37,241 bases of DNA from Treponema sp. J25 (GTDB lineage: Bacteria; Spirochaetota; Spirochaetia; Treponematales; Breznakiellaceae), in contig NZ_PTQW01000054.1 in the NCBI RefSeq assembly GCF_004343725.1, forward strand, positions 1 through 37,241, read 5' to 3'. The position numbers were made by a program, and so were the translations under genes. Every line of letters starts with the position of its first letter. Position 1 is the stretch's first letter. Positions 1 to 37,241 of this stretch are shown here, piece by piece. A model generated the notes under the pieces. The model ran no database searches, had not been told where the DNA came from, and worked only from the letters and a program-made list of their open reading frames with translations.

Positions 1-1
1 T

Positions 2-43
2 GCGGTTTTTAGAGGTGCCCTAAGGAAAAATTTTACGAAATGA
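2..43 (+). CDS. possible 3' end of an upstream gene (partial)
   Basis: Reading frame 2 is open from the left edge and closes with a TGA whose first bases overlap the ATG of the next gene (ATGA). The other two forward frames stop within the first 25 bases. An ATGA overlap is typical of translationally coupled partners, so the next gene may be the second member of a pair. Only 13 codons are visible, so the open frame could be chance. Confidence 0.25.
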   Translation, partial: AVFRGALRKNFTK

Positions 44-750
44 TAGAAAAAATAGACTGTGAAATCGACGATGGAAAATATTTACATCCAGGCGAGATAT
101 TACATTATTTTAATATTATGGCTATATTTTCAAATTGGAAGTTGTTGCCAAGAACAGTAGATGAAGTTAAGCGTAAAGTATTAGATGTAATAGAAAGACA
201 TAAAAAACAAATTATGCCGATTGATGATTGGGGTGAATTAGCAATGTCCTACGGTGGTTGGGCGTATTCTGATGAAATCACAGAAATAGCTGAAATAAAA
301 AAAATATTAAAAGATATCTCAAAAGAAAATTATGACGAATTAATTAAAATTCAGATAAAAGAGGATATTGAGAATATGGATAAAGATGTTAAGGAATTCT
401 GTAGAGGACTAATTCATATTAATGGTAATAATAAGTATTATAGGAAGCCGTTTCTTAAACTAGTTGATATAGATTTCTTTTATAATAAAATGTGTTCATT
501 ATCACTAAAAGACCAAGAATTGATTATATATTCACTTGAAGAAAGATATAGGAAAAAATATAGCAATGGAGAATTATACCAGGAATATCGTGATGATTTG
601 CAAAATTTGATTAATCTTACTCAGAAATATAAAAATAGCATTGGAAGTATTGAATATAATCCAATTGAATTCATAAAGAAAAATATAGCTGATTCTTTAG
701 AATCTTTAGTTGAGTACTTTCACGAGAAAACACGCCCTCTGCCAGAATAG
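40..750 (+). CDS. hypothetical protein, AT-rich accessory gene
   Basis: A 236-residue protein that I do not recognise as a member of a named family. It is rich in Lys, Glu, Ile and Asn, has no signal peptide or membrane helix, and looks like a soluble, mostly helical cytoplasmic protein. Charged helices run from about residue 75 to 115 and from about 160 to 200. The gene is markedly AT-rich compared with the core genes of the window, like the toxin-antitoxin and exported-protein genes that follow, which suggests acquired DNA. The ATG overlaps the TGA of a frame running in from the left edge; an AAGGA lies rather far upstream (spacing about 13), so translational coupling is plausible. A longer reading frame upstream is excluded by an in-frame TAG at position 10. 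It may be the second gene of a defence or toxin-antitoxin pair, but nothing in the sequence proves this. Confidence 0.6.
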   Translation: MIEKIDCEIDDGKYLHPGEILHYFNIMAIFSNWKLLPRTVDEVKRKVLDVIERHKKQIMPIDDWGELAMSYGGWAYSDEITEIAEIKKILKDISKENYDELIKIQIKEDIENMDKDVKEFCRGLIHINGNNKYYRKPFLKLVDIDFFYNKMCSLSLKDQELIIYSLEERYRKKYSNGELYQEYRDDLQNLINLTQKYKNSIGSIEYNPIEFIKKNIADSLESLVEYFHEKTRPLPE

Positions 751-1052
751 AAGTCACCTACATTAAGTGTTCTGGGAGGTGACGTATGGCTCGGTATAGT
801 GCGCAGACCCTCTTCCCGTAGCAATTTGAGTATCGTGGGGACATTCACGGGAAAGACGAGTCTCCGTCGAAGCCGGAAGCCTCTTCCCTTTTCCAGCATG
901 CTCCAAATTTTTTTGCCGTTTGCGGGAGTTTTATCTGTGCCCGGGATTTTATGATTCTGGGGCTTTTATAGGGCGAGGACTAAGTTTAACAAACCCTATC
1001 CTGTTCTGCTCTTCATCCTGTATTCTACCCCTGTCCGTTGGATCGTAAGAGC
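751..1052. other. 302-bp intergenic stretch without a recognisable gene
   Basis: It separates two accessory modules. A 7-bp inverted repeat (GTCACCT 753-759 with AGGTGAC 777-783, 17-base loop) follows the first gene but has no T-run. A short ATG frame at 786 stops after 11 codons, and the following 50 open codons resemble no family I recognise. The base composition is higher in GC than in the flanking accessory genes. This could be decayed coding DNA, but no parent gene could be identified. Confidence 0.4.
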
Positions 1053-1472
1053 TCATGGTTTGATATGGACACCTAATTCAGATAAATAGAGCACCAGGGA
1101 CTGCCATCCCTCTTCTGCAATCGACCTTAGGATAGCCATATCCATCATCTGATATTCGTGGATTGCAATATTCCGAAATCCAACCATAGCAACCATTTTC
1201 TGGGCTGTTGCCTGAGAGATTTTGTTGTTTTTCGCCAATATTCTAAAAGCCTCTGCACTTGTTTGTGGAATACCCAGACGATTAACAGCACAAAGATGGA
1301 TTGCCAAATCTATGGCAGCCTGACAGGCCCGTTCTATATTTAAAGTTAGGGCATCAATATGAGTATATTGAGTTAAGGTCGGATCCATACGATACTCTTC
1401 GAGGACTCTGCGTAATGACCGTTCTATAATTGCGGCCTTATTCAAAACGATATCATCTATTTCTATAGGCAT
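1053..1472 (-). CDS. hepT: HepT-like HEPN RNase toxin
   Basis: A 139-residue HEPN-fold protein of the HepT (DUF86) family, the toxin of type VII HepT/MntA pairs. Family knowledge: HepT is an RNase that is silenced when its partner MntA adds AMP to the Tyr of the motif. The HEPN signature RX4HXY is intact near residue 105 (R-N-I-A-I-H-E-Y), so both the catalytic Arg/His and the modifiable Tyr are present. The start at 1472 is preferred because a GGAAGGA ribosome site lies just upstream; an ATG at 1496 has no such site. The gene overlaps the 3' end of the upstream antitoxin gene by 20 bp, so the two are probably translated together from one transcript. The region beyond its stop is non-coding. 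Confidence 0.88.
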   Translation of the reverse strand: MPIEIDDIVLNKAAIIERSLRRVLEEYRMDPTLTQYTHIDALTLNIERACQAAIDLAIHLCAVNRLGIPQTSAEAFRILAKNNKISQATAQKMVAMVGFRNIAIHEYQMMDMAILRSIAEEGWQSLVLYLSELGVHIKP

Positions 1473-1851
1473 GTAAAAGTTCCTTCCGTTCCTCATTAAA
1501 CCAGAGATACATACTGAGAAGTGTTGTTTCCATCAGCTGGACATATAAGGGGTTTTTCATGAAAAGGCGTGCGCCCTTTTCTAGAACCTGTCGAGAATAA
1601 ACCAGGTTTGCCGAAGAGAGAAGCCCCATATCCACCGACCGGCCCAATTCATAGGAGAGCCTTCCCGCCAGTTCTGCCCTATCAAGACTGGTAAAAGATA
1701 AACCCTGCACCGGCAGGATGGCCACATCGATATCACTGTCAGGTCTCATACGACCACTGGCGGCACTTCCCAGAAGATAGGCCGCGGCAATCCTTTCGTC
1801 TTGCCAGAGCAGAGCTTTAAGTTGTATCAATGTCTGTTTGGGAAGCTTCAT
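1453..1851 (-). CDS. mntA: MntA-like minimal nucleotidyltransferase antitoxin
   Basis: A 132-residue minimal nucleotidyltransferase. The family motif GSX10DXD is complete near residue 28 (GSAASGRMRPD then S-D-I-D), giving the two metal-binding Asp residues. Family knowledge: MntA adenylylates the Tyr of the HepT HEPN motif and so neutralises the RNase. It precedes hepT and overlaps it by 20 bp, the standard order. The start at 1851 fits the family's N-terminus (MKLPKQT); an in-frame ATG at 1893 would add 14 hydrophobic residues and is less likely. Neither start has a close Shine-Dalgarno: GGAAAGG lies about 19 bases upstream of 1851, and a TATACT sits about 10 bases upstream, so the message may be very short-leadered. 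Confidence 0.87.
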   Translation of the reverse strand: MKLPKQTLIQLKALLWQDERIAAAYLLGSAASGRMRPDSDIDVAILPVQGLSFTSLDRAELAGRLSYELGRSVDMGLLSSANLVYSRQVLEKGARLFMKNPLYVQLMETTLLSMYLWFNEERKELLHAYRNR

Positions 1852-1951
1852 AAAACTAGTATAAAAAAAACCTTTCCATAAAGCAAGGAGCATGCAGAAA
1901 ACTCTTGATGACCCTTTAAGATATAGGGCGCCCCTTATGGAGAAGTTCCCC

Positions 1952-1977
1952 GTGGTACCATGTCTGTTTAAGGAACA
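1952..1977 (+). repeat. dispersed palindromic motif, copy A (ahead of mazEF)
   Basis: GGTACCATGTCTGTTT followed by AAGGAACA. The 17-base core at 1961-1977 (TGTCTGTTTAAGGAACA) matches the cores at 2708-2724 and 18441-18457 apart from two bases. It ends 67 bp before the mazE start codon and 20 bp before the mazEF -35 box. It lies between the divergent mntA and mazE genes, so it could serve either. Confidence 0.7.
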
Positions 1978-1997
1978 GTAAGATAAACAGTGTATAC

Positions 1998-2026
1998 TTG
2001 ACTAAAAAATATACATTGTATATCCT
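1998..2026 (+). promoter_or_regulatory. mazEF promoter and palindromic operator
   Basis: TTGACT (1998-2003) and TATCCT (2021-2026) are spaced by 17 bp. A perfect palindrome TATACATTGTATA (2010-2022) covers the spacer and the -10 edge, and GTATAC (1992-1997) touches the -35 box. MazE-type antitoxins bind palindromes at their own promoters, so autorepression here is a reasonable inference. Confidence 0.6.
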
Positions 2027-2044
2027 TTATTGAGGAGGTTAAGT

Positions 2045-2278
2045 ATGCAGACGGTAGTACAAAAGTGGGGAAACAGTCTCGGAATACGTATCCCTGCTCT
2101 TTATGTGAAAGAATTTAACTTGGAAAAAGGGAGTTTTGTTGAAATTACCGAAGAAGATGGTAAAATTATAATACATCCACCTAAAAAAACACTAACAGAT
2201 TTGCTTTCAAAAGTTACCGATGAAAACAAGCATTCAGCAATTGAGACTGGGTCTTCTGTAGGAAATGAAGAATGGTAA
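2045..2278 (+). CDS. mazE: MazE-like antitoxin (AbrB/SpoVT fold)
   Basis: A 77-residue antitoxin with an N-terminal swapped-hairpin AbrB domain (QKWGNSLGIRIP near residues 6-17, the MazE signature) and an acidic, flexible C-terminal tail, which in this family wraps around the toxin. The start at 2045 is fixed by GAGGAGGT at 2033-2040; an ATG at 2030 upstream would place that site inside the gene. Its last codons overlap the mazF start (ATGGTAA, 7 bp), giving translational coupling. It is AT-rich and lies between copies A and B of the dispersed palindrome. Expected role: neutralise MazF and, with it, repress the promoter whose palindrome lies at 2010-2022. Confidence 0.9.
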   Translation: MQTVVQKWGNSLGIRIPALYVKEFNLEKGSFVEITEEDGKIIIHPPKKTLTDLLSKVTDENKHSAIETGSSVGNEEW

Positions 2279-2610
2279 AAAAATATGTTCCTGACCAGGG
2301 AGATATTGTTTGGCTTGATTTTAATTCTCAGCAAGGACATGAACAGAAAGGTCGTAGACCCGCACTTGTTCTTTCATTTAAAGAATATAATGAAAAGATT
2401 GGATTAGCAATCTTTTGCCCTATTACTAGTAAAATAAAAGGATATCCTTTTGAAGTTGAAGTTGTGGGAGAGAAAATAAAGGGATGTGTACTGAGCGATC
2501 AAATAAAAAGTCTTGATTGGACAGTAAGAAATATTGAATATATCGAAAAAATTAAAAACGAAAAACTTGAAGAAGTAATAAATACAGTGCTCTTAATAAT
2601 AAAAAGATAA
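2272..2610 (+). CDS. mazF: MazF endoribonuclease toxin
   Basis: A 112-residue PemK/MazF toxin that closely follows the E. coli MazF pattern: YVPDQGDIVWLDF at the N-terminus, the HEQKGRRPALVLS segment carrying the conserved Arg, then CPITSKIKGYPFEV with the catalytic-loop Thr/Ser, and LSDQIKSLDW near residue 80. Family knowledge: these enzymes cut single-stranded mRNA at short sequences when the antitoxin is degraded. The length is full and no key residue appears to be missing, so it should be active. Its start lies within the end of mazE. The 3' side leads into a segment with inverted repeats (2643-2726). Confidence 0.93.
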   Translation: MVKKYVPDQGDIVWLDFNSQQGHEQKGRRPALVLSFKEYNEKIGLAIFCPITSKIKGYPFEVEVVGEKIKGCVLSDQIKSLDWTVRNIEYIEKIKNEKLEEVINTVLLIIKR

Positions 2611-2642
2611 AGCTGTATTTCTATTCCCCAGATGGCGTATTC

Positions 2643-2726
2643 CATGTTCTGCAAAATAGAGATCACTTCGATTAGCTGTAAAAGGAGATGACGCCAGGCG
2701 GGGAATATGTCTGTTTACAGAACATG
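2643..2726. repeat. 84-bp segment bounded by 9-bp inverted repeats (MITE-like)
   Basis: CATGTTCTG at 2643-2651 is repeated as its exact reverse complement CAGAACATG at 2718-2726. The right arm is part of copy B of the dispersed palindrome. There is no reading frame of interest inside. It may be a miniature inverted-repeat element, or the arms may just reflect two half-sites of the same DNA-binding motif. Confidence 0.4.
2708..2724 (+). repeat. dispersed palindromic motif, copy B (ahead of exported protein)
   Basis: TGTCTGTTTACAGAACA, identical over all 17 bases to the copy at 18441-18457. It ends 67 bp before the start codon at 2792, matching the spacing at mazE and vapB. Confidence 0.75.
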
Positions 2727-2743
2727 TTTAAACAAATCTTAGA

Positions 2744-2772
2744 TGGATGCCATGTGCCCGGTGTGATATACT
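2744..2772 (+). promoter_or_regulatory. candidate promoter of the exported protein gene
   Basis: TATACT at 2767-2772 is preceded by TG one base upstream (extended -10). The matching -35 position (2744-2749, TGGATG) is poor, so a helper protein bound at the palindrome upstream is conceivable. The ribosome site AAGGAGG lies at 2781-2787. Confidence 0.45.
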
Positions 2773-2791
2773 ATACAAAAAAGGAGGACAT

Positions 2792-3892
2792 ATGAAAACA
2801 AAAAATCTTGTTTTATTTTTGATGTTTCTATCTGTTATGGCATTCTCAGAAAGCATTAGTTTGAGAAATACGCTAATAGATCCATTCCTAGTCTATTTTG
2901 AAAAGTATAATTATCACATAATTAGTTATTTTACAAATCATGAGAAATATGAATGTATTGAAGCGATGATTAAAAATGCAAATAATATTAGAATTATATT
3001 AACATATAAAGATAAAACACAAATAGATTACCTGAATAATGAAGCTGTATTTCTTTCAATGAAAGAAGAATCAAAGAATCGAACTATTATATTCACACCA
3101 ATAGAATGTAAATTAGATACAAAGAAAGCTAAACCGGAAATATCTATTAATTTTACTACCAATGATAAAGAGTCGGTTTCTTGGTTTTTTCAATGTGTTG
3201 ATAAACCTTCAGAAAAGTATGGCGGTCTAGTTAATCCCCAAGGACACTCTGAACATACCTCTTTCCCAATAATGTATCGTGAGAAAAGTACGCTTGGAAG
3301 TAAAAATGTCAAACTAACCATTGATAATAAAGTAATGAATATTCCTGTGGAAATTAATAAAGCACCATTTTTTGTAGCATTAAAAAGTTACTATTCAGAA
3401 TCATTTTTAATGGGTATAATCCGCACATCAAATGATCCGGTTTGTTTTCTAACAAATTCTATTCTCCTGACCAATGATGAGACCCTGATGTATAAATTGG
3501 GCGAAAAAACACTTTCGTATAAAATAGGTATTGATAATAATCAGATTATTATGAGAGGTAATAATTGTCTAATACATGCTACAGTAGTCAAGAACGAAAT
3601 GGTAATAAATAGTATTCATTATTTTTTAAAAGAGAATAATAATGATACCCTTGTGTTGAATTTTTCACCGGGATTATGTTTGTCTGGTATTGCTGGTACA
3701 GAAACATCTTTCTCAATAGATATTAATAAATATAAAAATATTATTACAGGTGTGGTTAAAATAACAAATGATAAGAATGAAATAAGGTATATGTTAACTC
3801 CAAGAACACCTGATTGGGCTTCAAGAAGATTAGCTACTATACATATGATTTTTAACAACGATGATGCAAAACGTATAGCGGAAATTGAGTAA
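2792..3892 (+). CDS. exported protein of unknown function
   Basis: A 366-residue protein beginning with a classic Sec signal peptide: KTK, then a hydrophobic stretch LVLFLMFLSVMAF, then a small-residue cleavage region near residues 19-21. No lipobox Cys follows, so a periplasmic or secreted fate is likelier than a lipoprotein. The mature part is Asn/Lys/Ile-rich with no transmembrane helix and looks beta-rich. I do not recognise a family. The start at 2792 is chosen because AAGGAGG lies 4 bases upstream and the signal peptide begins there; an ATG at 2747 would place charged residues and the ribosome site inside the gene. The gene is strongly AT-rich like mazEF and stands alone, with its own promoter and the dispersed palindrome upstream. 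It runs convergently to the pseudouridine synthase gene. Confidence 0.7.
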   Translation: MKTKNLVLFLMFLSVMAFSESISLRNTLIDPFLVYFEKYNYHIISYFTNHEKYECIEAMIKNANNIRIILTYKDKTQIDYLNNEAVFLSMKEESKNRTIIFTPIECKLDTKKAKPEISINFTTNDKESVSWFFQCVDKPSEKYGGLVNPQGHSEHTSFPIMYREKSTLGSKNVKLTIDNKVMNIPVEINKAPFFVALKSYYSESFLMGIIRTSNDPVCFLTNSILLTNDETLMYKLGEKTLSYKIGIDNNQIIMRGNNCLIHATVVKNEMVINSIHYFLKENNNDTLVLNFSPGLCLSGIAGTETSFSIDINKYKNIITGVVKITNDKNEIRYMLTPRTPDWASRRLATIHMIFNNDDAKRIAEIE

Positions 3893-3949
3893 TGTTTTTG
3901 CGTGACATGTATTGTAAGCCATATCCGCCCTCCTGCCTTGCGCTACAAC

Positions 3950-4693
3950 TTAAAAAGACAGGGGTTCGAAGGTTCTTCCCAGTTTTTCTATCTGTCGGGC
4001 TGCGGCGGAGAAATCTTTGTGGAGGGGGGCGGACCACGAAAGGCCTTTCTCGGGAATGGCGAGCTTCCAGGCGTGGAGGGCCAGGCGGTCAATAAGGGGC
4101 TGTTCGTTGTGGGGATCCCCTTTCCAGCCAGGTTTAAGCGCAGAAAGCCGCAGCCCTTCTCCCTGTCCGTACAGGGCATCTCCTACCAGGGGAAGTCCCA
4201 GGGCGGCAAGGTGAACCCGGATCTGATGGGTCCGGCCGGTATGGGGGCGAGCAAGGATAAGGCTATAGGTGCCCGCGTAGGCAAGGAGGGTAAAATCGGT
4301 GCGGGATGCTTTCCCGCGGGCCTTATCAATAATCGTTCGATGTTGTTTATCGCCGGCAGGGAGCAGGGGAAGTTCACAGGTATAGCTTTGCCAGGTGGGT
4401 TTCCCGCAGGCTATGGCAAGGTACTGCTTTTCTATCTCCCGCTGCTCAAAAAGCATCGTATACTGCCGATGGGCCTCCGGGGTTTTGGCGAACAACACAA
4501 GCCCTGAAGTGTCTCGATCAAGCCGATGCACCACGTAGAGTTTTTCTAATGCTAAATCCTGGGCAAGTTTTTTCCCCAGGTGAATCTTGTCCTTTTCCCA
4601 TCGTTCGGCAATAACGGGGATACCGCTTTTTTTGGAGACCACCACAATCTCCGTATCTTCGTATATAAGGGTGTAATCCGGGAGGTCCTTCAT
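3950..4693 (-). CDS. RluA-family 23S rRNA/tRNA pseudouridine synthase
   Basis: A 247-residue RluA-family enzyme that isomerises uridine to pseudouridine in structural RNA. The catalytic motif HRLDRDTSG lies at residues 56-64, with the nucleophilic Asp at 59. The later family motifs are also present: RPHTGRTHQIRVHLAALGLPLVGD near residues 150-173 and LHAWKL near 210. There is no N-terminal S4 domain, as in the short RluA/RluE-like members, so the exact target uridine cannot be assigned. A good AGGAG site precedes the ATG. The gene starts only 9 bp after the stop of the MFS-HEAT gene on the same strand and is probably cotranscribed with it. Confidence 0.9.
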   Translation of the reverse strand: MKDLPDYTLIYEDTEIVVVSKKSGIPVIAERWEKDKIHLGKKLAQDLALEKLYVVHRLDRDTSGLVLFAKTPEAHRQYTMLFEQREIEKQYLAIACGKPTWQSYTCELPLLPAGDKQHRTIIDKARGKASRTDFTLLAYAGTYSLILARPHTGRTHQIRVHLAALGLPLVGDALYGQGEGLRLSALKPGWKGDPHNEQPLIDRLALHAWKLAIPEKGLSWSAPLHKDFSAAARQIEKLGRTFEPLSF

Positions 4694-4702
4694 GGTTTTC
4701 TC

Positions 4703-7057
4703 CTACGAGTTGTCGATAAAATAGGCGAGCAAGAGAGAGATAAGGGTGGCGCTTTCCCGGGACAGGCTCTTGCCAGAATTCAAAATTCCTTCGGTGGCCA
4801 TGATAAGATACAGAAACGTGGCCAGGCCTGGATCCACCCGCTGGGCAAGCTGATAGGCCTCTTCCTCTGTGCGGGACGATCCTATAAACTGGCGAACATA
4901 GTACCGGGATATATCCAGCATCCCTTTCAGGGCTTCCAGGCTTTGCTCGTTTTCAAGCTGTTGCTGAATTGTCTGTATTTTTGCTCGATACTGTTGTTTT
5001 ATCTCTTTTTTCTTTTCTTTTGCAGAAACCCCCGAATACAGGAGACTTTTCTTGTGGCTCTGGAGGTCTAGGCGCTTAAAGAGCTGGGCAACCCGGCGGG
5101 CCACCGCAGAGGAAGAACCGCTGATGTAGGCATAAAATTTGCCATTGGGGCCCAGGAGGTTACTGAGGGCCATGGCATATTGGGTGCGAAGGCCGGGGTT
5201 AGATTCCTCTATAAGACGATGAAAAATATACTCCAGGGCCTCGTAATTTCCCAGCCGGCTGGCGGCTTCTATAGCGGTTGCCCGCAGGGCTTCGGGAATG
5301 TCCTCCCGTTGGCAATAGGCGGTGATCAGTTTTCGGGCCTCTTCGGTGCCGATGTCTCCCAGGGCCTGGAGGCAGGCCTCTTTCATTTCTTCGGAATGGC
5401 TTTTTTCTAAGGCCTCGGTAAGGGCAGGCACCGCCTGGGGATCTCGGATTTTGCCAAGCGCCCGGGCTGCGATGATCCGCATATAGGGGCTGGGATCGTG
5501 GAGTTTTTGAATAAGATGGGGGACCGCCCAGGGGGAGCGCAGTCGCCCCAGGGCTCGGGCCGCTTCTTCTCGAATTTCCGGATAGGGGTCTTCCAGACGG
5601 GCAATGATTTCCTGAAGGGCTAGCTCCCCGGTGGCTGCTTCGATAGAACGAAGGGCCTCTTCGGTTCGGGAGGGATCTTCGGTTCCACTTAAGGTTTCTA
5701 TATATGAATAGGTTTTTATGATACCGGGATTAACGAGCCGCCCCATGACAAAATCAAGCCCCTGGTCGTACGAACCCCGTACCCGACTAATAATAAAGGC
5801 AGAAAACACCACCATCACAATGGAAAGGAGTTGCACCACATGAAAGGATTGAAAATGGAGCCCCATGAAGAAAAAGTGAAAGGGGGCAAGTAAATCGATG
5901 AGGTACCCCCCGACTAAGGAGCCCCCCGCAGAAATGAAGCCCACGATCATCATGTACCAGGCTACGTAGGAGAGCCGATTCTGCGTTGGGGCCAGGGAAA
6001 GCATCATCTGGTTAACCCCTTCCCAGAAGGCCGGGGCCAGGAGTCCCGCCAGAAGAGATATGAGGGGAAGCAAGAAAAAATAGGTCCGGGGAGTAAGGAA
6101 AAAGTACCCTATCCAGCTCAGCACATGGAGACAGCCCAGGACCACCACGGGTTTTCTCCCCCACTTATCCATGACGGTTCCCCAGAAGGGGGCCGTAACC
6201 ACCCACATAAGCTGGGAAATCACATACATCACCCCGAGCCAGGTGTTAGGCGCGTGGGCCCCCTGGGGATCCACCACGAAGGGAGCCTGAAAAGGCCCTA
6301 TCAAGTTGATAGAGAAGATGGCAAGGCCCGCGGCAAAAGAAAAACGGAGAAAGTCTCCGTTCTTAAAGGGTTCAAGAGCCTGCTGGGGAGTAAAATGAGG
6401 GGTCTCCGGATTAAGGGGTTCCGGAATAGGAATATTCAAAAGGAGATCCACCACTCCCGAAATAGCCCCAATGGCAAAAATCCCCCCATACACGATGAAC
6501 ACCCAGTTTTCTGGAACCAGGTCGAGCACCATGCTGGCAAGGAAAAACCATACAATGTTCGTAATGTTGATGATGGCGGAACGACGGAGGAAAAAGGCCC
6601 CCCGGATGTTCTCGGGAAAGAGATCGGCCACCCAGCTCCACCAGCCGGCAGAACTTATGTTCATGAAAAACCAGGAAATGGGCAAACTCACCATGATAAG
6701 CCGAATTCCCCAGGGCCGGTTGGCGGGATCTGTAGCCATGAAGGCACTTAAGGCAATACTCAGGGTTAAAAAACGATGGATGAGATGGGCGGTAATAAAG
6801 AAAGGTTTTTTTCGTTTACTGTAGCCGTAAATAAAAATTGCCAGGACCTGGAAAATTCCCGTAAGTTGGAGAATGGCCACGAGGGTTCCTAATTCGGAGG
6901 AACTTGCGCCGAGCCAATTTCGGAAAAATACGTTGAAAATAGGTTGGGGCGAGCAGACGATACCCCAGATAGTGGCAAGACAGCCCGTGATGGTGCTATA
7001 CATCATTGCCCGATTCAGTTGTTGCGGGGTTAATCTGGTACAGGAAGAAGAACTCAT
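4703..7057 (-). CDS. MFS transporter fused to HEAT-repeat C-terminal domain
   Basis: A 784-residue two-part protein. Residues about 18-426 form a polytopic membrane domain with roughly 12 hydrophobic helices and an MFS loop motif at residues 293-303 (GTVMDKWGRKP). Residues about 463-650 are soluble HEAT repeats with a recurrent pattern of P-x-x-R-x-x-A-A-x-A-L-G (for example IREEAARALGRL, MRIIAARALGKI, MKEACLQALGDI). A third, charged helical region follows (about 680-715, likely coiled coil) before a final hydrophobic helical bundle. Family knowledge: MFS proteins move small solutes and HEAT arrays bind proteins, so the fusion suggests a transporter with a scaffold or gating arm in the cytoplasm. 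The substrate is unknown. No strong ribosome site precedes 7057, so the start is uncertain; Met18 or Met19 are alternatives. The RluA-like gene follows 9 bp downstream. Confidence 0.82.
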   Translation of the reverse strand: MSSSSCTRLTPQQLNRAMMYSTITGCLATIWGIVCSPQPIFNVFFRNWLGASSSELGTLVAILQLTGIFQVLAIFIYGYSKRKKPFFITAHLIHRFLTLSIALSAFMATDPANRPWGIRLIMVSLPISWFFMNISSAGWWSWVADLFPENIRGAFFLRRSAIINITNIVWFFLASMVLDLVPENWVFIVYGGIFAIGAISGVVDLLLNIPIPEPLNPETPHFTPQQALEPFKNGDFLRFSFAAGLAIFSINLIGPFQAPFVVDPQGAHAPNTWLGVMYVISQLMWVVTAPFWGTVMDKWGRKPVVVLGCLHVLSWIGYFFLTPRTYFFLLPLISLLAGLLAPAFWEGVNQMMLSLAPTQNRLSYVAWYMMIVGFISAGGSLVGGYLIDLLAPFHFFFMGLHFQSFHVVQLLSIVMVVFSAFIISRVRGSYDQGLDFVMGRLVNPGIIKTYSYIETLSGTEDPSRTEEALRSIEAATGELALQEIIARLEDPYPEIREEAARALGRLRSPWAVPHLIQKLHDPSPYMRIIAARALGKIRDPQAVPALTEALEKSHSEEMKEACLQALGDIGTEEARKLITAYCQREDIPEALRATAIEAASRLGNYEALEYIFHRLIEESNPGLRTQYAMALSNLLGPNGKFYAYISGSSSAVARRVAQLFKRLDLQSHKKSLLYSGVSAKEKKKEIKQQYRAKIQTIQQQLENEQSLEALKGMLDISRYYVRQFIGSSRTEEEAYQLAQRVDPGLATFLYLIMATEGILNSGKSLSRESATLISLLLAYFIDNS

Positions 7058-7338
7058 AAAAAATACAGTAATCTGAGGGGCCCCCCTGCGTCTAGAGCAT
7101 CAACACCGGTTATTCCTCTGGGAAGAAAGAAGGCCGAAACAGGGTCCCTGTGAGCTAGGCTGCGAAAAGGAGTCCAACAGCCCCAACCAAGGGTGCGGGG
7201 AAAAGGGTGATAGTCCTTTGAATAAAGGAATTGTGATATGCGAGAAGGGCGCAGGGGTGGCCACCCGCCGGGCAAGCGCCTCAGGGGTGGCCCACGGAGC
7301 CGAAGGCTTCGGGGCCAGGGCGTCGGAAATCCGGCGGC
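7058..7338. other. GC-rich intergenic region with palindromes between pyrE and the MFS gene
   Basis: No gene seen. A perfect 12-bp palindrome GGGTGGCCACCC lies at 7255-7266. CAGGGGTGGCC occurs twice, at 7252-7262 and 7282-7292, and CCGAAGGCTTCGG (7300-7312) forms another hairpin just beyond the pyrE stop on the minus strand. These can fold in the pyrE 3' UTR. None has a T-run, so a Rho-independent terminator cannot be claimed. Confidence 0.45.
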
Positions 7339-7929
7339 TTAGAAGACCTTTCGGGACCCCGGTTTTACGAGGGGAACCCCCTGTTTACAGAGGGCGCAGT
7401 CCGTGGCATCCCAGTTGGCCACCTGGACCTGGCAGGCGGGATAAAAGGCCCAGGGGATGGTTTCTCCTGCCGCCCGGCGATCCACGATACAGGCAAGCCC
7501 CACAATGCGGGCCCCAAGGTTTTCCAATACCCGGGCGGCCTCGCCAGAGGATTTGCCGGTGGTTACCACATCTTCGGCCATAAGAATCCTCTGCCCGGGG
7601 GTTACCTCAAAGCCCCGCCGGAGACTCATGGCGCCAGTGTCATCCCGCTCGGTAAAAAAGGCGGGAAGTCCCAGCTGGCGACCAAGCTCATAGGCCACGA
7701 TAATGCCCCCCATGGCAGGACCGCAGATCGCATCAATCTGGATTTCTCCAGAGGCCATATCGTTTTTTAGTCGGTTTGCCACTTCAGAAAGGGCCTCTGC
7801 GGCCCGATCGGGATACTGTAACAGCCGGGCGCACTGGAAATAGCGGTCCGAATGGCGCCCGGAAGAAAGCAGAAAGTGCCCTTCCAGAAGGGCCGCCGAT
7901 TCTTTTAAGAGTTCAATGGTTCGATTCAT
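7339..7929 (-). CDS. pyrE: orotate phosphoribosyltransferase
   Basis: A 196-residue PyrE that joins orotate to PRPP to make OMP, the fifth step of pyrimidine synthesis. The type I phosphoribosyltransferase PRPP loop is visible near residue 115 (MAEDVVTTGKSSGEA), and GRHSDRYFQC near residue 24 matches the orotate-side N-terminal region. The C-terminus carries a small Cys cluster (ACQVQVANWDATDCALC) of the type seen in one PyrE subgroup. GGGAG precedes the ATG. It is the last gene of the pyr operon, 14 bp after pyrD, and structured GC-rich DNA follows its stop. Confidence 0.93.
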   Translation of the reverse strand: MNRTIELLKESAALLEGHFLLSSGRHSDRYFQCARLLQYPDRAAEALSEVANRLKNDMASGEIQIDAICGPAMGGIIVAYELGRQLGLPAFFTERDDTGAMSLRRGFEVTPGQRILMAEDVVTTGKSSGEAARVLENLGARIVGLACIVDRRAAGETIPWAFYPACQVQVANWDATDCALCKQGVPLVKPGSRKVF

Positions 7930-7943
7930 GGTTGTTCTCCCTT

Positions 7944-8903
7944 TTATGCATAATTAGGTCGAATAGAAAGTTGCTCAATCCGGGTGAAGTCATGGTGGCC
8001 CATATATTCCCGTATCCCTTCGATAATCTCATGGAGTACCGGCGGCCGTGAAAAAATGGCGGTTCCCACCTGGATTGCCCGGGCTCCGGCAAGGAGAAAT
8101 TCCAGGGCATCTTCGGGACTGGCAATGCCGCCGAGGCCGATTACCGGCACCGATAGGGCCCCACAAAGTTCCCAGACCATGCGGAGGGCGATCGGTTTAA
8201 TGGCAGGGCCCGACAGACCCGCCGTGATATGTTCGAAAACCGGCCGCCGTTGGTGTATATCAATCGCCAGGGCCTTAAAGGTGTTCACCAGAGATAGTGC
8301 ATCGGCTCCGGCATCGACACAGGCCTTGCCTACGGCAATCACATCCGGGGCATTCGGAGAAAGCTTGACCATGAGGGGTTTGGTGCAGACCTGACGAACC
8401 GCGGCGGTCACCGCCGCCGCATCGGGGGGACAAAGGCCGAAGGCCATGCCTCCGGCCTTTACATTGGGACAGGAGATATTGAGTTCGATCATGTCGATAT
8501 CACTGGCCGAAAGGAGTCGGGCCCCTTCCACATACTCTTCAATAGAAGAACCGGAAAGGTTTGCAATTACCGCAGGTCCGAGCCGTCGCAATTGGGGAAG
8601 TTCCTTTTCGATAAAGGCGGGGATGCCGGGATTTTCAAGCCCAATAGAATTGATGAGCCCCGCCGCCGTTTCTTGAAGGCGAATCCCCCGGTTTCCTGGC
8701 CGGGGGTGAAGCGTAAGCCCCTTGGTACAGATGGCCCCCAGTTCTGCTACGTCGATAAGGTCCTGGTATTCCCGGCCGTACCCAAAGGTGCCACTGGCGG
8801 CAATTACGGGGTTTTTCAGTCGGACCCCTGCAATATCTACCGAGAGATCCGGTACCGGAGACGAATGGTTTCCGCCAGGGGACGGTATGTCGTGTTTATT
8901 CAT
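7944..8903 (-). CDS. pyrD: dihydroorotate dehydrogenase B, catalytic subunit
   Basis: A 319-residue class 1B dihydroorotate dehydrogenase, the FMN subunit oxidising dihydroorotate to orotate. Seen: AASGTFGYG near the N-terminus (FMN site), NSIGLENPG, the catalytic-loop region NISCPNVKAGG (the class 1B active base is the Cys), KLSPN, and GLGGIASPEDALEFLLAGA near the C-terminus (FMN phosphate site). Class 1B enzymes work with the PyrK iron-sulfur flavoprotein, which is the adjacent upstream gene. The ATG at 8903 is chosen over longer frames because GGGAG lies just upstream; the start overlaps the pyrK stop by 8 bp, so the two subunits are probably translated in a coupled, balanced way. Confidence 0.94.
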   Translation of the reverse strand: MNKHDIPSPGGNHSSPVPDLSVDIAGVRLKNPVIAASGTFGYGREYQDLIDVAELGAICTKGLTLHPRPGNRGIRLQETAAGLINSIGLENPGIPAFIEKELPQLRRLGPAVIANLSGSSIEEYVEGARLLSASDIDMIELNISCPNVKAGGMAFGLCPPDAAAVTAAVRQVCTKPLMVKLSPNAPDVIAVGKACVDAGADALSLVNTFKALAIDIHQRRPVFEHITAGLSGPAIKPIALRMVWELCGALSVPVIGLGGIASPEDALEFLLAGARAIQVGTAIFSRPPVLHEIIEGIREYMGHHDFTRIEQLSIRPNYA

Positions 8904-9714
8904 AGAAAAGCTCCCGGCTATCAAAGATAGGGCCCTCCACACAGCACCGCTTGTTACCTGAACGGGTAGGGATCGTACAGCCAAGACAGGCCCCTACTCC
9001 ACAGGCCATGCGGCGCTCCATGCTCACGTAACAGGGAACCCCCGCCTGCTGGCAGGCACGGCTTACCAGTTCGAGCATGGGCTCGGGGCCACAGGTGTAT
9101 ACTCTATGGTATGGTGCAGGGTTGAAAAAGGCGGGAATCCGCCCCCGTTCGCCATGACTCCCATCTTCGGTGGCAATCACCAGCTTCTGGGGATCGATAC
9201 CTTCAAGGCCGTACACCTCGGAACGGAAACCGGCGTACAGGTCATAGCTCCTGGGGGGCAGAGTTCGGGCTAAACAAATAAGGGGCGCGAGGCCTACTCC
9301 TCCTCCCACGAGGGCTATCCGGGGCGGTGAGGCCGCCGCTTTTGCCGCTTGTGCGGAAGAAGGGCTCCCTTCTGGCTCAGGCCAGGCCGTTCCCAGGGGC
9401 CCAATAAGCTCGATGGTATCACCTTTTTGCAACTCACAGAGTTCCCGGCTTCCCCTTCCCCGGGCGGCTATAAGAAAAGAGAGTTTCCCCTGAAAAAGAG
9501 CGGTTTCTGCGAAGGCCTGAGGTTCCCACCAGAAGAGGCTGATGGGCCGCCCCAGCAGTACCCCGCTTCGCTCTGCTTTAAGCATGAAAAACTGCCCTGC
9601 CTGGGGCTCGGGACCTTTCCAGAACACGATGAGTTCATGGATCTGCTCTGCCAGGACTCGGTTGTCCACTACCTGGCTTTTGGTATAGGTCATTCGAGGA
9701 TGGCTGCTACACAT
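8896..9714 (-). CDS. pyrK: dihydroorotate dehydrogenase B, electron-transfer subunit
   Basis: About 272 residues. It is a ferredoxin-reductase-like FAD protein that passes electrons from PyrD to NAD. Seen: LGRPISLF (FAD binding), IGPLGTAW, LVGGGVGLAPL (nucleotide binding), YTCGPEPML, and a C-terminal 2Fe-2S cluster pattern CGVGACLGCTIPTRSGNKRCC (C-x4-C-x2-C then C). The start is uncertain: 9714 has AAAGGA about 10 bases upstream, 9693 has no site, and an in-frame ATG at 9780 also lacks one. A linker with several Ala/Ser residues (SPSSAQAAKAAASPP) interrupts the domain before the nucleotide motif, an odd but probably harmless insertion. A 45-codon reading frame covers the gap from pyrF and ends inside this gene's start. 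Confidence 0.9.
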   Translation of the reverse strand: MCSSHPRMTYTKSQVVDNRVLAEQIHELIVFWKGPEPQAGQFFMLKAERSGVLLGRPISLFWWEPQAFAETALFQGKLSFLIAARGRGSRELCELQKGDTIELIGPLGTAWPEPEGSPSSAQAAKAAASPPRIALVGGGVGLAPLICLARTLPPRSYDLYAGFRSEVYGLEGIDPQKLVIATEDGSHGERGRIPAFFNPAPYHRVYTCGPEPMLELVSRACQQAGVPCYVSMERRMACGVGACLGCTIPTRSGNKRCCVEGPIFDSRELFYE

Positions 9715-9844
9715 GGGGTATGTATCCTTTGTCTGCAATTGTTCCCGCTGCCAGAACTGGAGCATCCTGGTAGGAGGCATAGGGCTGGGTCGCCCCCGCG
9801 GTACTGGGGGTATACCACGAGACTGATCCCGCCCTGGGGCCCAT
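9707..9844 (-). CDS. possible small protein between pyrF and pyrK
   Basis: An ATG frame of 45 codons beginning 14 bp after the pyrF stop and ending with a TAG that overlaps the preferred pyrK start (ATGTGTAG). GAGGAA lies about 11-12 bases upstream, a rather wide spacing. The peptide is Ala/Gly/Pro/Tyr-rich with no known family. If translated, it would couple pyrK to pyrF translation across an otherwise 144-bp gap. It may also be chance. Confidence 0.3.
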   Translation of the reverse strand: MGPRAGSVSWYTPSTAGATQPYASYQDAPVLAAGTIADKGYIPHV

Positions 9845-9858
9845 GAAAATGTTGTTCC

Positions 9859-10767
9859 TCATTTCAGTTCCTTTTTCATGCTTGCTTCTCTGATGGCATC
9901 CCGCATCTCCTTAGCGGCCTGTCCTGCCGCCTGGCATACCAGCTCTCGTACTGTTTCGGCGGGCTGGCCGGCAGATTCATGGTGTAGCCAGGCTTTTAGA
10001 ATGGACCGGGATGCGTTGACCACCCCGCCGTTTCCCCTCTGTAACAGCCGCGCGGCGTCCTCCGCTGCCCCCCCCTGGGCACCATAGCCGGGAATAAGAA
10101 AGAACAACTGCGGGTAGCGGAGCCGAATGGTCTCTGCTTCCTCTGGTTCAGTACAGCCCACCACAACCCCAAAAGCGGCATATCCAGAACTCCCCTGTGT
10201 ATCTTTTAGAAATTCTCCGAGCCGATCTCCCACCAGGGTATAGAGCCGCCTTCCATCTTCGAGCCGCTGATATTCAAAATCCCGCATTCCCTTGTTACTG
10301 GTCCGCATCAGAACAAAGGCCCCTTTCCCTTTTTGTGTGCCGTAGGTAAGCCAGGGTTCCAGAGTATCGAGCCCCATATAGGGCGAAAGGGTGACAAAAT
10401 CGGCTTCGAAGTCCCCTTCAAAATGAGCCCGGGCATATTGGAGCGCCGTGTCGGCGATATCGCCCCGTTTGATATCGGCGATGGTAAGAAGCCCTTCCTG
10501 TCGCAGATAGGAGAGGGTTCGGGCATAGGCCGTAAGGCCTTCAAGGCCCAGGGCCTCGTAATAGGCAATCTGGACCTTGTAGCAGGCCGCATAATCCCGG
10601 GTACCTTCAATGATGGCCTGGTTGAATCGAAAGAGCGCCTCGCCGACCGTGCCTGCTGTTTCTCGCAATACCGGGGGAATGTAGTCCAGGGCGGTATCAA
10701 GGCCTACACAGACAGGACCATGGGAGGCAACCCGTTCATATAAGCGGTCCATGTTATGGGTGTGCAT
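9859..10767 (-). CDS. pyrF: orotidine-5'-phosphate decarboxylase (long type)
   Basis: A 302-residue OMP decarboxylase giving UMP, the last step of the pathway. The catalytic Asp-Lys-Asp array is in ADIKRGDIADT (D98, K100, D103). Its length and the motifs CVGLDTALDYIPP and GYGAQGG place it in the longer type 2 subfamily rather than the E. coli-like short form. AGGAGAT precedes the ATG. It follows pyrC after 74 bp and is followed by a 144-bp gap holding a possible small reading frame ahead of pyrK. The operon order places the final enzyme before the DHODH subunits, so gene order does not follow reaction order. Confidence 0.95.
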   Translation of the reverse strand: MHTHNMDRLYERVASHGPVCVGLDTALDYIPPVLRETAGTVGEALFRFNQAIIEGTRDYAACYKVQIAYYEALGLEGLTAYARTLSYLRQEGLLTIADIKRGDIADTALQYARAHFEGDFEADFVTLSPYMGLDTLEPWLTYGTQKGKGAFVLMRTSNKGMRDFEYQRLEDGRRLYTLVGDRLGEFLKDTQGSSGYAAFGVVVGCTEPEEAETIRLRYPQLFFLIPGYGAQGGAAEDAARLLQRGNGGVVNASRSILKAWLHHESAGQPAETVRELVCQAAGQAAKEMRDAIREASMKKELK

Positions 10768-10841
10768 GTTGGTATCTCCTGCTATTGTTCACGGTTGATG
10801 TGTGATCGCTACCTTCTTTTGGGACATTTCTTTCATCCATG

Positions 10842-12185
10842 TCAGGAACCCCGCTGGTACACGATTTTTCCCCGGTGAATAGTAAGGAGTATCGATCCTT
10901 CCAGGGAAAACCCCGCAAAGGGGCTATTCCTGCTCCGGCTTACAAAGGGTCGCTCCCCAATGGTTTCCTTTTTGCCCAGATCTATCAGTACCAGGTCTGC
11001 CTGAAGCCCTGGCTGTAAAAGCCCCCGGTCAGGTAAGCCCAGGATACGGGCTGGATTATAGCTCATGAGGGCAGAGAGGGTAGATAAATGGAGGGATCCC
11101 TGTTTGACCAGGACGGTGTAACACACCGGGAAGGCGGTTTCAAGGCCAATGAAACCGGGGGCTCCCCTGGCTTTGTCCTCAGCTGTGTGGGGAGCATGGT
11201 CGGTGGCAATGGCATCAACCAGCCCTTCTTGGATGCCGGCTATAAGGGCTTCTCGGTCTACTTCGGTGCGAAGGGGTGGATTTACCCGACCGTAGCTTTC
11301 TGTCCCCAACTCACGGGCCCGCTCTTCCGTGAGGGCGAGATGATGAGGGGTAACCTCGCAGGTAACCTGACCGGGAGAACGCCGCCCTCGGTATTCCTGG
11401 ACCAGCTTCAGGGCTTCCCGGGTAGAAACATGGGCGATATGGATGGCGCACCCCGTTTCCTGGGCAAGGCGAAGGACCCGCTCGGTGCCGTGGTTTTCTT
11501 CTATGCGACTGTAGATTTCTCGAGAAGCCCCCTGCGCTTTAAGCTGTTCTGCTTCTTTGCCCCCAAAGTCGCAGTGGTGCGAAACGCGAATGCCCCTACG
11601 GCGGGCCTCCTGAAGGGCCGCTTGCAACACCCCTTCGTCGGCCAGATCCTTGCCATCCTCCGAAAGGAGTCGGACTACCGCCGGGTCCAGCTCCGCAAGA
11701 TGGGCTACCGAACGGCCGTCCATCCCCTGGGTAAGGGAAAGAACTGGGAAGAGGTCGATAAGCCCCAGGGCGTTCGCCCGTCCCTGGAGATGCCGGGCGA
11801 GTTCCACCGAGTCGATCACCGGTTGGGTGTTGGCCATGCAGACTACGGTGCCGTATCCGCCGGCGGCGGCGGCAAGGGAGCCGCTTTCCAGGGTTTCTTT
11901 AAGAGGAAAGCCCGGATCCCGAAAATGGGCGTGGAGGTCCACAAAGGCGGGCATACAGACCACGTCGCTTCCTAAAGCATGACCATCGATGTGAATGGTG
12001 GGCCGAGGAGATTCGGCGGCCGTGACACCTTCCCCCCGGCCAAGGGAAGAACACTGACCTTCAGGTTTTGGAACCCCCTCACTTTGAGGAAAGAGGGCTT
12101 GTATGCGCCCTCCTTCGATAAGAACGCTTCCCTGGAAATCCTGGTGGGCATCTACGAGCCGAACGCCGCTAATCAGTATGTTCAT
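10842..12185 (-). CDS. pyrC: dihydroorotase (class I)
   Basis: A 447-residue amidohydrolase that cyclises carbamoyl aspartate to dihydroorotate. Metal ligands: DLHAHFRDPG (H85, H87), the histidine sites near SHHCDF and HIAHVST, and the late Asp in DAIATDHAPHT. In class I bacterial enzymes the bridging position is commonly Asp, here in LLSEDGKD, rather than carbamylated Lys. A 35-residue insertion at about 32-66 (Gly/Pro/Ser/Glu-rich, including SLGRGEGVTAAESP) interrupts the N-terminal beta domain and is unusual. The start ATG immediately follows the TAA of pyrI with no gap, so the two are tightly coupled. Confidence 0.95.
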   Translation of the reverse strand: MNILISGVRLVDAHQDFQGSVLIEGGRIQALFPQSEGVPKPEGQCSSLGRGEGVTAAESPRPTIHIDGHALGSDVVCMPAFVDLHAHFRDPGFPLKETLESGSLAAAAGGYGTVVCMANTQPVIDSVELARHLQGRANALGLIDLFPVLSLTQGMDGRSVAHLAELDPAVVRLLSEDGKDLADEGVLQAALQEARRRGIRVSHHCDFGGKEAEQLKAQGASREIYSRIEENHGTERVLRLAQETGCAIHIAHVSTREALKLVQEYRGRRSPGQVTCEVTPHHLALTEERARELGTESYGRVNPPLRTEVDREALIAGIQEGLVDAIATDHAPHTAEDKARGAPGFIGLETAFPVCYTVLVKQGSLHLSTLSALMSYNPARILGLPDRGLLQPGLQADLVLIDLGKKETIGERPFVSRSRNSPFAGFSLEGSILLTIHRGKIVYQRGS

Positions 12186-12620
12186 TTATCGGAAATCCTC
12201 GGTGGTTCTCAGATCATCGCAGTATTCGCAGCGATAAGTGCCTGTTTTTTCATCGACCAGATGAAAAATATGGGGCGCATAGGTTTCGGTGGCGGTGATG
12301 CACCGGGGATTTCGGCAGATAAGCACGTTTTCTACCCGTTCGGGAAGGCGCAGCCGGATCTTTTCGGTTACTTTTTCGTTTTCGATAATATTCACCGTAA
12401 TGTTAGGATCGATGAGTCCGAGGACGGCAAAGTCAATTTTAATTTCGTTATCAATTTTGATGATGTCCTTGCGGCCCATCCGTTTGGATTCGGCGTTTAC
12501 CACGAAGGCTACCGTGTAGGGGGCCTTGCCGAGGCCAAGCCAGTTAAAAATCCTTAGCCCCTGCCCCGCTTTAATGTGGTCTATCACGATTCCATTCTTA
12601 ATTTTGGCAATGTTCAGCAT
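12186..12620 (-). CDS. pyrI: aspartate carbamoyltransferase regulatory subunit
   Basis: A 144-residue PyrI. The N-terminal allosteric nucleotide-binding domain includes KNGIVIDHI and the GKDIIKID-like segment RKDIIKID. The C-terminal zinc domain has the four Cys ligands (CRNPRC near residue 102 and CEYC near 131) that hold it to the catalytic trimer. Family knowledge: ATP, CTP and UTP bind the regulatory subunit and tune PyrB. AAGGAGG precedes the ATG. It lies 23 bp after pyrB and abuts pyrC. The presence of PyrI in the same transcript as PyrB implies enzyme-level feedback in addition to the leader control upstream. Confidence 0.95.
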   Translation of the reverse strand: MLNIAKIKNGIVIDHIKAGQGLRIFNWLGLGKAPYTVAFVVNAESKRMGRKDIIKIDNEIKIDFAVLGLIDPNITVNIIENEKVTEKIRLRLPERVENVLICRNPRCITATETYAPHIFHLVDEKTGTYRCEYCDDLRTTEDFR

Positions 12621-12643
12621 GGGTGATACCTCCTTTGGGGTTT

Positions 12644-13570
12644 TTATGAGACGGTTCCCATAAGGGAAGCCAGCAGGGCCATGCGAATGTACATGCCGTA
12701 CTTTACCTGCTTAAAGTATACCGCCCGCGGATCCTGATCTACCTCTACGGCGATCTCATTAACCCGTGGCAGGGGATGTAGAATGAGAAGATCCGGTCGG
12801 GCGCTCTTGAGTTTTTCCCTGGTCAGGATGTAACTGTCTTTCAGGCGAATATAATCTTCTTCGTTGAAGAACCGTTCCCGCTGGACCCGGGTCATGTAAA
12901 GCACGTCCAAATCTCCCATCACTTTTTCCAATCGGTCCGTTTCAAGGTAAGGAATCCCTTGTTTTTCGAGGACCCCCTGTTTTATGTAGTCGGGGATACG
13001 TAACTCCGGAGGGCTTATGAAAATCATTCGATTTGAGGGGTAGCGCGCGAGCCCTTTGGCAAGGGAATGGACCGTGCGCCCAAACTTGAGATCCCCACAG
13101 AACCCAATGGTAAGACCTGCGGTGGTGCCCCGCAATTGCCGGATGGTATGTAAATCGGTAAGTGTTTGTGTTGGGTGATGGTGACCTCCATCTCCAGCGT
13201 TGATGATAGGCACTTCTGAATAACGACTTGCCAGAAGGGCCGCCCCCTCCTTGGGGTTTCGCATCACGATGCAGTCCGCATAACAGGCCACGGTGCGAAT
13301 GGTGTCGGCCAGGCTTTCTCCCTTTGCCACAGAACTGGACCCTGGTTCAGCAAAACCAAGACAGGAGCCTCCCAGGCGAAGCATGGCCGCTTCAAAACTC
13401 AGGCGGGTTCTGGTGCTTGGTTCAAAGAAAAGGGTGGCGAGAATTTTCCCTTTGCAGGATGAACGTAAATACACAGGGTCTTTTTCAATCCGTTCTGCGA
13501 TCTGAAACAGATCTTCCAAATCTTCTAAACTAAGATTTTCCGGTTCTATAAGATGCTTGCCCTGTATCAT
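12644..13570 (-). CDS. pyrB: aspartate carbamoyltransferase catalytic subunit
   Basis: A 308-residue ATCase joining carbamoyl phosphate and aspartate, the first gene of the operon. The carbamoyl-phosphate loop FEPSTRTR is at residues 49-56, SSVAKGES is the neighbouring-subunit loop, and [10 protein letters not shown] and HPLPRVNEI supply further active-site residues. All key residues are present. AAGGGGGG precedes the ATG. About 250 bp of leader separates the promoter (13827-13855) from the ATG, with an intrinsic terminator in the middle, so expression must depend on read-through. Confidence 0.96.
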
Positions 13571-13696
13571 AGGCCCCCCTTCGCTGGATTACTGGTTATC
13601 TTTCAAAAAGCCTTTCCCCTATAAGCCGTGGCTCCGTATCCCTTTTTATTTCTCGCCCCCTTCCCCTTTATTTGAACGTTGATAGAAGGTTGGAGC

Positions 13697-13722
13697 AAAA
13701 AAAAACCGCCCCCTGGGCGGTT
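13697..13722 (-). terminator. pyrBI leader attenuator (intrinsic terminator)
   Basis: On the minus strand AACCGCCC-AGG-GGGCGGTT forms an 8-bp stem with a triloop, followed by a run of U (nine T in a row counting the last stem pair). It is upstream of pyrB, 120 bases from its start codon, and the leader-peptide stop codon abuts its first base. Strong by form. Confidence 0.88.
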
Positions 13723-13798
13723 ACTCAAAGTAATAAGAGATATGATCTTCTCCGGCTAGTCCCTGTACTGTTACTGCAATGTTTGAATCCCTTCCCAT
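13721..13798 (-). CDS. pyrBI leader peptide (25 codons)
   Basis: A short frame starts with ATG at 13798, preceded by AAGGGA, and ends in TAA at 13721-13723, overlapping the first bases of the attenuator stem. The peptide reads MGRDSNIAVTV, then QGLAGEDHISYYFE. The last codons (CAT ATC TCT TAT TAC TTT) are U-rich in RNA. In E. coli pyrBI a U-rich leader just before the attenuator makes RNA polymerase pause when UTP is low, letting a translating ribosome catch up and block the hairpin. The geometry here would work the same way; that function is inferred. Confidence 0.7.
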   Translation of the reverse strand: MGRDSNIAVTVQGLAGEDHISYYFE

Positions 13799-13826
13799 GC
13801 CGTTCCCTTACGGTTAAATTGGCCGT

Positions 13827-13855
13827 ATCCTAGCAAAAAACGATTTTTTTAACAA
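13827..13855 (-). promoter_or_regulatory. pyr operon promoter
   Basis: On the minus strand TTGTTA (13855-13850) and TAGGAT (13832-13827) are spaced by 17 bp. Six bases after the -10 comes AATTTAACC (13820-13812), a likely +1. The E. coli pyrBI transcript also begins AAUUU, which is the basis of its UTP-sensitive reiterative start; a similar start here is possible. Confidence 0.68.
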
Positions 13856-13880
13856 GGGGTACTAGTGCGTTTGCTAGGAC

Positions 13881-13907
13881 TGCTCTGTAAACAGGTGAGG
13901 TACACCC
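13881..13907 (-). repeat. dispersed palindromic motif, copy D (ahead of pyr promoter)
   Basis: On the minus strand GGGTGTACCT, then CACCTGTTTACAGAGCA (core 13897-13881). It shares the GTACC box and CTGTTTACAGA centre with the other copies and points towards the pyr promoter, ending 25 bp before its -35 box. It is the most diverged copy. Confidence 0.55.
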
Positions 13908-13912
13908 TGACC

Positions 13913-13926
13913 CTGTACCGAATCTT
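13913..13926 (+). repeat. second dispersed motif (CTGTACCGAATCTT), copy 1
   Basis: CTGTACCGAATCTT is identical to 19174-19187. In both places CATTTTAAA follows, at an offset of 27-30 bases. It lies between the pyr promoter region and the DUF2335 module. Confidence 0.6.
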
Positions 13927-14021
13927 ACCGAGGGAGAATGAACATTTTAAAATTCTTTGACCCCGGACAAAAAGTGTGAATTATGGGATAGGCGAAAGGC
14001 TTTATCATTGGACCAAAAAAC

Positions 14022-14426
14022 TCACTCAACTTGTGCCAGGGAACGAGAAAAGATGATACTACTTCTTAAAAATAAAGAAACCCCAAGACTTATTATTGCT
14101 ATAATAGCTGGGACAATAGAAGCCAATGGTTGGTTTAAGGTAATGCTAACAGTTACCACTGTTAAACTTCCGATACCCAATATAAAGGCAAATCTTTGCC
14201 CTGTTTTACTTGCCCTTATCTGTTCATCCACCAGTCTCTCTTCCATTTTTCTTCTATGATTCCCTTCTTCTTCAGCCATTCTCAATATCTGTTCCGCTGC
14301 CCCTGGTATAATGTCATTATAATGGGCTAATTCAGAAGAAGGAGGAAGGGGCCCTGAATAGATCGACTGTTGTTGGACAATATGCTGTTGTTGTTGAGCA
14401 AAAGGTACATTTCTTTTATTACTCAT
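14022..14426 (-). CDS. DUF2335 family membrane protein
   Basis: A 134-residue protein with the DUF2335 pattern: a Gln-rich start, SGPLPPSSELAHYNDIIPGAAEQILRMAEEE (residues about 24-55), a charged helix ending in HRRKMEERLVDEQI, and two C-terminal transmembrane helices (about 78-98 and 100-118). The function of the family is unknown; members are common in mobile or defence-like accessory DNA. The gene is AT-rich. It overlaps the upstream 64-codon gene by 8 bp, so the two probably form one unit. The preceding dispersed motifs at 13881-13926 lie on its 3' side. Confidence 0.75.
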   Translation of the reverse strand: MSNKRNVPFAQQQQHIVQQQSIYSGPLPPSSELAHYNDIIPGAAEQILRMAEEEGNHRRKMEERLVDEQIRASKTGQRFAFILGIGSLTVVTVSITLNQPLASIVPAIIAIISLGVSLFLRSSIIFSRSLAQVE

Positions 14427-14613
14427 GGCAACAGAGTTCTTTATCCATAGCTACTTTTATCGAGATTCCTACTTTTTGCCAATCACTTGCAATTGATTTT
14501 TTATCTCGCTCTAATCCATTCTTGAAATTATCAGTGTTGAAAAATTTACCCCCTGATAGGTTAAAAACAGAGCTAAAACCATCCCAAAAATGGTAAATTA
14601 TTGTTTGTTTCAT
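14419..14613 (-). CDS. small hypothetical partner of the DUF2335 gene
   Basis: A 64-residue protein with a Trp/Phe/Asn-rich N-terminus and a C-terminal pair of Cys (ELCCHE). I see no known domain, signal peptide or membrane helix. The support is its 8-bp overlap with the DUF2335 gene and matching AT-rich composition. No convincing ribosome site precedes the ATG, so the start could differ. A role as partner of the membrane protein is inference. Confidence 0.5.
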   Translation of the reverse strand: MKQTIIYHFWDGFSSVFNLSGGKFFNTDNFKNGLERDKKSIASDWQKVGISIKVAMDKELCCHE

Positions 14614-14792
14614 GGTTCAATAATAGGGGTACTTGCCTTTTAAGTCAATATTTACCAATACCTTTGGATTCTTCTCTTGAAAACAATACACTAAAAAAGC
14701 ATGCATTTACCAGAGTATTTTGGATTTTCTGATTTTTAAAGTATTGTTATCCCGCTTTGTATAAATCCTTAAAATATAGTACACTTCCTTTC

Positions 14793-16202
14793 ATGGCTAT
14801 CGTTTTTTATTCCCTGGGGGCGGCCCAGGAAGTGACTGGTTCTAAGCATGTGCTGGAAATTGATGGGAAATCCTATCTTATCGATTGTGGGGCCTTTCAG
14901 GGTAGTCGGGCCGAGGCGGACCGAAAAAACCGGGAGTGGGGGATTCCCGCCGAAAAGATAGAAGCGGTTATCCTTACCCATGGGCATTTTGACCACTGTG
15001 GCTTGCTTCCCCTTTTACCCAAGAAGGGCTTTCGGGGGAACATTTTCGCTACCCCCGCCAGCCGGGATATCGCAAGCCTCGTGATGATGGATTCCGCCCG
15101 GATACAGGCCCGGGATGCGGAATACTTAAAAAAACAGGCAGAAAAAAAGGGGGAACATTTTACCTGGACGCCCCTCTATACGGAGCAGGATGCCATTGCG
15201 GCTACGAGCCAGATGGTGAGTGTTTCCTATCATCGACCCCTGTGGATTGGGCCGGCCGTACAGCTTGAATTTTTCGATGCGGGCCATATTCTTGGTTCCG
15301 CCATGGCGGTCGTGACGGTGGCCCGAAATGGTTCCTCCCTTCGCATTGGATATACGGGCGACCTGGGACGAAAGGGAAAACCCATTATCCGAGACCCGGA
15401 ACTGCTGCCACCGGTGGACTACCTGGTATTGGAAAGCACCTATGGGGATCGTCGCCATGATCCCACGTCGGATGCCATGGAACGTCTGGCCGATGTGGTT
15501 CGACAGGCGGTGCAGCGGGGTGGTAAAATATTGATCCCCGCCTTTGCTATCGAACGGACCCAGGAACTGGTGTACTATTTTCACATGCTGGTAGACCAGG
15601 GGCGGATCCCCGAAATCCCCATTTATGTGGATTCTCCCATGGCAACCAATGCCACGACGATCTTCCAGGTTCATCCAGAATGCTATGACGAAGAAACCCA
15701 CCAGGCCTTTATCAAGCATCACAAGAACCCCTTTGGCTTTAATGCCCTTCATTTTGTTACCAGTGTGGATGAATCCAAGGCCCTCAATGATTTAGAAGGA
15801 CCGGCGATAATTATTGCAGCCGACGGTATGTGCGAAGCAGGACGGATACAACATCATCTTATCCATCATATTGAAGATCCAAGCACCACCATCCTTATCG
15901 TTGGGTATATGGCGGAAAACACCCTTGGCAGGCGGATTCGGGAAAAGCAGCCGGAGGTAAAAATTCACGGCCAGTGGTTTAAAAACCGCGCCCGGGTGGA
16001 AGTAATCGATGCCTTTAGCGCCCATGCGGATTATCAAGAAACTATCGAATGGCTTGAAAGCCAGGATACGAGCCAACTAAAAGGAATTTTCCTGGTTCAT
16101 GGGGAAAAGGATGTCCAGCGGGTCTTTAAGGAGCATCTTGAGAAGCGGGGCTATAAAAATGTAGGTATTGTAGAATACGGAAAAACCTACGATTTGGAGT
16201 AA
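14793..16202 (+). CDS. beta-CASP metallo-beta-lactamase RNase
   Basis: A 469-residue member of the YSH1/CPSF73-like family of RNA nucleases. The N-terminal metallo-beta-lactamase domain has HGHFDHCG at residues 63-70. Further metal-site motifs are DAGHILGSA and YTGDLGRKGKPI. The beta-CASP domain sits in the middle (IPAFAIERTQEL, then ADGMCEAGRI), and the C-terminal motif SAHADYQE plus LVHGEKD belongs to the RMMBL part. Family knowledge: such enzymes cut or trim RNA using two zinc ions. The start at 14793 (MAIVFYSLGAAQEVTGS) matches the usual family start; a longer frame from 14757 adds an unlikely prefix. There is no clear Shine-Dalgarno. rlmB follows 6 bp downstream, so the two probably form an RNA-metabolism operon. 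Confidence 0.9.
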   Translation: MAIVFYSLGAAQEVTGSKHVLEIDGKSYLIDCGAFQGSRAEADRKNREWGIPAEKIEAVILTHGHFDHCGLLPLLPKKGFRGNIFATPASRDIASLVMMDSARIQARDAEYLKKQAEKKGEHFTWTPLYTEQDAIAATSQMVSVSYHRPLWIGPAVQLEFFDAGHILGSAMAVVTVARNGSSLRIGYTGDLGRKGKPIIRDPELLPPVDYLVLESTYGDRRHDPTSDAMERLADVVRQAVQRGGKILIPAFAIERTQELVYYFHMLVDQGRIPEIPIYVDSPMATNATTIFQVHPECYDEETHQAFIKHHKNPFGFNALHFVTSVDESKALNDLEGPAIIIAADGMCEAGRIQHHLIHHIEDPSTTILIVGYMAENTLGRRIREKQPEVKIHGQWFKNRARVEVIDAFSAHADYQETIEWLESQDTSQLKGIFLVHGEKDVQRVFKEHLEKRGYKNVGIVEYGKTYDLE

Positions 16203-16208
16203 GCAGGT

Positions 16209-16934
16209 ATGACCTATCTGACGGGCTTTCATGCTATTGAAGAATATATCAAATCCGGTCGCGAGGCGAATGCCCTTCTTGTGGCCCATACGGGGCCCCG
16301 GGGAAAGGCTATCATGGCCCTCGCAAAGGCAAAACAAATCCCTATCCAACGGGTTGGGGAACATGAACTGGATAAAATCAGCGGGGAACATCGAGGCCTT
16401 GCCCTTGAAATTGATGCCACCCCGGATAATCGGGACTGGACGATTCGGGGCTTTATTGAAAGCCTGCAAGAGGGGCAAGAGGCGCTGGTGGTGGTGTTAG
16501 ATAACATTACGGACCCCCACAACTATGGGGCGATCCTTCGGTCCTGTGACCAGCTGGGGGTAAACCTGGTGGTGGTGGCGAATCGTCGTTCCGCAAAGGA
16601 CGCGGAAGTGGTGGCCCGGACCAGCGCGGGGGCCAGTGCCTGGGTACCCCTCGCCGTGGTGAGTAACCTGGTTCGGGCGGTGGAGGATCTTAAAGAGGCA
16701 GGTTTCTGGGTATACGGGGCCGATATGGAAGGGGACCCGGTATATACCAAGGACCTCCGGGGCAGAACGGTCCTGGTGATGGGTAGTGAAGGCCATGGCA
16801 TCTCCCGGCTTTTACGGGAAGTGTGCGATGGCATGGTAGCCATCCCTTCAAAGGGCCGGATCGATAGCCTTAACGTCTCGGTGGCTACGGGGATCCTCCT
16901 CTATGAGGTTCTTAGACAACGGGAGGTACGGTAA
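16209..16934 (+). CDS. rlmB: 23S rRNA (guanosine-2'-O-)-methyltransferase RlmB
   Basis: A 241-residue SPOUT (SpoU/TrmH) methyltransferase. An N-terminal L30e-like RNA-binding part (about 1-75) precedes the knotted catalytic domain with motif 1 LDNITDPHNYGAILRS, motif 2 VMGSEGHGIS and motif 3 IPSKGRIDSLNVSVATGILLYE. The Asn/Arg of motif 1 and the Asn of motif 3 are present. Family knowledge: RlmB methylates the 2'-OH of G2251 in the 23S peptidyl-transferase loop. Related TrmH-group enzymes could have other targets, but the full-length match of the two-domain layout favours RlmB. It lies directly after the RNase gene. Confidence 0.9.
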   Translation: MTYLTGFHAIEEYIKSGREANALLVAHTGPRGKAIMALAKAKQIPIQRVGEHELDKISGEHRGLALEIDATPDNRDWTIRGFIESLQEGQEALVVVLDNITDPHNYGAILRSCDQLGVNLVVVANRRSAKDAEVVARTSAGASAWVPLAVVSNLVRAVEDLKEAGFWVYGADMEGDPVYTKDLRGRTVLVMGSEGHGISRLLREVCDGMVAIPSKGRIDSLNVSVATGILLYEVLRQREVR

Positions 16935-16970
16935 GACAGCCCCCAACTCTTTCAGTAAAAGGACTGTCTT
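16933..16970. terminator. weak hairpin between convergent rlmB and ohrR
   Basis: AAGACAG (16933-16939) pairs with CTGTCTT (16964-16970) around a 24-base loop, beginning in the rlmB stop codon. There is no long T-run on either strand. It may act as a weak terminator or be incidental. Confidence 0.35.
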
Positions 16971-17010
16971 CCCAGGGAGAGAATTCGAAACCCCAAAAAG
17001 CTGTTAATTT

Positions 17011-17481
17011 TTACCCTAAGCGACTGAGAATCTCCTGAAATGTGTTTCGTAGTTCCTGGTACTCCTGGATGTCGTGCAGTAAACATGATGCCACATAGGC
17101 GGGGATGGCCCGGGCCTGTTCTTTAAGTTGTTTACCCTTTTCGGTAAGTTCTACTAAGACCGATCGCTCGTCCTCCTGGCTTCGTTGTTTGCTTACTAAT
17201 CCATGTTGCTGGAGCCGTCTAATGAGAGGTGAAATAGTTCCCGTATCAAGGTGAAGAAGCCGGCAGAGCTCCCCGATAGTGGCCCTCCTCTGTTCCCACA
17301 AAACCAGGAGTACCAGATATTGGGGATAGGTGATATTTAGAGAATCGAGTAAAGGTCGATACAAGGCCTGTATTTTTCTGTCTAATTGGTACACCAGAAA
17401 GCATAACTGGTTAGAAAGAAAAAGCTCTTCGTAAGGATTTTCTTGGTCGTGTTCTGATGATGATAATTCTTTGATTTTCAT
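17011..17481 (-). CDS. ohrR: OhrR-like MarR-family peroxide sensor
   Basis: A 156-residue winged-helix repressor. The stretch LSNQLCFLVYQLDRKI with Cys27, followed by YRPLLDSLNITYPQYLVLLVLWE, closely matches OhrR, where this Cys is oxidised by organic hydroperoxides. RRLQQHGLVSKQRSQEDERSVLVELT is the wing region. Two further Cys (near residues 73 and 132) may allow disulfide switching. The gene overlaps the end of the peroxidase gene (ATGA), so the regulator and its likely target share a transcript. A 32-bp inverted repeat over the promoter at 17976-18026 is the expected binding site. Usually OhrR controls ohr; here the target seems to be a peroxidase instead. Confidence 0.88.
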   Translation of the reverse strand: MKIKELSSSEHDQENPYEELFLSNQLCFLVYQLDRKIQALYRPLLDSLNITYPQYLVLLVLWEQRRATIGELCRLLHLDTGTISPLIRRLQQHGLVSKQRSQEDERSVLVELTEKGKQLKEQARAIPAYVASCLLHDIQEYQELRNTFQEILSRLG

Positions 17482-17963
17482 GCTGAAAGGGCCTTTTCAA
17501 TATCCGATTCAAGAGATGCCGGTTCCACGGTAGGGGCATACCGGGTTACCTTAGTTCCATCTCGACTTACGAGAAACTTGGTAAAATTCCATTTAATGGA
17601 CTCGCCAATAAGGCCGGGGGCTTCCTTTTTAAGCCAGGCAAATACCGGATGGGTGTTCGGTCCATTGACCTCGATTTTACTCATTAGAGGAAAGGTAACC
17701 CCAAAAGTAGTCTGACAGAATTGGGCTATTTCTTCGTCATTCCCAGGTTCCTGGTGGGCAAATTGATCGCAGGGAAACGCGAGAATTTCAAACCCCCGAT
17801 GCCGGTATTTCTCGTAAAGCCTCTGTAAGCCCTTGTACTGGGGAGTAAATCCGCACTTGCTTGCAGTGTTTACAATAAGCAATACCTTCCCTTTGTATTG
17901 GGAAAGGGACACGGGTGTTCCCTTGTTTGTAAGGGCCGTAAGATCGTAAAGATGACTGTCCAT
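17478..17963 (-). CDS. glutathione peroxidase family (thiol peroxidase)
   Basis: A 161-residue GPx-fold peroxidase reducing hydroperoxides with thiol reductants. Catalytic triad/tetrad: Cys in NTASKCGFTPQY (a Cys enzyme, not selenocysteine), Gln in FPCDQF and Trp/Asn in KWNFTKF. FPCDQF replaces the more usual FPCNQF, and the Cys in this block may be the resolving one, as in thioredoxin-dependent members. The start at 17963 is chosen because GGGAGGT lies 6 bases upstream; an ATG six codons earlier lacks a site and falls in the operator. It is followed by ohrR with an ATGA overlap. Confidence 0.93.
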   Translation of the reverse strand: MDSHLYDLTALTNKGTPVSLSQYKGKVLLIVNTASKCGFTPQYKGLQRLYEKYRHRGFEILAFPCDQFAHQEPGNDEEIAQFCQTTFGVTFPLMSKIEVNGPNTHPVFAWLKKEAPGLIGESIKWNFTKFLVSRDGTKVTRYAPTVEPASLESDIEKALSA

Positions 17964-17975
17964 TATAAACCTCCC

Positions 17976-18007
17976 ATGCAATTATATTGTTTAAAACATA
18001 ATTGCAT
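17976..18007. promoter_or_regulatory. putative OhrR operator
   Basis: ATGCAATTAT (17976-17985) and its perfect inverse ATAATTGCAT (17998-18007) are separated by 12 bp. The right arm covers the -10 of the peroxidase promoter. The AATT-centred arms resemble known OhrR sites (AATT/AATT arms). The regulator gene is in the same transcript. Confidence 0.72.
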
Positions 18008-18026
18008 GAAATATAAAAACAGTCAA
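17998..18026 (-). promoter_or_regulatory. peroxidase-ohrR promoter
   Basis: On the minus strand TTGACT (18026-18021) and AATTAT (18003-17998) are 17 bp apart. A second, perfect TATAAT lies in the other arm of the operator without a matching -35. Both overlap the inverted repeat, as expected for repression. Confidence 0.55.
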
Positions 18027-18035
18027 TATGATTCT

Positions 18036-18227
18036 TTATTGATGATTGCCCCTAAAATCTTCACAGGGCTCTTCCGGTTTAGTGGGGCGGGCAGCCTCAG
18101 GGCCTGCTTCCCGGCATGCCTCAAGCGGCAGGGCCTTCATCGGTTGGCCACAGCAATCGGGGACTGGGGCGGAAGCTTCTATGGTAACCTGATGTCCGCA
18201 GTTTTCGCATTCATAACGCTGTTGCAT
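18036..18227 (-). CDS. desulforedoxin-like small metal-binding protein
   Basis: A 63-residue protein. YECENCGHQVTIEASAPVPD, followed by CCGQPMKAL, reproduces the C-x2-C ... CC-G-x-P-M pattern of the desulforedoxin domain (the Fe-S4 domain of desulfoferrodoxin). A short Glu/Pro/Ala-rich tail with two more Cys follows. Family knowledge: the four Cys bind one iron or zinc. A role in redox or oxidative-stress handling is inferred from the neighbouring peroxidase and ohrR. The start at 18227 is fixed by a strong AGGAGG site; the long upstream frame is not preceded by one. It has its own promoter, and 72 bp separate it from the peroxidase gene. Confidence 0.75.
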   Translation of the reverse strand: MQQRYECENCGHQVTIEASAPVPDCCGQPMKALPLEACREAGPEAARPTKPEEPCEDFRGNHQ

Positions 18228-18288
18228 ACAAATTCCTCCTTCATTTGTAATTTTTAGGCCCCTCATAAGGCCTCTTTTGTTTTGATTA

Positions 18289-18318
18289 AAACATACTATG
18301 TTTGCGGCCAATAGTAAA
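18289..18318 (-). promoter_or_regulatory. promoter of the desulforedoxin-like gene with palindrome
   Basis: On the minus strand TTTACT (18318-18313) and TATGTT (18295-18290) are spaced by 17 bp. The -10 is one arm of a palindrome, AAACATACTATGTTT (18289-18303), a likely operator for an unidentified regulator. It does not fit the PerR or OhrR consensus. Confidence 0.5.
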
Positions 18319-18430
18319 CAAAAAAAGTAATGTATTTGAGGTGTTAACAATCGGTAACTCTGGTTATCCTTGTTATAGAGGAGGAGGTAACTAACCGGTC
18401 CATTCTACATTTTGGATGGGGGTAGGCACA

Positions 18431-18457
18431 GGGGGTACCATGTCTGTTTACAGAACA
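18431..18457 (+). repeat. dispersed palindromic motif, copy C (ahead of vapBC)
   Basis: GGGGGTACCA followed by TGTCTGTTTACAGAACA. The core is identical to copy B, and the GGTACCA prefix is identical to copy A. It ends 68 bp before the vapB start codon and 19 bp before its -35 box. Confidence 0.75.
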
Positions 18458-18476
18458 CAGAGAAAGCCCCTTTTTA

Positions 18477-18513
18477 TTGACTTTCTGTACGTAATAAAAT
18501 ATAATTATTACGT
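18477..18513 (+). promoter_or_regulatory. vapBC promoter and operator
   Basis: TTGACT (18477-18482), 17-bp spacer, TATAAT (18500-18505). A perfect inverted repeat ACGTAATAA (18489-18497) / TTATTACGT (18505-18513) with a 7-bp centre straddles the -10 box. Such placement fits autorepression by the antitoxin-toxin complex. Confidence 0.75.
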
Positions 18514-18525
18514 GTAGAGGTTGTT

Positions 18526-18771
18526 ATGTCCAAGAAACTTACCCTCAATATAGATGATGAATTGATTTCCTTCGCTCATTCATATTCTAAGCAAAATGGC
18601 TTGTCAATTTCTAAGCTTTTTGAGCAATATCTTTATCGTTTACGTACCACCATAGAACAACCACAGGAACTTAACCCCAAAACAGCGAGTTTGTATGGGC
18701 TTTTCCAGGATTCTCCTATACCTGATAAAAAGCAATTGAGGAAATCCTTTCATGAAAAAGGTTCTCATTGA
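18526..18771 (+). CDS. antitoxin of PIN-domain pair (DUF6364-like)
   Basis: An 81-residue protein. The N-terminus KKLTLNIDDELISFAHSYSKQNGLSISKLFEQYLY has the ribbon-helix-helix look of DUF6364/VapB antitoxins, which dimerise and bind promoter DNA. The C-terminal half (PKTASLYGLFQDSPIPDKKQ) is the expected toxin-binding tail. AGAGG precedes the ATG. It overlaps the toxin gene by 20 bp. The promoter directly upstream is near consensus and carries a strong inverted repeat. Confidence 0.85.
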   Translation: MSKKLTLNIDDELISFAHSYSKQNGLSISKLFEQYLYRLRTTIEQPQELNPKTASLYGLFQDSPIPDKKQLRKSFHEKGSH

Positions 18772-19159
18772 TTTAAATATTATTATTGATTTTCTAAACA
18801 AACGTAATTTTCACCAAGAAGCGGCGCAATTAATTAATATGTGCGTTGAAAAGAAACTGGCTGGTTTTATATGTGCGCACGAAGTGACAACTTTAGCGTA
18901 CTTCCTTTTAAAGGAAAAAAGAGAAAAAACTAAAGTAATAAATACCATTACCGCATTGCTAGATATTTTTAATGTGATTTCTATTGATGAATCCATATTA
19001 CGCGATTCATTGGTTTCACCAATTCCTGATTATGAAGATGCAGTTATTGAAGTAAGTTCGATGAAAAATAATATTGATTATATAATCTCTCGTAATATTT
19101 CTGATTTTAAATTATCGCGAATACCTGTATACACACCGGAACAATTTTTTCTTTTATAG
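18752..19159 (+). CDS. vapC: PIN-domain ribonuclease toxin (VapC-like)
   Basis: A 135-residue PIN-domain protein. Acidic active-site residues: Asp in KKVLIDLNIIIDFL (residues 7 and 13), Glu in CAHEVTTLAYF (near 44), Asp in PIPDYEDAVIEVSS (near 94-97) and Asp in ISRNISDFK (near 117). Family knowledge: PIN toxins cleave tRNA or rRNA with Mg2+. It is full length and probably active. The gene starts within the antitoxin gene. The pair is AT-rich, bounded on the left by dispersed motif copy C and on the right by the CTGTACCGAATCTT motif 14 bp after the stop, which suggests a discrete cassette. Confidence 0.88.
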   Translation: MKKVLIDLNIIIDFLNKRNFHQEAAQLINMCVEKKLAGFICAHEVTTLAYFLLKEKREKTKVINTITALLDIFNVISIDESILRDSLVSPIPDYEDAVIEVSSMKNNIDYIISRNISDFKLSRIPVYTPEQFFLL

Positions 19160-19503
19160 ATATAGAGATGATTCTGTACCGAATCTTGGGTAGATATAGC
19201 CATTTTAAAGGCCTCTGCCGGCCCTTACCCCATGTATAGCTATCGGTTCAGGGATGATGTATTCCCGGACGAGGCGGTTTATGAGCGCGACCAGAACAAG
19301 TGCCTGATCATCAAACAGAGCCTAGCCATCGAGGGCTGCGCCCCGGGCTGAAACGAGAAAAGCCGCCTATTTCATCCCTCCGTTAAGTAGTGCGGTGCCT
19401 ACAGGTTGATGGATTCTCTTTTTTTCTACAAGTATGGTACAGTGTACTGGAACTTACTACTCAGCCGCTTGACAAATAATTAGATGATGAAAAGTAATAC
19501 TCC
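19160..19503. other. 344-bp interval: module boundary and possible gene remnant
   Basis: The left part carries the second dispersed motif. From 19172 one forward frame stays open for 60 codons to a TGA at 19349-19351. It includes an ATG at 19232 (39 codons, MYSYRFRDDVFPDEAVYERD then QNKCLIIKQSLAIEGCAPG) and is clearly richer in GC than vapC. It looks like coding sequence that has lost its beginning, but I recognise no family. Further right are GTACAGTGTAC (19437-19447), a palindrome, and TTGACA (19469-19474), a possible -35 for the next gene. Confidence 0.45.
19174..19187 (+). repeat. second dispersed motif (CTGTACCGAATCTT), copy 2
   Basis: Identical in 14 of 14 bases to 13913-13926, with CATTTTAAA 27 bases after its start (30 in the other copy). 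It follows vapC and could mark the right border of the toxin-antitoxin cassette. Confidence 0.6.
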
Positions 19504-19905
19504 ATGCTCGTAATTCTCAGACCTCACCATTTGCTCTGTCTTCCCCGTTTCCAGGGGGAAGGCTACTCGCCGGCTTTTGTGGAGCATCTTAAACGTCTTA
19601 TCGACCAGCTTGTGCAGGATGGTCAATGTATTATCCACTTTGGGATGGACCAGCTTTGTGAAGGTTGTCCCAATAATCATCAGGGGCGCTGTGTTTCAGA
19701 AGAGAAGGTCCAGCATTTTGATAGGGCGGTCATTCGACTGTTACAGCTAGAAGAGCGCTTGTATACCTGTGCTGAGATTGGTATGTTGCTTCAACAGCAC
19801 CTAACAGAAGAGCAGTTTAATGGTATCTGTAGTTCTTGCCAGTGGTTTCAAAGGGGAATTTGTGGTTTTGTGGTACCTAAGAAAATCTATAAAAGACTGT
19901 TCTAA
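19504..19905 (+). CDS. DUF1284 domain protein
   Basis: A 133-residue protein of the DUF1284 family, opening with the family hallmark ILRPHHLLCLPRFQGEGYSPAFVEHLKRL. Eight Cys residues follow or are included (LCEGCP, RCVS, TCAEIG, ICSSCQW, ICGF), a pattern that suggests an iron-sulfur cluster or zinc site. Family function is not established; the Cys pattern supports metal binding only. The ATG at 19504 has no Shine-Dalgarno, although the conserved N-terminus begins there, so the start is probably right and translation may be unusual. It stands alone before the xylanase genes. Confidence 0.8.
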   Translation: MLVILRPHHLLCLPRFQGEGYSPAFVEHLKRLIDQLVQDGQCIIHFGMDQLCEGCPNNHQGRCVSEEKVQHFDRAVIRLLQLEERLYTCAEIGMLLQQHLTEEQFNGICSSCQWFQRGICGFVVPKKIYKRLF

Positions 19906-20028
19906 TTTCACTAAAATTCTTAAAAATTTCTTATCGGAAACCGTTTTTTATAGGAAAAAATCCTGATAGACATTCTTAAGAACCGTGTCATTCTAAAAGA
20001 AAGCATATCGGTTTTTAAGGAGGTGCAG

Positions 20029-21126
20029 GTGAAGAAGGCTCTTTATATTATTCTGGGAATAGGTATAGTTCTTTCAGGTTGTACGAATGCTGTGATGGAT
20101 CAGTCGGTGGAGGAAGGGGTTATGCCCATTGGATCATCCCGGGCGGTTACTCTTACGTCAAATCAGACGGGAACCCATGAAGGATACTATTATTCCTTCT
20201 GGACCGATGGGGGTGGGTCCGTATCTATGACCCTTGGAACAGGGGGAAATTATTCTTCTTCCTGGACGAATTGTGGTAACTGGGTTGGTGGCAAAGGTTG
20301 GAGCACCGGTGGACGAAAGGTGGTAAATTATACTGCATCTTTTAATCCTTCGGGAAACGCCTATCTTACCTTATATGGTTGGACTACCAATCCTCTTATT
20401 GAGTACTACATTGTAGAAAGCTGGGGAACCTATCGTCCGACGGGTACGTATAAAGGAACGGTTACCACCGATGGGGGTACCTACGATATCTATGAAACCA
20501 CCCGGGTCAACGCCCCTTCTATTCAGGGGACAGCCACCTTTAAACAGTTCTGGAGCGTCCGACAATCAAAACGAACCAGCGGAACCATTACAACGGGCAA
20601 CCACTTTGACGCCTGGGCCCGCTATGGGATGACTCTTGGCTCCTTTAATTATATGATCATGGCTACGGAAGGGTATCAGAGCAGTGGTAATTCCAATGTA
20701 ACCATTAGCGAAGGTTCCAGTTCCGGCGGTTCTAGCGGTGGATCCAGTGGCGGTTCTACGTCTGGAGCTATTACGTTGAATTCCTGGCAGGCTAACGAAC
20801 GGAGCTCCAGTCTTACCGTATGGACCGGTGGTGTGGGCGGCTGGAAGGTGGGCGACTATATAGCCTTTAACAGCGTAGACCTGACCGGTAAGAAGCTAAT
20901 GAACTTTAACTTTGCTACCGCTATTAGTGGGAGTTTTAAAGTAGTAATCGATAGTTACTATGGGACCCAGATCGGTACCTTTAACTATTCTTCGACCGGT
21001 GGCTGGAATACCTATAAGAATCAATCTATAAATCTTAACCTCAGCGGTATCTCCGGGGCTCACAAATTGTACATTATTTGTACGAGTGGGGCGGCGAATT
21101 TAGGAACCCTTACGGTACAGCCGTAA
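20029..21126 (+). CDS. GH11 endo-1,4-beta-xylanase lipoprotein with C-terminal CBM
   Basis: A 365-residue lipoprotein xylanase. The signal peptide ends in a lipobox (IVLSGC, Cys18), so it should be lipid-anchored at the cell surface. The GH11 jelly-roll spans about residues 40-225, with the nucleophile Glu125 in [12 protein letters not shown] and the acid/base Glu214 in [11 protein letters not shown] Ser/Gly linker (about 229-246) leads to a C-terminal beta-sandwich of CBM6/CBM36 type ([33 protein letters not shown]). The enzyme cuts internal xylan bonds. The GTG at 20029 is chosen because AAGGAGG lies 5 bases upstream; the GTG at 20023 overlaps that site. A strong terminator follows, so it is monocistronic. 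The GH10 gene lies next. Confidence 0.93.
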
Positions 21127-21163
21127 CGTTAAGTTTAGTCTAATGTTATTTACCGATATGCTG

Positions 21164-21193
21164 AAGAGAGGGCTCGGGGAGCCCTCTCTTTGT
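21164..21193 (+). terminator. terminator of the GH11 gene
   Basis: A perfect 12-bp stem AAGAGAGGGCTC / GAGCCCTCTCTT with a GGG triloop, ending in a short T stretch (TTTG). It lies 38 bp after the stop codon. Confidence 0.82.
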
Positions 21194-21326
21194 CGTTAGG
21201 TAAAGGGAGCCAAAAAGATTCTTCCTTCTGTCTGTAAGATGGCGGACTGGGTTTTTCTATAAATAGGGCTGAGATTCTTCCCGGATGGGTGGTATTCCCT
21301 TTAGAAGGATGGGTAAAATAAAAAGG

Positions 21327-21370
21327 TTACTAATATACTAGTATGCTATTATAATAGGCTATTATAATAG
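21327..21370 (+). promoter_or_regulatory. GH10 promoter with a cluster of palindromes
   Basis: TTACTA (21327-21332) and TATAAT (21350-21355) are spaced by 17 bp. The -10 is inside CTATTATAATAG (21346-21357), which is repeated exactly at 21359-21370, one 13-bp step downstream. A third palindrome, ATACTAGTAT, lies at 21335-21344. This is a likely operator array for sugar-responsive control. Confidence 0.6.
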
Positions 21371-21423
21371 GTGGCGGTCTATACGGCCAAAGAGGTTTTT
21401 GGGGAATATACAGGAGGTGCTCG

Positions 21424-23193
21424 ATGAAAATTTTTACCAATTTAGGAAAAAGTAGGTTCCTCTGGGGGACCCTTTTATTTCTGTCGTTTTTTGCCCTTTC
21501 CTGCCAATCTGCCGTAAAACCGGCAGGTAAAACGGAAAAACCCGCAGAACCGGCAGCAGCTTCGAATGTCCAGAAAGAACCGGAGGTAAGCGGCCCTAAA
21601 ATTAGCCTGGCCTTTTCTTTTGATAATAAGGAAGAAGAAGAAAAACTCTTTGTTCCCAATTCATCTTCTAAGGTGGAATGGGTCAGTAATTTTGGGCGGA
21701 GCAATAATACGGCCTTAAAGGTAACCCACGTAGAAGGGGAAAGCTATGTAAGTGCCTACAATGCGGTTCGACTTACCTTTAAAGAGCCACTGCCGGCCGG
21801 TACCACCTACCGAATCATTGCCTGGTTTTATGCCCCCTCTGTAGGAAATGAAGGCAAACGAACCCTGACGGGCCCGGGGGTTGTTCTGAACGAAGAATAT
21901 CCCCGCAGCGATATGAAGCTCCCTGCTAATTTCGGCATTCTCCCGGTGGATACCTGGAAAGAAGTAAATGTGGTTACCCCTTTCCTTTCGGTTCCCCTTC
22001 GCAGTATCGATTTCCGACTGGTAACCAACGACAAGGATAGTCATCCCGACGTCTGGTATCTGGATGATATCCTTATCGAACAGGTGGGGGCCATTAAGGC
22101 GGTAGAAGTAGCCCGCTGGGACCTTTCTCTTCCCTCCCTTGCGGTGGTGTATAAGGACTATTTCCTGGTGGGTAACATCATGAATTTCCACGAGACCACC
22201 GACCCTGACACGGTTGCTATGTTTAAGCACCACTACAACGCGGTAACTGCGGAGAACGATATGAAACCCCAGTACCTGAGCCCTGCAAAGGGGGTGTACA
22301 ATTTTACCAACGCGGATAAGCTCGTAAATTGGGCTCTGGCGAACAATATCAAGGTACATGGGCACACCCTGGTATGGCATTCCCAATCGGCTGCCTGGCT
22401 TACCCAGGACGCAAGTGGTAAGCCCCTCACCCGGGCAGAAGCGCGGGCCAATATGGAAGAGTATATCAAAAATGTGGCAGGTCACTACCGCGGGAAGGTG
22501 ATCTCCTGGGATGTGGTGAATGAAGCCTTTGATGGGGGGAGTATGATCCCTTCAGACTGGAAGACGGTTTTGCGGACCGCTTCTCCCTGGTACCGGGCCT
22601 ATGCCAATGGAGCGGACACAAGCAAAGGGGAAAGTGGGGCCGACTATATTTACGATGCCTTTGTGTTTACCCGCCTGGTGGATCCGGGGGCTACGCTGTA
22701 CTACAACGACTACAACGAAACCGATGCCTGGAAACGGGAAGCCATGGCACTGATGGCAGAGGATTTGAATAAGAAATGGAAGACCGATCCCCGGAACACC
22801 CAGCCTGATCGTCCTCTGATTGAAGGAATCGGTCTCCAGTCCCACTATTGGGTGGATAATCTTAACCCTGTGGATGTGGAAAAAACGATTACCCGCCTTA
22901 TCGATGCGGGGGTAAAGATCAGCATTACCGAACTGGATATCCCCGCCGGTTCCTATGGGGCGCAGCGAACGCCTCCGCTTACTGTTGCAGAAGAACGGGC
23001 CCAGGCGCGGCTGTATGCTCAGCTTTTTAGGATCTACAAGAAATATGCCTCCCATATCGAGCGGGTGACCTTCTGGGGAAAGGCGGATCATCAGAGCTGG
23101 CGTTCCAATGGAAGTCCCCTGCTTTTTGATAGGACCTTTAAAGCTAAGGAAGCTTATAAAGCAGTTATCGATCCAGAGGGATATTTGAAATAG
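21424..23193 (+). CDS. GH10 endo-1,4-beta-xylanase lipoprotein with N-terminal CBM
   Basis: A 589-residue lipoprotein. The signal peptide ends at FFALSC (Cys27), a relaxed lipobox typical of spirochaetes. A Pro/Ala/Lys/Glu-rich linker (28-58) precedes a CBM22/CBM4-like beta-sandwich (about 59-220) and the GH10 barrel (about 233-585). The acid/base is Glu367 in SWDVVNEAFD and the nucleophile Glu503 in ISITELDIP. HGHTLVWHSQ, LYYNDYN and FWGKADHQSW are further substrate-binding motifs (most family members have W-G in the last). CAGGAGG precedes the ATG. It cleaves xylan internally and complements the GH11 enzyme next to it. The downstream gene is unrelated, and a hairpin follows the stop. Confidence 0.95.
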   Translation: MKIFTNLGKSRFLWGTLLFLSFFALSCQSAVKPAGKTEKPAEPAAASNVQKEPEVSGPKISLAFSFDNKEEEEKLFVPNSSSKVEWVSNFGRSNNTALKVTHVEGESYVSAYNAVRLTFKEPLPAGTTYRIIAWFYAPSVGNEGKRTLTGPGVVLNEEYPRSDMKLPANFGILPVDTWKEVNVVTPFLSVPLRSIDFRLVTNDKDSHPDVWYLDDILIEQVGAIKAVEVARWDLSLPSLAVVYKDYFLVGNIMNFHETTDPDTVAMFKHHYNAVTAENDMKPQYLSPAKGVYNFTNADKLVNWALANNIKVHGHTLVWHSQSAAWLTQDASGKPLTRAEARANMEEYIKNVAGHYRGKVISWDVVNEAFDGGSMIPSDWKTVLRTASPWYRAYANGADTSKGESGADYIYDAFVFTRLVDPGATLYYNDYNETDAWKREAMALMAEDLNKKWKTDPRNTQPDRPLIEGIGLQSHYWVDNLNPVDVEKTITRLIDAGVKISITELDIPAGSYGAQRTPPLTVAEERAQARLYAQLFRIYKKYASHIERVTFWGKADHQSWRSNGSPLLFDRTFKAKEAYKAVIDPEGYLK

Positions 23194-23211
23194 CAAAGAT
23201 TGTAAGGAACA

Positions 23212-23234
23212 CCCCGGGGAAGCTATCCCCGGGG
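23212..23234 (+). terminator. terminator hairpin of the GH10 gene
   Basis: CCCCGGGGA / TCCCCGGGG, 9 bp, loop AGCTA, 18 bp after the stop codon. The following bases (CTTATCGTTT) are only moderately T-rich. Confidence 0.6.
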
Positions 23235-23568
23235 CTTATCGTTTCAATCCTTAAGAAAATCTGAAAAAGCTAAGGGGAAGATGTGGTAAGAGATAAGGGC
23301 GCCCGATAAAGCCCTTGAGGGGTGCCGGGGGCCCCGTACCGGAAGAGGGGGCCCGGTAGCGGAAGGCGGGGGCCCGAGACGGAACCTTTTAAAGGGATCC
23401 ATCCGGGGCCCTGTTTTTGGGGTGGGCCAATCCCCTCGGGCCTGCGTGGGGAATCTGTTTTCATGGCCCCACGGAGGAATTTCAACTGATTATCCTTAGT
23501 TCGGGGTGAAAGTTGTTGAGGAATACTATACAATAGGCCTGCTAATTTCGGATTCAGGAGAAAAATCT
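23235..23568. other. GC-rich non-coding interval with short tandem repeat
   Basis: No gene seen. It is much richer in G and C than the flanks and holds the tandem repeat listed at 23341-23380. The last 50 bases become AT-rich (ACTATACAAT near 23524) and probably contain the promoter of the next gene. AGGAGA (near 23556) is its ribosome site. Confidence 0.5.
23341..23380. repeat. two imperfect 20-bp tandem repeats, GC-rich
   Basis: GGAAGAGGGGGCCCGGTAGC (23341-23360) is followed directly by GGAAGGCGGGGGCCCGAGAC (23361-23380), then GGAA again. About 15 of 20 positions match. GGGGGCCC in each can pair with itself. Confidence 0.55.
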
Positions 23569-24210
23569 ATGACCCCTTCGGTAATCACCCTGGTACTTCA
23601 AGGTCCCCTTGAGGTGAACGCATATATTCTTGAGAACAATGGTCATTGCCTGATCATCGATCCCGGTTTTGAAAAGGATCGGATACGACGGTTTATCAAA
23701 GAACGAGGATGGCAGGTAGAAGGCATACTCCTTACTCATGGACACTTTGATCATACCGGGGCAGTGGATGTGTTCCCGGTACCCATATATCTTCACGAAG
23801 CGGAAAGTGCTTTTGTGTCTAATGACCAGTGGAATGGGTACACCGAATTTGGGATTTCTCGTCCCTGGGATATGAACGCCCTTTCCTTAACAAAGCTTCG
23901 GCATGGCGATACTATCCCTTTTCAGGGGAGTCAGGTGGAAGTACTCCACACTCCGGGACACACCCCCGGTTCGGTATGTTACCGCTGGGGAAATTGCCTA
24001 TTTTCAGGGGATACCCTGTTTAAAGAGGCCGTAGGTCGTTGGGATTTTCCCGGTGGAGACGGTAGGGCGCTTCGTCAAAGTGTGGTATCCCTTATCGAAA
24101 ACCTGGAACCTTCAGTGGAGGTTTATCCCGGTCACGGGGAACCCACCACTATTGGGCAAGAGCGGGAAGTAAATCCCTATTATCACCAGTGGAAAAAATG
24201 TCCTCTCTAA
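23569..24210 (+). CDS. MBL-fold hydrolase (glyoxalase II-like)
   Basis: A 213-residue single-domain metallo-beta-lactamase protein of the YcbL/glyoxalase II-like group. Metal ligands: HGHFDHTG near residue 58, HTPGHTPGS near 130, SGDTLF near 150 and YPGHGEPT near 188. The long C-terminal domain of true glyoxalase II is absent, so the substrate (a thioester or similar) is unassigned. The start at 23569 is fixed by AGGAGA 7-8 bases upstream; a longer frame from 23506 has no site. The neighbours are unrelated in function. It does not overlap glgP and probably has its own promoter. Confidence 0.9.
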   Translation: MTPSVITLVLQGPLEVNAYILENNGHCLIIDPGFEKDRIRRFIKERGWQVEGILLTHGHFDHTGAVDVFPVPIYLHEAESAFVSNDQWNGYTEFGISRPWDMNALSLTKLRHGDTIPFQGSQVEVLHTPGHTPGSVCYRWGNCLFSGDTLFKEAVGRWDFPGGDGRALRQSVVSLIENLEPSVEVYPGHGEPTTIGQEREVNPYYHQWKKCPL

Positions 24211-24248
24211 AATCTCTGGCCGCTCTAGAAATTGAGGGCCCTTTTCGG

Positions 24249-24275
24249 TATAATACTGCAACATAAACCGGTTTA
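24249..24275 (+). promoter_or_regulatory. candidate glgP promoter with palindrome
   Basis: A perfect TATAAT at 24249-24254 lacks a good -35. Ten bases later a 12-bp palindrome TAAACCGGTTTA (24264-24275) lies where transcription would begin, as a repressor site would. A second candidate -10, TAGAAT (24348-24353), lies nearer the gene. Confidence 0.4.
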
Positions 24276-24387
24276 GCAAAAAGGCCGAAAAAGAGGCCCC
24301 CAGGATATGCGGCATTTTTGTTTTTTCCCAGACCGGCTTTTGTGGGATAGAATGGGGGGCATTTTGATGCAGCCAGGAGGACTGATA

Positions 24388-26838
24388 ATGAATACCGATA
24401 AAAACACCTTTAAAGAAAATATTCGCCTTCGTTTAAAACGGCGATATGGTAAGGACCTCTCAGAGGCCACTAAACACGATATTTACGATGCGGTGGCCGC
24501 TTCGGCTATGGAATATATCCTTGACAACTGGATGGCTACCCGCCGGGCCTTTGATAATCATCCTATAAAACAAATGTATTACTTTTCGGCGGAGTTCCTC
24601 ATGGGGCGGGCCATGACGAATAACCTGATTAACCTGGGAATTTTACCCATGGTCCAGGAAGTGCTCCAGGAGTTGGGATATGAGTATGATGAAATTGAGG
24701 AACAAGAGCCCGATGCGGGCTTAGGAAACGGTGGACTTGGTCGGTTGGCCGCTTGTTTTCTGGATAGCCTTGCGACGATGAATTTGCCTGGCCATGGATA
24801 TGGTATTCGGTATCGCTATGGCATGTTTGAACAAAAAATAGAACATTGCCGCCAGGTGGAGAAGCCCGATAACTGGCTTGAGCATCGGAACCCCTGGGAA
24901 ATTAAACGCAGTGACCATGCGGTGGACGTGAAATTTGGGGGCGAAGTGGTCATCAAGGTAGATGAAAAAGGGCGACAATACTTTGATGTCGATCGGGCCG
25001 AGGTGGTACGGGCTATACCCTATGATATGCCGATTGTCGGGTATAACACGAAAACCGTAAACACCCTTCGCCTGTGGGAAGCCTACAGTCCCGACGGCTT
25101 TAACCTTCAGCTCTTTAATGAGATGCAATACCTCAGGGCGGTGGAAAAGGCCTGCCAGGCTGAAGATATTTCTCGGGTTCTCTACCCCAACGATAGTGGT
25201 CCCTCGGGCAAGGCCCTGCGGCTCAAGCAGCAGTATTTCTTTGTTTCTGCGAGCCTCCAGGACATAGTTCGTTCCTTTAAACGAAAGTATGGGAATGATT
25301 TTTCAAAACTACCTGACCTGGTGGTAATTCAACTGAATGATACCCACCCCGTGGTGGCTATTCCTGAATTGATGCGAATTCTCATGGATCAGGAGGGGCT
25401 TGGATGGGAAGAGGCCTGGGCGATTACCACTCGCATTTTTGCCTATACCAACCATACCATCATGGCGGAGGCATTGGAAAAATGGCCTATCGATCTTTTT
25501 TCTGGTCTTTTGCCACGGATCTATACTATTGTAGAAGAAATCGATCGCCGTCATACCGACGAGTTACGGAAGCTGTATCCGAACGACTGGGATAAGCAGC
25601 AGCGCATGGCCATCATCAACCATGGGATGATCCATATGGCCCACCTCGCCATCGTGGGAAGTTTTTCGGTGAATGGGGTGGCGGCGCTTCATACGGAGAT
25701 CCTTAAAAAACGGGAACTCAAAGACTGGTATGAATGGCGTCCCCAGATTTTCAATAATAAAACGAATGGGGTAACCCAGCGGCGCTGGCTTAAGCTGTGC
25801 AATCCCGGTTTATCTGCCCTTATCACCGAAGCCATCGGCCCCGGTTGGGAAACGGATCTTGCTCGACTGCGAGAGTTAGAGCCCTTTGCAGAGGACCCGG
25901 CATTCCGTGAACGGTTTGCCCAAATTAAGCATGCCAATAAGGTAGCCCTTGCCCGGTATCTTGCTAAAAGCCAGGGGGTAACCCTGGATCCTTCTTCTAT
26001 TTACGATGTACAGGTAAAACGCCTCCATGAGTATAAGCGCCAGCTCCTTAATATCCTTCATGTTATGTATCTCCACAACAAGTTGGCTGATGATCCTACT
26101 CTGGAGATGCCACCGCAGACCTTTATTTTTGGGGCCAAGGCGGCCTCGGGATACCGGCGGGCAAAGTCGATTATTTCTCTTATTTGCGCGGAGGCCGCTC
26201 GGCTTGAGGCGGATCCCCGTGTTAAGGGCCGCCTGAAGGTGGTTTTTGCGGAAAACTACCGGGTTACCCTGGCGGAAAAGATCATTCCCGCGGCGGAAAT
26301 CTCAGAACAAATCTCTACTGCCGGGAAAGAAGCCAGCGGAACGGGTAACATGAAGTTCATGATGAATGGGGCCCTGACCCTGGGAACCCTCGATGGGGCT
26401 AACGTGGAGATTGTACAGGAGGTGGGACGCAAAAACGCCTTTATTTTTGGTCTTACCGCCGAAGAAATTGCCGCCATCGAAGCGACCCATTCCTACGATC
26501 CTAAAATATACCTCGGCCGAAACCCTGCCCTTGCCCGGGTGGTGCATCAACTGATCGATGGCACCTTTGGCCATGAATTCCAGACCGCCTTCCGGGAACT
26601 CTATGATTCCCTGGTGTACGGGGTGGAAGGAAACCGGCCCGATGTCTATTACGTGCTCGCCGATTTTGATGCCTATGTCCAGGCCCACGAGCAGGCCCTT
26701 AAGTCCTATGCGGATCGGGACTGGTGGAACCGGGCGGCTATCATTAACGTGGCCCGGTCGGGCATATTCTCTACCGATCGCACCATCGCCGAATATGTCC
26801 AGGATATTTGGCATATTAAACCCATAGCCGTAAAATAA
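24388..26838 (+). CDS. glgP: glycogen/starch/alpha-glucan phosphorylase
   Basis: An 816-residue GT35 phosphorylase, the usual size, that releases glucose 1-phosphate from glycogen. The N-terminal part has YYFSAEFLMGRAMTNNLINLG and GNGGLGRLAACFLDS (active-site loop). The PLP site is EASGTGNMKFMMNGALTLGTLDGANVEI, with the Schiff-base Lys at residue 656. VQVKRLHEYKRQLLNIL is also conserved. The ATG at 24388 is chosen because CCAGGAGG lies just upstream; the frame extends further but without a site. Hairpins follow the stop. It is not clustered with glycogen synthesis genes here. A kinase gene follows after the hairpin region. Confidence 0.97.
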   Translation: MNTDKNTFKENIRLRLKRRYGKDLSEATKHDIYDAVAASAMEYILDNWMATRRAFDNHPIKQMYYFSAEFLMGRAMTNNLINLGILPMVQEVLQELGYEYDEIEEQEPDAGLGNGGLGRLAACFLDSLATMNLPGHGYGIRYRYGMFEQKIEHCRQVEKPDNWLEHRNPWEIKRSDHAVDVKFGGEVVIKVDEKGRQYFDVDRAEVVRAIPYDMPIVGYNTKTVNTLRLWEAYSPDGFNLQLFNEMQYLRAVEKACQAEDISRVLYPNDSGPSGKALRLKQQYFFVSASLQDIVRSFKRKYGNDFSKLPDLVVIQLNDTHPVVAIPELMRILMDQEGLGWEEAWAITTRIFAYTNHTIMAEALEKWPIDLFSGLLPRIYTIVEEIDRRHTDELRKLYPNDWDKQQRMAIINHGMIHMAHLAIVGSFSVNGVAALHTEILKKRELKDWYEWRPQIFNNKTNGVTQRRWLKLCNPGLSALITEAIGPGWETDLARLRELEPFAEDPAFRERFAQIKHANKVALARYLAKSQGVTLDPSSIYDVQVKRLHEYKRQLLNILHVMYLHNKLADDPTLEMPPQTFIFGAKAASGYRRAKSIISLICAEAARLEADPRVKGRLKVVFAENYRVTLAEKIIPAAEISEQISTAGKEASGTGNMKFMMNGALTLGTLDGANVEIVQEVGRKNAFIFGLTAEEIAAIEATHSYDPKIYLGRNPALARVVHQLIDGTFGHEFQTAFRELYDSLVYGVEGNRPDVYYVLADFDAYVQAHEQALKSYADRDWWNRAAIINVARSGIFSTDRTIAEYVQDIWHIKPIAVK

Positions 26839-26875
26839 GGACGCTTCTGAAAAAAAATCAGAGAACCAACGGTAT

Positions 26876-26910
26876 TGCCCCCGGGAAAAACATCCTGGGG
26901 GCACCCCAGG
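26876..26910 (+). terminator. two overlapping hairpins after glgP
   Basis: TGCCCCCGGGA (26876-26886) pairs with TCCTGGGGGCA (26893-26903), one G-T pair, 6-base loop. The 3' arm can instead pair as CCTGGGG (26894-26900) with CCCCAGG (26904-26910). The two folds are mutually exclusive. There is no T-run, so this could be a terminator-like or regulatory structure. Confidence 0.45.
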
Positions 26911-27025
26911 CCCGATGGAAAGTACATAATAAAAGGCCCCGACGAGAGGGATGTTTACCAAAAGGATTTCAGAAAAAAAGCGCCCTCATCTTGCGGGATT
27001 TAAAAAAGGCCAGTACCCTTGCAGT

Positions 27026-28048
27026 ATGGACGAAAAGAAAAATCATGGGAAAGACAAGAGTCCCTTTGTTCCTTTTGATATGCTGGACCCGGAGTTGGTT
27101 CTGGAAAGTGTAGAAGAGGGGTATGGCCTGGAACTGGAATCCACCCTGTATTCCTGTGCGAGCTATGTGAACCGGGTATTTGGACTGCGGGATGTGGGAG
27201 GAAAAGAGTATATTGCAAAATTTTACCGCCCCCAGCGCTGGAGCTATGCCCAGATTCTAGAAGAACATCGTTTTGTCCAAACCCTTGCCCAGCATGAGGT
27301 TCCGGTGGTCTGTCCGTTTCCCAACCAGGAAGGGGACACGTTGCAGACCCTCATCATAGAAGAAAATGGAAAACCGGACCAGGAAATGTATTTTGCCCTT
27401 TATCCCAAGCTGAAGGGGTTCCCCTTTGATCCAGAAGGAGAAAAAGACTACGTTCGTATGGGGGCCCTGCTGGGACACCTGCATGTGGTGGGTTCTCAGT
27501 TTTCGCTTGCTGAGCGGGGCCGCTTCCCACCCCTGGCCCCCCTTGAGCTCCTTGCGTATTTTACTGAGACCTTTGAAATTGAAGAGGAAATCCAGAATAA
27601 CCTGCGAGAGGTAGCGGCGCGTCTTGACGCTGCCCTGTCCCCGATTGTATCTGGCTATGCTCCTATCACGCTTCATGGCGACTTTCACAGGGGGAACCTT
27701 ATTGATTGCGGTGAACAAGGCTTATTCGTTATCGATTTTGATGACATGATCGCGGGACCACCTCTCCAGGACCTTTGGGTCCTCTTGCCTGATCATGCTT
27801 CGAGGTGCCCCCAGGAACTGCGACATATTCTTAAAGGATATCGGGAATTCTATCAGATAGAACTGGCTGATCCCTGCCACCTTGAGGTGTTCCGCCTGTA
27901 CCGCATGTTCCATTACCTTTATTGGCAGGCCCAACAACGGTATGACCGGGCTTTTTATCACCATTATCCTGAATGGGGAACTAAGAAATTCTGGGAACGG
28001 ACAGTGGCGGATCTTCTGGATCAGGCGGAGTATCTGGCCTGTGTATAG
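27026..28048 (+). CDS. srkA: SrkA-like (YihE) stress-response protein kinase
   Basis: A 340-residue aminoglycoside-phosphotransferase-fold kinase matching SrkA/YihE. Seen: SYVNRVFGL and KEYIAKFYRPQRWSYAQILEEHRFVQTL (N-lobe and its Lys), the catalytic loop LHGDFHRGNLI (Asp219) and the metal-binding VIDFDDMIAGP. Family knowledge: in E. coli SrkA phosphorylates Ser/Thr and counters stress-induced cell death. The start is uncertain: 27026 fits the length of the N-terminal tail in relatives but lacks a good ribosome site; an ATG at 26951 follows GAGAGGG with almost no spacing and would add 25 basic residues. It is downstream of glgP beyond the hairpins and convergent with the SPFH gene. Confidence 0.87.
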   Translation: MDEKKNHGKDKSPFVPFDMLDPELVLESVEEGYGLELESTLYSCASYVNRVFGLRDVGGKEYIAKFYRPQRWSYAQILEEHRFVQTLAQHEVPVVCPFPNQEGDTLQTLIIEENGKPDQEMYFALYPKLKGFPFDPEGEKDYVRMGALLGHLHVVGSQFSLAERGRFPPLAPLELLAYFTETFEIEEEIQNNLREVAARLDAALSPIVSGYAPITLHGDFHRGNLIDCGEQGLFVIDFDDMIAGPPLQDLWVLLPDHASRCPQELRHILKGYREFYQIELADPCHLEVFRLYRMFHYLYWQAQQRYDRAFYHHYPEWGTKKFWERTVADLLDQAEYLACV

Positions 28049-28070
28049 TCACAGGATACACCACCTGTTC

Positions 28071-28155
28071 GTATGGCGGGAAGGCCCCCCTGGAAGAATG
28101 GACCCCATCCTGAAGGGCGTGGAGAACCTCTGTTAAAGGTAGGTCCCCGCCATAC
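28071..28155. other. candidate structured RNA or inverted-repeat element
   Basis: GTATGGCGGG (28071-28080) and CCCGCCATAC (28146-28155) form a perfect 10-bp outer stem over 85 bases. Inside, GGACC (28100-28104) can pair with GGTCC (28142-28146) and ACCT (28127-28130) with AGGT (28137-28140). It lies between convergent srkA and the SPFH gene, so either strand could carry it. There is no coding signal. Confidence 0.4.
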
Positions 28156-28252
28156 CCTCCATAATGAGAGGGCCACGCAGGTGCTCCCCCTGGGACAGAT
28201 CCCCTGGGAAGCGAGAGATTCCCCCTGCGCGCTCGTCCCGCCCCTTTCTTCT

Positions 28253-29134
28253 TTATGCTTTGGTCTTAAAAAGATTTTTTATGGTTTCCAGCAAATCCGC
28301 AGGAAGAACAATGATTCGGCTGCCTTCGGATTGACCAAGTTTAGCCAGACTCTTGATATACTCAATTCCCAGAAGGTAGGTAACCGGGTCGCCGCCGGTT
28401 TGCCGTAAGGTCTGGCTTACCGATTCAATGGCCCGGCTTTCTGCGAGGGCAAGCCGTTCCCGGGCCTCCGCATCCAGTTCGGCGGCGACCTTACGGGCCT
28501 CCGCTTCCAGGATCTGGGCGCGCTTAAAGCCTTCGGCCTTCTTTTCCTGGGCTTCTCGCTGGGCCTCCGCCTCGAGTACGGTGGCTCGTCGTTCCCGTTC
28601 TGCCTTCATCTGCATGGCCATGGCTTTTTGCAGATCCTCTGGGGGTTGAATATCTTTGATTTCGACCCGGGTAATCTTGGTTCCCCAGGGATCGGTGGCA
28701 TTATCCAGAATTTCCAGGAGTTCTGCGTTGATCTTATCCCGGGAGGAAAGGGAATTATCCAGGGTAAGCTTTCCCATAATAGAACGGAGACTTGTGAGGG
28801 CGAGGTTTTCTATGGCGATTTTTAAATTCTGGATCCCGTAATAGGCCTTAAAGGGGTCGGTAATTTTAAAAAACACCACCCCATCGACTTTTACGGTGGC
28901 ATTATCTTCGGTGATGATTCCCTGCGGGGGTAGATCCAGGACCTGCTCCCGGATATCTATCTTAGCCGCGATCCGGGCAAAGATAGGGTTAATCAGGTTT
29001 AACCCCGGCTTGAGGGTTTGCTCATATTTCCCAAATCGTTCTACCAGCCAGTTTTCTTTTTGTGGCACCAGGTGGATCCCCTTTATGATGATGATGATCA
29101 CCAAAAGCGCCACCGCCCCAATGATATACAGCAT
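28253..29134 (-). CDS. qmcA: SPFH/band 7 stomatin-like membrane protein (QmcA type)
   Basis: A 293-residue protein. One N-terminal membrane helix (residues 2-18) is followed by the SPFH domain: VPQKENWLVERFGKYEQTLKPGLNLINP, REQVLDLPPQGIITEDNATVKVDGVVFFKITDP. A long charged, Ala/Glu-rich coiled coil (about 170-230) precedes a final ring-forming segment (TYLLGIEYIKSLAKL). Family knowledge: SPFH proteins build large oligomers in the inner membrane and influence protease or lipid organisation; partner NfeD proteins are almost always next door, as here. A strong AGGAGG site precedes the ATG. It lies 175 bp downstream of nfeD on the same strand. A possible hairpin (GGGTC / GACCC, 29224-29240) lies in between. 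Confidence 0.92.
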   Translation of the reverse strand: MLYIIGAVALLVIIIIIKGIHLVPQKENWLVERFGKYEQTLKPGLNLINPIFARIAAKIDIREQVLDLPPQGIITEDNATVKVDGVVFFKITDPFKAYYGIQNLKIAIENLALTSLRSIMGKLTLDNSLSSRDKINAELLEILDNATDPWGTKITRVEIKDIQPPEDLQKAMAMQMKAERERRATVLEAEAQREAQEKKAEGFKRAQILEAEARKVAAELDAEARERLALAESRAIESVSQTLRQTGGDPVTYLLGIEYIKSLAKLGQSEGSRIIVLPADLLETIKNLFKTKA

Positions 29135-29309
29135 CGTGCACCTCCTTTTAAAAACTAAATTTTACAACGCCCCTGGGGGACGAGGTTTTACCTTCGTTTG
29201 CTGAGTTTTCTGGACCACCCTGAGGGTCTCTTAGGGACCCGAAAAAAGAAGCCCCTCCACTCTTTCCGCAGAGCCTGTGCATTCCTGAGCTGATTAAGGC
29301 TTGTTCTTC

Positions 29310-29753
29310 TCATTTTTGTTCATCCACCGGTTTAACCTTTAGCTTGATTCCACTCGTTTCCACTACTTCCACTTCTGTCCCTACCTGGAGGGGAACCTCA
29401 GCGATAACCTTCCATTTTTTGAGGCCGTTAAGGGAATCAAATAGTTCCACTTCTCCTATTTTCCCGGGGACCACCTCACTGGTAATGATTCCCCGCTGGC
29501 CGCTAATGGTAATATCCCGGGGCCCATCTTTTTTAAAGCGTTTCCTTGCGAAGGAAAACCAGAGAACCAGAGAACTAATGGCGAAAAGAAAAAATATCAA
29601 GAGCTGCCATTCTAATTGGGTGGTAAGCCCCACCCAGGTGGAAAAACTCACCACCAGAGCGGCGGCTCCAAACCAGAACAAAATAAAGCCGGGAACAATG
29701 GCTTCCAACGCCATAAGCCCTATCCCAATGGAAAGCCACAGCAGAGCAGACAT
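29310..29753 (-). CDS. nfeD: NfeD-family membrane protein (short form)
   Basis: A 147-residue protein of the short NfeD form without the protease domain. Two or three membrane helices (about residues 4-70) lead to a C-terminal OB-fold domain (about 82-144), with ISGQRGIITSEVVPGKIGEVELFD and GTEVEVVETSGIKLKVKPV typical of NfeD soluble domains. It pairs with the stomatin-like protein downstream, the standard neighbourhood, and probably forms a membrane complex with it. An AAGGAGG site precedes the ATG. Confidence 0.9.
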   Translation of the reverse strand: MSALLWLSIGIGLMALEAIVPGFILFWFGAAALVVSFSTWVGLTTQLEWQLLIFFLFAISSLVLWFSFARKRFKKDGPRDITISGQRGIITSEVVPGKIGEVELFDSLNGLKKWKVIAEVPLQVGTEVEVVETSGIKLKVKPVDEQK

Positions 29754-29798
29754 TGCACCTTGCCTCCTTTTTAGTACTTTGTGTTGTTTGTATATAGC

Positions 29799-30602
29799 TT
29801 ATAGTATAGCAAATAAAGATTGATGTGCCAGATAGTACACGGGGAGAGAGGGAAATTTTTTTTGTAACTCCAGGGTTAAAATATCCATACCGGGGGACTC
29901 ACTTTCTCCGTGGCCGAGAATGATAAGCCCCCTGGGGAAGCCCATCGCCTGGGCGTCCCGAAGGTATTCGGGTATTTCCCACTCTGGACCTTCCCCGTAT
30001 ACCACAAGATCAATGTTTTCTTTTTCGATGAGGGGAAGCACCAGGCTTCCCCCGCCCCGATACCCTACCGCCACAAGGGCCCGGCGAATGTACCAATCGG
30101 GGGAACCCATATACCGAAGGTGAGAAACACCCAGCTTTGTTTGAATATGGAAAAGAATATCCCCTAGCGGTTGCTGGAGGTCCACCACAGAATAGGCCGC
30201 TTCCTGAATGATTTCTTTCTGTTCCCACGCAAGGGCCCGGAGCACCCCGGCGGTAATCCGATCGGGAAGGGCCCGGTGAATCCCATCGTGGTAGCGATAC
30301 ACCACCATCTGGTTTTCTTTGAGGAACCTCTGCTTCTGCAGGTACACCGGGTCTCGTGTTCCCTGGGGGAGCTTCTCTGGGACCTGGTCCCGGTGACTAT
30401 ACCAGATTCCTTCATGGGTGATAATTAAATTGCACTTTCTGCGAAGCGCTTCCTGGCAGTGGTCCCAGCTTGCAAGAAAGGTAACCGCCACGCCGGTGAT
30501 GCGGGTCTCGGAGTTCCCTTCTACAAAACCGTCCACCGTATCCGGGGGCAGCAGTTCGATACCTGGTAACTCTTGGATGATATCTATAGCCCGATAGGTC
30601 AT
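29799..30602 (-). CDS. Nif3-like dinuclear metal centre protein
   Basis: A 267-residue member of the Nif3/GTP cyclohydrolase I type 2 family, a ring-forming metalloprotein. The metal-side motifs are diverged: NLIITHEGIWY replaces the usual H-H-P-L-x-W, and YRYHDGIHRALPDRI, YGEGPEWE and LILGHGESESPGMD supply other His/Glu ligands. Function in the family is not settled. AAGGA lies 9 bases upstream of the ATG. It follows argC by 29 bp on the same strand, so the two may share a transcript, although no pathway link is known. Confidence 0.85.
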   Translation of the reverse strand: MTYRAIDIIQELPGIELLPPDTVDGFVEGNSETRITGVAVTFLASWDHCQEALRRKCNLIITHEGIWYSHRDQVPEKLPQGTRDPVYLQKQRFLKENQMVVYRYHDGIHRALPDRITAGVLRALAWEQKEIIQEAAYSVVDLQQPLGDILFHIQTKLGVSHLRYMGSPDWYIRRALVAVGYRGGGSLVLPLIEKENIDLVVYGEGPEWEIPEYLRDAQAMGFPRGLIILGHGESESPGMDILTLELQKKFPSLPVYYLAHQSLFAIL

Positions 30603-30631
30603 GGGGAAATTCCTTCTCTTCCAGGGATTCG

Positions 30632-31585
30632 TTATTCGATAAGGCCCAGGCCTTCATCGAGCCCCAGGGCAATGTTCATGCACTGCATGGCCGCCCCCGA
30701 GGCTCCTTTGCCGAGATTATCAAGCCGACAGATAAGGAGGGCCTGCTCCTCATGGCCATAGACAAAGATCTCTGCCCGGTTCGTCCCATTACAGGCGGTG
30801 GGATCAAAGTATCCTGCCTCGGGAAGGGCCGCCTCTCCGAGGGGCTGGACCCGGACAAAGCGCTGTCCCGCATAATGGGCGCGGTAACAGCCGTGAATGT
30901 CTTCCAAACGCGGTTTTTTCGGCAGACTCCACAACTGGAGCGGAATGGCCACAGCCATTCCGCGTTCAAAATTCCCTATGATGGGGGTAAAAAGAGGGGC
31001 CACAGAAAGCCCCCCATGGAGGCGCATTTCCGGCACATGCTTGTGCTGGAGCGTAAGGGCGTAATGCCGGGCCGCTTCCATGCCCTTGCCGGCCCCTTCC
31101 ATCTGTTTGTAAGCTTCGATGAGCTTGTGCCCACCGCCAGAGTATCCCGTTACCGAGTGGCAGGTAACAGGATAATCGGAAGGAAGAAGAGCCATCTCCA
31201 CGAGGGGCCGAACAAGCAACACAAAGCCCGTGGCATGGCAGCCAGGAACGGCGATTCGTTTTGCCTTCCCAATGGCCTCTCGCTGGGAGTGGGAAAGCTC
31301 GGGAAGCCCATATACCCAGGCGGGGTTGGTCCTGTGGGCCGTACTGGCGTCAATCACGATAGTCCGATCATTTGCTACAAGCCCAACCGATTCTCGGCTT
31401 GCATCATCGGGGAGACAAAGGAAGGCCACATCCGCCTGGTTGAGCAATTTCCGCCGTTCCTCTATATCTTTCCGTTTTTCTGGATCAATCTGGAGAATTT
31501 CTAAGTCCGACCGGGCGGCAAGCCGGTCCATGATCTGGAGGCCCGTGGTTCCTGCCTGGCCATCCACAAACACCCGATATTTCAT
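30632..31585 (-). CDS. argC: N-acetyl-gamma-glutamyl-phosphate reductase (type 2)
   Basis: A 317-residue ArgC of the shorter type 2 form that reduces N-acetylglutamyl phosphate in arginine synthesis. VDGQAGTTGLQIMDRL is the NADP-binding turn; the catalytic Cys is in VPGCHATGFVLLVRP, and HKHVPEM supplies the active-site His. GYSGGGHKLIEAY is also conserved. No Shine-Dalgarno precedes the ATG. A TTGCCA/CATACT promoter (17-bp spacing, 31615-31620 and 31592-31597) would start transcription at or near the ATG itself, so the message may be leaderless. No other arginine genes are in the window. Confidence 0.93.
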   Translation of the reverse strand: MKYRVFVDGQAGTTGLQIMDRLAARSDLEILQIDPEKRKDIEERRKLLNQADVAFLCLPDDASRESVGLVANDRTIVIDASTAHRTNPAWVYGLPELSHSQREAIGKAKRIAVPGCHATGFVLLVRPLVEMALLPSDYPVTCHSVTGYSGGGHKLIEAYKQMEGAGKGMEAARHYALTLQHKHVPEMRLHGGLSVAPLFTPIIGNFERGMAVAIPLQLWSLPKKPRLEDIHGCYRAHYAGQRFVRVQPLGEAALPEAGYFDPTACNGTNRAEIFVYGHEEQALLICRLDNLGKGASGAAMQCMNIALGLDEGLGLIE

Positions 31586-31591
31586 AGGCTG

Positions 31592-31620
31592 AGTATGCCC
31601 AAAGAGACGGCTTTTGGCAA
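31592..31620 (-). promoter_or_regulatory. candidate argC promoter (leaderless start)
   Basis: On the minus strand TTGCCA (31620-31615), 17-bp spacer, CATACT (31597-31592). Only six bases separate the -10 box from the ATG. Confidence 0.45.
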
Positions 31621-31658
31621 TGTGTTGCTGCTTTTTGTTGCCGCCTTTGCGATAGGTG

Positions 31659-31687
31659 TTGCATATTGGTGCAGAGTTCTTTATCTT
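31659..31687 (+). promoter_or_regulatory. candidate msrC promoter
   Basis: TTGCAT (31659-31664), 17-bp spacer, TATCTT (31682-31687). GGAGAGGAG near 31735-31743 is the ribosome site. The promoter would be divergent from that of argC. Confidence 0.5.
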
Positions 31688-31752
31688 TTGATTCCTGAGA
31701 ATGAGGGCTTTTTTCAGGGAGCCCCGTATTGTGAAGGAGAGGAGCGCGTACC

Positions 31753-32223
31753 ATGGTGGATGCCCGTAGAATGGATACCTATGTTCAAATTTATGAGCTT
31801 TCTGAATCTCTTATAAAGGACACGAGTCCCGATCTTATTGCCGGTATGGCTACCTTGGTAGCCCTTCTCCATACAAACCTGCCCCACCATTTCTGGACGG
31901 GCTTTTATTTTGTGGCGGGCCCGGATGAACTCCATGTGGGTCCCTACCAGGGGTCCCTCGCCTGTCAGGTATTAAAAGGCCAGGGGGTTTGTCTGGCCTG
32001 CGCCACCAGTGGAAAGGCCATCGTGGTGCCCGATGTGCATACGTTCCCGGGGCATATTGCCTGTGATATTCGTTCTAAGAGTGAAATTGCCCTCCCGCTT
32101 AAAAAAGGAAACCAGGTCTTTGCGGTGCTTGATATCGATTCCGATAGGCTTGCCATGTTTGATGAAGATGATGTAGCTCCTCTCCAAAAACTGGTGGATC
32201 TTCTTATCCCTTTGATACCCTGA
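31753..32223 (+). CDS. msrC: free methionine-(R)-sulfoxide reductase (GAF type)
   Basis: A 156-residue GAF-domain enzyme of the fRMsr family that reduces free methionine R-sulfoxide. HHFWTGFYFVAG, LHVGPYQGSLAC, VVPDVHTFPGHIACDIRSKSEIALPL and VLDIDSDRL match the family. Cys80 and Cys104 have the spacing of the two catalytic Cys (24 residues); Cys71 is the likely third, one residue nearer than in E. coli, and Cys83 is extra. The start at 31753 has a good GGAGAGGAG site; Met7 is an alternative. The methylase gene follows 18 bp downstream. The role is oxidative damage repair, in line with the stress genes earlier in the window. Confidence 0.92.
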   Translation: MVDARRMDTYVQIYELSESLIKDTSPDLIAGMATLVALLHTNLPHHFWTGFYFVAGPDELHVGPYQGSLACQVLKGQGVCLACATSGKAIVVPDVHTFPGHIACDIRSKSEIALPLKKGNQVFAVLDIDSDRLAMFDEDDVAPLQKLVDLLIPLIP

Positions 32224-32241
32224 AAGAGGGGGAGCAGAGCA

Positions 32242-33453
32242 ATGTTCCTAGGAGAAGCCCCTTTGTTTGTTAAAAAGTCAGAAGCCCTTGCCGAGGGTCT
32301 CTTATCTGGGCAGGGGGGAGTCGAATTCCTCACAGACCGGGAAGGCATTGCAATAGCGGAAAACCCTGATTACCTGAGTACCCAACTTATTACGTACCTG
32401 GGAAATAAAAGGAATTTGCTTCCTTTTATTGCCGCAGGAATTGAGCGGGTCAGAAAAAAATTGCATTGTAAAAAGCTAAAAACCTTTGATGTTTTTGCCG
32501 GTTCAGGAATTGTCTCGCGACTTTTAAAGCAGTATTCCTCTGAGCTGTACTGCAATGATCTTGAAGAATATGCCACGGTGATAAATCAGTGCTATTTAAC
32601 CAACAGAGAAGATTTTCCTCAAAAAGAATTCGAAGAATATTTTTCCAGAATCCGGTGGACCCTGGAACACGAACCGCTCAGAGAAGGTTTTATAAGCCGC
32701 CTCTATGCCCCTCAGGACGATGCAAACATACAAAAGGGAGAGCGGGTTTTTTACACCCGAAGAAATGCCCAGTACCTGGATACGGCCCGGCAGCTTATTG
32801 CCCAGGTTCCTCAGCAGTTACAGAAGTTTTTCCTGGGCCCCCTGTTGTCCGAAGCTTCTATCCACGCAAACACCGCAGGGATTTTTAAGGGGTTTTATAA
32901 AAACAGACATACCGGGATAGGACAGTTCGGCGGTAGTAACCAGGATGCGCTGTATCGAATCAAAGGAGAGATTACCTTACCGTATCCGGTGTTAAGTAAT
33001 TTTTCCTGTTATTGCCAGGTCCTGAATGGGGATGCAAACAAAATATGCGAATCTGTCCCAGAGGTTGATGTGGCCTACCTTGATCCTCCCTACAATCAGC
33101 ATCCCTATGGATCTAACTACTTCATGCTTAATCTTATCGTCCAGTACCGGGAGCCAGAAGCCATCTCTCAGGTTTCTGGAATCCCAAAGGACTGGAAGCG
33201 GTCGGCCTATAATAGTCGACCCTCTGCGGTTCGAGCCCTGGCCGAAATAATAGAAAAAATACGGGCCAAATATGTACTGGTCTCTTTTAATTCAGAAGGT
33301 TTTATTTCTTTCCAGGAAATGCAGGGGCTTCTTCAAAAATATGGGCGCCTCGAAATTCTTGAGACCTCCTACAACGTGTTTCGGGGAAGTAGGAATCTCG
33401 CGAGCCGGCCCCTGCATGTAAAAGAGTATTTATATCTTTTGGAAAAATTTTAA
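32242..33453 (+). CDS. D12-class N6-adenine DNA methyltransferase (orphan)
   Basis: A 403-residue Dam-like methyltransferase. TYLGNKRNLLPFI (residues 51-63) is motif X, TFDVFAGSGIVSRLL (81-95) is motif I binding S-adenosylmethionine, and AYLDPPYNQHPYG (278-290) holds the catalytic DPPY motif. Residues 1-45 are an N-terminal extension of unknown role, and the large segment between motifs I and IV is the target-recognition region. No restriction endonuclease gene is adjacent, so it may be a solitary methylase for regulation or defence evasion, or one of a scattered system. GGGGGAG precedes the ATG. It is followed by a strong bidirectional terminator. Confidence 0.9.
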   Translation: MFLGEAPLFVKKSEALAEGLLSGQGGVEFLTDREGIAIAENPDYLSTQLITYLGNKRNLLPFIAAGIERVRKKLHCKKLKTFDVFAGSGIVSRLLKQYSSELYCNDLEEYATVINQCYLTNREDFPQKEFEEYFSRIRWTLEHEPLREGFISRLYAPQDDANIQKGERVFYTRRNAQYLDTARQLIAQVPQQLQKFFLGPLLSEASIHANTAGIFKGFYKNRHTGIGQFGGSNQDALYRIKGEITLPYPVLSNFSCYCQVLNGDANKICESVPEVDVAYLDPPYNQHPYGSNYFMLNLIVQYREPEAISQVSGIPKDWKRSAYNSRPSAVRALAEIIEKIRAKYVLVSFNSEGFISFQEMQGLLQKYGRLEILETSYNVFRGSRNLASRPLHVKEYLYLLEKF

Positions 33454-33472
33454 GTTGTTACTTTGCCGTACG

Positions 33473-33530
33473 AAAAAGGGAGCGGCTGTTCCTTGCAGCT
33501 GGAGCGCCTGCCAGCGGGCTCCCTTTTTTT
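33473..33530. terminator. bidirectional terminator between convergent genes
   Basis: AAAAAGGGAGC (33473-33483) pairs with GCTCCCTTTTT (33518-33528) around a long loop that can itself fold (GGCTG / CAGC). T-runs follow on both strands (TTTTTTT to 33530). It suits the ends of the methylase and AIM24 genes. Confidence 0.75.
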
Positions 33531-33564
33531 CGTCAAGGATTATCCAGGACGGAGTATTCAAGAA

Positions 33565-34248
33565 CTAGGAGTTCGCCGAGGGTTTGGGGAGATAGGGTTC
33601 CAGGACCTTGGCAAGGGACGGCAGGTTCCTGCTCTGGATCCAGATTGTGCCGGGCCCATAATATTCGCAGACGAGTCCTTCGCCACTGAATACGCTCGAC
33701 ATGAGTCCCCGGCTGGCGGTGCGTATTTTATATTGAACCGTTTCTTCAAAGGCGACGATGTGTCCCGCATCTACTTTGTAGTTTTCTCCTGCCTTGAGCG
33801 TTTTTTTGATAATAGCTCCGTAGGAAGAAAGAAACACCATTCCCCGACCGTGCAGGTGTTGGAGGAAAAGCCCTTCCCCTGAAAAGAGGGCCTTCATGGA
33901 CCCCTTGGTTTGTAGCTCTATGTCGGGACTGCTGGCCAGCCAGGCGCCGCCCTGGGCGAAAAGCCCATTCCCTTCTAGTTCTACTACCAGAATGTCGCCG
34001 GGGTAGGACGGTGCAAGGATAAGCTCGCTTCCATTCTCTTGAGCCGTAAAGAGCGAAGCAAAGATGTTTTCTCCGCCCAGGGCGGCGCCGATGGCCCCGA
34101 AAAACCCCTTGCCGGTGGTTTTAGCCTGGAGCTCCACGGAAGGGCTCATGGCCACCATGGCTCCGGCCTCGGCTTTAATTTGTTCTTGTGCATCAAGTAT
34201 GATATGAAGAGTAGAAAAAACGGGCGCATGGTGAATTTCGTACCGCAT
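33565..34248 (-). CDS. TIGR00266/AIM24 family protein
   Basis: A 227-residue soluble beta-sandwich protein of the TIGR00266/AIM24 family. Gly-rich strands recur in a fixed pattern: IKAEAGAMVAMSPSVELQAKTTG, IELQTKGSMKALFSGEGLFLQHLHGRGMVFLSSYG, VDAGHIVAFEETVQYKI and GLMSSVFSGEGLVCEYYGPGTIWIQSR. The cellular role is unknown; the mitochondrial relative AIM24 is linked to inner-membrane organisation. An AAAAGGAGG site precedes the ATG. It is convergent with the methylase and divergent from the CorA-like gene, so it appears to be monocistronic. Confidence 0.92.
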   Translation of the reverse strand: MRYEIHHAPVFSTLHIILDAQEQIKAEAGAMVAMSPSVELQAKTTGKGFFGAIGAALGGENIFASLFTAQENGSELILAPSYPGDILVVELEGNGLFAQGGAWLASSPDIELQTKGSMKALFSGEGLFLQHLHGRGMVFLSSYGAIIKKTLKAGENYKVDAGHIVAFEETVQYKIRTASRGLMSSVFSGEGLVCEYYGPGTIWIQSRNLPSLAKVLEPYLPKPSANS

Positions 34249-34485
34249 GATTGCCTCCTTTTGCTTTTTGTGGATCCGTGTTCTACAATGAGAGTAATGG
34301 GTCCTGGCCCCTTATGCAAGGGTTAAAGCTTTGTTTTAAGGGGTGATCGCAGGGGGCCTTTTGTGAAGAATAGCCTCCTGTGACAGAAATTGGGTAGCTT
34401 TTTTGTAGATTTTTTAAAGAGAAGAGCCGTTTTTACCCTATAGCAGAGGGTTTGTCACGGGAATATGAGGAAATAGGGGAGAACC

Positions 34486-35454
34486 ATGGTACGGAAATAC
34501 AGTTTTTCTCGGCAGGGTTTTGTAGAAAGCACTGATACTCCTGCCTTGTTACATTTCTTTGAGGTAACCCAGAAAGAGATGGATGAACTTGTAAATACCT
34601 ACAATCTCGATCCCCACAACATCGCTTCTGCCCTTGATCCTGAAGAAGTGGCCCGTCTGGAATATGACGATGAAACAGGTATTACCACCCTTATCTGGAA
34701 GGTCCCTACGACGATTAGATTGAATGAACTTTCATCGTTTAATGTAGTAACTATGGGGCTTTTTGTAATTGGAAGTATCATCATTGTTATCTCCGCAGAT
34801 GAATGTGGTTATTTTGGCTCCATCTCTGGCAAAAATGCGGCCCCCCGTCAAATCAATGATCCCTTCGATATCCTCTTGGTGATTATTGAACGGACTATCC
34901 GCCATTTTGTGGAACATCTGCGGGTTATCAAGATGCTGTCAAAAGAAATACAACAAAAGCTTAATAGCAGCATGGGAAATGAGTATCTTCTCCAGATGTT
35001 TTCGTTAAGCGAAATCCTCATTTACTATCTGGATGCCATTAACAGTAATCGGGTGGTATTGCAAAAATTAGCCCAGTTTATCCAGCATCATCAGATGGGG
35101 GATATGGATTTTCTCATGGACCTCCAGATAGAAGTAGAACAAGCGGCCCGGCAGGCGGAAATTTACTCAGAGGTTTTTACGGGGCTTATGGATGCCCGCG
35201 GGTCTATCGTTAATAATAACATGAATATGCTCATGAAAAAGCTTACCATTTTGAACAGTATCTTTTTGCCCCTTAACCTTATTGCCGGCATTGGGGGCAT
35301 GTCCGAATATACCATGATAACCGCAGGAATCCCCTGGCCGATTTCGTACGGCATTATGGCGGTAATTATGACTGTGCTTGGCGTTGTTTCCTATCGACTT
35401 CTGGATAAGATGCAAAATATTTCTGGGGAAAAACGGCGACTTTCAAAAAAATAA
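34486..35454 (+). CDS. CorA-family metal transporter with GMS in place of GMN
   Basis: A 322-residue CorA-like protein: a soluble N-terminal alpha/beta part, a long helix (about 200-260) and two C-terminal membrane helices (about 255-272 and 286-304). The pore-mouth signature GMN is changed: FLPLNLIAGIGGMSEYTMIT reads Gly271-Met272-Ser273. In well-studied CorA channels this Asn is the ion-dehydration site, so selectivity may differ; such GMSE variants do occur in other bacterial CorA relatives. AGGGGAG precedes the ATG. It stands alone, divergent from the AIM24 gene. The ion is unassigned (magnesium, zinc or other). Confidence 0.87.
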   Translation: MVRKYSFSRQGFVESTDTPALLHFFEVTQKEMDELVNTYNLDPHNIASALDPEEVARLEYDDETGITTLIWKVPTTIRLNELSSFNVVTMGLFVIGSIIIVISADECGYFGSISGKNAAPRQINDPFDILLVIIERTIRHFVEHLRVIKMLSKEIQQKLNSSMGNEYLLQMFSLSEILIYYLDAINSNRVVLQKLAQFIQHHQMGDMDFLMDLQIEVEQAARQAEIYSEVFTGLMDARGSIVNNNMNMLMKKLTILNSIFLPLNLIAGIGGMSEYTMITAGIPWPISYGIMAVIMTVLGVVSYRLLDKMQNISGEKRRLSKK

Positions 35455-35567
35455 TGGGATGCCATCTATATCAAGTATACCAGGTGGTAATATATTTGAG
35501 GGTCCCTGCGCCGAGGTTCGCTGGATTCATTAGGCCCTAAGTGCCGGACACTTTTGAAATAGCTCTT

Positions 35568-36728
35568 TTATTTCTTTTTGAGCAGGGCCGCAAAGGGATT
35601 GTAGGTGTCGTTCGCATCATCGCTGGCCATGTATTTTTGGGAAATCGCTTCTTCCTCAGCGGAGCTTGCAGGTTTAAGGGAAATGCGTTTTCGGTTGCTG
35701 TCCACCTCGAGCACCTGGACGGTGAGGGTCTGACCAATGCGGACCGCATCTTTTACATTATTGTATTTACCACCGCCACGGAGTTCTGACACATGCACGA
35801 GGCCATCCAATCCCGGCTCCAGGTTCACAAAGGCTCCGTAGTCGGTAATGCGAACCACTTTCCCTGAATGTTTTGAGCCTACAGGATACTTTTCCTCCGC
35901 CTTGTTCCAGGGGTCCTCCTGGAGGCTCTTCATGCTCAGGGTGATTTTTTCCGTGTTCCAATCTAGCTTGATGATTTCCGCCCGGATTTCCTGTCCTATT
36001 TGAAGGACCTTTCTGATATCCTCTACCCGTTCACGGCTGATTTCTGATACTGGCAGCAGGGCCTGAACTGCGCCAAGGTCCACAAAGGCGCCAAAATCCT
36101 GGATGGAAGTAACCTTCCCCGTGACGATAGCATGTTCTTTTAAGGTTTCCTTGAGCTTGGCGACCTTCTCTGCCTGCAGCGCTTCTTCTATGGCTCGATT
36201 GGAGACGATAAGGTTCCGGCCCCCATCCTTATATTCCTGGATTATAAAGGTAAGGTGTTTCCCAACCCAGCTTGAGGTATCTTCCGACCGTTTTAATCCC
36301 ATCTGAGAATAGGGGCAGAAGGCCCGCCCCTCGCCGATTTTTACTTCGTAGCCGCCCTTGATTTCTTTTTCGACGACCCCTTCCACGGGTATTTTGTTTT
36401 TATACGCCTGTTCCAGCAGGGAAAGATCAGTTTTGTCAGCGCTGAGGCGCCTTGTAAAATAGAGCTGTCCGTTTTGAGATTTTACAAAGAACACCCGGAT
36501 AGGGTCTCCTACTTTAACTGTGAGGTTTCCTTCTTTGTCCAGCACTTCCGCTTTATCTAAAATCCCTTCGCTTTTACCGCCGAGCTGAAGGAATACCGTG
36601 TCATCCGAAATATATTCAACGGTGGTTTCCACCATCTGGCCAATTTCGTATTTTTCCCTGCTTCCGAGGTTCTCTTTCATATAACGGGCGAAACTGTTGT
36701 CTGCTGCTTCTCTTGCGCGCTGTGCCAT
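35568..36728 (-). CDS. S1 RNA-binding protein (ribosomal protein S1-like, four domains)
   Basis: A 386-residue protein with four OB-fold S1 domains at about residues 28-94, 112-178, 198-268 and 283-353. The last two are the most canonical: VTGKVTSIQDFGAFVDLGAVQALLPVSEIS and HSGKVVRITDYGAFVNLEPGLDGLVHVSEL. The number of domains (four, not six as in E. coli S1) fits the shorter S1-like proteins of several phyla; it may act as S1 or an accessory S1-like protein. AAGGAG lies upstream of the ATG at 36728. The acidic/basic tail after residue 355 ends in KKK. Confidence 0.88.
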   Translation of the reverse strand: MAQRAREAADNSFARYMKENLGSREKYEIGQMVETTVEYISDDTVFLQLGGKSEGILDKAEVLDKEGNLTVKVGDPIRVFFVKSQNGQLYFTRRLSADKTDLSLLEQAYKNKIPVEGVVEKEIKGGYEVKIGEGRAFCPYSQMGLKRSEDTSSWVGKHLTFIIQEYKDGGRNLIVSNRAIEEALQAEKVAKLKETLKEHAIVTGKVTSIQDFGAFVDLGAVQALLPVSEISRERVEDIRKVLQIGQEIRAEIIKLDWNTEKITLSMKSLQEDPWNKAEEKYPVGSKHSGKVVRITDYGAFVNLEPGLDGLVHVSELRGGGKYNNVKDAVRIGQTLTVQVLEVDSNRKRISLKPASSAEEEAISQKYMASDDANDTYNPFAALLKKK

Positions 36729-36977
36729 AAAATAGCGGCTCCTTGTTCATAAACATTACGCTTCAGTATATCAGAAAAGAAATAGTCTGGGGAGTCCAGT
36801 TACAGGGTGAACGTGTTGTAGATAGATACGGTACCTTCCCTCGGGCAGTCCTTTTTGGTAACTATAGCCTCTGGGTTGCACTAACAAGCACCACCCCGGC
36901 ACTCCTCAGGGGCGTGCCAGCGCCCTTTGAAGGCCGTGGAACCCCTAGATGTCCCCAGGGTCCCATCCCCCGCTCGC

Positions 36978-37241
36978 CTACAGTTCTTCAATCTCCTCCC
37001 GGGAAAGGCCGGTCACCTCGGTAATAATATCAATCTCAATCCCCCGGGCCTTCATCCGCCGGGCGGTCTCCCGGCGGTTTTTTTCTTCGCCCAGGGCCAT
37101 GCCTTCTAAGCGACCTTCGTTGCGACCTTCTAAACGGCCTCTTTCTTCGCCTAACGTGAGGCCTTCTTTAAACCATTCCTGTTCTTTCTTCTTGATGGCA
37201 GTGGCTAACATGGTCGGTACCTCCTTAAGGGTACGAATCTC
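36978..37241 (-). CDS. Rpn-family nuclease, 3' end (cut by the window edge)
   Basis: The C-terminal 87 residues of a gene whose frame is open to the right edge (EIRTLKEVPTMLATAIKKKE), consistent with the PD-(D/E)XK Rpn/transposase_31 family, whose members end in a charged helical, repeat-rich tail. The tail here contains tandem tetrapeptides GRLE-GRNE-GRLE (DNA 37104-37139) flanked by GEER/GEEK, and finishes with TEVTGLSREEIEEL, a common ending. The nuclease core lies outside the window. An ATG at 37211 is preceded by AAGGAGG with 8-base spacing (37220-37226), a strong internal start within the frame. An independent small protein of 77 residues could therefore be made from the same gene. Confidence 0.72.
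   Translation of the reverse strand, partial: EIRTLKEVPTMLATAIKKKEQEWFKEGLTLGEERGRLEGRNEGRLEGMALGEEKNRRETARRMKARGIEIDIITEVTGLSREEIEEL

Follow-up and report, generated by a model that had tools for sequence, protein, structure and literature searches.

Attenuation of pyr genes that senses UTP and is coupled to translation is generally taught as a peculiarity of enterobacteria. Does the pyr operon of a spirochaete, Treponema sp. J25, carry such a device? The stretch of DNA analyzed here (contig NZ_PTQW01000054.1, 37,241 nucleotides, referred to as the window) has a short leader before pyrB. A sequence-only reading had described in it a promoter, an AATTT start, a ribosome site, a 25-codon frame with a U-rich end and a terminator beginning at the stop codon, without giving the strand. 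All these elements were present in the window sequence, and the strand is minus (Table 1). From 5' to 3' they are ordered as TTGTTA, 17 nt, TAGGAT, ACGGCC, AATTTAACCG, TAAGGGAACGGC, ATG, 25 codons, TAA and the hairpin, and the 17-nt spacer ends in TGC. The 5' UTR of about 22 nt contains a Shine–Dalgarno (SD)-like site, and the leader was classed as SD type; SD-like sites were also seen in leaders L005, L006 and L007. The stem starts with the last two bases of the TAA stop codon. The T-run after the hairpin consists of 7 T, and the hairpin alone folded with −13.4 kcal/mol (z −2.5).

The genes after the leader run in the order pyrB–pyrI–pyrC–pyrF–pyrK–pyrD–pyrE on the minus strand, with 133 nt between the hairpin and pyrB. 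After pyrE lies a gene for a 784-aa protein (4703–7057, minus strand) in which an MFS transporter domain is fused to HEAT repeats. The leader is preceded, in the same orientation, by a gene for a predicted DUF2335 membrane protein (14022–14426, minus strand).

Table 1. Features of the pyr leader and operon in the Treponema sp. J25 window.
Feature	Position	Strand	Basis
−35 element TTGTTA	13850..13855	−	Direct reading; top-scoring promoter of the leader; TTG...extended −10 in most relatives
−10 element TAGGAT, with TGC before the hexamer (extended −10, TGCTAGGAT)	13827..13832	−	Direct reading; TGNTANNNT recurs in relatives
AATTT at the predicted transcription start	13816..13820	−	Direct reading; not conserved in relatives
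SD-like AAGGGA, 5 nt 5' of the leader ATG	13804..13809	−	Direct reading
Leader ORF, 25 codons, MGRDSNIAVTVQGLAGEDHISYYFE; ATG at 13798, TAA at 13723–13721	13721..13798	−	ORF reading; equivalents in relatives exceed shuffles
U-rich last seven codons CAT ATC TCT TAT TAC TTT GAG, probable UTP-sensitive slow zone	13724..13744	−	T enrichment at the equivalent place in 42 leaders
Intrinsic terminator (putative attenuator): stem-loop AACCGCCCAGGGGGCGGTT 13722–13704 and T-run 13703–13697	13697..13722	−	Terminator scan and folding; hairpin type shared with relatives
pyrB, aspartate carbamoyltransferase catalytic subunit	12644..13570	−	TIGR00670, 348.7 bits
pyrI, aspartate carbamoyltransferase regulatory subunit	12186..12620	−	NF002063, 209.8 bits, above cut-off
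pyrC, dihydroorotase	10842..12185	−	TIGR00857
pyrF, OMP decarboxylase	9859..10767	−	TIGR02127
pyrK, dihydroorotate dehydrogenase electron transfer subunit	8896..9780	−	NF000798, 206.4 bits, slightly under the cut-off of 219
pyrD, dihydroorotate dehydrogenase, start codon uncertain	7944..8984	−	PF01180
pyrE, orotate phosphoribosyltransferase	7339..7929	−	TIGR00336, 72.8 bits, under cut-off, but operon position fits

Generic promoter and terminator scans of the window sequence alone performed no better than on shuffled sequences, so the significance of the leader comes from its relatives. The genome was placed in family f1 of Treponema-like spirochaetes, many of which, judging from the titles of the sequence records, presumably come from termite guts. 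Among 126 distinct pyrB upstream regions, 46 had a CCGCC-type terminator just 5' of pyrB. Two of these with a longer upstream ORF and two sequences from family f4 were set aside, leaving 42 distinct leaders, 39 of them with a called promoter; some promoters and ORFs were chosen by visual inspection. In the 42 leaders the arrangement ahead of pyrB was conserved: first the promoter, then the short ORF and finally the CCGCC...GGCGG-T-tract hairpin. The leaders ranged from about 40 to 150 nt, and the hairpin was the only RNA element that they shared. The pattern TARCCGCC-N1-12-GGCGGYTTTTT occurred once in the 3.18-Mb genome, in the pyr leader. When 36 f1 genomes were searched with the motif, six of nine matches were pyrB leaders, and the others were inside genes or after a tRNA. 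By eye, no such motif was found before carA or pyrE in a few relatives.

An ORF whose stop codon lies at the hairpin base was present in 23 of the 42 leaders, compared with 7.7 ± 2.4 in dinucleotide shuffles; the maximum in 300 shuffles was 16, and none reached 23. In most of the remaining leaders the ORF read into or through the hairpin. Relatives with the hairpin but without a leader frame, which the sequence-only reading had named as evidence against it, were mostly absent, as the hairpin was usually kept together with an ORF. The leader peptides varied freely, whereas related ones aligned in frame, with codon position 2 changing least. Such variation would be expected if the reading frame and the content of U are what counts and the peptide sequence is of no importance.

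These data also bear on another explanation, in which the hairpin is an ordinary terminator of an upstream transcript, the ORF is there by chance and the pyrB promoter lies downstream of the hairpin. The 133-nt gap before pyrB would leave room for this, and the DUF2335 gene on the same strand ends about 300 nt upstream. However, the hairpin is separated from that gene by a promoter, and shuffling did not reproduce the ORF and stop pattern. The set of promoter, ORF and hairpin was moreover kept in many genomes whose upstream genes differ, often with just 15–50 nt from the hairpin to pyrB. We consider this explanation very improbable.

The sequence before the hairpin was rich in U. In the 42 leaders, T accounted for 48–50% of the last 20 nt ahead of the hairpin and for about 25% at distances above 30 nt (Wilcoxon p = 4e-7; p-values are indicative only, as the relatives share ancestry and independence is overstated). 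The value for the set was 49%, compared with 30% before 21 control terminators from the same DNA (p = 7e-7). The U-run of the window is moderate, at 50% T over these 20 nt; this is average among the 42 leaders, and none of the 21 control terminators reached it. T was enriched at positions 1, 2 and 3 of the last seven codons (odds 2.5, 3.6 and 2.9), showing selection for U at every codon position. The wobble ratio NNT:NNC was 99:26 near the hairpin and 121:113 further upstream (p = 2.5e-7). No single amino acid dominated near the hairpin, and none was shared by all leaders. As the enrichment covers all codon positions including the wobble base, the target of selection is U and not an amino acid.

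A ribosome-coupled attenuator could also work without UTP specificity, reading translation capacity or the supply of charged tRNAs for Phe, Tyr, Ile or Leu codons, as amino-acid attenuators do. Phe, Ile, Leu, Val and Tyr were indeed the most frequent residues near the hairpin, the ribosome geometry suits any signal, and the short leaders described below are not clearly U-rich. Yet T was also raised at the wobble base of synonymous NNT/NNC pairs, which would not be expected if the tRNA of a single amino acid were in control. The absence of an amino acid common to all leaders and the position on a pyr operon also speak against it. Attenuators of the trp and his type need an alternative antiterminator hairpin. 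Pairing of the hairpin arm with upstream sequence was no better than in shuffles, and in 38 of 39 leaders the minimum-energy fold contained the terminator. A trp/his-type attenuator was rejected, as no mutually exclusive antiterminator hairpin was found, and control without UTP specificity in general is quite unlikely.

Terminator control of pyr genes is also known from Bacillota, where attenuators bound by the protein PyrR are a common arrangement, and an unknown riboswitch could act similarly. PyrR-like repeats were seen by eye before pyrB in L102, L103 and L106. In contrast to the Bacillota systems, neither a PyrR gene in the Treponema genome nor a PyrR-type site in the leader was found; a PyrR-binding consensus in the leader would have been another finding against the sequence-only reading. 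The best match in a PyrR gene search of the genome scored 22.9 bits (cut-off, 138). An Rfam scan of the leader had no match, a weak negative for PyrR as the scan also missed the visible PyrR-like sites in L102, L103 and L106; the missing gene is the better evidence. Leaders that vary from about 40 to 150 nt, with no RNA element but the hairpin in common and no antiterminator pairing, also fit poorly with a protein- or ligand-controlled terminator, which is very improbable. Separately, in two MAG contigs of Thermotogota a purine riboswitch (RF00167) immediately precedes pyrB (L092:126–228, 71.7 bits; L105:1128–1230, 75.6 bits). The combination is odd, as the sensor is for purines and the gene for pyrimidines.

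We conclude that the leader is most likely a UTP-sensing, ribosome-coupled transcription attenuator of the pyr operon, with a probability of about three in four. The three features tested for pyrBI-type UTP-sensitive, translation-coupled attenuation were all found: an intrinsic terminator, an ORF reaching to the hairpin and a U-rich zone. The comparison strongly supports the earlier proposal that attenuation depends on translating a U-rich leader. From the sequences we infer leader translation, termination at the hairpin, polymerase pausing and UTP as the signal, in the following way. RNA polymerase would start just downstream of the −10 element, and the 25-codon ORF in the short mRNA would be translated at once. 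The polymerase would then copy about 20 U-rich bases directly before the terminator. With plentiful UTP, it would outrun the ribosome, the hairpin would fold and transcription would stop before pyrB. With low UTP, it would lose speed over the U-rich bases, and the ribosome would arrive at the stop codon. Because the stem begins within the stop codon, a ribosome at the TAA would cover the whole 5' arm, block the hairpin and let the polymerase read into pyrBICFKDE. When a stop codon was placed 5 bp upstream of a terminator in E. coli, termination dropped from about 90% to below 10% (PMC4824070), and E. coli pyrBI depends on coupling across PyrL (PMC5021804).

The same sequence-only reading had also suggested UTP-sensitive reiterative initiation at AATTT. 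The AATTT of the window lies 7–8 nt after the −10 element, near the spacing of E. coli pyrBI (TATAATGCCGGACAATTTGCCG), and the likeness of the start regions is real (CAATTTGCCGGGAGG versus CAATTTAACCGTAAGGG). Stuttering is favoured when transcription starts with A and the spacing is 8 nt (PMC6245113). However, ATTT at the start was found only in the window and in none of the other 38 of the 39 leaders with a called promoter. The two closest relatives have CCAATTA at that place, and L005 has CCAGCTTG. In E. coli carAB, a single base interrupting the T-run abolished the reiterative effect (PMC6245113). Reiterative initiation of the pyrBI, carAB or upp type, for which a conserved run of three or more T in the initially transcribed region would be expected, is thus not supported: the T-run is confined to the window, and its two closest relatives show AATTA instead. 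A combination of attenuation with reiterative initiation, like that of E. coli pyrBI, is unlikely. Reiterative initiation may work in Treponema sp. J25 alone; judging from the relatives, the conserved design does not include it.

Many leaders of the relatives appeared to be leaderless. An ATG was present 6–8 nt after the −10 element in 19 of 39 leaders, compared with 20 of 245 other TANNNT sites (p = 6e-9). About half of the leader ORFs thus apparently begin at the first RNA base; L016, L024, L029, L055, L063, L075 and L120 are examples. In this they resemble Sinorhizobium meliloti trpL and Corynebacterium glutamicum ilvB, whose leaderless leader peptides belong to amino-acid attenuators. Leaderless mRNAs may be frequent in these spirochaetes, as hinted by pyrB itself, which looked leaderless (TTG-N16-19-TANNNT-N5-8-ATG) in 9 of 80 attenuator-free loci (L020, L052, L058, L099, L100, L101, L131, L132 and L146).

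Eleven of the 39 leaders were mini-leaders, with the hairpin 45–50 nt from the −10 element; no leader fell between 51 and 72 nt, and the next was at 73. Their ORFs usually had 10–16 codons, and all 11 looked leaderless: nine belonged to the 19 leaders with an ATG at the start, and two had re-read promoters or a GTG start. Their T content was 36%, compared with 56% otherwise, indicating that the U-run is not universal. Eight of the 11 fall into a single region of the PyrB tree, so the group partly reflects inheritance; their sequences are otherwise unalike. We tentatively suggest that part of f1 may have reduced the attenuator to a minimal leaderless device, whose sensor would be the race of ribosome and polymerase over a fixed short distance, not a long U-run. 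If so, pyrimidine attenuators would come in a second type, based on geometry.

How close is the Treponema leader to known systems? As in pyrBI (pyrL) of E. coli and Salmonella, a promoter, a short leader with a U-rich zone and an intrinsic terminator precede an operon headed by pyrB–pyrI, and the ribosome is expected to block the hairpin. The sequence-only reading had called this the same design. That held for the promoter, U-rich leader and terminator, but other parts differ. The 44-codon PyrL frame of E. coli crosses the hairpin to 3 nt before pyrB, whereas the Treponema frame stops on the stem. The U-run abuts the hairpin in Treponema and lies mostly 10–35 nt before it in E. coli. The spirochaete leaders have no conserved AATTT start, and many of their ORFs look leaderless. 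The PyrBI_leader family (PF08052) did not match any of four spirochaete leader peptides, whereas the E. coli PyrL control scored 117 bits. Relatives with an ORF reading into or through the hairpin resemble the PyrL layout. The stop on the stem is closer to the E. coli rph(orfE)–pyrE leader, where the frame ends beside the U-run and terminator (CTGATTTTTAAGGCGACTGATGAGTCGCCTTTTTTTT). Translation of rph controls E. coli pyrE. There the frame is a real enzyme gene, whereas the spirochaete frame is usually a dedicated leader of 10–40 codons. L019, L023 and L030 have, in place of the leader, a conserved ORF of about 74 codons with no Pfam match that ends just 5' of the pyrB terminator, comparable to rph before pyrE.

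In the comparison with relatives that the sequence-only reading had asked for, made here with genomes of the same family, promoter, ORF, hairpin and U-rich codons were kept despite changing peptides; about half of the leaders looked leaderless, and the mini-leaders lacked clear U-richness. The arrangement was present in 24 of the 55 f1 genomes with a readable pyrB upstream region and missing from about 31; in several of the latter, pyrB follows another gene. It was found in all outer branches of the f1 PyrB tree and was clustered on this tree (15 changes, compared with 29.7 in shuffles). These two observations suggested that it was probably present early in f1 and then repeatedly lost. A similar layout with an ORF through the hairpin was seen in two f4 sequences (L084 and L123) and one f2 sequence (L138); the sampled f3 genomes had no such hairpin before pyrB.

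Either convergence or an older origin than usually thought had been suggested for the likeness to enterobacteria. The limited spread, confined in these samples to a few related spirochaete families, together with the different layout and the lack of a PyrL peptide match, makes an independent origin more likely than common descent with the enterobacterial system. An older origin is the less likely alternative in this survey, which centred on spirochaetes. A literature search found no published spirochaete pyr attenuator, in line with the earlier statement that none was known, although many subscription journals were beyond its reach and this absence is weak.

A conserved spirochaete version with another layout of ORF and hairpin and with unrelated peptides suggests that this design is easy to evolve, and it makes convergence testable. 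To our knowledge, there is little work on transcription–translation coupling in spirochaetes; the proposed attenuator would imply that this coupling is tight. The leaders with a stop on the stem, read-through, leaderless and mini forms make up a natural set of variants with which the requirements of coupling could be measured.
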